47,663 nucleotides of DNA from Bacteroidales bacterium (GTDB taxonomy: Bacteria > Bacteroidota > Bacteroidia > Bacteroidales > JAFGHD01). Position 1 is the first letter of the stretch, and each line of letters begins with the position of its first letter. Of this stretch, positions 1 to 47,663 are shown piece by piece. The stretch covers positions 1 through 47,663 of the forward strand of contig JAFGHD010000092.1 of the NCBI GenBank assembly GCA_016939365.1, given 5' to 3'. A program made the translations under genes and the position numbers. The notes beneath the pieces were generated by a model. It worked only from the letters and a program-made list of their open reading frames with translations. It searched no databases and was not told the origin of the DNA.

Positions 1-33
1 CAGGCAGGCGAAGCAAAATCTTACAGATCAGCA

Positions 34-87
34 TATACTGACGAAATCAGGCAGTTTAAATTTGCAAACCTGATTTCCGTCAGTATA
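34..87. repeat. Imperfect inverted repeat at the window edge
   Basis: The arms are about 34-51 and 69-87 and pair over about 18 bases with one bulged base in the right arm. The loop of about 17 bases is AT-rich. The right arm runs into the first recognisable GH43 codons. A hairpin this near a contig end, inside a gene, is typical of a chimeric assembly or amplification join, but a natural hairpin cannot be excluded. Confidence 0.6.
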
Positions 88-88
88 C

Positions 89-766
89 ATGGTATATGCC
101 GACATCTCCCGGGAGGACCAGCCTACATGCCTCGGCTATTCCACCGGCACCTCCCCTTTCGGTCCTTATGCCTACGGAGGGGTGATCATCGACAACAGCG
201 GATGCAACCCGGGGAACTGGAACAACCATGGATCAATATGTGAATTCAGGGGCGAGTGGTACGTTTTCTACCACCGTTCCACCCATGGATGCAAGACCCT
301 GCGGAAAGCCTGTGCCGAAAAGATATCTTTCCTTCCGGACGGATCGATCCCGGAGGTGGAGATGACCTCGCAGGGGGCTGGTCCGCCCATGAATGCCAAA
401 GCCGTCACCGATGCGGCACGGGCATGTCTGTTACATGGATCTGTCCGTATCGAGACCATTGCCGATACGAATGAAATATTGTCGGGAATGTGCAGGGGCG
501 ATGCCGCCATCTTCAAATACCTGGATTTTGGCACAGGCATAAAGTCGTTCACGGTCTGCATCAGGTCAGATGCCGGGGGGAAGTTGCATGTCTTTTCAGA
601 TAAACCCTGGCATCAAAAGCTGGCCTCAGTTGAAACAGAAACCGGGACTGAATGGGAAGTCCTGACCGTTTCAGCGGAAGAGATCAGGGGTATCCATGCC
701 CTGTGGTTTCAGGCCACCGGGGGTGATGGTGCCCTGTTTGACATTGACTGGTTCAGGTTCGAGTGA
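89..766 (+). CDS. GH43-family glycosidase, C-terminal part (5' end missing or broken)
   Basis: The protein resembles the C-terminal half of Bacteroidota GH43 arabinofuranosidase/xylosidase-type enzymes that cut plant hemicellulose side chains. Family-like stretches are MVYADISRE (residues 1-9), YGGVIIDNSGCNPGNWNNHG (about 29-48), WYVFYHRSTHG and the PDGSIPEVEMTSQGAGPP segment. Residues about 115-225 look like a CBM6-type beta-sandwich, ending DIDWFRFE. The catalytic blades that should come before residue 1 are absent. The ATG at 89 is unlikely to be the true start: the family sequence should continue upstream, but the frame meets a TGA at 71-73 and the DNA there is an inverted repeat. This is either an assembly junction or a truncated gene. 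It converges on the CotH gene at 915. Family assignment is fairly sure; substrate is not. Confidence 0.75.
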   Translation: MVYADISREDQPTCLGYSTGTSPFGPYAYGGVIIDNSGCNPGNWNNHGSICEFRGEWYVFYHRSTHGCKTLRKACAEKISFLPDGSIPEVEMTSQGAGPPMNAKAVTDAARACLLHGSVRIETIADTNEILSGMCRGDAAIFKYLDFGTGIKSFTVCIRSDAGGKLHVFSDKPWHQKLASVETETGTEWEVLTVSAEEIRGIHALWFQATGGDGALFDIDWFRFE

Positions 767-860
767 ACATACCTTGTCCGATGATCGTGTATGCCCGATC
801 GCCGCGGACAGCTAAGGGAAGGGTTCCGATCAATTGTGTCAACTGAACAAACTGTTACCG

Positions 861-905
861 GACGGCAGGGCTCTGAATGCCTCTGGATTTATCCCCCTGT
901 CCGTC
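861..905. terminator. Hairpin between convergent genes, possible terminator
   Basis: GACGGCAGGG (861-870) pairs with CCCTGTCCGTC (895-905) with one bulged base, around a 24-base loop. It lies in the 148-base gap between the convergent GH43 and CotH genes, where a two-way terminator would be expected. No T-run follows on the plus side, so this is weak. Confidence 0.3.
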
Positions 906-914
906 AGGCCGTCC

Positions 915-3911
915 CTACCTGATGATAAACCTCCCGGAGGCCGTCGTACCGCTGGCCCTGTCGGTGATCCTGCATATATAAATCCCGGCGGGCATCTGAG
1001 CCCGGCTGATGAGAATCCGGTGTGCCCTGATGTCTGTCATATGCAGCATCTCAACTCCTGAATAGCTGAAAACGGTCATATCAATCGTGCTGAACCTCCA
1101 GTCAGGGTGGATCACGATCATTGCCGATTCGCTGAAGGGATTGGGAATGATATCGAAGCCGGGTTTACCCTGTGTGTAGCAGGATATGTTGCTGATGACA
1201 GGACTGTTCTCTTCGCCGGGTGTACCGTTTCCCTGCGAGGCTTTCCAGTTTTCGGGAAGTGCGTTGTCCAGGCCCGGATCGATCAGTTCCAGGGTGGGCC
1301 CGTTTCCGTCCGGATCAGGCGGCCAGGGGGGATCATCATCATAATGTACGGTATCTACAGGAATTCCTTCTGCATTGAACAGCCTGAGCAATTCGCCGCT
1401 CCCTTCAAAGCCAAAGCCAGTGGGACCCAACCAGTTGTCCACCTGAGGAAACAGGCTTTGAAAAGCTGCCGTATCGGAACAAAGAACCAGGTATCCCTCC
1501 GCACCGATCTGGGTACCCAGCGGGAATTCAAAGATGTGCTGGTCATCCCCATCGCGGAACTCCCATCCTGAGATATCCAGGGAATAGCTATGGGGGTTGT
1601 AGAACTCCAGCCAGTCGCCGGGATCGAAGGAAGGTGCCGAGTTATAGTTGATCTCATTGATCACGAGGCTGTCGGTGATCAACCGGGGCTGGAATATGGC
1701 ACATATGGTGTCTCCCTGCACCAGGTTCACAAACACCTCGCGAAGGGTGTCCGAGGGTGTTACGGTATGCTCGCCAAGTGCCCAGTGATCGAATTCATAA
1801 TACAGGTCCGATTCGATGGCGAGGAGCCTGACGGGTATTCCGCCATAATAAAGCCCTTCCCATGGGTATTCGTTCAGGACGAGAGAATTGATCTGCACCT
1901 GCCCCCCCTGCGGTGGGTCCACCCTGACTACAACGTCGTAAGGACCGGTAAGCGACCAGCAGTTGTTCATTCCGGAGGGCAGGACGCTGTTGCGTGTAGT
2001 GATAAAATCCCTTATCTTCTGCACGTTCTCGTGCCATTCTGTCAATAAGCCGCCCCAACGATTGACATGCCTGGGCATTTCGGGTTCGATCAGCATCTCG
2101 AGGCTGTCCAGCATATGGATCATCGACTCGGTTTGGAAACCAGTGTTCAGCAAGTCCGCATACCGGTTGATGTAATACTGGTCAAAACCGGGATTCTCCC
2201 GCAACTTGTTCAGTACTGTAATATGACCTTCGGGATCCTGCCAGCCGCTGGTGAGATATTCAGGGTAACAGGGGGCAACATAAGGATTCTGCCCTGGCAC
2301 ACCGGTATAGTTGATATAGTGTCCGAAAGTGGCATCCTCGTCCCAGAGGGTGTATCCCCATCTGAGATGAGTCCCTTCAGGACTGAGACCTCGCCACCAG
2401 CCGACATTCCAGTTGAGCCAGTCGGAACAGACGACGAAGGAATTGATGATCACATAATCCACCAGGCTGGTCGGATCGTATTGCGACCAAACGTACGAAT
2501 AATTGTCCGGATCACTCATGTCGTTATTCACAATGAATGAATGGAGGGCATTCCAGTCCTGGATGGCCTGCTGGCCCCCGTATTCCGGCCAGGTGGAGCC
2601 CCAGGTCATGATGTACTGAATGTGGAACTTATCCTGGTTGTAATAGTATTCCGTGAAGTCATGATCATTGACCTTCTCCCGGATGGAATAGACGCCCCAG
2701 AACTGACCGTTGGCAAACATGATACACCGGACGCCCCTGCGGACATCCAGTTTCATTCCCATCATGCATGCCTTGTCCTGGATAAAAATATCCCTCATAT
2801 GAGCACTGCTGTCGATACCGGGATAATTGTCGTCGCCGGCCGCCCGCAAAATGATCCGCTGGAACTCATTCCTGTCGGTCAGAGGAGCAAGCATATCCTC
2901 CTGCAGGGCATAATTGTAACCGCACTCATCACGGGTTACATAGTCGATGCTACGTTGCGGGTGCACCCACGAATCCTGGCCGTGTTCGTTGAATTCACCA
3001 TAAGCAGTTGTGGTTCTCACTCCCTCTGTGTTGAAATATTCGATGGAACCCTGCGGCCGGAGACTTGCATTTCCGTTCAGCAATTCCAGAAGCTGGTCAG
3101 CGGCTGATGAGATCACAACCAGGGAATAGGTCTCGTCGATGAAAAAAGTGTTGAACTCGATCAGGCCTGGCAGCACCATGGGATCGGTGCTGATCACCCG
3201 GGCTTTGAGAACTGTGGTGGTATTGATGACCAGAGGCTGCTCATAGACCGGCGATGTGCTGACCGGTTCCTTTCCGTCAAGGGTATAGTGGATGAAGGCA
3301 TCGGGCTCTGCGGAGGTGATCCCCACCGTTACCATACCGGTATAAAAACCTGCCGAATCGCTCATAAGCGGCCGCTCTGCATATCGGGAATAACAATTCT
3401 GACTGTTGTTGGATGTACCCGGTGTCGGGCTGACGAAAATACCCCAGGTTTGGCCGCCATCCTCCGACCTGCCCCTTGAATGGCCCTTCTGGGTGATCCC
3501 GAGTTCCACATGGTCAATGATATTCCCGAATATATCCGATAGTACGATATGCTCCTTCAATGCTTTGGTCTGTGTCAGCCTGAAGTTGGTATGATAATGG
3601 CCTCCCGAGATGTCGTCCCTGCCCGAGGCCCAGCACCTGATGAAGGTGTGGGACTGCATCACCGTCCCTGCCGGTATTTCCCATTTGGTGGTCTCAATGG
3701 TATCGTCGCTCAGGAAATAACCGCCGATATCCAGAGGGTTCGGCCCTGCATTGTACAACTCGAACCAATCCTCGAACTGCGAATAATTATCCGGAAAGCT
3801 GTTGAGGTTGGAGACGGAATATTCGTTGATCATGATCTGTGCCGGAAGGAAGCCGCAGAGCAGGCAAAAGCCTGTGAGCGGCATAATGCTGCAAATTTTG
3901 AATCGTTTCAC
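915..3911 (-). CDS. Secreted CotH-kinase/lamin-tail domain protein with T9SS sorting domain
   Basis: A 998-residue exported protein. Order: signal peptide 1-25 (GTG start at 3911, chosen because it supplies the MKRFK positive end); lamin-tail domain about 26-140; chitobiase/HexA-C-like beta domain about 180-245; CotH kinase-like domain about 310-600 with REK (411-413) and WDEDATFG (523-530), matching the catalytic Lys-type and metal-binding motifs of the family; a repeat-like beta domain ending CAIFQP; a second lamin-tail domain; and a C-terminal T9SS type A tail with IIPNPF and AGIYICRI. CotH proteins are known protein kinases on spore coats, but in secreted Bacteroidota proteins their targets are unknown. 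It stands alone: the next minus-strand gene upstream ends at 4168. A cell-surface or extracellular role is inferred. Confidence 0.88.
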   Translation of the reverse strand: MKRFKICSIMPLTGFCLLCGFLPAQIMINEYSVSNLNSFPDNYSQFEDWFELYNAGPNPLDIGGYFLSDDTIETTKWEIPAGTVMQSHTFIRCWASGRDDISGGHYHTNFRLTQTKALKEHIVLSDIFGNIIDHVELGITQKGHSRGRSEDGGQTWGIFVSPTPGTSNNSQNCYSRYAERPLMSDSAGFYTGMVTVGITSAEPDAFIHYTLDGKEPVSTSPVYEQPLVINTTTVLKARVISTDPMVLPGLIEFNTFFIDETYSLVVISSAADQLLELLNGNASLRPQGSIEYFNTEGVRTTTAYGEFNEHGQDSWVHPQRSIDYVTRDECGYNYALQEDMLAPLTDRNEFQRIILRAAGDDNYPGIDSSAHMRDIFIQDKACMMGMKLDVRRGVRCIMFANGQFWGVYSIREKVNDHDFTEYYYNQDKFHIQYIMTWGSTWPEYGGQQAIQDWNALHSFIVNNDMSDPDNYSYVWSQYDPTSLVDYVIINSFVVCSDWLNWNVGWWRGLSPEGTHLRWGYTLWDEDATFGHYINYTGVPGQNPYVAPCYPEYLTSGWQDPEGHITVLNKLRENPGFDQYYINRYADLLNTGFQTESMIHMLDSLEMLIEPEMPRHVNRWGGLLTEWHENVQKIRDFITTRNSVLPSGMNNCWSLTGPYDVVVRVDPPQGGQVQINSLVLNEYPWEGLYYGGIPVRLLAIESDLYYEFDHWALGEHTVTPSDTLREVFVNLVQGDTICAIFQPRLITDSLVINEINYNSAPSFDPGDWLEFYNPHSYSLDISGWEFRDGDDQHIFEFPLGTQIGAEGYLVLCSDTAAFQSLFPQVDNWLGPTGFGFEGSGELLRLFNAEGIPVDTVHYDDDPPWPPDPDGNGPTLELIDPGLDNALPENWKASQGNGTPGEENSPVISNISCYTQGKPGFDIIPNPFSESAMIVIHPDWRFSTIDMTVFSYSGVEMLHMTDIRAHRILISRAQMPAGIYICRITDRASGTTASGRFIIR

Positions 3912-4167
3912 GTCAAGGCTGTATATGTGAGCACAAAGTCAGTCAAAACCGAAAATTGACCCTGCGGGAATTATTCCACCATATCATGCGATTATGCGAA
4001 AGAAACGACGGTCTGTAAAAAGGCCGGATCAAACTGCAAACTGTATGTATCTTTTTCAGCGATACACGGGTACGCGATATCCCTTTTTATATCAAGACAT
4101 CAAAACACCCGGAAATGTTGCTTTCACCCTGCCAAACGACAGGCCGGATCCTTGCCGGGAGGGTTCA

Positions 4168-5988
4168 TCAGGCCTTGGCAGTGACCTTTTTGGGTTTTCT
4201 GTTCCGCACGTTCGTCAGTTTTTCATGCATGGCCCGCGCGGCAATCCTTCCGGCACCCATAGCCTGGATCACAGTAGCTGAACCGGTGACGATATCACCT
4301 CCGGCATAGACGAACTCCTTGGAGGTCTCCATAGTCTCCGGATTGGCTTCGATATAGCCCCATTTATTGCGTTTCAGATCGGGGGTGGACTGGAAAATGA
4401 TCGGATTCGGGCCGGTGCCGATGGCGATCACCACGAGATCGGTCTCGATAACAAACTCTGATCCCTGGATGGGTACCGGCCTTCTCCTTCCGGAGGCATC
4501 CGGTTCGCCGAGCTCCATCTTGATGCATTCCAGTGCCTTGACCGTATTGAAGTCGGTACCTATATAACGGACCGGGTTGGTAAGCAGTTTGAACCGGATA
4601 CCCTCTTCCTCGGCGTGATGCACCTCCTCCGCCCTGGCGGGCAGCTCATGGCGGGACCTACGATAGACGATGGTCACCTCACCCGAACCGGTGCGTATGG
4701 CGGTACGGGCACAGTCCATGGCTACATTTCCGCCACCGATCACCACCACCTTGTTGCCGTGAGGCATCGGTGTGTCGTACTCCGGGAACCTGTAGGCCTT
4801 CATAAGATTCATCCGGGTAAGGTATTCGTTGGCTGAAAATATCTTGCCAAGGCCTTCACCTTCGATGCCCATGAATCTGGGCAGGCCTGCTCCCACACCG
4901 ATGAACACCGCATCGAACTCCTGCAGCAACTCGTCAATGGTATACAGGGTGCCGATTACATGATTGGTCTCGATACGGACACCCAACTCCTTGAGATAAT
5001 TGATCTCGAACTGTACGATAGATTTCGGCAACCTGAATTCAGGTATGCCATAGGTGAGCACACCACCCGTCTCATGAAGGGCTTCGAAAACGGTGACGGC
5101 ATAGCCGAGCTGACGCATATCGGCAGCAACGGTAAGACCTCCCGGGCCGGAGCCGATCACGGCGATCTTCTGGCCGGTGTTGGATTTGACGATGGGCACC
5201 TTCACCAGATCCATCTTGCGCTCGTAATCTGCAACGAAACGCTCCAGCCGGCCGATGGCTACCGGTTTATCCTTGTGCCCCATGATGCATTTCGCTTCGC
5301 ACTGGTTCTCCTGGGGGCACACCCTCCCGCAAATAGCAGGGAACAGGTTGGTTTCCTTGATCCTTTTTGCGGCCTCATCAAATTTCTCCTCGGCGATAAA
5401 TGCGATGAAACTCGGGATGTCGACATTCACAGGGCACCCGGTAACACACTGCGGGTTTTTGCACTGCAAGCAACGGCCGGCCTCAAGAAGAGCCAGCTCA
5501 GTAGTATAACCGTAAGGCACCTCCTGATGGTTGTGCACCCTGAGGGTCTGATCCTGCTCAGGCATATCCTGCCGTGGGATCTTGAGCTTGATCCGCCGTT
5601 CGTCCTGCTTTGAGAGACCGTGCCATTCGCAACCGTACTTCATGCAGACATAGAACGGGATCAGTTTCGACAATGCGGAAATGATCACCTTTGCTAACGG
5701 CGATCCGCATTCACCACAGGTCATTTCCTTGACGACCAGTCCCTTCTTGCAGTGCGGGCAGATCAGGTCGTCAAGAATTTCACCATGCTTGATATCTGCC
5801 GATGATTCTACCTCGAAGACATCAAGGTAAGGGCTCAGCCTGAGATCGTGCTCCTCTCCCCTGAACCGTGCAAGAAACTCGATCTGCTTGTGATCCTTCC
5901 GCTCCACATTGAAACTGTGGTGACAATGAGGACAGTAAGTGTTGAGGTATGTCTTGAACTTTAAATACTTGACATCGTGCTCCAGCAT
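4168..5988 (-). CDS. nfnB: NfnB-like NADPH-binding subunit with N-terminal zinc-ribbon extension
   Basis: 606 residues. From about 150 on it matches the GltD/NfnB flavoprotein family: first iron-sulfur set C173, C176, C181, C185; second C220, C224, C230, C234; FAD-binding GSGPGG (279-284); NADP-binding GGGNVAMDCART (418-429). NfnB with NfnA couples NADH and reduced ferredoxin to NADP+ reduction by flavin electron bifurcation. The gene is often named glutamate synthase small subunit, but no gltB is here and an NfnA gene sits 20 bases upstream, so Nfn is the better call. Oddity: the usual protein is about 465 residues; here residues 1-140 are an added module with C19/C22, C77/C80, C91/C94 and C115/C120, clearly related to both halves of the zinc-ribbon protein at 6864-7736. 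Last gene of the operon. Confidence 0.85.
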   Translation of the reverse strand: MLEHDVKYLKFKTYLNTYCPHCHHSFNVERKDHKQIEFLARFRGEEHDLRLSPYLDVFEVESSADIKHGEILDDLICPHCKKGLVVKEMTCGECGSPLAKVIISALSKLIPFYVCMKYGCEWHGLSKQDERRIKLKIPRQDMPEQDQTLRVHNHQEVPYGYTTELALLEAGRCLQCKNPQCVTGCPVNVDIPSFIAFIAEEKFDEAAKRIKETNLFPAICGRVCPQENQCEAKCIMGHKDKPVAIGRLERFVADYERKMDLVKVPIVKSNTGQKIAVIGSGPGGLTVAADMRQLGYAVTVFEALHETGGVLTYGIPEFRLPKSIVQFEINYLKELGVRIETNHVIGTLYTIDELLQEFDAVFIGVGAGLPRFMGIEGEGLGKIFSANEYLTRMNLMKAYRFPEYDTPMPHGNKVVVIGGGNVAMDCARTAIRTGSGEVTIVYRRSRHELPARAEEVHHAEEEGIRFKLLTNPVRYIGTDFNTVKALECIKMELGEPDASGRRRPVPIQGSEFVIETDLVVIAIGTGPNPIIFQSTPDLKRNKWGYIEANPETMETSKEFVYAGGDIVTGSATVIQAMGAGRIAARAMHEKLTNVRNRKPKKVTAKA

Positions 5989-6008
5989 GGTACTTCGGAT
6001 TGTATGAT

Positions 6009-6833
6009 TTATCTGATGGAAAACAGGAGGGAGTCCTTCTCCTCTTTCAGGTAGAGGGAGTTCCGGTTGATCAGCTCGTCGAAGTCGACTTCAAATCCGT
6101 CGAAATCGGGGCCGTCGACACAGCAGAAACGGGTTTCATTGCTGACCCTGACCCTGCATCCGCCACACATTCCCGTCCCGTCGATCATGATAGGATTCAG
6201 GCTGACCATGGTTTTGATGTTGTGTTTCTTTGTCAGTTTGACGACATTCTTCATCATTACGATGGGTCCGATGGCATATACCAGCTTGATATCGTAACGT
6301 TCTTCGAGGTATTTACCGAGGGGGTCGGTAACGAATCCCAGCTGGCCGTAGCTTCCGTCGTCGGTGGTCACGACCAGTTCATCACAGATATGATCCATTT
6401 CATTTTCAAGAATGAGCATATCCCTGTCGCGGGCTCCCATGATGCCGATCACATAGTTTCCCGACTCTTTAAATGCCTTGGCCACGTGATGCAGGATGGC
6501 GACGCCTGTACCACCCCCAACCATGATCACCGTTCCGATTTTCTCCGCCTCGGCGGGCCGGCCCAGGGGGCCTACCACATCACGTATCATATCGCCCTCC
6601 TTCAGGGAACGCATAAGTGCAGTGGTCTTACCTACGACCTGGAATATGATGGTGATGATGCCGGCAAACTCATCTTTGTCGGCCACCGTCAGCGGTATCC
6701 GCTCCCCTGTCTCGTTGACCCTGACAATGACAAACTGCCCGGCCTTGACCTTTTTGGCAATTTTCGGGGCATTGATATCAAACCGTATGATGGTTCCCTG
6801 GGCCATTTCCTGTCTTCTGATGATCTGAAACAT
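6009..6833 (-). CDS. nfnA: NfnA-like FAD/NAD-binding subunit with [2Fe-2S] site
   Basis: 274 residues from the ATG at 6833; a TTG at 6854 would add seven residues, but the ATG gives the usual family start (MFQIIRRQEMAQGT). Ferredoxin-NADP reductase-like fold: FAD motif RIPLTVAD, NAD-binding MVGGGTGVAI, and a C-terminal DGTGMCGGCRV...FCCVDGPDFDG segment that fits the small [2Fe-2S] site of NfnA/PyrK-type subunits. In NfnAB this subunit binds NAD(H) and passes electrons to the large subunit. It lies 30 bases after the zinc-ribbon gene and 20 bases before nfnB, so the three are almost certainly co-transcribed. The alternatives, PyrK or sulfide dehydrogenase SudB, are less likely given the GltD-like partner next door. 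Confidence 0.85.
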   Translation of the reverse strand: MFQIIRRQEMAQGTIIRFDINAPKIAKKVKAGQFVIVRVNETGERIPLTVADKDEFAGIITIIFQVVGKTTALMRSLKEGDMIRDVVGPLGRPAEAEKIGTVIMVGGGTGVAILHHVAKAFKESGNYVIGIMGARDRDMLILENEMDHICDELVVTTDDGSYGQLGFVTDPLGKYLEERYDIKLVYAIGPIVMMKNVVKLTKKHNIKTMVSLNPIMIDGTGMCGGCRVRVSNETRFCCVDGPDFDGFEVDFDELINRNSLYLKEEKDSLLFSIR

Positions 6834-6863
6834 AACCGAAGAATTAATTAACAAGGCAATACG

Positions 6864-7736
6864 TCACCATTCATCGCTCTCTTCCAGCCTGATGGTCTGC
6901 AAATCCTCCTCGCTCAGGCCGTGCCAGCGGCAGCCTTTTTTGGTACACATATAGAAATCGATCAGCTTGGTGCTGGCGCTGATGTTGATCCGGGCAACCG
7001 GTGAGCCGCAACGGCCGCAACGTGTTGTGGGCTCCACCAGTGAACGGTCACAATGAAAACACTTCACATCGCTGACCACCTTATCCTCCGGAAGGAAAAT
7101 GGTGGAGCGGCTGGTAAAGACATTGAGATAAGGACTGAGCAACAGAAAACCTTCAGTTCCATTGGTTATCTTGAGTTTGAGCATTTCACCCTCGATCAGG
7201 CTTTTGCGGCAGTGGGGGCAGTAGCTCTGCAGAAAAGTTCCGGTCTCAATGATCTCTGTGTGCTCATTCCTCACTATTTCCACTTCCTTTAGAGGATGTT
7301 CGGCCATATGCTCCTCCCTGGGATACTTCCTGCCCCGGAATCCATACTCCTGATAAAGCTTCCTGAGGGCCTGCGAAAGGTCCTCAAATTCCACATAGTG
7401 GTTTTTACAACCTACCCGTGAACAAATACTCACCTTACCTCCCATATCCAGGTAAAAATCCACCATCAGGGCACCGCATGTCAGACATTCCGACTTGGCA
7501 TTCAACTCTTTACCGCAATGCGGACAGAAGAATCCCGCCACCTTGCCCTTGACCAGCGGTATATTGCAGGTATAGTTATAACTTCCGTAGATCGAGCTCA
7601 GATGGATCACCCCTCTTTTGCCTTCCATCTCGATATCCAGGCAGATGCTGGGCTGATTGTCAACGGGTTTGTTCTTATCCATGAATGACTCCCCGCAATG
7701 GGGGCATTTCAGGCTCAATGAAACAAATTCGTACAT
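6864..7736 (-). CDS. Duplicated zinc-ribbon protein, first gene of the nfn operon
   Basis: 290 residues of unknown function made of two related modules. Module A (about 1-130) has C11/C14, C71/C74, C84/C87, C105/C110; module B (about 160-290) has C173/C176, C226/C229, C240/C243, C264/C269. Both end with a C-x4-C pair followed by Asn/Trp-His. Module B closely matches residues 1-138 of the NfnB protein at 4168-5988: shared LSPYL.VF, CG.CGSP.A, KLI.FY.C and WHGLS. No enzyme motif, signal peptide or membrane segment. Four Cys pairs per module suggest two zinc sites (inferred). Position and shared module argue for a structural, assembly or regulatory role in the Nfn complex. A weak promoter-like box (TAAAATTG, 7779-7786 minus) lies upstream. 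Confidence 0.8.
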   Translation of the reverse strand: MYEFVSLSLKCPHCGESFMDKNKPVDNQPSICLDIEMEGKRGVIHLSSIYGSYNYTCNIPLVKGKVAGFFCPHCGKELNAKSECLTCGALMVDFYLDMGGKVSICSRVGCKNHYVEFEDLSQALRKLYQEYGFRGRKYPREEHMAEHPLKEVEIVRNEHTEIIETGTFLQSYCPHCRKSLIEGEMLKLKITNGTEGFLLLSPYLNVFTSRSTIFLPEDKVVSDVKCFHCDRSLVEPTTRCGRCGSPVARINISASTKLIDFYMCTKKGCRWHGLSEEDLQTIRLEESDEW

Positions 7737-7778
7737 ATCGGTTTTCCTTTTTTTCCAAACGGGTCACGTATTCAGGTA

Positions 7779-7786
7779 CAATTTTA
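7779..7786 (-). promoter_or_regulatory. Possible -7 box of the zinc-ribbon/nfnAB operon
   Basis: On the minus strand this reads TAAAATTG, one base off TAnnTTTG, about 43 bases before the start of the zinc-ribbon gene. I found no good -33 TTTG at the right distance. The 221-base gap 7737-7957 holds nothing else I can name. Confidence 0.3.
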
Positions 7787-7957
7787 CAATAAATTAATGG
7801 ATGTCACATGCAAATATCGCGCGATGCAGATTTAGTAACACCCCGGGAAATATGTATTTTTTTGAATATCAAATCCATCTAAATGATATCGGGGTCACAA
7901 TTTGTAGAGAGTTTAAATAACCGCACTGGCGGATGCATTTCTATGAAAGACAGGTGT

Positions 7958-10900
7958 CTAGCGGACTGTGATCACTGAAATCCTCTTTTTCCCGTCCATT
8001 CTGACCTTAAGGGGTTCGCCGAATTTCACATGTTTGAAATACTTCGTTCGATGGATCAGTTCAGCATTATCCAGCTTGCGGAAATCGATGAAGCTGTCTG
8101 AGATCTCCGGCTGGACACTGAAATAGCCCACATTCATGGAGGTGACATTATGAAAGAAATGTGATCCCGAGGAGGCATCCAGCGGAAATCCTTCCAGGCT
8201 GGTTTCGACGATCACCTGGGCATTGGAAATCTGGGGCCAGTTCACCGGTATGCCGATCCAGCGGTCGCGTGTACCCCAGCGCCCGGGCCCGATCAGGATG
8301 TACTTCCTCCCCTGATTGATCATCTCCTTGTTCAGCATGTCAATCTCACGTACCATCTCTTCCGTTTTTGTCTTGTCAAATGCCTTCTCATCCACAAAGA
8401 TCACATCACTGATGGAGCTGATGAGGCCGTTTCCCATCCCTTTTTCGGTAAACAGGAGGATGTCATCTTTTGTGATCTGATCCATATCGACCTGATAGTC
8501 CTGTGCGCTACCCAGGAGCGGTTTGATCTGGAGGAGGTAGAAAGATGACTTGTAATTCCTGTCCCGGTGGAGATCGACGGCAAACTCGATCTCCACCGGT
8601 GATCCCAGAGCTTCCTTCACCACGTCAAGCACCACTTCGATGGTTCTTGCCAGAGGGGTATAATTGTATTTCAGCACATTGGCAAAATTCACCACGCGCG
8701 GGCCGGGTTTATCCAGCCCGGGTGTGATGATGTGGTTGTCACTGTTGTAAACCGATGCGCAGTGTTTCAGGGTGCCGTGCATTTCGGCCGCGTCTATGTC
8801 GAGCTGGGTCAGGCCGGCCATGTCACCTTCCAGCAGGTTCAGATCCCGTTTGTTGAGGTCCACAGCAAGGAAATGAACCTGAGAATTCTTGTACAGGTCC
8901 TTGGGGGTCATGATCTCGGTAGCGGGGTACTTTGGTGAAAAACGGAAAGCCTTTTCACCCTCCACCACATATTTTCCCAACCCTAAAGCAAGCACGGCAA
9001 AGCCTTCCTCGGGTTTCATGTGGGCCACCGGGTAGTAGTTATAGGATTGGGCCACACCGCTGATATGGGGATAGAACACATCACCGTAACGGTTGCCCAC
9101 AACCTCCTGTATGACCACCGCCATCTTTTCCTCTTCCAGCTTATAGTTGACCGCCCGGATATATCCTCTGGCCGTATCGGAATATACCGATGCAAAAACC
9201 AGCTTGATGGCATCCATAAGCTGTTGAAGCCTGACGTTCAGGTCCGGATGGTTGTTGGGCAGAAGGTATGTCTCGAAGATTCCCGCAAAGGGTTGCATCA
9301 GCGAGTCCTCAAACAGTCCGGAAGAACGGATGGCCAGGGGCTTATCGATAGCCCTGACTATTTCCTTGAGACGCTTGACCAGGGTATCGGTGAGTTTCCC
9401 CCTGAGAAACAGTTTCTTCAGCTCCTCATAATCGGTTTCGTCGCTGTGAATGAAATCGTAAAGATGATTACGCTCAAGGAAATACTCAAATTCATTGGTT
9501 CCGATAACGGATGTCTTCGGAGTCCGGATATTGATGTTCGAGACGAATGCGGAAAAATCGTAGTTGTAAATCAGGTTGTTGACAAAGGCAAGTCCGCGGC
9601 CTTTCCCGCCGAGTGAGCCTTCAGAGAGGCTAACGATATTGGTTTCGTCGAGTATGGCAGATTTCTCAAACGGTATGACCTTGCCCATGTTCTGCTCATT
9701 CCTGAATTTCCGGATCACACTGACGAGGTAATTTCTGACTTCCTCAGCATCATTGAATTCGTGAACCTTTTTAGGGTTCAGGATCCGGGCGGCCTGAATC
9801 TCACCCCGGGCCATGAGCCAGAGTGAAAAGTGATTCTTTCGTGCATGGTAGAGGATTGATTCAGCAGGAATGGTCCGGAGGTTCTGCTCGAACTCGCGGA
9901 GGGATCTGGCCACCACAAGCTGCTGGCCGTTTGCATCACGGTAAATGAAGTTCCCAAACCCCAGGTAATGAGTGATGAAACTTTTGAAGTCCTGTACCAG
10001 GCTTTCGGAATCCTTGTCAATAAAAGTGGCCTTGAGTTCATAGGCAGTTGCAGCCACCTGAGGATCGCTCGACTGGACGATCACGGGGAGGTCTTTCACC
10101 ATACCCTTGATTTGCTCCACAAGTGATATACCGGCCCGTTCGTCAGGTTGGCCGTCTTTGCTGAACCTGACATCCGTGATCAGGCACAACAGGTACTCCC
10201 TGTAACGGTTGGCAATATCCAGGGCCTCCTCATAGCTGGATGCGAGCAATATTTTAGGCCGTGCCCTGAGCTTAAGCACCTTGTAAAGATCATCGGTGCT
10301 GACGTCATCAATGATCCTGCGGGTCTGCTCCAGAACGATCTGATACAGCATGGGCAGGTATCTCGAGTAATATTTGGGAGAATCTTCCACCAGCAGGATG
10401 ACCCTGACCAGTCCCTTCCGGGTATCATTCTCCACATTGATCCGGTCTTCCACATGCTTGATCATTGCAAAGAAGATACTGGACTCTCCGTTCCAGACGA
10501 ACACCCTGTCGAAGGCAAGCGACACATCCAACTGCTCTACAAAAAAGATGTCGCTGTTATTGTTCAGCAGCAGGAATACAGGAATGTAGGGGAAGCTTTT
10601 TTTGATCCTGTTGCTGATACGCAGGGGGGATTTTTTATCGGCGCCCATCATCATGATGACCAGGTCGAAATGTCTCGATTCGAGCTGTTCAAAGGCCTCC
10701 TCCTCAGAAGAGACACCGGTGATGCGTGGAAGGGATGTGAGGTTCAGTTGGGCGTACTCTCCGAGCATATGCTCGGAGAACCGGCCTTCCTTTTCGATGC
10801 TGTAGGCATCATAGAGGTTGGCTACCAGGAGGATTTCACCCACCTTGAAGGGCATCAGGTCATGGTAGATATCCCGGTCGTAATTGTTCTTGTTCAGGAA

Positions 10901-11416
10901 CCGCTGCAGGAGCTGCCGGCTGGAGGTACCGGCTTTTTCCCTCTTTTCAGATTCCCGGTCACCCTGGCGGTATCCCTCCTGCTGCTTCAAAAAGGCTTTC
11001 CCCTGAATGCCGTTCAGGTAACCTGAGATAATGATTGAAAGATTCTGCAACAGATCCCGCTCTTCCTTCAGAAACGATCCTTCATCCTCTTCGGGAAAAA
11101 GCTTCGTGTAATAGACTTCAATAGCACCCTGCCGGTTGTCGATGGTTGTGAAATCCTGTTGCTGGAACCATTCGGTCTTGCGGAAATCGTGTGAACGATA
11201 TTCGACTCCGTCATAGAGGATCCTGGCGACAGCAAACTCCGGGAATTGCCATCCATTGGGGAGGATCAGGGCGATCTTCTGGAGGGTTTCCTCTACAGAT
11301 TTTCCTTCCTTGATGATCTTGTTGGTCTGGTTGATGGTTGCCAGCTCCTTGAGGCGTTCAATAGTTTCCGCCCTCAACTGCTCGAATCTCTTACTGAGGT
11401 GTGTGTTCTCCGGCAT
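7958..11416 (-). CDS. Receiver/PEP-synthase-like ATP-binding fusion protein
   Basis: 1152 residues. About 1-140: helical start and a GAF-like sensor region (GAIEVYYTKLFPEEDEG). About 190-310: a receiver-like fold with MMMG where the phosphoacceptor Asp should be, so probably inactive. About 335-485: a second receiver-like domain that keeps E344/D345, candidate phosphoacceptor D415 (LITDVRF), S449/S450 and K468. About 595-830: PPDK/PEP synthase N-terminal ATP-binding domain with GGKGRGLA (603-610), AIRSSGLFEDS (695-705) and GIFET. The C-terminal part has LIGPGRWGTRDRWIG. I see no phosphohistidine swivel domain (no TSHAA-like motif) and no PEP/pyruvate TIM barrel, so it cannot be a complete PEP synthase. 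Such proteins are annotated only as PEP/pyruvate-binding domain proteins. Function unknown; a signal-controlled phosphotransfer role is inferred. Confidence 0.82.
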   Translation of the reverse strand: MPENTHLSKRFEQLRAETIERLKELATINQTNKIIKEGKSVEETLQKIALILPNGWQFPEFAVARILYDGVEYRSHDFRKTEWFQQQDFTTIDNRQGAIEVYYTKLFPEEDEGSFLKEERDLLQNLSIIISGYLNGIQGKAFLKQQEGYRQGDRESEKREKAGTSSRQLLQRFLNKNNYDRDIYHDLMPFKVGEILLVANLYDAYSIEKEGRFSEHMLGEYAQLNLTSLPRITGVSSEEEAFEQLESRHFDLVIMMMGADKKSPLRISNRIKKSFPYIPVFLLLNNNSDIFFVEQLDVSLAFDRVFVWNGESSIFFAMIKHVEDRINVENDTRKGLVRVILLVEDSPKYYSRYLPMLYQIVLEQTRRIIDDVSTDDLYKVLKLRARPKILLASSYEEALDIANRYREYLLCLITDVRFSKDGQPDERAGISLVEQIKGMVKDLPVIVQSSDPQVAATAYELKATFIDKDSESLVQDFKSFITHYLGFGNFIYRDANGQQLVVARSLREFEQNLRTIPAESILYHARKNHFSLWLMARGEIQAARILNPKKVHEFNDAEEVRNYLVSVIRKFRNEQNMGKVIPFEKSAILDETNIVSLSEGSLGGKGRGLAFVNNLIYNYDFSAFVSNINIRTPKTSVIGTNEFEYFLERNHLYDFIHSDETDYEELKKLFLRGKLTDTLVKRLKEIVRAIDKPLAIRSSGLFEDSLMQPFAGIFETYLLPNNHPDLNVRLQQLMDAIKLVFASVYSDTARGYIRAVNYKLEEEKMAVVIQEVVGNRYGDVFYPHISGVAQSYNYYPVAHMKPEEGFAVLALGLGKYVVEGEKAFRFSPKYPATEIMTPKDLYKNSQVHFLAVDLNKRDLNLLEGDMAGLTQLDIDAAEMHGTLKHCASVYNSDNHIITPGLDKPGPRVVNFANVLKYNYTPLARTIEVVLDVVKEALGSPVEIEFAVDLHRDRNYKSSFYLLQIKPLLGSAQDYQVDMDQITKDDILLFTEKGMGNGLISSISDVIFVDEKAFDKTKTEEMVREIDMLNKEMINQGRKYILIGPGRWGTRDRWIGIPVNWPQISNAQVIVETSLEGFPLDASSGSHFFHNVTSMNVGYFSVQPEISDSFIDFRKLDNAELIHRTKYFKHVKFGEPLKVRMDGKKRISVITVR

Positions 11417-11438
11417 GCTTTCCGCTATTTGGGGGCCG

Positions 11439-11454
11439 ATCCACCGGGGTGGAT
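11439..11454. promoter_or_regulatory. Short inverted repeat in the leader of the receiver/PEP-synthase-like gene
   Basis: ATCCACC (11439-11445) and GGTGGAT (11448-11454) are exact inverted copies separated by GG. The pair lies 23-38 bases upstream of the ATG at 11416 and downstream of the predicted -7 box, so it would be in the mRNA leader. It could be an operator or a small RNA hairpin close to the start codon. Confidence 0.35.
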
Positions 11455-11474
11455 TCCGGGGTATCTTTCCCTTA

Positions 11475-11482
11475 CAAAATTA
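11475..11482 (-). promoter_or_regulatory. -7 promoter box of the receiver/PEP-synthase-like gene
   Basis: The minus strand reads TAATTTTG, an exact match to TAnnTTTG, about 60 bases before the start at 11416. No clear TTTG lies 19-21 bases further upstream, so the call rests on the -7 box only. Confidence 0.4.
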
Positions 11483-11664
11483 ACGGTTCCTAATTTAAGG
11501 ACATTATAAATTCAAAACCAAACCTGTTTCACCGGTACATCCATCAATGAAATCCGGGTCAACCCACATACGCCGCTGAGGTCAATCCTGCCGCCATGGG
11601 TCGAACCATCTGATAGCGGATTGGGGATAAATTTTCATCCGGGGTTGGATATTTGTTTTTTTCT

Positions 11665-11672
11665 TAATATTG
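11665..11672 (+). promoter_or_regulatory. Likely -7 box of gdhA
   Basis: TAATATTG, one base from TAnnTTTG, with a TTGG 16 bases upstream (11645-11648). The predicted leader is about 45 bases to the ATG at 11726. Confidence 0.35.
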
Positions 11673-11722
11673 CGGCTCCTAAACCATTAACACTCACATC
11701 TATTCATTTAAAGAGCTAGTAA

Positions 11723-13081
<1,359 letters not shown>

Positions 13082-13105
13082 TTAACCAGCTATATGGACA
13101 GGAAG

Positions 13106-13141
13106 GGCGGTCATCCAGAGTGAAAGACCGCCTTTTTTTTT
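13106..13141 (+). terminator. Rho-independent terminator of gdhA
   Basis: GGCGGTC (13106-13112) pairs exactly with GACCGCC (13126-13132) around a 13-base loop and is followed at once by nine T residues (13133-13141). It starts 25 bases after the gdhA stop. This is the clearest terminator in the window. Confidence 0.9.
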
Positions 13142-13245
13142 GCAAGGATCGACAATAATAGCCTATGAATAAGGAGCTGTCGGCCTTGAGGGGAAAAACA
13201 ATATCCCCGTCAGGGAAGGATCTGCAGGTATGCAATCATTTCACA

Positions 13246-13276
13246 TTTCACCCCTAGGGCTTAATTGTTATCTTTG
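13246..13276 (+). promoter_or_regulatory. Promoter of the first TetR-like gene
   Basis: -7 box TATCTTTG (13269-13276) matches TAnnTTTG exactly; TTTC at 13246-13249 is a near -33 TTTG with a 19-base spacer. The spacer contains the 8-base palindrome CCCTAGGG (13252-13259), which could be a regulator site. The leader to the ATG at 13309 would be about 27 bases. Confidence 0.55.
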
Positions 13277-13308
13277 CTCCTTAACCCCAATAATAACAGA
13301 CCCATTCA

Positions 13309-13938
13309 ATGGAAGCCGAATTCCTCCAACTACTCAAAAGAATACGTTATTCCGCCAGGGAGAGGGAGCTGGTCGATTTCAGCTTCTCAGAGATCAGGGA
13401 CAAGACAGGTATTGCACCGGAAGATCTTAAAGTGTTTATATCCTCCGAAGAAGAGCTGGTTGAAAAAATCCTGGAACTCGAACGGCAAAAATTTGAAGAG
13501 ATTTTCGAAGTTCATAATTTCGAAGGGGTAAACGCCATCGATATCCTGCTTACCGTCAGCAAAGAAGTGGCAAGGAATTTCCTCCTCGTCAGCCCGGCCA
13601 TTACCATTCACCTGAAGGAGAAGCATCCCCAGATTTATCAGAATCATTTCGAAAAACGGATTGAGTTCATCTTCAACAAGATTCAGATCAATATTACAAA
13701 GGGGATCAACCAGGGTATCTATAGGTCAGATCTGAGTATAGAGCTATTGGCAAGGCTTTACATTGCACGGCTGATCGATATTCATAATCCCATGCTGTTC
13801 CCCCCGGATCAGTTCTCATTTGAGACTCTGTTTGCCGTAATGTTCGAAGATCTGGTTCGCTCCATCGCCAAGCCGGAAGGGATTGCCTATTTTGAAATGA
13901 AAGTCCGGAGTCTTCAGTTTGAAGAGGGTGAACAATGA
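13309..13938 (+). CDS. TetR-family-like regulator with weak HTH
   Basis: 209 residues. By eye it is a paralogue of the TetR protein at 15358-15996: both share NAIDILL, a GI.QGIYR/GIKEGLFR-like turn, DLSIELLARLY against DLNIGIVANLY, and an end with GIAYFEMK against GIEYFEKK. The N-terminal helix-turn-helix lies at about 27-50 (FSEIRDKTGIAPEDLKVFIS), but it lacks the usual TLYRYF-like recognition core (here DLKVFIS), so DNA binding may differ from normal TetR. The rest is an all-helical ligand/dimer domain. Its own promoter precedes it. Its target is unknown; the CHAD gene follows after 159 bases. Could also be a partner of the second TetR by heterodimer formation (speculative). Confidence 0.7.
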   Translation: MEAEFLQLLKRIRYSARERELVDFSFSEIRDKTGIAPEDLKVFISSEEELVEKILELERQKFEEIFEVHNFEGVNAIDILLTVSKEVARNFLLVSPAITIHLKEKHPQIYQNHFEKRIEFIFNKIQINITKGINQGIYRSDLSIELLARLYIARLIDIHNPMLFPPDQFSFETLFAVMFEDLVRSIAKPEGIAYFEMKVRSLQFEEGEQ

Positions 13939-14097
13939 CAGATATATTGTACCTAAATTATCCGATCAGGAACCTTTTACTTTTCCAGCCGGCCTGGTCT
14001 ACTCCCATTCAACATGGCGGGTTCCCCGGTTAATCCCTTGTAATTATTGTCATGGCAGACCGGTTGGATTTTTGGTTTGTCGGTAAATATAGACTTG

Positions 14098-15021
14098 ATG
14101 ATGGAGAGAAAGATGCGGTTCAGGCTTCTGCATGGTGAGGGGTTCAGGGATGGCATCCTGCGGGTGATGCGTTTTCTCCACCATGATATTGTCAGATTGC
14201 TTCAAATGGAATCCCGGCAGCATATTTCGGTTCATACGGTCAGAACACACATCAAAAGGATACGGAGCCTTCTGAGGCTGCTGCGGGACGAGACAGGTAA
14301 CGGCAAATACAGGGAGTTGAACTGGTTTTACCGGGATATGGGGCGCAGGATATCGGCGATCCGGGACGATACTTCCCAGATTGAACTCCTTTCAGCCATG
14401 GCGAAGAAAAGCCAATCACATCACCTTTACCTGGCCATCAGACGACCCATCGTACAGATCGAAAAAAAACGAAAAAGGGAGTTTGATTCATTTTATGGCA
14501 AACGTTTTCATGTACAGATTGGAGCGGAGATACTGGAAAAGCTCTCCACCCTGGAAGAGCTGCCATTGTCCGGTAATCCCGACCAATTCATCATGAAAAG
14601 CCTGAAAAGAGTCTACTGCCGGGCCCGAAAAGCCATGTATTCAGCCCTGGAAACACAAACCGACCTGCACTATCACAACTGGCGGAAGCAGGTGAAATAC
14701 CTGATGTACCAGATTCAGTTCATGCAGGGTGCCTGGCCCTCATTGTTCCTTACCTATTCGGATGAGTTGGGCAAACTGGCTTCAACCCTTGGTAAGGTGC
14801 ATGATCTGTACCTCTTCCGCAATATGCTCACTGAAGGATCAGTCGTTTCACTTGATAACATACAGAAAAGAGCCATCCGGCAATACATCTACAAATACCA
14901 TAAGAGGCAGAAGGATAAAGCGATCCGTCTCGGTTTACGAATTTTCAGCGAAAGCGGGGATTCCTTTGCAGAAAGGATATACGGAATCTGGATCAACGCA
15001 TACCCCGGTCAGAAGGACTGA
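14098..15021 (+). CDS. CHAD domain protein
   Basis: 307 residues from ATG 14098; a TTG at 14047 would add 17 residues unlike the family. CHAD domains are helical bundles with conserved His and basic residues that bind polyphosphate. Seen here: the basic VRTHIKRIRSLLRLLRD segment near the N-terminus and a second copy of the same kind, HNWRKQVKYLMYQIQFM, about residue 205, as expected for the two half-repeats of the domain. No signal peptide and no CYTH/triphosphatase domain. No polyphosphate kinase or phosphatase gene lies in the window. A strong hairpin follows the stop. Polyphosphate-linked function is known for the family; the exact role here is not. Confidence 0.85.
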   Translation: MMERKMRFRLLHGEGFRDGILRVMRFLHHDIVRLLQMESRQHISVHTVRTHIKRIRSLLRLLRDETGNGKYRELNWFYRDMGRRISAIRDDTSQIELLSAMAKKSQSHHLYLAIRRPIVQIEKKRKREFDSFYGKRFHVQIGAEILEKLSTLEELPLSGNPDQFIMKSLKRVYCRARKAMYSALETQTDLHYHNWRKQVKYLMYQIQFMQGAWPSLFLTYSDELGKLASTLGKVHDLYLFRNMLTEGSVVSLDNIQKRAIRQYIYKYHKRQKDKAIRLGLRIFSESGDSFAERIYGIWINAYPGQKD

Positions 15022-15079
15022 ACAGCACCCCGTTGATAACCCGAACCGCATTTCTGGCCAGGGCTGTCAATAAAGGGTA

Positions 15080-15110
15080 TTAAACCCCAGGGCAAGCCCC
15101 GGGGAATTAA
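15080..15110. terminator. Hairpin after the CHAD gene, terminator-like
   Basis: CCCCAGGGC (15085-15093) and GCCCCGGGG (15096-15104) pair with one mismatch around an AA loop, and flanking TTAA/TTAA bases extend the stem. It is 60 bases after the CHAD stop. No T-run follows, so termination would be imperfect or factor-assisted. Confidence 0.5.
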
Positions 15111-15269
15111 ACCATACCTTCCCGTCCGCCGAAGCAGAACGCAAAGGAGGATGAAAAAGAATCCACCGGGCTGATTTACCAAAATGGATCACCATTTCTT
15201 CGAAGGACGGCGGCTTAGGGATTCTCTCTCATTGGGGGAATTTCAGACATTCTTAACAATAACTTAACA

Positions 15270-15290
15270 TGTAATGAAGGAAACATTACA
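15270..15290. promoter_or_regulatory. Perfect inverted repeat, candidate TetR operator
   Basis: TGTAATG (15270-15276) and CATTACA (15284-15290) are exact inverted copies with a 7-base spacer, 21 bases in all. The repeat ends 7 bases before the -33 element of the TetR/efflux promoter. Size, symmetry and place fit a TetR-family operator used for autoregulation of the downstream operon; binding itself is inferred. Confidence 0.5.
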
Positions 15291-15297
15291 ACCCTTT

Positions 15298-15329
15298 TTT
15301 GTTTCCTCTGTCAATTAGATATAGTTTTG
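15298..15329 (+). promoter_or_regulatory. Promoter of the TetR-efflux operon
   Basis: -33 TTTG (15298-15301), a 20-base spacer, and an exact TAnnTTTG -7 box TAGTTTTG (15322-15329). Transcription should begin near 15335, leaving about 22 bases to the ATG at 15358. Confidence 0.7.
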
Positions 15330-15357
15330 CACTCCCAATCAGAGAGTGAACCACCCG

Positions 15358-15996
15358 ATGAATCTGAATCCGGAAAACGACAAAAGGTTTACTGTGATTG
15401 TCAGGGAGGCCTATACAGCCTTCACTGAACTGGGTATCCGAAGGGTGACCATGGATGTGATATGCCAGCGTCTTGGAATTTCCAAAAAAACGCTTTACAG
15501 GTATGTTGACAACAAGGCCGACCTGCTGCGGAAGGTATTCGGTTTTGTCCGCCGGCAGGTTGAGGAAAGAATGGAAGAACTGCGAAAAATGCCCGGCAAT
15601 GCCATCGACATACTCCTTGAGATGAGTAAGATTGCTTCCCGGCAGCATGAAGGCATCAGCCCTCTGGTCACCGAAGAGCTGAAATCCCTGTATCCTGAGA
15701 TATTTACCGGTTATCTCCGTAGCAAACGGGAGCTTATCGTGGCGTATATCGAAGACAATATCCGTCAGGGAATAAAAGAGGGCCTGTTCCGTCATGATCT
15801 GAATATCGGGATTGTGGCCAATCTTTATTTCAGGAAGGTGGAAGATTTGCATGAGCCGGGTATGAAAGACCGGATGAGTTTCAAGCATGATCTGGTCTTC
15901 AGGGTGATGTTCGAAAACCATATCCGGGGCATATCCAATCAACGGGGCATCGAGTATTTTGAAAAAAAAGCCAAAAATCTGGATTTCAATTTATAA
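15358..15996 (+). CDS. TetR/AcrR-family repressor of the efflux operon
   Basis: 212 residues from ATG 15358; a GTG at 15346 would add four. N-terminal TetR helix-turn-helix at about 30-52 with TMDVICQRLGISKKTLYRYV and a following DNKADLL stretch, typical of the family. The remainder is the helical ligand-binding/dimer domain. It is the first gene of a run with TolC, FKBP, MFP and RND genes and ends 6 bases before tolC, so control of its own operon is likely. A perfect inverted repeat at 15270-15290 beside the promoter is the candidate operator. The inducing molecule cannot be told from sequence. It has a clear paralogue at 13309-13938. Confidence 0.9.
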   Translation: MNLNPENDKRFTVIVREAYTAFTELGIRRVTMDVICQRLGISKKTLYRYVDNKADLLRKVFGFVRRQVEERMEELRKMPGNAIDILLEMSKIASRQHEGISPLVTEELKSLYPEIFTGYLRSKRELIVAYIEDNIRQGIKEGLFRHDLNIGIVANLYFRKVEDLHEPGMKDRMSFKHDLVFRVMFENHIRGISNQRGIEYFEKKAKNLDFNL

Positions 15997-16002
15997 AGGA
16001 TT

Positions 16003-17409
16003 ATGAATACATTCCACAACTGCTTTTTCATTGTCGTGGTTTTGGCACTGGGCCTCCACCAGCGGATGAACAGTCAGGAGCCTCCTTCCTTTTCCCTGGA
16101 AGAGGCTTGCCGCTATGCGGAGGAACACAACTACGAGATGAAAAACGCCCGGACAGATATCGACATAGCCGGGAAAAAGGTATCCGAGACAATGGCTATC
16201 GGATTCCCTCAGGTAAGCGCATCGCTGAGCTACAATAATTTTCTTGACATTCCCACCACACTTATTCCTGATTTCCTTACACCTGCCATTGTGGGGGTCA
16301 ACGAGGGGATTTTCGGACTGGAACCTACGGTCACGGTCAGTGATGAAGTTCAGTTCTTTGAAGCGAAATTCGGTGTACAGCATAACATGACTGCCAGCGC
16401 CACATTGAACCAGCTCCTGTTCAGCGGCCAGTATATCGTCGGGCTTCAGGCTTCACGGGCTTACCTGAGCCTGTCCGAAACCAGCATGATCAAAACCGGA
16501 CAGGTGACGCGGGAGTCCGTTTCCAAGGCATACTTTCCTGTAGTGATCATCAGGGAGAATATGAAAGTCCTCGACAGTACACTGGTGAGCCTCAGGCAGA
16601 TGCTCTCGGAAACCCAGGCGATATACCGGCAGGGTTTTATCGAGGATACGGATGTGGATCAGCTCGAGCTGATGATCTCCGATCTGGAGGCCACCATATC
16701 GGATATGGGCAACCAGTATGAGATCGCCCTCGGCAATCTCAAATTCCAGATGGGTATCGGCATGCAAACAGATATCCGGATTACGAGCGATCTGGAAGAC
16801 CTGATTTCTGGAACAGACAGCGGTGATCTGCTTGTTACGGATTTCGATCACCGTCATCACATTGACTACCGGGTGTTTAAAAATCAGGAGGCCTTGGCGC
16901 AGCTCGACCTGAAGCTGAAACGGTCAGAATACCTACCCACCCTGAATGCATTCTATTCCTATCAATCCAACGGCATGAGGGACAAGTTCGACTTTCTCGA
17001 TTTTGACAAGGAATGGTATCCCAGCCAGGTGATCGGTGTGCAACTCGATATCCCCATTTTCAGCAGCGGCAGCAGAAAGTACAAGGTACAGCAGGCCAGG
17101 CTGCAGCTCGACAAGGTCAAAGTTATGGATGACCAGGTTCGGGAAGGGTTGTCCCTTCAGCTCTCATCGGCAAAATCTGCATACAGTAATGCATACAAGG
17201 TTCACCTCAACAAGTCCAAAGGCATGGACATTGCCCGTAAGATCCATCAGAAAACGGAAGCGAAATACAAGGCGGGAATGGCAGGGAGCCTGGAACTATC
17301 GCAAACTTACAACCAGTTCATGAATGCCGAGATGGAATACCTGCTTGCCACCCTTGATCTTCTCAACCGTAAGGCAGAGCTTGAAAAGCTCCTGACCAGA
17401 GTCCAGTAA
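16003..17409 (+). CDS. TolC-family outer membrane efflux channel
   Basis: 468 residues with a signal peptide (about 1-24, ending before QEPPSFSLEEACRYA). The SLEEAC..A..HN start and two long helical repeats (about 30-250 and 270-465) are typical of TolC-like outer membrane factors, which form a trimeric channel through the outer membrane and periplasm for RND pumps. The gene begins 6 bases after the TetR stop with an AGGAT just ahead of the ATG. The matching membrane-fusion and pump genes follow after one FKBP gene. The transported substrate is unknown. Confidence 0.9.
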   Translation: MNTFHNCFFIVVVLALGLHQRMNSQEPPSFSLEEACRYAEEHNYEMKNARTDIDIAGKKVSETMAIGFPQVSASLSYNNFLDIPTTLIPDFLTPAIVGVNEGIFGLEPTVTVSDEVQFFEAKFGVQHNMTASATLNQLLFSGQYIVGLQASRAYLSLSETSMIKTGQVTRESVSKAYFPVVIIRENMKVLDSTLVSLRQMLSETQAIYRQGFIEDTDVDQLELMISDLEATISDMGNQYEIALGNLKFQMGIGMQTDIRITSDLEDLISGTDSGDLLVTDFDHRHHIDYRVFKNQEALAQLDLKLKRSEYLPTLNAFYSYQSNGMRDKFDFLDFDKEWYPSQVIGVQLDIPIFSSGSRKYKVQQARLQLDKVKVMDDQVREGLSLQLSSAKSAYSNAYKVHLNKSKGMDIARKIHQKTEAKYKAGMAGSLELSQTYNQFMNAEMEYLLATLDLLNRKAELEKLLTRVQ

Positions 17410-17445
17410 ACGAACTTGTTTTCAACCCGTGCAATAACAATTCAA

Positions 17446-18150
17446 ATGATAAAAATCCGAGTAATCGTTGTGACAGCGTGTTCCCTGGGCCTGATGTGGG
17501 GATGCCGGTCAGGCCTCGATGATCCGGGCAGAATTCCCATCAGAGACTACACCGACACGATGAGCTACATCATCGGGCAGGATTATGGCCAGGGGGTACG
17601 TGACCAGGATATCAGGGTGAACCTGCAGGCAATATACAGGGGCTTCCACGACGGCCTGAATGATACCAGCCTGATCCCCGACTCATTGAAACAGGCGTTG
17701 ATCAATCACTTCAACGAGGAGCTGGATCTGCGCCGAAAAAAAGAGGAGGAGCAGATGGTGCGCAAAAACCTTGAGGACAGCAGGGTTTTTCTCGAAAAGA
17801 ACCGTCAGCAGGAAGGCGTCCGGGAGTTGCCCAGCGGACTGCAGTATCTTGTACTGAAGGAGGGGCAGGGCGATCATCCCGGTATGAACGACAGTGTGAT
17901 AATCCATTACCGCGCCATGTTTGTGGACCGCCGGACGTTTGATATGTCTTACGACCGGGGGCCGGCCGGAATAAAACTGAACGAAGTGATTCCGGGACTG
18001 TCAGAGGGTATCATGCTGATGAAACCGGGTGCCATTTATGAGCTGTATATACCGCCGGCATTGGGTTATGGTGATCAGAACTTCGCCAATATCGTACCGG
18101 GAGGCTCCACCCTCATCTACACCATCGAACTGATCAGGATCGTGAAATAA
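17446..18150 (+). CDS. FKBP-type peptidyl-prolyl isomerase lipoprotein
   Basis: 234 residues from ATG 17446. Lipoprotein signal with lipobox LMWGC (Cys20). About 35-125: FKBP N-terminal dimer domain (DTMSYIIGQDYGQGVR and a charged helix rich in K/R/E). About 125-234: FKBP catalytic fold with LPSGLQYLVLKEG, DSVIIHYRAMF, GLSEGIMLMKPG, YIPPALGYGD and the final PGGSTLIYTIELI. This is the FkpA/Mip type, which folds exported proteins around proline bonds. It sits between tolC and the MFP gene in the efflux operon, which is unusual; it may help fold the outer membrane channel (inferred). Confidence 0.92.
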   Translation: MIKIRVIVVTACSLGLMWGCRSGLDDPGRIPIRDYTDTMSYIIGQDYGQGVRDQDIRVNLQAIYRGFHDGLNDTSLIPDSLKQALINHFNEELDLRRKKEEEQMVRKNLEDSRVFLEKNRQQEGVRELPSGLQYLVLKEGQGDHPGMNDSVIIHYRAMFVDRRTFDMSYDRGPAGIKLNEVIPGLSEGIMLMKPGAIYELYIPPALGYGDQNFANIVPGGSTLIYTIELIRIVK

Positions 18151-18201
18151 CCGAATAAAAGAAACAACATGAAGTGTATTTCCGGAAATAACAACCAAAT
18201 C

Positions 18202-19344
18202 ATGAGGAAATCAGTGATTTTATTTGCTGCGATATTCCTTCTGTCTGCCTGCGGGGCGAAAAGGGACAATCCCGGAGAGGATCTCAGGGAACAAATCTCT
18301 GCATACCGGCAACAGGCCCTGAAACTGAATGAACAGATTGCAGCCCTGGAGCAGGAACTTGCCGCAAATGATGAAAATCCGGCCCATGCCATCCCGGTAG
18401 AGACCATGACCCTGACTTATCGGCCTTTCCGGCACTATATCGATGTGAGCGGAACGGTGGAGGCGATACAATCAGCTTATATCAGCCCGGAGATCAACGG
18501 TCAGATCAAGAATATCTATGTAAATGAAGGTGACCGGGTACAGAAGGGTGATCCGCTGGTAAAACTGAACAGCAGCGTTACCGAACAGGGTATCCGTGAG
18601 GTGGAGACAGCGCTGGAACTGGCAAGGACCGTCTACAAAAAGCAAAAGGAGCTTTGGGATCAGAACATCGGTTCGGAGATCGAATTCCTGACCGCCAGGA
18701 ACAATATGGAGTCGCTGGAGAGCAGGCTCAGCACACTGAAGGCGCAGCATGACATGGCACTGGTTCTTGCACCGGTGAACGGTATCGTGGACGAAATTAT
18801 GGTCAAGGAGGGCGAGCTGGGCATACCCGGCATGAGGATGATGGAACTGGTCAACCTGGATGAGCTCTATATCAATGCCGATGTCTCGGAAACCTATCTG
18901 ACCAAAGTGAAACGGGGTGATGCCGTGGTTGTCGATTTTCCTGCCTACCCCGGAATATCAATGGAAGTACCCGTACACCGGACCGGTAATGTGGTGAAGA
19001 GCGCGAACCGGACTTTTACGGTACAGCTGAAAATCCGTAACCGGGATGAGATGCTCAAGCCGAATTCACTTGCCGTGGTCAGGATCAGCGATTTCAGCAG
19101 CGACAGTGCACTGCTGGTCCCACCGATCATTGTCAAACAGGATATGAAGGGGAAATACCTTTACACCGTAGCGGAAAAGAACGGTAATCCTGTGGCATCA
19201 AAAAGGTACATCCAGACGGGGCTTTCATATGGTGACGAAACCATGGTGACGGAGGGGCTCGAACCGGGAGAGTCGGTCATCATCACCGGATATAACCAGG
19301 TCACCGACGGTATAGCTGTCAGGAACAACGGTAATAAATTCTAA
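18202..19344 (+). CDS. RND efflux periplasmic adaptor (membrane fusion protein), lipoprotein
   Basis: 380 residues from ATG 18202; an ATG at 18169 adds 11 residues ahead of the lipoprotein signal and is less likely. Lipobox LSAC, Cys17. Then a short coiled coil (about 28-55), the lipoyl half YISPEINGQIKNIYVNEGD, a helical hairpin (about 125-185), the second lipoyl half VLAPVNGIVDEIMVKEGE and a beta-barrel part (LVNLDELYINADVSETYL). These adaptors join the inner membrane pump to TolC. It follows the FKBP gene and ends 10 bases before the pump gene. Confidence 0.93.
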   Translation: MRKSVILFAAIFLLSACGAKRDNPGEDLREQISAYRQQALKLNEQIAALEQELAANDENPAHAIPVETMTLTYRPFRHYIDVSGTVEAIQSAYISPEINGQIKNIYVNEGDRVQKGDPLVKLNSSVTEQGIREVETALELARTVYKKQKELWDQNIGSEIEFLTARNNMESLESRLSTLKAQHDMALVLAPVNGIVDEIMVKEGELGIPGMRMMELVNLDELYINADVSETYLTKVKRGDAVVVDFPAYPGISMEVPVHRTGNVVKSANRTFTVQLKIRNRDEMLKPNSLAVVRISDFSSDSALLVPPIIVKQDMKGKYLYTVAEKNGNPVASKRYIQTGLSYGDETMVTEGLEPGESVIITGYNQVTDGIAVRNNGNKF

Positions 19345-19354
19345 AGCGGCAGGT

Positions 19355-22300
19355 ATGGAAAACCACATCAAGGAGCGCAAGGTCATCCGGGAATTCCCGC
19401 TGACCACCTGGGCGCTGAACAACAAAAACACCGTATTCCTGCTGCTGTTCGTGCTGCTGATCTTTGGGGTGATCAGCTACAGGTCGTTACCCAAGGAGTT
19501 GTTCCCCGACATCTATATCCCGACCGTGCTGGTGCAGACGATCTACCCGGGCAATCCGCCCATCGATATGGAGAACCTGATCACCCGGCCTGTCGAAAAA
19601 GAGCTGGAATCGATACGGGGGATCAAAAAGATATCCTCCACTTCCACACAGGATGTCTCGGTGATATTCGTCGAATTCAACACCGATGTGGAGATCAACC
19701 AGGCCCTTCAGGAGGTCAGGGATGCCGTCAGCAAGGCAGAAAGCGAATTGCCCAATGACCTGCTGGACGATCCTCTCATCACCGATATCGATTTCTCTGA
19801 GTTCCCCATCCTCAGCATCAACCTCTCGGGGGATTACAGCATCAATGAGCTGAAGGAATATGCCGAATACCTTGAGGAGGAAATCGAGACCATACCTGAA
19901 ATCTCGAAGGTGGAGATATCTGGGCTGAATGATCGGGAAGTCAAGGTCAATGTTGACCGGCACCGCCTGGAAACGTATGAACTCAATTTTGACGATATCG
20001 AAGGGGCCATTGCCGCCGAAAACATCTCCATGTCCGGAGGTGAACTCAAGATGGATGATACACGTCTTTCGATCAGGATCGTTGGGGAGTTCAAACGTGT
20101 GACTGAAATCAGTAATATCATTGTCAAGAGTGAAGATCAGAATATCGTTTACCTGCGTGATGTAGCCGATGTTGTTTATGGATTCGAGGACCCGGACAGC
20201 TATGCCCGTCTCGATGCCAATGCAGTAGTCACTTTGCAGGTCGTAAAAAAAGGAGGGGAAAACCTACTGGTAGCAACCGACAAGATCTTTGATATCCTGG
20301 ATCATGCGCGCCTCAGCAATTCCCTTCCCTCAGACCTGACGGTTACCCTGACCAACGACCAGTCTGACATTGTCCGTAAACAGCTCAGCAATCTGGAGAA
20401 CAGCATGCTGATGGGAGTGATCTTTGTGCTGCTGATCCTTTACCTGTTCCTGGGCATCCGCAACGCCCTGTTCGTCGGGCTGGCCATACCGACATCCATG
20501 TTCCTGTCGTTCATCGTTTTCGGGTTGATGGATACCCGGATCAATATGATCGTTCTCTTCTCGCTGATCCTGGCTCTGGGTATGCTGGTCGACAATGCCA
20601 TTGTGGTTACTGAAAACATTTACCGTTTCGTTGACCGGGGCTATTCAAAGTTCCAGGCAGCCCGGCTGGCTGTTGGGGAAATTGCCATGCCGATCATCTC
20701 CTCCACCGCCACCACCCTTGCTGCCTTCTTTCCCCTGTTGTTCTGGGACTCCCTTATCGGGGAGTTCATGAAGTATCTGCCTGTGACCCTGATCATCGTC
20801 ATGACCTCCTCGTTGTTTGTGGCGCTGGTGATCATCCCGGTGGCTTCTTCCACCTTTATCCGGCACGGTGATCAGAATCCCAGGCCTCGGATGAAGCGGT
20901 CGCTCGTCCTGGCCTCCGCAATGATCATTGCCGCACTGTTGCTCTACATGGCCAGGGCGAATATGCTGGCCACTCTTCTGCTGATTTTCGGCATCACGGG
21001 GATCCTTAACGTTCTGCTCCTGTACCGGGTTTCCAAATGGTTTCAGGAGGTATTCCTGGTTTGGCTGGAAGCCTATTACCTGCGCTTCCTCTCCTTTGCC
21101 CTTAAAAAACGTAATCCGCTCAAATTCATCGGGGGCACCTTCCTGTTGCTGATCATCACCGTGATCTTCTATTTTGCGAGCCATCCGAAGATCATTTTTT
21201 TTCCTAATACTGATCCGCAGTACATCAATATCCTGGCGGAACTTCCCATCGGCACAGACATCACTGCCACCGACCGGTTCATCAAGCAGGTGGAGAAAAA
21301 GGTATTCAGGATACTGGAGCCCGATCGTCAGATCGTCAAGTCGGTACTAACCATTGTCGGGAAGGGCGCCGTACTTGAAAACGAGGGATTCAGCGGAAAA
21401 TCAGGAGGGGATAACAGGGCTCTCATCACAGTCACCTTTGTCGATTATGAACTCAGGAATGATATCAATACAGGAGATATCATGAAAACCCTGAGTGATT
21501 CCCTTATTGGAAAGCACCCGGGTGTGGAATTCTCTGTGGAAAAGCAGAGTGCAGGTCCACCCGCAGGCAAACCCATCAATATCGAAGTCAGCGGAAAGGA
21601 ATTCAGCAAGCTTCTTGAGCTGACCGATACCATGCAGACTTTCATAGAGAGTTTCAATATCGAGGGTATTGAAGGGTTGAAGATTGACCTGGATGTCGGG
21701 CAGCCTGAACTGTTGGTACACATCGACCGCGACAAGGCCCGGCGGTTTGGATTGTCCACTGGGCAGATTGCCATGACCCTTCGCACCGCCCTTTTCGGAA
21801 GGGAGGTTTCCGATTTCAAGATCGGCGAGGATGAATACCCCATTCAGCTGAGGCTTAAGGATGAATACCGTTATGATCTCTCCTCCCTGATGAACCAGCT
21901 GGTAACCTTCCGCAGCCAGACCTCAGGGCAGATCATACAGATACCGATATCTGCCGTAGCTGATATTGAGTACAGCACCACTTACAGCTCGGTGATCCGG
22001 AAGGACCTCAACCGTGTGGTGACGCTCTATTCCAATGTGCTGGAAGGATATAACGCTACTGAGATAAATAACCAGATCAGGGCATTGCTGAAAAACCTGG
22101 ATATACCCGAAGGGTACAGGTATGAATTCACCGGAGAACAACAGGAGCAGGAGGAATCGATGGCCTTCCTTTCACAGGCCCTTTTGATCGCTCTTTCCCT
22201 GATCCTGATCATCCTGGTCAGCCAGTTCAATTCGGTCGTAAAACCCCTGATCATCATGGTCAGCGTTCTTTTCAGCACGATAGGGGTATTCGGTGGCCTG

Positions 22301-22810
22301 GCCACATTCCAAATGGATTTCATCGTGATCATGACCGGCATCGGCATCGTGTCGCTGGCAGGTGTGGTGGTGAACAATGCCATCGTGCTCATCGACTATA
22401 CCAACCTGCTGAAAAGCAGGAAGCGAAAAGAGCTCGGTCTGGCGGAAAATGCCATTCTCCCGGTGAAGGATTCCACGGAATGCATCATCGAAGCCGGTAA
22501 AACCAGGTTGCGCCCGGTACTCCTGACCGCAATCACAACAATCCTGGGGCTGCTACCGCTGGCCTTAGGCCTGAATATCGACATCGTTTCGTTCCTCAGG
22601 ACACTGGATCCCAAGATATATTTCGGTGGCGACAATGCCGCTTTCTGGAGCAACATGTCCTGGGTGATCATTTTCGGACTATCGTTCGCTACATTTCTCA
22701 CACTTGTAATCGTGCCCGCCATGTACCATGTGCTCTACCTCGGCAAGGTCAGGATTTACCGGATGATGCATAAGGAACAGCATCAGCCGCTGGAAACAGC
22801 GTCTGAGTAA
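19355..22810 (+). CDS. RND-family efflux pump (HAE1/AcrB-like permease)
   Basis: 1151 residues, in the usual range for the family (about 1000-1150). Twelve membrane segments in two halves with large periplasmic loops. Seen: the first membrane helix about 30-48, the PGNPPIDMENLITRPVEKELE segment shared by RND pumps, LALGMLVDNAIVVTENIYR in helix 4, and the second-half SLAGVVVNNAIVLIDYTNLL. It uses proton flow to drive export through the MFP/TolC partners encoded just upstream. Last gene of the operon; the convergent ClC gene ends 79 bases beyond. Drug, bile salt, lipid or metal substrates cannot be separated by eye; no CzcA-type signs were noted. Confidence 0.95.
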   Translation: MENHIKERKVIREFPLTTWALNNKNTVFLLLFVLLIFGVISYRSLPKELFPDIYIPTVLVQTIYPGNPPIDMENLITRPVEKELESIRGIKKISSTSTQDVSVIFVEFNTDVEINQALQEVRDAVSKAESELPNDLLDDPLITDIDFSEFPILSINLSGDYSINELKEYAEYLEEEIETIPEISKVEISGLNDREVKVNVDRHRLETYELNFDDIEGAIAAENISMSGGELKMDDTRLSIRIVGEFKRVTEISNIIVKSEDQNIVYLRDVADVVYGFEDPDSYARLDANAVVTLQVVKKGGENLLVATDKIFDILDHARLSNSLPSDLTVTLTNDQSDIVRKQLSNLENSMLMGVIFVLLILYLFLGIRNALFVGLAIPTSMFLSFIVFGLMDTRINMIVLFSLILALGMLVDNAIVVTENIYRFVDRGYSKFQAARLAVGEIAMPIISSTATTLAAFFPLLFWDSLIGEFMKYLPVTLIIVMTSSLFVALVIIPVASSTFIRHGDQNPRPRMKRSLVLASAMIIAALLLYMARANMLATLLLIFGITGILNVLLLYRVSKWFQEVFLVWLEAYYLRFLSFALKKRNPLKFIGGTFLLLIITVIFYFASHPKIIFFPNTDPQYINILAELPIGTDITATDRFIKQVEKKVFRILEPDRQIVKSVLTIVGKGAVLENEGFSGKSGGDNRALITVTFVDYELRNDINTGDIMKTLSDSLIGKHPGVEFSVEKQSAGPPAGKPINIEVSGKEFSKLLELTDTMQTFIESFNIEGIEGLKIDLDVGQPELLVHIDRDKARRFGLSTGQIAMTLRTALFGREVSDFKIGEDEYPIQLRLKDEYRYDLSSLMNQLVTFRSQTSGQIIQIPISAVADIEYSTTYSSVIRKDLNRVVTLYSNVLEGYNATEINNQIRALLKNLDIPEGYRYEFTGEQQEQEESMAFLSQALLIALSLILIILVSQFNSVVKPLIIMVSVLFSTIGVFGGLATFQMDFIVIMTGIGIVSLAGVVVNNAIVLIDYTNLLKSRKRKELGLAENAILPVKDSTECIIEAGKTRLRPVLLTAITTILGLLPLALGLNIDIVSFLRTLDPKIYFGGDNAAFWSNMSWVIIFGLSFATFLTLVIVPAMYHVLYLGKVRIYRMMHKEQHQPLETASE

Positions 22811-22889
22811 AACCGGCATGGAAATGATATGGATGGGTCGAAGGAAATCGTGCAACCCGACGGCGGATTGTGGGGAGTTACATTGGGTC

Positions 22890-24668
22890 TCAATCGTCCG
22901 AGAACTCCTGCAGCAACTTCCGGTAGGTTGAAAAAACATTTGCGCGTGACACGAATCCAACATACTTTCCCTTCCTGATCACGGGCAAATTGAAGTTGCC
23001 GGTTTCGGTGAACTTGGCGGCCACCTCTTCCATCGATTCGTCGGGATCGACAGTGGCAGCCGGCATGAACATCAGGTCCCTGATAAGGGTGGTGGGATAG
23101 AGTTCCCTGTCGAAGATGATATTCCGGATATCATTGATGAAAATGATGCCGTGGAAGTTGTTTTCATCATCCACAACGGGGAAAATATTACGTTGAGAAT
23201 GGGTGACGACCTTGACAAAATCGCCGAGGGTGGCATCAAGGGGCACTGTATTGAAGTTTGTTTCCACCAGGTCCCTGACCTTCATCATTGAGAGTACGGC
23301 TTTATCCTTATGGTGGGTAAGAAGTTCCCCCCTCCTGGCCAGCCTGCGTGCATAAAGGGAGTGTGGTTCATAGTACTTCACGGTCAGATAGGAGATGGTC
23401 GAAGTGATGATCAGGGGCGTAAAAAGGCTGTAGCCACCTGTGATCTCAGCGATAAGGAAGATGGCGGTGAGGGGCGCATGCATCACTCCCGACATGATGC
23501 CTGCCATTCCCACCAGCGCAAAACCCGTTTCAGAAACATGCATGAAGGGCAGCATGTTGATCAGATGTCCGCACAGGAATCCGGCCAGGCCACCCATGAA
23601 GAGCGAGGGAGCAAAGATCCCGCCCACTCCTCCTGCCCCTGTGGTGACTGCCATGGCAATCACCTTGAAAAACATGGTGAACAGTAAAATGGCCACAAGG
23701 AACCATTCCTGGTCTGCCCATGAACTGAACAGGCCTTCATTGATCAGCACCCCTTCGTTGCCCTCCAGTATCGTCGACAGGGCCTCATAACCCTCACCGT
23801 AAAGGGACGGAAATATAAATATCAGGACCCCCAGAATAATTCCCCCGACGAGAACTTTCCGGTATGTGTTCCTGATGGAATCCATCCATCCTTCGGTAAT
23901 GGACGTAGCCCGTGTGAAGAACACCGACACCAGCCCGGTAAACAAGCCAAGCACCAGAAAAGCCGGTATCTGGCTGAGCACAAACGGGTCATGTATCTCG
24001 AATGAGAACAGCACACCCTTCCCCATCAGAAAGAAAGCGATCATTGATCCGGTCACCGCAGAGATCAGAAGCGGGATCATAGTGGTCATGGTGAGGTCAA
24101 GCATCAACACCTCAATGGCGAAGACCATAGCCGCGATGGGCGATTTGAAAATGCCTGCAATGGCTCCTGCTGCTCCGCAACCGATCAGAATCAGGATGGT
24201 CTTGAAGTTCAGCCTGAAAATCCTTCCAAGATTGGATCCAATGGAAGCCCCCGTGAAAACGATGGGAGCCTCAAGTCCGACAGAGCCTCCGAAAGCAATG
24301 GTGAGGGTGGAAGCCACCATGGAAGAATAGGTGTTATGGCGGCTCAGGATACCGTTTTTCCGCGAGATGGCGTAAAGTATCTTGCTGACACCATGCCCGA
24401 TATCCTCCCTGATGACATACCTCACGAAAAGGACGGTCAGCAGGATGCCTGCCAGGGGAAAGGCCAGGTAAAGAAAGTTCTGCTTTTCAAACTGGAACCC
24501 CCCAGTAATGAAATAATGTGTATAATAGACAAGGTTCTTCAGTAACACCGCTGCCAGGCCACTGAGCAGGCCGATCAGCAGACTGAGAATGAGAATAACC
24601 TCCCGCTGACGGTCACGCTTTATTTTCCATAATATGATCCTGCTGATATAAGACCTGAACAAACCCAT
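22890..24668 (-). CDS. ClC-type chloride channel/antiporter with two CBS domains
   Basis: 592 residues from ATG 24668 (MGLFRSYISRI). An open frame runs 72 residues further upstream but shows no family likeness, and a good promoter box at 24689-24696 lies inside it, so the shorter start is preferred. About 25-430: membrane region with GGSVGLEAP carrying the gating-type Glu, the AGIFKSPIAAMVFAIE segment and GGVGGIFAPSLFMGG, the selectivity motifs of ClC proteins. About 455-592: CBS pair (RDLVETNFNTVPLDATL and RDLMFMPAATVDPDES), which in ClC proteins bind adenine nucleotides. It moves Cl- (perhaps with H+) across the inner membrane. Transcribed alone. Confidence 0.92.
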   Translation of the reverse strand: MGLFRSYISRIILWKIKRDRQREVILILSLLIGLLSGLAAVLLKNLVYYTHYFITGGFQFEKQNFLYLAFPLAGILLTVLFVRYVIREDIGHGVSKILYAISRKNGILSRHNTYSSMVASTLTIAFGGSVGLEAPIVFTGASIGSNLGRIFRLNFKTILILIGCGAAGAIAGIFKSPIAAMVFAIEVLMLDLTMTTMIPLLISAVTGSMIAFFLMGKGVLFSFEIHDPFVLSQIPAFLVLGLFTGLVSVFFTRATSITEGWMDSIRNTYRKVLVGGIILGVLIFIFPSLYGEGYEALSTILEGNEGVLINEGLFSSWADQEWFLVAILLFTMFFKVIAMAVTTGAGGVGGIFAPSLFMGGLAGFLCGHLINMLPFMHVSETGFALVGMAGIMSGVMHAPLTAIFLIAEITGGYSLFTPLIITSTISYLTVKYYEPHSLYARRLARRGELLTHHKDKAVLSMMKVRDLVETNFNTVPLDATLGDFVKVVTHSQRNIFPVVDDENNFHGIIFINDIRNIIFDRELYPTTLIRDLMFMPAATVDPDESMEEVAAKFTETGNFNLPVIRKGKYVGFVSRANVFSTYRKLLQEFSDD

Positions 24669-24688
24669 TACATGGAACTTTTCAAACG

Positions 24689-24716
24689 CAAAGCTAATTC
24701 TTATTGAATTAACAAA
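24689..24716 (-). promoter_or_regulatory. Promoter of the ClC gene
   Basis: Minus strand: TTTG (24716-24713), 16-base spacer, exact -7 box TAGCTTTG (24696-24689). The leader would be about 15 bases to the ATG at 24668, which supports that start. Confidence 0.55.
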
Positions 24717-24927
24717 ACGGATAGGAAAGGTATCCGGATTATGAATCATACCCGATCCGCATGAGCAAATGAATTTGATTATTAACTCCTTGAATAATAT
24801 GGCACAGGAGTTGGACATTAAGGTACTTTCAATTTCATATTGCAGTAATGCACCATCCGGAATAAATAGACATCTATTTATCAATCAATAACAATATTAA
24901 AATGTTGTCTCATTAAAATCAAATCCC

Positions 24928-26910
24928 ATGAACATCTTTACCCGATTAAAAACCGGTCTCATTTTGATGACATTATGGTTCGCGGCCATACAAGTCATCG
25001 GACAGCAAGACCTCCTGAGCCTGGATGTGAATGTAAAAGTCGCATCCACAAAAGGTGAAAAGATCTTCAAAACTCCCAGTGCTGTGACCATCATCAGCAA
25101 GGAGCAGATCGAGAATTTCAACTTCAGTTCGATTTCTGAGGCTCTTGAAACGGTTGCGGGCGTTTATGTCACCCGGACCTATCTGAAGCGCAATCTGCCG
25201 ACCTCACGTGGTATTCTGCAGGATCAGTACGCCAACAAAGTCTTGATCCTGATCAACGGTATACCCAGCTGGAACGCGGTGACGGGCGAAGGCAACCTCG
25301 ACCGTATCGGGATACATGATGTGGAACGCATAGAGGTACTGAAAGGCCCTGCATCCGTGCTGTATGGGACCAATGCGTATTCAGGAGCCATCAATATCGT
25401 CCTGAAAAGCTCGGATGAGATGCAGATGGAGGCCCATATGGGTTATGGTTCCAATGCCTCTATCCAGGGTGGGGGAAATGCCTCAGGCAAAGCCGGGGAT
25501 TTTTCACTGTTCGTAGCAGGCAACGGAGGAGATGTGAGGCAGCCGGCCAAATTATGGCAGGATGGCGCCAAACCTCAGGAGGAAGGGATCATCGACGATC
25601 ATATCGCCTCAAATAACTTTACAGTCCATGCGGGATATCAATCACACTCGCTGCTGATCAATGGTTTCAGGGTGATCGAAAGCTACCTGGGTGTCTCTCC
25701 CACCTTCGCCGCCGGAGCCAATAACGACCATATCGTTCAGGGAACGACAGCGAATTATACATTTGACGGTGCGGTAACAGATAAGATAGGCCTCAGGGCA
25801 GGTGTGACCTATGATTACGGACACCGTGACCTCTCCAGAAAAAAGGCGGATGATGTTCGGGCCAAAATCACCGGCGAAAGGATCAACGGTTTCGCGGTGT
25901 CCAACATCAGCCTGACAGATGTAATCTCCCTGGATATCGGTGCCGATTATGAGCAAAGAACCAGTATGGAATACTCCAATTATGATCCGATAAAGGATTC
26001 CATTACGGAAGAAAACAACATGAAGGATAAAAGTGTAAGCGAATACTCCGTTTTCGGACAGCTGAACCTCAATATGGAAAAAATATCGGCGGTTGCCGGA
26101 GCCCGTTACACCAATAACGAATTCTTCGGCAGCAACGTTTCCCCAAGGGCCACTGTGGTATATTCCTTCAATGAAACCAACAGCCTTAAGCTTTTATACG
26201 GCGAATCATTCCGGGCTCCTTCGCTGTTTGAGCTTTACTTCGAAACGGCGTCCAAGACCGTATTTGGCAATACCCGCCTGGACCCGGAACGCAGCCGTTC
26301 CATCGAGTTTGCGTACCTCACCTCTTTCAGCGATTTCTTCATCCAGGCCCTGGTATACCAGGGATGGTATTCCGACAAGATATTCCGCTCCAACGACTCT
26401 ACCCTGCTGCTGCCCGACGGCACACCCAATGTGAACAAAAGAAGCGTCTATGACAACGGCGTTGAGTTCACTGCCAACGGGATTGAGCTGGAGGTACGAT
26501 ATGCCAACCCGGATATCCTCAATGCCTTCCTGAGTTTCAACTACCTCCTCGGCAATGACGAGGATAAGGATGCCGACGAAAATTATAACTTCAAATATGT
26601 CCCCGAACAGACCCTCACCTTGGGCTTGTCGAAAAATTTCGCCGAGCGGTTCAATATCTCAGGTGTGCTGCACTATATGGGAGAAACAGAAGGCCCGAAA
26701 GAAAAAATCGGTGCCCAGCAGATGATCAATCTGAACCTCTCCTACAGGCATAAGCTGAACGACCTCCAGGTGCAACACTCCTTTGTAGTCAAAAACCTGC
26801 TGGATGAAAACATTGAAATACCCGAATACGTGAACCGGAAATCGTCCCTCAATGCAATTCCTTATGGGACATACAGGTACCTGGGTTATACCCTGACCGT
26901 TAAGATCTGA
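24928..26910 (+). CDS. TonB-dependent outer membrane receptor
   Basis: 660 residues. Signal peptide about 1-25 (ends VIGQ). Plug domain about 40-160: the helix ISEALETVAGVYVTRTYLKR, SRGILQDQYANKVLILING and the closing VERIEVLKGPASVLYGTNAY. The rest is a 22-strand beta-barrel, ending YLGYTLTVKI with the usual aromatic-rich last strand. It has no carboxypeptidase-like N-terminal domain and no SusD partner, and its length fits siderophore, heme or cobalamin receptors rather than glycan SusC types. It imports a rare nutrient using TonB energy; the ligand is unknown. A TonB-like small protein follows after a strong hairpin. Confidence 0.92.
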   Translation: MNIFTRLKTGLILMTLWFAAIQVIGQQDLLSLDVNVKVASTKGEKIFKTPSAVTIISKEQIENFNFSSISEALETVAGVYVTRTYLKRNLPTSRGILQDQYANKVLILINGIPSWNAVTGEGNLDRIGIHDVERIEVLKGPASVLYGTNAYSGAINIVLKSSDEMQMEAHMGYGSNASIQGGGNASGKAGDFSLFVAGNGGDVRQPAKLWQDGAKPQEEGIIDDHIASNNFTVHAGYQSHSLLINGFRVIESYLGVSPTFAAGANNDHIVQGTTANYTFDGAVTDKIGLRAGVTYDYGHRDLSRKKADDVRAKITGERINGFAVSNISLTDVISLDIGADYEQRTSMEYSNYDPIKDSITEENNMKDKSVSEYSVFGQLNLNMEKISAVAGARYTNNEFFGSNVSPRATVVYSFNETNSLKLLYGESFRAPSLFELYFETASKTVFGNTRLDPERSRSIEFAYLTSFSDFFIQALVYQGWYSDKIFRSNDSTLLLPDGTPNVNKRSVYDNGVEFTANGIELEVRYANPDILNAFLSFNYLLGNDEDKDADENYNFKYVPEQTLTLGLSKNFAERFNISGVLHYMGETEGPKEKIGAQQMINLNLSYRHKLNDLQVQHSFVVKNLLDENIEIPEYVNRKSSLNAIPYGTYRYLGYTLTVKI

Positions 26911-26926
26911 TGAACACACCCCTGAA

Positions 26927-26987
26927 CCGATCCGGAAAACCCTCACACATGCCTGTTAATGCCTTATCAGAGGATTTTCCGGATCGG
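26927..26987. terminator. Long-stem hairpin after the TonB receptor gene
   Basis: An 18-base arm (26927-26944) pairs with 26970-26987 with a single mismatch around a 25-base loop. It starts 16 bases after the receptor stop. No T-run follows, so it is either a stem that works in termination or mRNA stability, or part of a dispersed palindrome family. Confidence 0.55.
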
Positions 26988-27184
26988 GATCAATATGGAA
27001 ACCTGGACATCAACCCTGGCTGAAATCAAAAATAAACGAATAAAAAAACGGAACGGATTGCGAAATTATTAAGGATTTGGTTTATATTTATTTGCTGAAA
27101 TTCATATTGCCAATACTGCAGTCACCCCAGATCGGCGCGATTGGCTGTGTCGGTTTTATTTGAAAGTATCAACACCATGTAAAG

Positions 27185-27829
27185 ATGAAACAACTCACTC
27201 TGATCACCGGGATACTCATTATTCTGCAACAGGCACTGCCGCAGGTCAATGATACCAATATGGCATCTGCCCCGCCCCTGAATGAACAATCCGCTTCCGA
27301 AAAGGAGCTTTTCAAGGCAAAATATGAAATTTCAGGGAATCCGATCCACGCCAAAATGCTGAACGAAGAAGTGTTGCGGGCAGAACCGGCAGCGGATTCA
27401 TATACCCTTAATGTCACAATACCGCAAGGCAGTCTTGTCAATGCGCTGAAATTTTTTCCGGAAGGAAGCTCATGGGCCATCGAGTTTAAAAACCAATACG
27501 GATTTGTTCCGGCGACCTCCCTGATGCCCATAAAGGATAAGGCCTCTGATGAAACACCCGCCTTTGACGAGCCACCTGAACTCAAAACACGCATCACACC
27601 TGTTGTTCCCGAAGAGGTGATCGGGAAAAATATATACGGGACCGTGACTGTCAGGGCTTTCATCGACAAAAACGGCGATGTCACGGATACTGAAATCGCC
27701 AAAAGTATACCGGAGCTTGACGCCGCTGCGAGTGAGGCTATTATGAAGGCCAAATTCAAACCTGCAAGATATAAAGGAAAGCCTGTGGGTATATGGATGT
27801 CAATCAATGTGAACTTCAACCCGGAATAA
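27185..27829 (+). CDS. TonB C-terminal-domain protein with export signal
   Basis: 214 residues. A hydrophobic N-terminal stretch (about 4-18, ending ALPQ) looks like a signal peptide or a single anchor. A poorly conserved middle (20-125) has no Pro-Lys-rich spacer of normal TonB. The C-terminal part (about 130-214) is a TonB domain: VIGKNIYGTVTVRAFIDKNG, the AASEAIMKAKFKPARYKGKP stretch and VGIWMSINVNF. TonB carries proton-motive energy from ExbBD to outer membrane receptors, and a receptor gene lies just upstream. Because the anchor and rod are short or absent, it may be an accessory or substrate-like TonB-domain protein rather than the main TonB. No exbBD here. Confidence 0.75.
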   Translation: MKQLTLITGILIILQQALPQVNDTNMASAPPLNEQSASEKELFKAKYEISGNPIHAKMLNEEVLRAEPAADSYTLNVTIPQGSLVNALKFFPEGSSWAIEFKNQYGFVPATSLMPIKDKASDETPAFDEPPELKTRITPVVPEEVIGKNIYGTVTVRAFIDKNGDVTDTEIAKSIPELDAAASEAIMKAKFKPARYKGKPVGIWMSINVNFNPE

Positions 27830-27840
27830 TCCTGGCCTGC

Positions 27841-27872
27841 AGACCGGGAGCAGGAATCCTGAAAACCGGTCT
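27841..27872 (+). terminator. Weak hairpin after the TonB-domain gene
   Basis: AGACCGG (27841-27847) pairs exactly with CCGGTCT (27866-27872) over an 18-base loop, 11 bases after the stop codon. No T-run follows. Confidence 0.3.
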
Positions 27873-28039
27873 TCTGAAACATTGATAAACGGGCGGTTTC
27901 ATTCTCCGCACCAAAGTTTCTGTTGTAACGCCAAATCTACCGGCCTCTTTAAGACTTAAATCCTTCTCATTGATCATCGGATTCCGGGAGCTGCCCTCTT
28001 CCATTTCCATTCACTTTCTTCGATATATATACTAATTGC

Positions 28040-28047
28040 TATCTTTG
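28040..28047 (+). promoter_or_regulatory. -7 box directly before the radical SAM gene
   Basis: TATCTTTG matches TAnnTTTG exactly and ends only 4 bases before the ATG at 28052, so transcription should begin at or within a few bases of the start codon. A TTTC at 28015-28018 may be the -33 element (21-base spacer). Confidence 0.5.
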
Positions 28048-28051
28048 TCGC

Positions 28052-29476
28052 ATGCGAGTGCTGCTGGTAGGCAATCCGAAAACCGTGATGGGATTCAACC
28101 GGATGACAAAGATCCCGAGCCTGAATCTGGCCTCCCTGGCAGCCAATGTGGAAGAAGGTATATGTGAGATCCGGGTTGCTGACCTGGTGGTTCACGACCG
28201 TAATCCTGAAAAAGCACTGCTCCGTGTCCTCCAGAGTTACCAGCCCGATGTGGTAGGTTTCACTGCCATGTCGTTCCAGTATGCAGTTGCCCTGAAACTG
28301 GCAGCATTGACGAGAAAAACCAGGCCTTCAGCCAGGATCCTGATGGGGGGGTACCATGTTACGGCCGATGCAGAAGCCATCCTGGTCAGCCCGGACATGC
28401 AGCATATCGATTACCTGATCTGCGGTGAAGGGGAACACACCTTCAATGAACTGATGAAGGCGCTTGGCGCTGGTGGAAACGTCTCCCAAATACCCGGGCT
28501 TGCATTCCTTGAGGAAGGGAAGCCGGTCATCACACCCCGTGCACCACTGCTGGATACAGATCATATCCGGATCCCGGACCGGGATGCCCGGATATATAAA
28601 AAGGGGTTTCACATACTGGGCATGCCGGCCGATGTGATCGAAACTTCCCGGGGATGCCTTTACAATTGCAATTTTTGCAGCATCCGGCATATGTATGGGA
28701 AATCCTTCAGAAAATTCAGCATCGACCGGATCATGACCGACCTGGAGGATGCCAGACGACACGGTGCAAGAAGCATATTCATTACCGACGACAACATCAC
28801 ACTCGACGGTAAAAGGTACATGCAGATATGTAACGAAATCACCCGGCTCAGGCTGAATATGACCTTTGCCGTACAGGCAAGCGTCAGGGGGATCATCAAA
28901 ACACCCGGCCTTGCAGAAGCCATGGCACAGTCCGGAACACGGATCGTCTTTCTCGGCATCGAAAATGTGTCGGATGATGTGCTGCATTCCATGAATAAGA
29001 GCGACCAGCTGAAAAGCGACGATGCGGCTTTGGCGGTCAGCCTGCTGAAAAAACATGGAGTGACCGTAATTGTGGGAGGGTTTATTTTCGGATACCCGGA
29101 AGACACCCGCAATGTCATGCTGAAGAATTTCCATTATGCCAAAAAAATCGGCGTCGATATCCAGTTGTTCAACATCCTCACGCCACACCTGAAAACGGAG
29201 ATACGTGAAGCGCTCCTGAAGGAAGGGCTGGTCACCAACTCTCATGACTACAGCAGATACAATCATTATGCAGCCAATGTCAGGACCCTCCACCTCACCG
29301 ACATGGAGCTATACCGGTTCAGGAACATGCTGGATGCAAGGTATCCTGTGGAATCCGGAGCGATTTTCAGGCTCTTCAGGGCATATCCCGCTTACTTTTC
29401 CGCTCTCATGTTCAGGATGATCCGCCGCGAGCCCAGGAACTGGTTTTCTTTCACCACCGGATTCCTGAGGCGTTGA
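28052..29476 (+). CDS. Cobalamin-binding-type radical SAM protein
   Basis: 474 residues. About 1-140: B12-binding-like Rossmann domain (RVLLVGNP, DVVGFTAMSFQ, ILMGGYHVTADAEA, DYLICGEGEHTFNEL) without the DxHxxG base-off motif, as is common in this group. About 195-400: radical SAM domain with the cluster cysteines C202, C206, C209 (GCLYNCNFCS), then FITDDNIT and the VFLGIENVSDDVL segment. Members of this class (BchE, methyltransferases, hopanoid and lipid-modifying enzymes) transfer methyl groups or rearrange carbon chains. No pathway genes lie next to it and the C-terminal 70 residues are basic and aromatic, perhaps membrane-associated. Substrate unknown. Confidence 0.88.
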   Translation: MRVLLVGNPKTVMGFNRMTKIPSLNLASLAANVEEGICEIRVADLVVHDRNPEKALLRVLQSYQPDVVGFTAMSFQYAVALKLAALTRKTRPSARILMGGYHVTADAEAILVSPDMQHIDYLICGEGEHTFNELMKALGAGGNVSQIPGLAFLEEGKPVITPRAPLLDTDHIRIPDRDARIYKKGFHILGMPADVIETSRGCLYNCNFCSIRHMYGKSFRKFSIDRIMTDLEDARRHGARSIFITDDNITLDGKRYMQICNEITRLRLNMTFAVQASVRGIIKTPGLAEAMAQSGTRIVFLGIENVSDDVLHSMNKSDQLKSDDAALAVSLLKKHGVTVIVGGFIFGYPEDTRNVMLKNFHYAKKIGVDIQLFNILTPHLKTEIREALLKEGLVTNSHDYSRYNHYAANVRTLHLTDMELYRFRNMLDARYPVESGAIFRLFRAYPAYFSALMFRMIRREPRNWFSFTTGFLRR

Positions 29477-29543
29477 CCGGAGATGAGATGCCATTACCGG
29501 TATTATCCATATAACGATCCTAACGGCAATGTAACTTTCCATT

Positions 29544-30194
29544 ATGAACATCCACAAGACCACATTAAACCGTATGCTGCTGGCAGTTGGAATGCTGCTG
29601 ATGTTTGTAACATCCTGCAAAAAAGAGGATGATGAAAAGGAAGAATCCCTGGTTCCGGTTGTTTACCAAACCATACTGATCCGGACGGATTTCGGGGACA
29701 TCAGAATCTGGCTTTACGACCAGACGCCCCAGCACCAGGCCAACTTCATCAAACTGGCTGGAGAAGGCTTTTACGACAGCCTGATCTTTCACCGGGTGGT
29801 GGAGGATTTCGTGATACAGGGAGGCGACCCGGAAGGAACGGGTTACGGCGGGCCCGGATACAACATACCCGCCGAGATCGTCACCTCACTAAGTCATCAG
29901 TATGGCGCGGTCGGGGCAGCCCGTCTGCCCGACAACATCAATCCCGACAGGGAATCAAACGGTTCCCAGTTCTACATCGTTTGTGATCCTGACGGCGAGC
30001 CGTCGCTGAATACATATTATACCGTTTTCGGGATGGTGTTCAGCGGCATGGATGCCGTGGATTCAATAGCCGTGGTGCCGGTCGATGAGGCCAACAACCA
30101 CAGGCCCTACCAGAATGTGTACATGACGGATGTGAAGGTCGAAGAATTCACCGCTGACGAAATGAAGAACCAGTTTGGATTTACCCTGCCCTGA
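29544..30194 (+). CDS. Cyclophilin-type peptidyl-prolyl isomerase lipoprotein
   Basis: 216 residues. Lipoprotein signal with FVTSC followed by KKEDDEKEE. From about residue 45 the cyclophilin fold is clear: TDFGDIRIWLYDQTPQHQAN, FHRVVEDFVIQGGDPEGTG, QYGAVGAARLPDN, SNGSQFYIVCDP and the late FGMVFSGMDAVD. The catalytic Arg (FHRVV) and the FxxQGGD core are present. It should fold exported proteins in the periplasm, anchored in a membrane. A box TAACTTTC, one base off TAnnTTTG, lies at 29532-29539, just before the ATG. The GNAT-like gene begins 4 bases after its stop. Confidence 0.92.
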   Translation: MNIHKTTLNRMLLAVGMLLMFVTSCKKEDDEKEESLVPVVYQTILIRTDFGDIRIWLYDQTPQHQANFIKLAGEGFYDSLIFHRVVEDFVIQGGDPEGTGYGGPGYNIPAEIVTSLSHQYGAVGAARLPDNINPDRESNGSQFYIVCDPDGEPSLNTYYTVFGMVFSGMDAVDSIAVVPVDEANNHRPYQNVYMTDVKVEEFTADEMKNQFGFTLP

Positions 30195-30198
30195 AGCT

Positions 30199-30477
30199 AT
30201 GGAAGCAGCGAGCCGGTTCATCCGGGTTTCCGACCGCTTCATCATGACTGTGGAGGGACTGGAGTGCCACCTCAGGTACCGGATCAAGGACCAAGAACGT
30301 GTGGAATTCTGGAGCACATGGGTCCCGGTGCCATTACGGGGCCGTGGACTGGCACAGGAAATGATCCGCAGAGGATTGGACTGGGCGGGGAAAAAAGGTC
30401 TGAAGGTGATCTCATCCTGTTCGGCTGTGGATCATTTCATCAAACACCATCCGGAATACCGGGAGATTCTGGCGTGA
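30199..30477 (+). CDS. Small GNAT-like (YjdJ-type) acetyltransferase
   Basis: 92 residues from ATG 30199. It shows the short GNAT form: HLRYRIKDQERVEFWSTWVP then the acetyl-CoA-binding LRGRGLAQEMIRRGLDWA (the R/Q-x-x-G-x-G/A loop) and the closing VISSCSAVDHFIKHHPEY. Proteins of this YjdJ kind are single-domain, under 100 residues, with unknown acceptor. It follows the cyclophilin gene at 4 bases and is likely co-transcribed; it ends 5 bases before the convergent M48 gene. Confidence 0.8.
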   Translation: MEAASRFIRVSDRFIMTVEGLECHLRYRIKDQERVEFWSTWVPVPLRGRGLAQEMIRRGLDWAGKKGLKVISSCSAVDHFIKHHPEYREILA

Positions 30478-30482
30478 TAAGC

Positions 30483-31712
30483 CTATTTCCCCGGCCGTTG
30501 ATCCAATTCATGCACCCTGCCGCAACGCGGGCATTTTACACGAGGCAGGCGGTAATCGGGCGGCAGTTTGAGCCTCAGGCCGCAATCACAGGTGATGAAA
30601 GTGAAGTTACCGGCCCGCATCATGATGTCACCTGCATCACGCCTGACATCCCTGACATCCTCTGGCTTGCCGGTATCCGCGGCCTCTCTCGGCACGATGA
30701 CCTTTTCATCCCTGAGGCCTGATATCGGAATGATCCCCTCTGCATCGCCCCTTACTGATGCGTATGCCTGCTGATATCCGTTGAAGGATGCATCATGCAT
30801 CATGCTCCGCAGAATCCGGATCCTCTCGGAAATGGGGGGGTGAGTGCTGGTCAGGTCAGCCATCTTCCGGCCTTTCCCGAGAAAGGGATTGGCAATGTAG
30901 AGAGGAGCCGTGACCTTATTGGCAGATTTCATCTCCACAGTATTGGCCGATATTTTTTCAAGGGCGGATGCCAATCCGGCAGGGTAACGGGTCAATCTGA
31001 CGGCGGAGGCATCTGCCAGGTATTCACGTTTCCTTGAAATGGCGAAGTAAAGGAGCTGTGCCATGATGGGTGCCAGAACCGCCAATGCCACAGCCAGCAC
31101 CATCATGATGATCTGCCCCTGCCCGCTCCCCTTTGAGGAGCCGGAGCGATACCTCCCCCCTCCACCCCAGAGCATGCCCCTCAGGTATATCTCCGAGATG
31201 AGCACCACGGTACCCAGCATGATACCTGCATAGGTCAAGAACCGTATATCCCGGTTCATCACATGTGAGACCTCATGTGCGACTACTCCCTGAAGCTCAT
31301 CCCTGTTCAGCCGTGCCACCAGCCCTGCGGTGACGGCCACGGCACTGTGCGAAGGATCCCTGCCGGTGGCAAAAGCATTGGGTGCCTGCTCATCAATGAT
31401 ATACACCTCGGGCATGGCGGGCAAGCCCCCAGCGAGACGCATCTCCTCCACTACGTGGAACAGCTGCGGATGCACATCTGGGGTTACCTTGCGGGCACCA
31501 CTAAGGGCAAGAAGGATCCGGTTTCCTGAATACCTGGCTACAAGCGCCTGTACCAGCCAGATGATCAACGCAATAGCGACACCGATGAATCCGCCATCCG
31601 GAGGAAAAAAGACACTGCCCAAAAGATATCCCAGTGCGACCAGCACCAATCCCATCATCAGGAACAAGGTCACTGACCTTCTCCTGTTGGCCCGGATCAG
31701 TTCCCAGATCAT
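30483..31712 (-). CDS. M48 (HtpX-like) membrane metallopeptidase with C-terminal zinc ribbon
   Basis: 409 residues. Two N-terminal membrane segments (about 14-33 and 40-60), then the zinc protease motif HEVSH (H146, E147, H150), two more membrane segments (about 158-178 and 198-222) and EYLADASAVRL with the third zinc ligand E230. The usual HtpX end (STHPPISERIRILR, about 289-302) is reached, but about 107 residues follow, ending in C375/C377...C394/C397 (LPRVKCPRCGRVHEL), a zinc ribbon not found in E. coli HtpX. HtpX degrades damaged membrane proteins. It ends an operon with the zinc-ribbon and LemA genes; LemA and M48 proteases often occur together. Confidence 0.9.
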   Translation of the reverse strand: MIWELIRANRRRSVTLFLMMGLVLVALGYLLGSVFFPPDGGFIGVAIALIIWLVQALVARYSGNRILLALSGARKVTPDVHPQLFHVVEEMRLAGGLPAMPEVYIIDEQAPNAFATGRDPSHSAVAVTAGLVARLNRDELQGVVAHEVSHVMNRDIRFLTYAGIMLGTVVLISEIYLRGMLWGGGGRYRSGSSKGSGQGQIIMMVLAVALAVLAPIMAQLLYFAISRKREYLADASAVRLTRYPAGLASALEKISANTVEMKSANKVTAPLYIANPFLGKGRKMADLTSTHPPISERIRILRSMMHDASFNGYQQAYASVRGDAEGIIPISGLRDEKVIVPREAADTGKPEDVRDVRRDAGDIMMRAGNFTFITCDCGLRLKLPPDYRLPRVKCPRCGRVHELDQRPGK

Positions 31713-31723
31713 ACCCTCATGGA

Positions 31724-32287
31724 TTAACTTCCGGATTGGAAGGTTACCTGCGGAACCGCCTTTTCAGTAACATCCTCCACCTCAAAAAATACCTCTTCAC
31801 TGAAGTGGAACATGGAGGCCACTATATTGGAGGGAAACATCTGGATCTTGTTGTTGAAAAACAACACCTGATCGTTATAATTCTGCCTGGAAAAAGAGAT
31901 TTTGTTCTCCGTAGAAGTGAGCTCTTCCTGCAGGGCCAGGAAATTCTGGTTGGCTTTCAGGTCGGGATAGGCTTCCACGGCGATCTGGAGACGGCCCAGC
32001 ATGCCTCCGAGGATGTTTTCAGCCTTTGCCTTTTCGCTGATGGAGCTTGCACTCATGGCTTGTGTACGGGCCAGAGTGATGTGCTCCAGGGTTTCACGTT
32101 CATGGACCATATATCCCCTCACCGTCTCTACCAGGTTGGGGATCAGATCGTGCCGTCTCTTCAGCTGCACATCGATCTGCGACCAGGCATTCCGCACCTG
32201 GTTCCTGAGCCTTACCAGTGAGTTATATATGCTGATGCCCCAGATCAGGATCAACCCGATGATCAGAAGAAAAATAAGTGCTGCCAT
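31724..32287 (-). CDS. lemA: LemA family protein
   Basis: 187 residues from ATG 32287 (MAALIFLLIIGLILIWG), chosen over a start 33 bases upstream because it gives the normal LemA N-terminus with one membrane helix (about 3-21). Family motifs: SIYNSLVRLRNQVRNAWSQI, DVQLKRRHDLIPNLVETVRGY, the LARTQAM helix and the NYNDQVLFFNNKIQMFPSNI stretch. LemA forms a helical bundle outside or in the periplasm and is typically encoded with M48 proteases. The stop is 11 bases before the M48 start and the start is 10 bases after the zinc-ribbon stop. Molecular role unknown in general. Confidence 0.93.
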   Translation of the reverse strand: MAALIFLLIIGLILIWGISIYNSLVRLRNQVRNAWSQIDVQLKRRHDLIPNLVETVRGYMVHERETLEHITLARTQAMSASSISEKAKAENILGGMLGRLQIAVEAYPDLKANQNFLALQEELTSTENKISFSRQNYNDQVLFFNNKIQMFPSNIVASMFHFSEEVFFEVEDVTEKAVPQVTFQSGS

Positions 32288-32297
32288 ATTGTAATTT

Positions 32298-32699
32298 TTA
32301 ATGGTTCTCCTGCATCTCAAATGCCAGTATCTCGGCCAGCAGGGCAGTGATCCTGCTGTCTCCCCCGCTGCCGGCCATGCGGATTATTTCACGGAGTTCC
32401 CCGTGCTCAAACCAGAAGCCATGCCCTTTTTTGCAACGGTCTATGATCACATGTTCCCTGGTACCGCAAATCACCTTCTCCATCTTCCGGTTGCAAAGCG
32501 GACAGCGGATCTTTATTTCGTTCCTGATATCAGCCTGATGTATGGAAGACAGCAAAGGCTCACTATCACTGGATCCTGAAAGTAAAAACTCCAGCTCGCC
32601 GGCGTCAAGCCATATTCCTTTGCAAAATACGCAATAATCAATCTCTGTCCCGTGAAGCTCAAGGACGATCAGTGATTCTCCGCATGAGGGGCAATTCAT
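32298..32699 (-). CDS. Double zf-TFIIB-type zinc-ribbon protein
   Basis: 133 residues with two zinc ribbons: C3/C6 with C23/C26 (CPSCG...CVFCKGIWLDAGEL) and C66/C69 with C89/H93 (CPLCN...RCKKGHGFWFEHGEL). This is the zf-TFIIB domain of small bacterial proteins; no other domain and no signal. It begins the operon with LemA and the M48 protease, which also ends in a zinc ribbon. A promoter-like box TATATTTA (32732-32739, minus) lies upstream. Its function is unknown; a role in controlling or feeding the protease is inferred from context only. Confidence 0.82.
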   Translation of the reverse strand: MNCPSCGESLIVLELHGTEIDYCVFCKGIWLDAGELEFLLSGSSDSEPLLSSIHQADIRNEIKIRCPLCNRKMEKVICGTREHVIIDRCKKGHGFWFEHGELREIIRMAGSGGDSRITALLAEILAFEMQENH

Positions 32700-32731
32700 A
32701 TGTTTGCTATTCTGCAGCTTATATTCCGGTG

Positions 32732-32739
32732 TAAATATA
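32732..32739 (-). promoter_or_regulatory. -7-like box of the zinc-ribbon/LemA/M48 operon
   Basis: Minus strand TATATTTA, one base off TAnnTTTG. It mirrors the identical plus-strand box at 32774-32781 in the same 100-base divergent gap. Confidence 0.35.
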
Positions 32740-32773
32740 TGGAGAATATTGGGATTGTTTTATTGAAAAGTAT

Positions 32774-32781
32774 TATATTTA
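32774..32781 (+). promoter_or_regulatory. -7-like box of the DUF6146 gene
   Basis: TATATTTA with ATTG at 32754-32757 as a possible -33 element (16-base spacer). Leader about 12 bases to the ATG at 32800. Confidence 0.4.
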
Positions 32782-32799
32782 CACTTCAATCGCCGTGAA

Positions 32800-33204
32800 A
32801 TGAAATGTCACCCTGCAATCATACCCCTGGTCCTGCTTCTGATGGCTTGCTCAACGTCACGGCAGGTGCCGCTTCCTGATGCAACAGCGGAAGGGGAAGA
32901 CAGTACCAGGTATGAGCTGATCGTATTCGAGCCTGGTTTCGAGAACTGGTTCCTGAGCCGTAGCAGACCCGGCTGGTTTCATGAGGAAAGTTACTACCAT
33001 GCATGGAATGTGAAGTATGTCAATGAATGGAATCACCGGGTGATGCACAATGAATACCGGGAGCCCTACGATTACCGGATCGATTTCGATCCCGCCGAGA
33101 CCTATGGCAAGGGTCTGGAGTACAAGCTTTACTGGTTCTTCAAGTACCTGGAGACGAAGTACGCTATCCGGCTTGACATCTCAAGCCGGGAGGTGGCTCT
33201 CTGA
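32800..33204 (+). CDS. DUF6146-family lipoprotein
   Basis: 134 residues. Lipoprotein signal with LMAC (Cys17) and a short acidic linker. The body YELIVFEPGFENWFLSRSRP, the Tyr-rich ESYYHAWNVKYVNEWNHRV and the end GLEYKLYWFFKYLETKYAI match DUF6146, a small Bacteroidota family with no known activity. Many aromatic residues suggest a compact ligand-binding or protein-contact surface. Transcribed alone and convergent with radA, 8 bases apart. Confidence 0.8.
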   Translation: MKCHPAIIPLVLLLMACSTSRQVPLPDATAEGEDSTRYELIVFEPGFENWFLSRSRPGWFHEESYYHAWNVKYVNEWNHRVMHNEYREPYDYRIDFDPAETYGKGLEYKLYWFFKYLETKYAIRLDISSREVAL

Positions 33205-33212
33205 GATAAGGA

Positions 33213-34574
33213 TTATCTGAAAAGAAGCTGGAATATTTCATCCACCCGGCTTACGGGAACGATCTGAATTTTATATTTTGTCCGATCCAGTCCCTTTAGA
33301 TTATATTTCGAAATAAAAATCCGGTCAAATCCAAGTTTGTCTGCTTCCGAAATCCGCTGGTCGATGCGGCCGGCCTGCCTGACCTCGCCGGACAGCCCGA
33401 TTTCAGCACTGAAACAGTCTTTCTGGTTTATGGGGATATCCTCTCCGGATGAGAGCACAGCGGCGACCACAGCCAGGTCGATAGCGGGATCATCAACACG
33501 GATACCGCCTGCAATATTCAGAAAGACATCTTTCGATCCCAGCCTGAAGCCACAGCGTTTCTCGAGAACGGCCAGCAGCATGTTGAGTCTCCGGGCATCG
33601 AAGCCGGTGGCGGATCGCTGGGGAGTGCCATAGGCAGCTGTACTCACAAGCGATTGTGTTTCGATCATGAGCGGTCTGAGACCCTCCATCATGGAAGCAA
33701 TGGCAATGCCGCTGAGGTTTTCGCTCCGTTGTGTCACCAGTATCTCAGATGGATTATCCACTTCCCGGAGTCCGTTCTGCTGCATCTCATAGATACCCAG
33801 CTCGGAGGCAGGGCCATACCTGTTCTTGACCACACGGACGATACGATAACCGTAATTGCGGTCTCCTTCGAACTGAAGTACCGCATCTACCATATGTTCG
33901 AGCAGTTTCGGTCCGGCAAGCATACCGTCCTTTGTGATATGGCCGATCAGGATGACAGGAGTGCCCGTCTGCCGGGCATATCTCTGAAGCTCGGATGCAC
34001 ATTCGCGTATCTGGGAGATACTGCCAGGAGGAGCATCCAGGGTGTCTGTCTGAAGGGTCTGAATGGAATCCACGATGACAACAGCAGGCTGAATTGATTC
34101 CAGGTGCCTTAAAATCTCCTGCGTGAGTGTTTCGGTCAGGATGTAACACTGATCATTCCTGATCCCGATCCGGTCGGCACGCATCCGTATCTGTTCGGTG
34201 CTCTCTTCCCCGCTGATGTACAGGACAAGGGTCTTTTTCATGGCAAGGGCGACCTGGAGTGCGAGGGTTGACTTTCCGACACCCGGTTCGCCGCCGATCA
34301 GGACGATGGATCCTGGAACCAGGCCGCCCCCAAGCACCCGGTTCAACTCCGGGGATGAGGTGGGGATCCTGAGGTCAGCCATCTGCCGGATTTCACCTAC
34401 GGGCAAAGGCCGGGAATGCGTCTGCAGAACATTCTTACCTCCCGTAAGAGGTTCTTTGCGGACCACCTCCTCCTCAAAAGTGTTCCAGCCACCACATTCC
34501 GGGCATCGGCCCAGCCATTTGACAGACTGGGCACCACACTCCCTGCAGAAAAACATGGTTTTGGCCTTGGCCAT
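33213..34574 (-). CDS. radA: DNA repair protein RadA
   Basis: 453 residues, the normal length. Zinc finger C10, C13, C24, C27; Walker A GGEPGVGKST (about 94-103); the RadA-specific KNRYG motif in VKNRYGPASELGIYEM (about 251); then a Lon-like C-terminal domain (about 300-450) with DLAVVAAVLSSGEDIPI. RadA is a RecA-like, DnaB-type helicase that extends heteroduplex DNA during recombination. It is the last gene of the panC-panD-flippase-rfaE2-radA run, 22 bases after rfaE2, a linkage I know from other Bacteroidota. Confidence 0.96.
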   Translation of the reverse strand: MAKAKTMFFCRECGAQSVKWLGRCPECGGWNTFEEEVVRKEPLTGGKNVLQTHSRPLPVGEIRQMADLRIPTSSPELNRVLGGGLVPGSIVLIGGEPGVGKSTLALQVALAMKKTLVLYISGEESTEQIRMRADRIGIRNDQCYILTETLTQEILRHLESIQPAVVIVDSIQTLQTDTLDAPPGSISQIRECASELQRYARQTGTPVILIGHITKDGMLAGPKLLEHMVDAVLQFEGDRNYGYRIVRVVKNRYGPASELGIYEMQQNGLREVDNPSEILVTQRSENLSGIAIASMMEGLRPLMIETQSLVSTAAYGTPQRSATGFDARRLNMLLAVLEKRCGFRLGSKDVFLNIAGGIRVDDPAIDLAVVAAVLSSGEDIPINQKDCFSAEIGLSGEVRQAGRIDQRISEADKLGFDRIFISKYNLKGLDRTKYKIQIVPVSRVDEIFQLLFR

Positions 34575-34596
34575 CGGCCTGAAAGATTTGTAAAAC

Positions 34597-35091
34597 TCAA
34601 TTGCTTTTCCGGATCCGGTCGATGATCCCGCTGGTGGAATACCCTGGCACCAGGTCGACGATCTCTATCCTGCCACCGGATGCTTCAATAAGATCATGCC
34701 CGGCGATGTCCTCCGGATGATAATCACCGCCTTTGACCAGCACCTGGGGCATAATCCGCCGGATCAGTTCATAAGGTGTCTCTTCATCGAAGAGCACCAC
34801 TGCATCCACGAAACGGAGTGCAGCCAGGGCCATGGATCTGGATGCCTGGTCGATGACGGGACGTTGATCACCCTTGATCCGTCTGACGGAGAGATCTGAA
34901 TTGATCCCGATCACCAGCACATCACCCATGGATGCAGCCCGGGCCAGATAATCGATATGACCCAGATGGAGGATGTCAAAGCATCCGTTGGTGAAAACGA
35001 TCTTTTTCCCGAGAAATCTCCAGACCGCCAGCTGCCTCTCCAACTTTTCACCGGATAGTATCCTGGACTTTACCAATTCCAGCTTTTCCAT
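34597..35091 (-). CDS. rfaE2: D-glycero-beta-D-manno-heptose 1-phosphate adenylyltransferase
   Basis: 164 residues. Nucleotidyltransferase of the HxGH type: FTNGCFDILHLGHIDYL (about 33-49) with HLGH, then VLVIGINSDLSVRRIKG and the final GYSTSGIIDRI. It activates heptose 1-phosphate with ATP to ADP-heptose for the LPS core. Here it is the adenylyltransferase part alone, without the kinase domain of E. coli HldE; the separate kinase is not in the window. The start [17 protein letters not shown] overlaps the end of the flippase-like gene by 44 bases, but the N-terminal helix fits the family, so the overlap appears real. Confidence 0.93.
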   Translation of the reverse strand: MEKLELVKSRILSGEKLERQLAVWRFLGKKIVFTNGCFDILHLGHIDYLARAASMGDVLVIGINSDLSVRRIKGDQRPVIDQASRSMALAALRFVDAVVLFDEETPYELIRRIMPQVLVKGGDYHPEDIAGHDLIEASGGRIEIVDLVPGYSTSGIIDRIRKSN

Positions 35092-36094
35092 TTTGCGGCT
35101 GATTAACGACCGGTAAAAGCATCAAAGATATAATTCCTGCCAGAATAATTGTAATGGTCTGCCCAGACCAGAGCAGCCATCCCACAGCATATCCCTTTGT
35201 TTCCATGATGCCGAATATCGCCAGTGATTCTGCTACGATCCAGGGGTAGATACCTATACCGCCCTGGATGACCATAATGCCTATCGTTCCGAAGACGAAG
35301 ACGGCCAATCCAACATCCAGCCCGAGATTCGCCGTTTCGGGCAGGCAGAAGAACACGACCCAGGTCATCAGCAGGTACATGAGCCAGATGAACAGGGAAT
35401 GAAAGATGAACAGCAGGGGTCTCCGCACGTTGAGCAGGGTTTTCAATCCTTCAATAAACCCGAGGATGATATCCCTGAACTTCCTGTACACATAGGTATG
35501 GGCGATCCGTCTGCGGGACTTAAAGAGCAGAAAAGCCAGGCTTGCGATGATTGCAATGATAAGCCAGGCCATGAGTCCGGGATATTCAAATTCCCTGTAT
35601 TTCCCAACGGCGCTCCTGTAAATGGAAGTCTCCCTGAAAAGCCCCAGTTTCCCGAAATGCACCACCAGGTTAATCAGGAAAGCGGCTGCGAAGGTGAGCA
35701 GGTCGAGACCCCTTTCGGTAACGACGGTCCCGAATGCTTTCTGCAACGGGATGTTTTCGTATTTGGCCAGGACACCGCAGCGGCTAATCTCTCCCAGGCG
35801 GGGAAGTGCCAAATTGGCAAAATAACCGATAAACACCGCAAGAAAGGTGTTCCTGAAACCCGGTTTATATCCCATGGGTTCCAGAAGCATTTTCCAGCGG
35901 ATGGTACGGCTGATATGACTGAGAATGCCGATGAAAATCGAAAGGATAATCCAGAAATAATTGGCTTCCCTGAACGAACGGACGATGTCATGTCGTTCCT
36001 GGATTGTCAGGTTGCGCATGAAGAGCCAGATAAAAAAAATGCCCACTCCGACGAAAAAGGCAATCTTGAAGGCAGTGAACAGGTTTTTCTTCAA
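35048..36094 (-). CDS. LPG-synthase-TM/UPF0104 family membrane protein
   Basis: 348 residues with about eight membrane segments, beginning [21 protein letters not shown]. Features of the family: an [20 protein letters not shown] cytosolic loop, [20 protein letters not shown] and the [12 protein letters not shown] stretch. Related proteins are the flippase halves of MprF and other lipid-handling membrane proteins; no aminoacyl-transfer domain is present, so aminoacylation of lipid is not expected. It starts inside the last codon of panD (4-base overlap) and its 3' end overlaps rfaE2, so all are translated from one transcript. Precise substrate unknown. Confidence 0.88.
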
Positions 36095-36444
36095 GGCTGC
36101 CTCAGTTTATTCCGTTCATCGGGGAAAATGATGGTGGGATTAAAGTTCCGGGCTTCTTCGATATCCATGGAGGCATAGGAAACGATAATGACCTTGTCAC
36201 CCTTGAAAGCCTTTCTGGCGGCGGCACCATTCAGGGAAATCATACCGCTGCCGCGTTCGCCACGGATGACATACGTTTCCAGCCGTTCACCGTTGTTGAT
36301 ATTGTAAATGTGGACCTTCTCACCATCCAGCAGGCCTGCCGATTCCATCAGGTCCTCATCGATCGTGATACTTCCGATATAATCAAGTTCGGTGTCTGTC
36401 AGCGTGGCACGATGAATTTTCGACTTAAGGATTTCGATCGTCAT
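36091..36444 (-). CDS. panD: Aspartate 1-decarboxylase proenzyme
   Basis: 117 residues. It shows the YIGSITID self-cleavage site, Gly24-Ser25, whose Ser becomes the pyruvoyl group. Other family parts: [10 protein letters not shown], the [13 protein letters not shown] stretch and [10 protein letters not shown]. It makes beta-alanine from aspartate for pantothenate. It lies 9 bases after panC and overlaps the next gene by 4 bases (translational coupling). Confidence 0.95.
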
Positions 36445-36453
36445 GATGCAAAA

Positions 36454-37311
36454 TTATGAAAACAAAATCACATTGTCTATCAGACGGACATCGCCGGCAT
36501 AAACGGCGATACACGCAATCAGGTTCCGGCTTTCCGTCCAGAATCTTACAGGACGGAGCGAATACATATCCACGATCTCGAAGTACTCAAGTTTCAGGTA
36601 TTTACTGCTCCGGATGAGATATTCCACATTTTCTGCGATCTCGGGAATAGGGATATAACCTGCCTGCGCCTTAACATTCCTCAGGGCTTTGTAAATGAAA
36701 GTGGCGGCAGCCCGCTCCTGTCTGGACAGCAGCCGGTTCCTGGAACTCATCGCCAGGCCGTCCTTTTCCCTGACTATGGGACACGGAATGATCTCAACCG
36801 GCAGGTTCAGCCGGGTGACTATATGGTGAATGATCACCAGTTGCTGATAATCCTTCAATCCGAAATAGGCACGGTTGGGCTCGATGATTTCGAGAAGCCT
36901 TTTCACTATGGTGACCACCCCATTGAAATGGCCGGGCCTGTACTTCCCTTCCATGATGCTGTCAAGCCCACCCAAGTCAACTAGCTCGGTAGGAGGCTCG
37001 GGGTATATCTCTTTCTCCCCGGGGCAGAAAAGCACATCGCAGGCAGCGGATTCCAGCATGTGTGTATCCGATCCGATATCACGCGGATACCTGCGGAAAT
37101 CCTCCGAATCGTTGAATTGTACAGGATTTACGAAAATGCTGGCCACAGTCACCCGGTTATCCTTTCCGGAAGCTTTGACCAGCGAGAGGTGCCCGTTATG
37201 CAGGGCTCCCATTGTAGGAACAAACCCGATGCTGTGGCCTGATTTCCTTACATCCGCAAGGCATTCTCGTATCTCTGCTATTGTTTTGAAGATCTCCATG
37301 TGAACCGGCAT
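36454..37311 (-). CDS. panC: Pantothenate synthetase
   Basis: 285 residues. ATP-dependent joining of pantoate and beta-alanine. Seen: VPTMGALHNGHLSLVKAS with the HxGH site, FVNPVQFNDSEDFRRYPRD, the FGLKDYQQLVIIH stretch and the KMSK-like MSSRNRLLS. The start at 37311 adds four residues to the ATG at 37299; neither has a strong ribosome site, and the shorter (MEIFKTIAEIREC) is more family-like. The beta-alanine supplier panD is the next gene. panB is not in the window. Confidence 0.95.
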   Translation of the reverse strand: MPVHMEIFKTIAEIRECLADVRKSGHSIGFVPTMGALHNGHLSLVKASGKDNRVTVASIFVNPVQFNDSEDFRRYPRDIGSDTHMLESAACDVLFCPGEKEIYPEPPTELVDLGGLDSIMEGKYRPGHFNGVVTIVKRLLEIIEPNRAYFGLKDYQQLVIIHHIVTRLNLPVEIIPCPIVREKDGLAMSSRNRLLSRQERAAATFIYKALRNVKAQAGYIPIPEIAENVEYLIRSSKYLKLEYFEIVDMYSLRPVRFWTESRNLIACIAVYAGDVRLIDNVILFS

Positions 37312-37323
37312 ATGGAACGATTA

Positions 37324-37803
37324 TCATTGTAGCAATATCCTCAGCAGGTCCTCCTCCAGTGTTTGATCCGGGGTTTCGATGATGCGTCCCACTTCTCTTG
37401 CCTCGAAATAGACAATAAACGTAGGAACACGCTCGATATTCAGGGAGGAGATGTCGATATCCCCGGCAGTCCTTTTACGATCGACGCAGATCAGGGTCAA
37501 TCCTTCATAAACATACCCGCAGTCATCCAATATCCTGATGAAACGCGGAACCTGGGTACGCGTATCACTGCACCATGTACCGAGAACCACCGTTATTTCC
37601 GTCTCCCTGAGCTTTTCACAAAGCCGGGAGATGGTGCTGGAGTCCGGAAGATAGGAGGTATAATTGGTATCCATGTATGCAGCGAAATCACCGGCATGCA
37701 AGTCATCCAGGCTGCAGGGGCCGCCCGGGGCATCCGCTTCCTGAGAGGATCCCGGAAACGCAATCCCGAGAATAAAAACCGAAAGCATCAGAAAAGACTT
37801 CAT
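37324..37803 (-). CDS. Exported thioredoxin-like protein with single active-site Cys
   Basis: 159 residues from ATG 37803 (MKSFLMLSVFILGIAFP); upstream in-frame codons lack a signal and are rejected. A signal peptide ends about GSSQ. Thioredoxin fold with VVLGTWCSDTRTQVPRF in place of WCxxC, so only one active-site Cys, and the cis-Pro RVPTFIVYF. Such WCSD proteins are common in Bacteroidota; they cannot do the normal dithiol reaction and could act in mixed disulfide or binding roles. Ends 12 bases before panC, so it may be the first gene of that operon. Confidence 0.8.
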   Translation of the reverse strand: MKSFLMLSVFILGIAFPGSSQEADAPGGPCSLDDLHAGDFAAYMDTNYTSYLPDSSTISRLCEKLRETEITVVLGTWCSDTRTQVPRFIRILDDCGYVYEGLTLICVDRKRTAGDIDISSLNIERVPTFIVYFEAREVGRIIETPDQTLEEDLLRILLQ

Positions 37804-37900
37804 ATCACATCGTTTTGATTTGCTGTTCCAACCAGTGCAAGGTAATAAAACGGCATCATACCTGCCGGATGCTTCGTGATGCATCAAGGCAACCACCTGG

Positions 37901-38233
37901 TCATTCCAGCTCGATAAGCACGTCCGATTTGGTCACCTTCTGCCCCTCCCGGATGTGCACCTGCTTCACGGTACCTCCGATGGGCGAATGTATTTCATTT
38001 TTCATCTTCATGGCTTCGAGAACCAGCAGTGTCTCGCCCATTTCCACAGGGCTTCCCTTTTTCACGTTCACCTTGCGGATGATACCCGGAATAAAGGCAT
38101 GGATCATCCTGGGATCACTTTTTTGGTAAGTCTTTCTGAGCAGGTACTTATGGCTGTAGAGGGTTTTATACCTCACCAGGTCAATGTTCAGGGATTTGTA
38201 TTCCAGTTTTTTTTCTCCATTCTTCTCTTCCAT
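37901..38233 (-). CDS. Biotin carboxyl carrier protein
   Basis: 110 residues from ATG 38233 (MEEKNGEKK). The C-terminal biotinyl domain (about 40-110) has the biotin site LEAMKMKNEI with K76, and IHSPIGGTVKQVHIREGQ closing the fold. No proline/alanine-rich linker. It carries CO2 on biotin for the carboxyltransferase encoded 37 bases upstream, as in propionyl-CoA carboxylases and sodium-pumping methylmalonyl-CoA decarboxylases. Confidence 0.92.
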   Translation of the reverse strand: MEEKNGEKKLEYKSLNIDLVRYKTLYSHKYLLRKTYQKSDPRMIHAFIPGIIRKVNVKKGSPVEMGETLLVLEAMKMKNEIHSPIGGTVKQVHIREGQKVTKSDVLIELE

Positions 38234-38270
38234 GTTCGAATGATTGGGTGAATGTAAACGCCGGGATGAC

Positions 38271-39818
38271 TCAGAAAGGCGGAACACCATGTTTCTTGGC
38301 CGGTCGGGTTTCCGATTTCACGGAGGAGATCTCGAGGGCGTGCATTACGAACTGCCGGGTATCATGGGGCTCGATCACCGCATCAATATACCCGTAGGCT
38401 GCAGCCACATAAGGGTTTGCAAATTTTGTCTTGTATTCCTTGATCTTGTGCTTTCTCATCTCCTCCGGGTTTTCAGCGTTTTTGATCTCGTTACGGAAGA
38501 TGATATTGGCAGCGCCTTCCGGGCCCATGACGGCAATCTCTGCTGTCGGCCATGCGAAAACGAAATCGGCCCGCAGATGGTGGGAACACATGGCGATATA
38601 TCCCCCGCCATATGCTTTCCGAAGGATCACCGTGATCTTGGGAACGGTAGCTTCTGAATAGGCATAAAGGAGTTTGGCTCCGTGCCGGATGACCCCGGCA
38701 TGTTCCTGATCAATGCCCGGAAGGTAACCCGGGAGGTCAACCAGTGTCAGCATCGGGATATTGAAAGAGTCACAATAACGTACGAAGCGGGCGGCTTTAT
38801 CTGAAGAATCCACATCCAGCACACCTGCCATGCACATCGGCTGATTGGCGATACAACCAACCGACTGCCCCGCCACCCTGGCAAATCCGATCACAATATT
38901 CGGGGCGAAAAGCTCCTGTATCTCCAGAAACTCTGAATCGTCACAAATGGCACGGATGACCTCCCGCACATCATAGGGCAGCCTCGGATCGGAAGGGATG
39001 ATGGATTCTATGTTATACTGCCTGGTTTTCGGGGCCTTTTTCGGGAAGGGTTCAGCTTTTTTCTCATTGTTCCATGGTATGAAACTCATCAGCTGTTTGA
39101 TCTGGTCAAAACAAGCTTCCTCGCTCTCGGCGAAGAAATGGGCATTGCCGGAAGTCTCTGAATGAACCCTGGCACCACCGAGCTCTTCCATGGAAATCTC
39201 CTCACCAAGGACGGTTTTGATCACTTCAGGGCCTGTGATGAACATTTTGGAGACCTTATCCACCACGAAAACGAAATCGGTGAGTGCCGGGGAATAGACT
39301 GCGCCGCCTGCGCATGGGCCCAGTATCACGGATATCTGGGGAATGACACCCGAAGCCATCGTGTTCCTGAAGAAAATCTCCCCGTAACCTGCAAGGGCAT
39401 TGACTCCCTCCTGAATACGCGCACCACCCGAATCGTTGATCCCGATCAGGGGTACCTTCAGCTTCATGGCATGGTCCATGATCTTGGTGATCTTTTTGGC
39501 GTGCATCCATCCCAGCGAACCTCCTGCCACCGTGAAATCCTGAGCATAGATACAGACAGGATAACCGTTTATTGTACCGGTTCCCGTAACAACCCCATCC
39601 CCGGGAAGGTATTTCTTGTCCATGTCAAAATCCTTGCCCGCATGCTCCACAAATAAATCGTATTCATAAAAGGATTTGGGATCCAGAATCGATATAATCC
39701 GTTCGCGTGCCGTCTTCTTTCCAATGGATTTCTGTTTCTCAATGGCTTTCGTACCACCACCCTTAATGGCTTCCCGCATACGCTTTTTCAGGTCTGCGGT
39801 CTTCTGTTTCAAACCCAT
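38271..39818 (-). CDS. Acyl-CoA carboxyltransferase (propionyl-CoA carboxylase beta / methylmalonyl-CoA decarboxylase alpha)
   Basis: 515 residues, normal length for PccB/MmdA. Two crotonase-like halves: first oxyanion site NDSGGARIQEGVNALAGYGE (about 129-148) and GPCAGGAVYSPALTDF; second FARVAGQSVGCIANQP, DLPGYLPG and the RKAYGGGYIAM segment. The residue matching the specificity-setting Asp422 of Streptomyces PccB is Ile408 here by my alignment, as in MmdA-like forms. It moves carboxyl between biotin and propionyl/methylmalonyl-CoA. No biotin carboxylase and no membrane beta subunit lies nearby, so carboxylase and decarboxylase roles cannot be separated. Co-transcribed with the biotin carrier. 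Confidence 0.92.
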   Translation of the reverse strand: MGLKQKTADLKKRMREAIKGGGTKAIEKQKSIGKKTARERIISILDPKSFYEYDLFVEHAGKDFDMDKKYLPGDGVVTGTGTINGYPVCIYAQDFTVAGGSLGWMHAKKITKIMDHAMKLKVPLIGINDSGGARIQEGVNALAGYGEIFFRNTMASGVIPQISVILGPCAGGAVYSPALTDFVFVVDKVSKMFITGPEVIKTVLGEEISMEELGGARVHSETSGNAHFFAESEEACFDQIKQLMSFIPWNNEKKAEPFPKKAPKTRQYNIESIIPSDPRLPYDVREVIRAICDDSEFLEIQELFAPNIVIGFARVAGQSVGCIANQPMCMAGVLDVDSSDKAARFVRYCDSFNIPMLTLVDLPGYLPGIDQEHAGVIRHGAKLLYAYSEATVPKITVILRKAYGGGYIAMCSHHLRADFVFAWPTAEIAVMGPEGAANIIFRNEIKNAENPEEMRKHKIKEYKTKFANPYVAAAYGYIDAVIEPHDTRQFVMHALEISSVKSETRPAKKHGVPPF

Positions 39819-40165
39819 ATGTGAGAATTTTTCCGGTTATTCCTTTGCTGGTCGTCCGTGGTGACCGGCAGAATTGTTTTCTTTATTGGTCTGTACATCA
39901 TCTGAGCCCCAGGAAATGAGCTTACCGGATTTCCCAAAAAGAGATGCGAAATTACGCCAAATTAACAAAACCCATTTTTCGGTGCGTTTTTTATTCCCCC
40001 TTTACAGTTCAGGTATAATTGGCCCGACCCCTGCACCATCCTTTCTTTGACTTGGTTATAAACAAGTTATGTCACAATCATGAGGTCTGTCATCTGTTCA
40101 TTTGACAAGGATGCAGCCGTTCCATTCAGGCAATTGCTAATTTTACCGAAACAATCCTTGCCGAA
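39819..40165. other. Divergent gap between the carboxyltransferase and MmcQ genes
   Basis: 347 bases with no gene seen. A minus-strand -7-like box lies at 39947-39954. For the plus-strand MmcQ gene I found no convincing promoter box. No repeat longer than a few bases was seen. Confidence 0.5.
39947..39954 (-). promoter_or_regulatory. Possible -7 box of the carboxyltransferase operon
   Basis: Minus strand TAATTTCG, one base from TAnnTTTG. It would give a leader of about 120 bases. No good -33 at the right distance. Confidence 0.25.
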
Positions 40166-40519
40166 ATGAACATAGAGGATTTCAGGGAATATTGCCTCTC
40201 CCTCAAGGGGGTGATGGAGTCGTTTCCTTTTGATGACACGACATTGGTTTTTAAGGTCAGGGGGAGGATGTTCGCCCTTACCGATCTGGATGGTCCATTC
40301 TCCATCAACCTGAAATGTGATCCGGACAGAGCGGTATCATTCAGGGAGCGATACCCCTGCGTTCATCCGGGCTACCATATGAACAAGAAGCACTGGAATA
40401 CCATAATGATCGATGGATCGATCAGCGATCAGGAGCTCAGGGAATGGATACTCCATTCATACCGTTTGGTGACGGATAACCTTCCCAAAAAGATCCGGGA
40501 AGAGCTAGGATCCCTCTGA
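40166..40519 (+). CDS. MmcQ/YjbR-family protein
   Basis: 117 residues. Matches the small MmcQ/YjbR family: MNIEDFREYCLSLKGVMES, the FPFDDTTLVFKVRGRMFAL start, INLKCDPDRAVSFRERYP and the end HMNKKHWNTIMIDG with a final helical turn. The fold (CyaY-like/DNA-binding-like) is known, but no activity has been shown. It stands alone; its last 15 bases overlap the end of the convergent DUF6132 gene. Confidence 0.88.
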   Translation: MNIEDFREYCLSLKGVMESFPFDDTTLVFKVRGRMFALTDLDGPFSINLKCDPDRAVSFRERYPCVHPGYHMNKKHWNTIMIDGSISDQELREWILHSYRLVTDNLPKKIREELGSL

Positions 40520-40762
40520 AGTGTCGCCTTTGGCGGGAGGTCTCTTTTTGACGGAGATCGAATCAAGGAGCAGATAACCCATAATGGCCCCCCAGAGGGT
40601 ACTCATCCATGGGCTGGAGGTGATCGGACATGTTCCTGCTCTGCAACCTATCAAAAGATAATAGAGATAACCTGCAGCAGCCCCCAGAATAATCCCGGCA
40701 ATGATCCTTGTCCTCCTCAGGTGTATCGATCGAATCCATCTGTCCGCGGCAAGTCTTGTCAT
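40505..40762 (-). CDS. DUF6132-family small membrane protein
   Basis: 85 residues. Two membrane segments (about 19-40 and 55-68) flank a CRAGTCPITSSPWMSTLWG motif that defines DUF6132. Two cysteines (about 40 and 45) sit at the membrane edge. The upstream gene, 8 bases away, is a membrane-anchored thioredoxin, so the cysteines may be its redox partner (inferred). The 3' end overlaps the MmcQ gene by 15 bases. Confidence 0.78.
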   Translation of the reverse strand: MTRLAADRWIRSIHLRRTRIIAGIILGAAAGYLYYLLIGCRAGTCPITSSPWMSTLWGAIMGYLLLDSISVKKRPPAKGDTSEGS

Positions 40763-40770
40763 GATAATGT

Positions 40771-41193
40771 TTACAAACGGACATATTCTGAAATAGCCTT
40801 CAGGAGAACGGTTTTGGGCCGGAGTCCTACAAGCGTCTTTACCGGTTTCCCGTTGTTGAAGATCATGATTGTGGGAATGCTCCGGATACCCAGCATCCCG
40901 GCTGTTTTCCGGTTCTCGTCAATGTTCATCTTGCAGATGTTCACCTTGTCCCCAACCTCATCAGCTACCTCATCGATGACAGGTCCCTGAATCCGGCATG
41001 GCTGGCACCATGCTGCCCAAAAATCCACAAGCGTAACACCCTTCCGGATGACTTCCCTGAAATTGGAATCCGTAAGGACTTTGGTATGAGACGATGCAGG
41101 CCTGGATGACCTGCGACCGGCACGGATAAAGCTGAATAAAAGATATCCGACCAGCGCACCCGCCAGAAGAATGGCGATGAGGTTCCCCGTCAT
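40771..41193 (-). CDS. Membrane-anchored thioredoxin
   Basis: 140 residues. One N-terminal membrane helix (about 4-23), a short basic linker, then a full thioredoxin domain: LVDFWAAWCQPCRIQGPVID with C63 and C66, and the cis-Pro IRSIPTIMIF. The redox site is probably on the periplasmic side or in the cytosol depending on topology; the arginines after the helix (RAGRR) favour the cytosol. Followed at 8 bases by the Cys-bearing DUF6132 gene. Confidence 0.9.
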   Translation of the reverse strand: MTGNLIAILLAGALVGYLLFSFIRAGRRSSRPASSHTKVLTDSNFREVIRKGVTLVDFWAAWCQPCRIQGPVIDEVADEVGDKVNICKMNIDENRKTAGMLGIRSIPTIMIFNNGKPVKTLVGLRPKTVLLKAISEYVRL

Positions 41194-41363
41194 GATCTTT
41201 CAGTTTGGTTTGGTAAACCTGAAAACTTATTCAACAACCCAATCCCGTCTATTGTTCACCATATATTGAATTCCGGTGGTGAATTGTACAATTACCTATC
41301 CTTCAGGGCCTGGCCACAATTTCCGGCAGGCTTTGTCAGACCAGTGAGGCATACGGGTCCCGG

Positions 41364-43799
41364 TTATTTCCTGAATTCCACAATGGTAATCCCGTGTCCG
41401 CCTCTTTCGATGTGCTCATCGCGGAAGGTGGTGATCTCAGGGATACCCTTCAGGAAATCATGGATCAGGGATCGAAGGATGCCATATCCCTTTCCGTGAA
41501 GGATGCGGACTGTGGGAATGTTGAGCAGGATGGCGTCGTCGATGAACCTGCGTACCAGATTCAGGGCTTCTTCCCCGCGTTTGCCCCGGACATCGAATGT
41601 CGGGTTGAAGGATACCGCCTTATGGACTACCTGTTCAGCCAGGCCTGATGATATGGGTTTCCGGATGGCTGGGTTTTGTTCCGGCGGCGGCACATCGGTT
41701 CTGTGCAACTTCCCGGTGTCTGTTCTCAATGTGAAGGATCCGCAGCGGACAACCGCATCCTCTCCCGTAATTTCAATGATTTCTCCTGCAACATCCTGAT
41801 CGGCGATCCTCACCCAATCGCCCACCATCAGGGGTTGTCCGGCCTCCTCGGTATCCCCTGCCGTTTCCCGTTTCTTCCTGACGGCCGGCTTTGCCTTTTT
41901 CCTTTCATTCATCGGTCCGATGATCCTTTCCTTCTCCCGGGTGATCTTTTCACGTAACCTTTTTGTCTTTTCCTTATCCGCCTGCGACTCACGGATTTCC
42001 TTAATGGTCTGCTCGATCAGCCTGTTGACCGATTCCAGCAACCCGGCGGCTTCGCTGCGGGCATCCCCAAGGATCCTGCCTTTTTCAGCCTCCAGCTTCT
42101 GCAAGAGCTGTTCATATTTTGTGATTGTCTCATTCAGGAATCCGTCAGCTACCTGATATTGCTGCTGCCGGCGGGCCAGATCCCGGCGTTCTGCCTCCAG
42201 GAGTTGTATTTGTCTTTCGAAATCCACCTGCCCGGTTCCAATCCTGCTACCGGCTTCATCGAGCATTTCCAGGGGGAAACCGATCCTCCGGGCGATCTCA
42301 AATGCGAAGGAGCTGCCGGGATGACCGGTCTGCAGTCTGAACAGGGGCGTCATTGCCCGGGTATCGAAGAGCATTGCCCCGTTGATGATGCCGTCGGTTC
42401 TACCGGCGAGTGCCTTCAGGTTGAAATAATGGGTTGTGACTGCCCCGAAAGCCCCTGATTGTGCCAGACGCTCCAGTACCACCTCTGCAATTGCACCCCC
42501 CATCTGGGGGTCTGTCCCGCTCCCGAACTCATCGATCAGAAAAAGGGTTCCGGGTCCGGCATGCTCCATAAAATGCATGTAATTCATCAAATGGGAGCTG
42601 TAGGTGCTCAGATCGTTCTCAAGGGACTGCTCATCACCAATATCGATGAAAATATGTTCAAAAATACCGCAAGTGCTTCCTTCGGCGACGGGTATCAGCA
42701 AACCACACTGGAACATATATTGCAACAGACCTATCGTTTTGAGGCACACCGACTTGCCTCCTGCATTCGGCCCGGAAAGGACCAGTATTCTCTGACGGTC
42801 GTCGAGCTGTATGTCGGATGGCACGGTTACCCGGTGTTGCCGGGCGAGGGTAAGGAAGAGCAGCGGATGGACCGCCTGCCTCCAATCGATGAGCGGCTTT
42901 TCTGTGATATCCGGCAGGATGGCATTGATCTCATCGGCAAACAGCGCTTTGGAACGCACCAGATCGATCTCCCCCAGAAAAACATACAAGCGGAGCAATT
43001 CAGGGATATGAGGCCGTATAAAGCCGGTAAATACGGCCAATATCCTGACGATTTCACGGTGCTCAGCACTTTCCAGCTCACGGATGCGGTTGTTTGCGTC
43101 GAAGACCTCCTCGGGCTCAATATAAACCGTCTGTCCTGTGGCCGATTCATCATGAATAAAACCCCGGATCTTTCTCTTGTGCGGGACGTGCAGTGGTATG
43201 ACCAGCCGGCCGTTCCTTATCGTGGGTGTCGCGTTTTCCGATGACCAGCCCGAACGACGGGTCAGGTTGAGAACCTGATTGATTTTACGATCGATGGTGC
43301 CACCCAGCAATTCCATATCACGGCGTATCTGCGCCAGCAAATCCGACGCGCGATCCCGGATACGGCCCTTCTCATCTATGATCCGGTCTATTTCCCTTAG
43401 TATCCGGGCCTCCAGGGTAAGCCCTTCAATCATCCCATGCATCAGCGGAAAGGAAGATATGTCCAGGCTTTTCAGAAACCTGAGGCATTCGCTGATCGTG
43501 ACCAGGGAAACCCTGAAGTCCATAAGCTGCTCCGGCTCCATCCATGTCCCTTCAATGACAGCCCTCTCCAGCATACCGGTCATATCGATATATCCGTCTG
43601 TCGGAAAAGGTGCCCTGCTTTGCAGAATGGTCATAAATTCCGCCGTACTGCCCAGGAGCTGCTTCAGGGATAGACGGTCGGTAGTAAAAGCAATTTCATC
43701 CACCCGTTTCCGGCCCATATCGCTCAGGCACCTGTGGGCCAGCATATCCCGGATGGCACGAAATCCGATCTTTTCCTCAAAATGCTCCGGATAAACCAA
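41364..43799 (-). CDS. mutS2: MutS2 family ATPase/endonuclease
   Basis: 811 residues, start codon TTG at 43799 because MVYPEHFEEKIGFRAIRDML is the family N-terminus. Core and clamp helices (about 1-300), MutS-type ATPase with Walker A LSGPNAGGKS (about 340), then LFLIDEFGSGTDPQMGG; a charged coiled coil (about 520-640); KOW-like segment (DWVRIADQDVAGEIIEI); and a C-terminal Smr nuclease domain with DVRGKRGEEAL and LHGKGYGILR. MutS2 lacks the mismatch-binding domain of MutS and acts in recombination control and ribosome-collision rescue in some bacteria. Transcribed alone, divergent from the GH2 gene. Confidence 0.95.
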   Translation of the reverse strand: MVYPEHFEEKIGFRAIRDMLAHRCLSDMGRKRVDEIAFTTDRLSLKQLLGSTAEFMTILQSRAPFPTDGYIDMTGMLERAVIEGTWMEPEQLMDFRVSLVTISECLRFLKSLDISSFPLMHGMIEGLTLEARILREIDRIIDEKGRIRDRASDLLAQIRRDMELLGGTIDRKINQVLNLTRRSGWSSENATPTIRNGRLVIPLHVPHKRKIRGFIHDESATGQTVYIEPEEVFDANNRIRELESAEHREIVRILAVFTGFIRPHIPELLRLYVFLGEIDLVRSKALFADEINAILPDITEKPLIDWRQAVHPLLFLTLARQHRVTVPSDIQLDDRQRILVLSGPNAGGKSVCLKTIGLLQYMFQCGLLIPVAEGSTCGIFEHIFIDIGDEQSLENDLSTYSSHLMNYMHFMEHAGPGTLFLIDEFGSGTDPQMGGAIAEVVLERLAQSGAFGAVTTHYFNLKALAGRTDGIINGAMLFDTRAMTPLFRLQTGHPGSSFAFEIARRIGFPLEMLDEAGSRIGTGQVDFERQIQLLEAERRDLARRQQQYQVADGFLNETITKYEQLLQKLEAEKGRILGDARSEAAGLLESVNRLIEQTIKEIRESQADKEKTKRLREKITREKERIIGPMNERKKAKPAVRKKRETAGDTEEAGQPLMVGDWVRIADQDVAGEIIEITGEDAVVRCGSFTLRTDTGKLHRTDVPPPEQNPAIRKPISSGLAEQVVHKAVSFNPTFDVRGKRGEEALNLVRRFIDDAILLNIPTVRILHGKGYGILRSLIHDFLKGIPEITTFRDEHIERGGHGITIVEFRK

Positions 43800-43817
43800 T
43801 GTGGCAGCTCTTTTCGG

Positions 43818-43825
43818 CTAAATTA
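43818..43825 (-). promoter_or_regulatory. -7-like box of mutS2
   Basis: Minus strand TAATTTAG, close to TAnnTTTG (TTAG for TTTG). It would give a leader of about 12 bases before the TTG start at 43799 and sits back to back with the GH2 promoter box. Confidence 0.3.
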
Positions 43826-43855
43826 CTCAAAAACCTTTCAACCGCTCATTATCCT

Positions 43856-43863
43856 TATATTTG
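43856..43863 (+). promoter_or_regulatory. -7 box of the GH2 mannosidase gene
   Basis: TATATTTG, an exact TAnnTTTG. Transcription should begin near 43870 and leave about 9 bases before the ATG at 43879. The -33 side is weak. Confidence 0.5.
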
Positions 43864-43878
43864 CAACATCATCCTGCC

Positions 43879-46419
43879 ATGACAAGTAACCGCATCCCGC
43901 TGATACTGATCACTGCCCTTTTTCTGGCCGGTTGCGGTAACATGACTTCCGTCCGGGAAAACACCCTGCACGCTGGATGGGAGTTCAGGGAAGCCGGGAT
44001 GGGCCCCTGGCGGGTAGCCGATGTTCCAGGCTGCATTCACGATGACCTGCTCCGTCACGGGCTGATTCCCGATCCCTTCCTTATAGACAATGAGAGGAAA
44101 ATCCAATGGGTTGAGGACAAACGATGGGAATACCGGCTGGAATTTTCCATTCCGTCAGAATTCGGCAGGGCTGAGCACCTTACACTCCGGTTTGAAGGAC
44201 TGGACACTCATGCGGATGTTTACCTGGATGATTCACTTCATCTGACGGCCAACAATATGTTTCGCGCATGGGAAATCAACCTGGATGCTATCGCAGGGAA
44301 GGGAACACATACCCTTCATGTCATTTTCCATCCCGCGGCTATGATGGATTCCATCGCAGCCTCCTTACTGCCGTACCGGCTACCTGACCGTCGGGCTTTT
44401 TCAAGGAAAGCGCCATATCAATACGGTTGGGACTGGGGGCCCAGGCTGATCACCTGCGGTATCTGGAAGCCGGTCAGACTGATCGGTTGGAACTCCGTCA
44501 GATTGACATCCGCGGGCATTCACGCCGACAGTATTAAAGGGGATACAGCTTATATGAGTGCAGAGGCTGAAGTTTTTTCAGACCGCACCCGGCAGGCAAT
44601 ATTCCGGCTAACCGACTCACAGACAGGCACCCTGATCAGCAACACCTCCGCAGAGCTCATTCCCGGACAGAACCGTATGACCACCGCTTTCCTCATCGAT
44701 GAGCCGCATCTCTGGTGGACGAATGGCCTGGGCGAATCACCGCTTTACCATTTCAGGATCGAAGTCATTTCAGGAAAAGACAGGGCGATCCTGGAAAAGG
44801 CTGCGGGATGCAGGACCATTAAACTGATGACACCCACCGACACGATAGGCAGGGCCTTTTATTTCAGGCTGAACGGCGTGCCCGTATTCATGAAGGGAGC
44901 AAACTACATACCCATGCACAGCTTCCCGGGCCGAGTCGACTCCTCCGGGATGCGGCAACTGATCACCGGTGCCGCGGCGGCCGGGATGAACATGCTACGG
45001 GTCTGGGGAGGAGGTATCTACGAGGACGACCTTTTCTACGACCTGTGCGACCGCCATGGGATACTGGTCTGGCAGGATTTTATGTTCGCCTGCAACATGG
45101 TGCCGGGTGACAGCGCCTTCGTGGAAAATGTGAGGCAGGAGGCCATCGGGCAGGTGAAGAGGCTGAAAGGCCATCCGTGCCTTGCCCTTTGGTGCGGTAA
45201 CAACGAATCTGAAGAGGGCTGGTTCAACTGGGGATGGCAGAAAACACTCGGATACACACCGGAGGATTCGCTGCGAATCTGGGAGGATTACAGGAATATT
45301 TTTCACCGGATATTACCCGGAGTGGTGGCCGGATATGACGGGAGGCGCTCCTACTGGCCCTCCTCCCCTTCAACAGGCTGGGGGCATCCGGAAGCCCTGA
45401 ATTCTGGTGACATGCATTACTGGGGAGTTTGGTGGGGAAAAGAGCCCTTCGAGGTTTACGGTGAAAAAGTGGGACGTTTCATGAGTGAGTACGGTTTTCA
45501 AGGATTCCCTGATATGCAGACCATCCGGGAGTTCATGGATGGGGGACCTTTTGACCTGCTGTCTCCAAAACTGCTGAATCACCAGAAACACCCCACGGGA
45601 ATGGAGCTGATCCGGACGTATATGGAAAGGGATTTTGTTGTCCCTGTGAATTTCGAAGACTATGCGTACATCAGCCAGATCGTACAGGCAGAGGGTATCC
45701 GGAAAGCCATCGAAGCCCACCGCCGTGCCATGCCTTGGTGCATGGGAACCTTGTACTGGCAACTGAATGACTGCTGGCCCGCTATTTCATGGTCCTCCAT
45801 CGATCACCAGGGCAGGTGGAAAGCACTGCATTACACCGCACAGGATGCCTACCACAATATCGCATTATCCTGCCGCCAGAATGACCGCATCACCTCGGTA
45901 TTCATCGTTTCCGACAGCCTGAAGCCCTTTACTGCCCGCCTCACCACCCGGGTCACCGGCTTCGACGGTCAAAAGCTATGGAAAAAAGTCTCGGACATCA
46001 CAGTGCCTCCGCAAAGTGCAGTAAAAGCCATGAGCCTGTCTGCAGGGGAACTGCCTTCAGCCTGGGATCCCGAATGCTCATTCCTGCATGCCGAACTGGA
46101 AACAACTATGGGTATCATGGCAGAGACGGTGTACTATTTTGTAAAGCCTGTCCATCAAAAACTTCCTGATGCCCGTATCGGATATGAAATCCGGTCCATC
46201 GCCTCCGGTTATCAGATCAGGTTATGGTCTGACCGTCTGGCAAGATTTGTCCGCCTGGATGCTTCTCCACTCCAGGGCACCTTTTCGGACAATTTCTTCG
46301 ACCTCCTTCCGGGGGATACGGTAACAGCAAGGTACACGACAGATGCTGCACCGGATGAGATGACGAAGCACTTCCAACTGCTACATCTCGCAGAAACCAT
46401 CCCGGACAGGCCGCAGTGA
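43879..46419 (+). CDS. GH2 beta-mannosidase lipoprotein
   Basis: 846 residues from ATG 43879; the TTG at 43861 lies within the promoter box and is rejected. Lipoprotein signal with LAGC followed by GN. N-terminal jelly-roll domain (about 30-190), immunoglobulin-like domain (about 200-310), TIM barrel (about 315-640) and C-terminal beta domains. Acid/base Glu443 lies in WCGNNES and nucleophile Glu537 in MSEYGFQGFP, both as expected for GH2 beta-mannosidases. It removes beta-mannose from glycan or mannan ends, probably at the outer membrane. No SusC/D pair or other mannan gene is adjacent. Confidence 0.93.
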   Translation: MTSNRIPLILITALFLAGCGNMTSVRENTLHAGWEFREAGMGPWRVADVPGCIHDDLLRHGLIPDPFLIDNERKIQWVEDKRWEYRLEFSIPSEFGRAEHLTLRFEGLDTHADVYLDDSLHLTANNMFRAWEINLDAIAGKGTHTLHVIFHPAAMMDSIAASLLPYRLPDRRAFSRKAPYQYGWDWGPRLITCGIWKPVRLIGWNSVRLTSAGIHADSIKGDTAYMSAEAEVFSDRTRQAIFRLTDSQTGTLISNTSAELIPGQNRMTTAFLIDEPHLWWTNGLGESPLYHFRIEVISGKDRAILEKAAGCRTIKLMTPTDTIGRAFYFRLNGVPVFMKGANYIPMHSFPGRVDSSGMRQLITGAAAAGMNMLRVWGGGIYEDDLFYDLCDRHGILVWQDFMFACNMVPGDSAFVENVRQEAIGQVKRLKGHPCLALWCGNNESEEGWFNWGWQKTLGYTPEDSLRIWEDYRNIFHRILPGVVAGYDGRRSYWPSSPSTGWGHPEALNSGDMHYWGVWWGKEPFEVYGEKVGRFMSEYGFQGFPDMQTIREFMDGGPFDLLSPKLLNHQKHPTGMELIRTYMERDFVVPVNFEDYAYISQIVQAEGIRKAIEAHRRAMPWCMGTLYWQLNDCWPAISWSSIDHQGRWKALHYTAQDAYHNIALSCRQNDRITSVFIVSDSLKPFTARLTTRVTGFDGQKLWKKVSDITVPPQSAVKAMSLSAGELPSAWDPECSFLHAELETTMGIMAETVYYFVKPVHQKLPDARIGYEIRSIASGYQIRLWSDRLARFVRLDASPLQGTFSDNFFDLLPGDTVTARYTTDAAPDEMTKHFQLLHLAETIPDRPQ

Positions 46420-46479
46420 ATGTTAAAATTACAGCACCGGCCCATTGCGACATCCCTTAATGAGATAATGAAAAACACC

Positions 46480-46487
46480 TATTTTCG
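46480..46487 (+). promoter_or_regulatory. -7-like box directly before the last gene
   Basis: TATTTTCG, one base off TAnnTTTG, ending 5 bases before the ATG at 46493. It has the same short spacing to the start codon as the box of the radical SAM gene. Confidence 0.35.
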
Positions 46488-46492
46488 CAGCC

Positions 46493-47663
46493 ATGATCCT
46501 CTTGTACCGGTGGAGCCGTATATGGTTCATCATGAGGAGCCCCCGGCATGTCCATCCGGGAGTGGCTTTTCTTGCTGTCATGCTGCTTCTGTGGATTCCG
46601 CGGCACATCGATGCCCAGGATACCCTGAGGATCATGCATTACAACCTCCTTTACTTCGGATATAATACCAGCAGCTGCAATTCGTCAAACAACAACGTTT
46701 ACGAAAAGGCAGACCATCTGAAAACGATCGTGGGCCATGTCCGGCCGGATATTTTTACTGTGAATGAAATCAGCAAGATACAAACCTACCATGACCTGAT
46801 CCTCGAGACGGCGCTGAACGTCAACGGCACGACCAGTTACAAGAAAGGAAATCCTTCCAACCAGGCCGGTTCGACGATCATCAACCAGGTATTTTACAAC
46901 TCGGACAAACTGGTTTTGAAATCCTCCCTGTCCATCATCACCAATGTCAGGGACGTAGACATTTTCAGGTTCTATTACCATTCCGGCGGGCAGGTCCAGG
47001 GCGATACGGTATATCTTCATTGTGTAGTAGCGCACCTGAAGGCAGGTTCGGGCGGAGATGACGAGGCTGAGCGGGCGGATGAGACCTTCCGGGTCATGAG
47101 CTATCTGAATGATATCGGTGCGTCAGGCAACTGGTGTTTCATGGGTGACCTGAACGTGTACCGTTCTTCAGAGCAGGCTTTCCAGAATCTCATTGCTCAT
47201 CCCAACAGTTCGATCCGTTTTTACGATCCGGTCAACAAGATCGGATACTGGAATGGAAACTCCACGTTTGCAGCCGTGCACACGCAGTCCACCCATACCT
47301 CCGGCGAGTGCCCCTCCACAGGCGGCATGGATGACCGTTTCGACTTCATCCTGGTTTCGGATGAAATCCTGCTGGGCTCAGCAGGTATTCAGTATGTCAT
47401 GGAGTCATACCATGCCCTGGGGCAGGACGGGCTGCACTACAACAAATCCCTGCTGGATCCTCCGGTCAACAATTCGGTACCCACGGATGTACTGGATGCA
47501 TTGTATGACATGTCGGACCACCTGCCGGTGGTGACCGCCCTGCGTATTGACCTGGGATCCGGCCTACACGACATCCGCAATCCTCTGGCGGGAATACGTG
47601 TCACAAATCCGTTTAGTGGTGATCTGGAGTTGTGGATTCCTGACCTTCCGGACGCAACCATCC
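46493..47663 (+). CDS. Secreted endonuclease/exonuclease/phosphatase-family protein (3' end cut)
   Basis: About 390 residues are present, open to the window end. From ATG 46493: MILLYRWSRIWFIMRSP, then a hydrophobic stretch ending HIDAQ that acts as a signal peptide; ATG 46532 is an alternative start giving a more normal signal length. The EEP fold starts at LRIMHYNLLYFG and carries the usual motifs: DIFTVNEIS (metal Glu), NWCFMGDLNVY (Asp/Asn), MDDRFDFILVS and MSDHLPVVTAL (final Asp-His). The last residues, IRVTNPFSGDLELW, look like the start of a T9SS C-terminal sorting domain. It should be an exported nuclease or phosphodiesterase. The nucleic-acid substrate is not proven by sequence. Confidence 0.85.
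   Translation, partial: MILLYRWSRIWFIMRSPRHVHPGVAFLAVMLLLWIPRHIDAQDTLRIMHYNLLYFGYNTSSCNSSNNNVYEKADHLKTIVGHVRPDIFTVNEISKIQTYHDLILETALNVNGTTSYKKGNPSNQAGSTIINQVFYNSDKLVLKSSLSIITNVRDVDIFRFYYHSGGQVQGDTVYLHCVVAHLKAGSGGDDEAERADETFRVMSYLNDIGASGNWCFMGDLNVYRSSEQAFQNLIAHPNSSIRFYDPVNKIGYWNGNSTFAAVHTQSTHTSGECPSTGGMDDRFDFILVSDEILLGSAGIQYVMESYHALGQDGLHYNKSLLDPPVNNSVPTDVLDALYDMSDHLPVVTALRIDLGSGLHDIRNPLAGIRVTNPFSGDLELWIPDLPDATI

Follow-up and report, generated by a model that had tools for sequence, protein, structure and literature searches.

An operon in a Bacteroidales genome (contig JAFGHD010000092.1) raises the question of what a cysteine-rich protein does at the head of the genes for an NfnAB-type transhydrogenase, and what a further copy of the same module does when it is fused to NfnB. 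To our knowledge, little is known of how bifurcating enzymes are tied to their partners or controlled. A module that is fused separately to NfnB, to NuoE and to a kinase, and that has no specific family in Pfam or NCBIfam, offers a testable handle on this problem.

Operon layout and homology of the modules

In the window, the whole stretch of 47,663 nucleotides that was analysed, the two-module gene comes first in the operon and is followed by the genes for NfnA and then NfnB, all on the reverse strand. The free two-module protein (290 residues; 6864–7736) is an open reading frame with relatives encoded in other genomes. NfnA (6009–6833, with the start taken as the ATG at 6833) is a sulfide/dihydroorotate dehydrogenase-like FAD/NAD subunit (PRK06222; E = 1.6e-115, 385.4 bits against a cut-off of 220). 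NfnB (606 residues; 4168–5988) carries the N-terminal module ahead of an intact core (Fer4_20, Pyr_redox_2 and TIGR01316, the last with 583.5 bits against a cut-off of 471.75). The intergenic gaps of 30 bases (6834–6863) and 20 bases (5989–6008) match the preliminary description. Two recurrent neighbours lie beyond: an 1152-residue protein that has a PPDK_N ATP-binding domain and matches receiver domains weakly (7958–11416, reverse strand) and an NADP-specific glutamate dehydrogenase (11726–13081, forward strand), found within 8 kb of seven and six, respectively, of the 26 distinct two-module genes examined; the PPDK_N-type gene is also upstream of the two-module gene in locus L007. Rfam gave no match in the whole window at gathering scores, and promoter and terminator scans of 3850–8050 gave no excess over the expectation from shuffled sequence.

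Sequence comparison confirmed that the free protein consists of two related modules with four Cys pairs each, as had been proposed, and that a third copy with the same four pairs forms the N-terminus of NfnB. Module A (approximately residues 1–133; 7338–7736) has its pairs at 11/14, 71/74, 84/87 and 105/110, and module B (approximately residues 160–290, after a linker; 6867–7259) at 173/176, 226/229, 240/243 and 264/269. Module C comprises NfnB residues 1–142 (about 140 residues; 5563–5988) and, as noted before, has the motifs LSPYL.VF, CG.CGSP, KLI.FY.C and WHGLS in common with module B. In Smith–Waterman comparisons against 1000 shuffles in which every Cys was held fixed, the similarity had a z of 29.4 for B–C, 7.5 for A–B and 8.8 for A–C; the likeness of the modules exceeds chance, since none of the 1000 shuffles reached the real score of any pair. 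In the tree, module A groups with single proteins of 133–138 residues (SH-aLRT 95), and module B joins the NfnB module in a B/C group that as a whole has an SH-aLRT of 99. The modules on NfnB, on NuoE and in a histidine kinase form separate groups (SH-aLRT 99, 96 and 96), and at least three fusion or insertion events must therefore have occurred. A few sequences that the tree marks as single are truncated pieces of fused genes or of split two-module genes, and the AU test on the NfnB label (p = 0.33) therefore carries no information.

Fusion to NfnB and linkage to the two-module gene

The N-terminal extension had been described as foreign to normal NfnB, and the solved structures bear this out: the alignment with the best solved relative, 4ylf, begins only at residue 139 of the window protein, and all 12 solved NfnB relatives found align from residue 135 or later. 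The operon shares with known NfnAB transhydrogenases the NfnA and NfnB cores and both [4Fe-4S] motifs of NfnB, its electron-bifurcating activity being predicted, but differs from them in the 140-residue NfnB module, which the 12 solved relatives do not match, and in the two-module protein that leads the operon. Both [4Fe-4S] ligand motifs are present in all 17 module-fused NfnB sequences examined, including that of the window (L003), and the fused NfnB sequences examined form one clade.

Across 119 genomes of the order there were 77 matches over the TIGR01316 cut-off, with frames of 590–645 residues in 17 cases, 380–535 residues (the ordinary length) in 51 and 740–790 residues in nine; the module was present in all 11 long-form NfnB loci fetched from this set. 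A genome of the same genus (G845) encodes NfnB in a frame of 500 residues and its sole full module copy in a frame of 138 residues, so Nfn exists without the module. A 606-residue NfnB of another phylum (L302), considered as a further fusion, has an N-terminal extension that lacks the module.

The search for fusions covered 295 genomes of the order, 59 of which had a match. Among the matches listed (150, from 52 of these 59 genomes), the two-module gene lies just upstream on the same strand in 25 of 29 NfnB-length fusions, with a spacing of 874–1598 bases between modules; the 29 were called by frame length, and 22 of them were identified as NfnB independently. Where there is no two-module gene upstream, the contig ends inside NfnA or within 0.3 kb of NfnA in three loci (L178, L243 and L244), and in another (L141) 3.4 kb of upstream sequence is readable.

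Fold and predicted metal sites

The module resembles the Pfam families DZR and Zn_ribbon_6 and the polymerase subunit-9-type ribbons in its CxxC knuckles and in a weak structural likeness over 46 residues, but only short stretches match, and about 50–60 residues separate its first and second knuckles. DZR (PF12773) scored 27.5 bits against the free protein (cut-off 27.3), with a best stretch of only 22 residues, and does not appear in the list of 25 families that NfnB matched at E values up to 1. The PDB matches to the module profile were rejected as generic fingers and RING proteins (best E of 2e-5, short zinc-finger stretches); no HydB or StnB chain was among the 35 PDB sequences matched at E values up to 1. 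The AlphaFold2 model of module B is mostly β (pLDDT 83.2, pTM 0.77). The model of the whole 290-residue protein (pLDDT 68, pTM 0.43) was too poor to be used in a structural search. A Foldseek search of the PDB gave a best E of 0.42, and VIA-align gave a weak match for the second half of module B only (Z of 4.4, r.m.s.d. of 2.2 for 46 residues) to a zinc ribbon of the polymerase subunit-9/TFIIS type. There was no HydB or StnB chain among the VIA-align rows, an absence which excludes nothing.

In two-module proteins, all 40 B modules and 39 of 43 A modules have the full set of eight cysteines, as do all 15 NfnB modules and 20 of 21 modules on NuoE, but only 36 of 42 shorter and 12 of 30 longer single copies and none of 27 kinase copies do; the ligand and knuckle tables behind these counts include a few short matches to the N-terminal part (for example L122). 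A C-x3-H motif forms the first knuckle in all 27 distinct kinase copies and in 13 of the 25 single copies whose frames have at least 145 residues; some rows classed as 'other' in the knuckle table may be CxxC missed by a narrow pattern. A C-x3-H ligand mix is usual for zinc. Because it replaces the first CxxC in all of the distinct kinase copies, the metal is more likely to be zinc than iron, and the module is probably zinc-binding, with two predicted sites. The earlier suggestion of an extra electron wire, in which iron bound by the cysteines, as in rubredoxin, would pass electrons to Nfn or take them from it, loses ground accordingly and is now highly improbable. Two CxxC-type knuckles per site would be compatible with Fe(Cys)4, the context is one of electron transfer and nearly all Nfn-linked copies retain all eight cysteines; against this stand the C-x3-H knuckles of the relatives and the Pfam and NCBIfam searches of the free protein, which matched no rubredoxin family, one rubrerythrin-like model at an E of 0.5 apart.

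Gene contexts and the proposed role

The module does not always accompany nfnAB, a point that the preliminary description had proposed to check: it also occurs as a fusion to NuoE, frequently accompanied by a glutamate-synthase gene, by itself in hyp and hydrogenase clusters, and as an insertion within a histidine kinase. The proposed tie to nfnAB therefore holds as linkage to fused NfnB (the 25 of 29 among the matches listed) and is not supported as an exclusive association. Docking by pairing with the module on NfnB, also proposed, is not required, since two-module genes occur beside unfused NfnAB or NuoEF/Stn-like genes (L137, L139, L238, L050 and L234). The broader idea of docking or regulation survives because many of the other contexts are redox complexes or their control genes.

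In the stretches chosen for fetching, a gene of the redox, hydrogenase or hyp kind, counted as any of these, was found no more than 8 kb away for 22 of 26 distinct two-module genes and for 22 of 29 single genes of less than 140 residues. The same thresholds gave no such gene in any of 18 control stretches, several of which are only 4–9 kb long. A split two-module gene (L251) supplies two of the 29, one for each half. One further control (L270) is outside the 18 and likewise gave no match, and the control L276 has a 25% NfnB-like match below the thresholds. With self not counted, redox-type neighbours were found for 16 of 16 fused NfnB genes and 18 of 21 NuoE fusions. The loci counted belong to one order and are not independent. 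Several of the gene names come from BLAST against reference genes named from their translations, and the per-class counts overlap because one reference, HydA1209, itself holds an NfnB-like domain. Short matches to the N-terminal part (L057, L058, L181–L186 and others) were left out of the context counts by the E cut-off; the genome tallies include three genomes with short or weak matches only (G858, G862 and G878) and probably two more (G455 and G774), and G956 and G398, with the same places, are evidently one genome. Absences in the genome searches are soft, since the number of first-look candidates scored per genome was limited. A copy in Heimdallarchaeota (L009) is credible in only one of 148 genomes of that phylum; in gene content it matches L232 and L235, two loci of the phylum Bacteroidota, although one block is turned round, and it is either a transfer or a misbinned contig.

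Tested neighbours were absent for four two-module genes (L229 and L233, at a contig edge downstream, and L231 and L236, which are not) and for 17 of 48 single copies (seven of 29 below 140 residues and ten of 19 at or above), which limits the redox claim. Zinc ribbons are common, and together with these copies this leaves room for small ribbons of another function, such as nucleic-acid binding, that merely lie near the redox genes of anaerobes. The fusions to NfnB and NuoE and the empty control stretches make such an account very unlikely.

The hydrogenase loci bear on another reading. Hyp-type genes are within 8 kb of 15 of the 29 short single genes, and in nine loci a single gene (of less than 140 residues in seven) lies directly between hypE and hypB, as would suit an assembly or maturation factor that acts as a chaperone or delivers clusters or metal to Fe–S flavoenzymes and [NiFe] hydrogenases. 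However, a transient factor needs no permanent fusion to NfnB or NuoE and no insertion in a kinase, and ordinary Nfn occurs without the module; we consider this reading quite unlikely.

In the histidine kinase the ATPase domain carries the insertion. The module precedes the G1 box in 36 of 37 records and follows the N-box in all 16 for which the pattern detected one, and this position would fit a regulatory role. Response regulators adjoin the kinase genes, and all 11 kinase loci have DsrO-like or cytochrome genes in place of bifurcating or hydrogenase genes. The window's own genome also carries a single copy in a hydrogenase locus beside a gene read as Crp-like, and such a gene is next to the module in L174 and L264 as well. 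These settings are consistent with a redox or oxygen switch, in which oxidation of the zinc thiolates would free the metal and shut down or protect the bifurcating enzyme, the kinase copy signalling likewise. The kinase copies themselves, with C-x3-H for the first CxxC and mostly without the last Cys, argue against it, and the strict eight-Cys conservation elsewhere would suit a structural site equally; the switch is rather unlikely. A general zinc-ribbon socket, through which Nfn, Stn/Hyd, glutamate synthase and hydrogenase would dock with one another or with a common regulator while the kinase copy reports the state of a respiratory complex to the ATPase domain, is likewise rather doubtful.

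We prefer to regard the module as a structural double zinc ribbon that serves as a docking or regulatory part of ferredoxin/NAD(P)H redox complexes in anaerobes, a reading with about an even chance of being correct; a bespoke Nfn subunit is not favoured. The two copies in the free protein and the one on NfnB would then belong to one Nfn transhydrogenase assembly, in which the free protein would most likely bind the iron–sulfur end of NfnB beside the fused copy and, once bound, either tether a partner complex or tune Nfn activity. Candidate partner genes of the NuoEF/Hyd/Stn type lie next door in several genomes but not in this window. The module thus has the appearance of a docking or control part, so far undescribed, that several anaerobic electron-sharing enzymes have in common; one purified 130-residue domain could reveal a docking or control principle shared across several anaerobic redox enzymes, and the module would give a lead on unnamed proteins of hyp and nfn gene clusters.

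The Bfu, HydABC and StnABC enzymes are related to these loci in that NuoE/NuoF-like genes have the module next to them or fused to them. The available text of PMC9304861 and PMC10482914 describes no such module, and the main text of the former never uses the word 'zinc'. Part of the published text describes one zinc within the NuoF-like subunit both for the HydB zinc hinge, with three Cys and one His as ligands (PMC9499530), and for StnB (PMC10482914). As far as these excerpts go, HydB and StnB share with the present proteins a zinc site (predicted for the module) in a bifurcating enzyme near iron–sulfur clusters, but their zinc lies inside the NuoF-like subunit, whereas here a separate 130-residue module is carried on NfnB, on NuoE or by free proteins.

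Three copies of a Cys-pair module in an Nfn operon

The genes for a free 290-residue protein (6864-7736), NfnA (6009-6833) and NfnB (4168-5988; 606 residues) follow one another in this order on the minus strand, with spacers of 30 and 20 bases, as the preliminary description had it. Both NfnA and NfnB clearly belong to their families. The free protein comprises two modules (A and B) of about 130 residues, and a third (C) occupies residues 1-142 of NfnB. The alignment of the solved NfnB structure 4ylf begins at residue 139 of the window protein, which confirms that module C is an extension to the usual NfnB. The Fer4_20 iron-sulfur domain (residues 150-259) lies just after the fused module, and both [4Fe-4S] motifs are retained.

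Each copy contains four Cys pairs (CxxC, CxxC, CxxC and Cx4C), and a His following the last pair is invariant across alignments of 8 and 19 modules. Compared with shuffled sequences in which the Cys positions were held fixed, module similarity gives z values of 29.4 (B-C), 7.5 (A-B) and 8.8 (A-C), with 0 of 1000 shuffles reaching the real score for each pair. By this sequence measure the likeness among the three modules is far beyond chance, and the three-module layout claimed earlier is upheld. A scan of the window proteins returned no module-specific family in Pfam or NCBIfam; generic zinc ribbon families from these collections match short stretches of the modules, a few at or just above their cut-offs.

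The operon neighbours are a PPDK_N protein, a glutamate dehydrogenase and a CotH/lamin-tail protein; NuoEF are not among them in this window. The PPDK_N protein (7958-11416; 1152 residues) also has weak receiver matches. It recurs near the two-module gene, the homologue of the free-protein gene, in loci fetched from other records (L229, L230, L232, L233, L235, L236 and L240), with NADP-glutamate dehydrogenase also nearby in all of these except L240; locus L051 pairs the same two proteins. Downstream of the Nfn operon, a 998-residue protein (915-3911) carries CotH kinase and lamin-tail domains.

Association with NfnAB and other contexts

The order's 150 listed matches include 38 two-module genes and 29 NfnB-length fusions, of which 22 were independently identified as NfnB and seven are known by length only. 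Among these listed matches, a two-module gene lies upstream on the same strand in 25 of the 29 fusions, with 874-1598 bases between the modules. The operons of three of the other fusions (L178, L243 and L244) run into contig ends, and L141 lacks the gene; no fusion lies within 2.5 kb of 13 of the 38 listed two-module genes. Fused NfnB proteins form one clade relative to unfused ones (SH-aLRT 100; 16 of the 28 rows, all from fetched loci, are fused), and the module tree places the NfnB copies with the free protein's second module. The long form accounts for 17 of the 77 NfnB proteins over the cut-off in the order, and the module is absent from all 30 NfnB loci fetched from a second phylum. The proposed tie to nfnAB thus stands for these fusions but is not exclusive: in the profile search the module also occurs on or near NuoE, near hyp and Mvh-Hdr genes, and in a histidine kinase.

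The two-module gene adjoins unfused NfnAB in L137, L139 and L238, and either it or a single-module gene adjoins NuoE-NuoF-StnC/HydA-like genes in L050, L133, L134, L179, L234 and L257. NuoE fusions carry the module at the C-terminus, and a glutamate-synthase-domain gene lies within 8 kb of 14 of 21 NuoE-module genes. The usual cluster order is NuoF (some with an NfnB-like part), a 2Fe-2S protein and then the glutamate-synthase-domain gene (loci L051, L154-L158, L160-L162, L164, L165, L167 and L240); in L051 the cluster spans 4163-10499. The cluster may encode an unstudied NAD(P)H-linked complex.

At nine loci (L171, L249, L250, L252, L253, L256, L260, L262 and L265) a single-module gene is flanked by hypE and hypB and lies on the opposite strand; in L012 and L264 such genes sit inside Mvh-Hdr operons. 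In the fetched stretches, redox genes lie within 8 kb of 22 of 26 two-module genes. Those without redox, hydrogenase or hyp neighbours are in L229 and L233, where the contig ends downstream, and in L231 and L236, where it does not. Such neighbours are absent for seven of 29 single genes under 140 residues and 10 of 19 of 140 residues or more, and were present in 0 of 18 control stretches. One single gene (L136, 9088-9492) is flanked by genes that we take to be selenium/TusA-like and CoA-dehydratase-activator-like.

The host kinase has HAMP, HisKA and HATPase domains (two scanned). In 36 of 37 records, which include overlapping copies of a single locus, the inserted module comes before the G1 box, and in the 16 records where the N-box pattern matched it comes after the N-box. 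All 11 kinase loci with flanks have DsrO-like or cytochrome genes nearby, and 10 of the 11 have response regulators. An example is L047 (8425-10296), with similar kinases in L043-L049, L052, L055 and L056; downstream come two response regulators, one of them joined to a glycine-cleavage-H-like domain (checked in L047).

Fold, metal and possible role

The model of module B (pLDDT 83.2, pTM 0.77) consists mainly of β structure and a short C-terminal helix. The second half of the module gives a weak alignment (Z 4.4) to polymerase subunit-9 ribbons, and Foldseek returned no significant match. All 27 kinase copies have C-x3-H as their first knuckle, and another residue commonly stands in for the last Cys. 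Mixed Cys/His ligands are typical of zinc and atypical of rubredoxin iron, so the sequences favour zinc as the module metal.

The positions of the module beside the iron-sulfur domain of NfnB, at the C-terminus of NuoE and within the kinase ATPase domain suggest that it may serve for docking or control close to where electrons enter or leave. The NuoE cluster domain is described in passages on the Bfu/Stn enzymes as a moving gate (PMC9304861, PMC10482914). The earlier proposal that the free protein acts on Nfn through module pairing survives in part: docking or control is still suggested, but pairing with the NfnB copy is not required, because the two-module protein is found where NfnB lacks the module.

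The zinc site of HydB/StnB, as presented in passages of two papers (PMC9499530, PMC10482914), is within the NuoF-like subunit itself, unlike this module. Passages of an Nfn review (PMC6405883) describe four Nfn architectures and make no mention of a module-like extension; the word 'zinc' is not in its main text. A search of open-access papers yielded no zinc ribbon tied to NfnB or electron bifurcation, and 'zinc ribbon' was also absent from the best 10 of 144 matches of a broader open-access search. The module family is real and conserved and apparently undescribed so far, with strong genomic support and a putative biochemical role, and the Nfn form is one among several of its uses.

Occurrence across genomes

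In the source genome, contig C162 encodes an A-type protein of 133 residues, which shares 52% identity with module A, and a module protein of 158 residues. Between them lie genes that we read as Crp-like, two HdrA-like, HdrC/membrane, the hydrogenase subunits MvhD, MvhG and MvhA, and a hydrogenase protease, with hyp genes beyond the 133-residue gene. Contig C161 of this genome holds a third, weak match.

Module-profile matches occur in 13 of 41 genomes of the nearest relatives (E ≤ 1e-6; three via short N-part matches alone). Within the order 59 of the 295 genomes matched (E ≤ 1e-10), and within the phylum 29 of 395 (E ≤ 1e-5; mostly the kinase form). The second phylum gave matches in 22 of 297 genomes (E ≤ 1e-6) and a third phylum in 12 of 17 (E ≤ 1e-10). 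Proteins of a separate family, mostly about 130 residues long (L057 4638-5099, L058 1811-2209 and L181-L186), resemble the module in its first part alone (E about 1e-8 to 1e-10); the two scanned members have no Pfam match over cut-off.

One contig of an archaeal MAG (L009, a Candidatus Heimdallarchaeota record) carries the full set of Nfn, NuoEF and two-module genes. In its phylum 2 of 148 genomes matched (E ≤ 1e-6), one of them weakly, at E 9e-7. The gene content of L009 resembles that of loci from the phylum Bacteroidota, and the archaeal copy may reflect transfer or misbinning.
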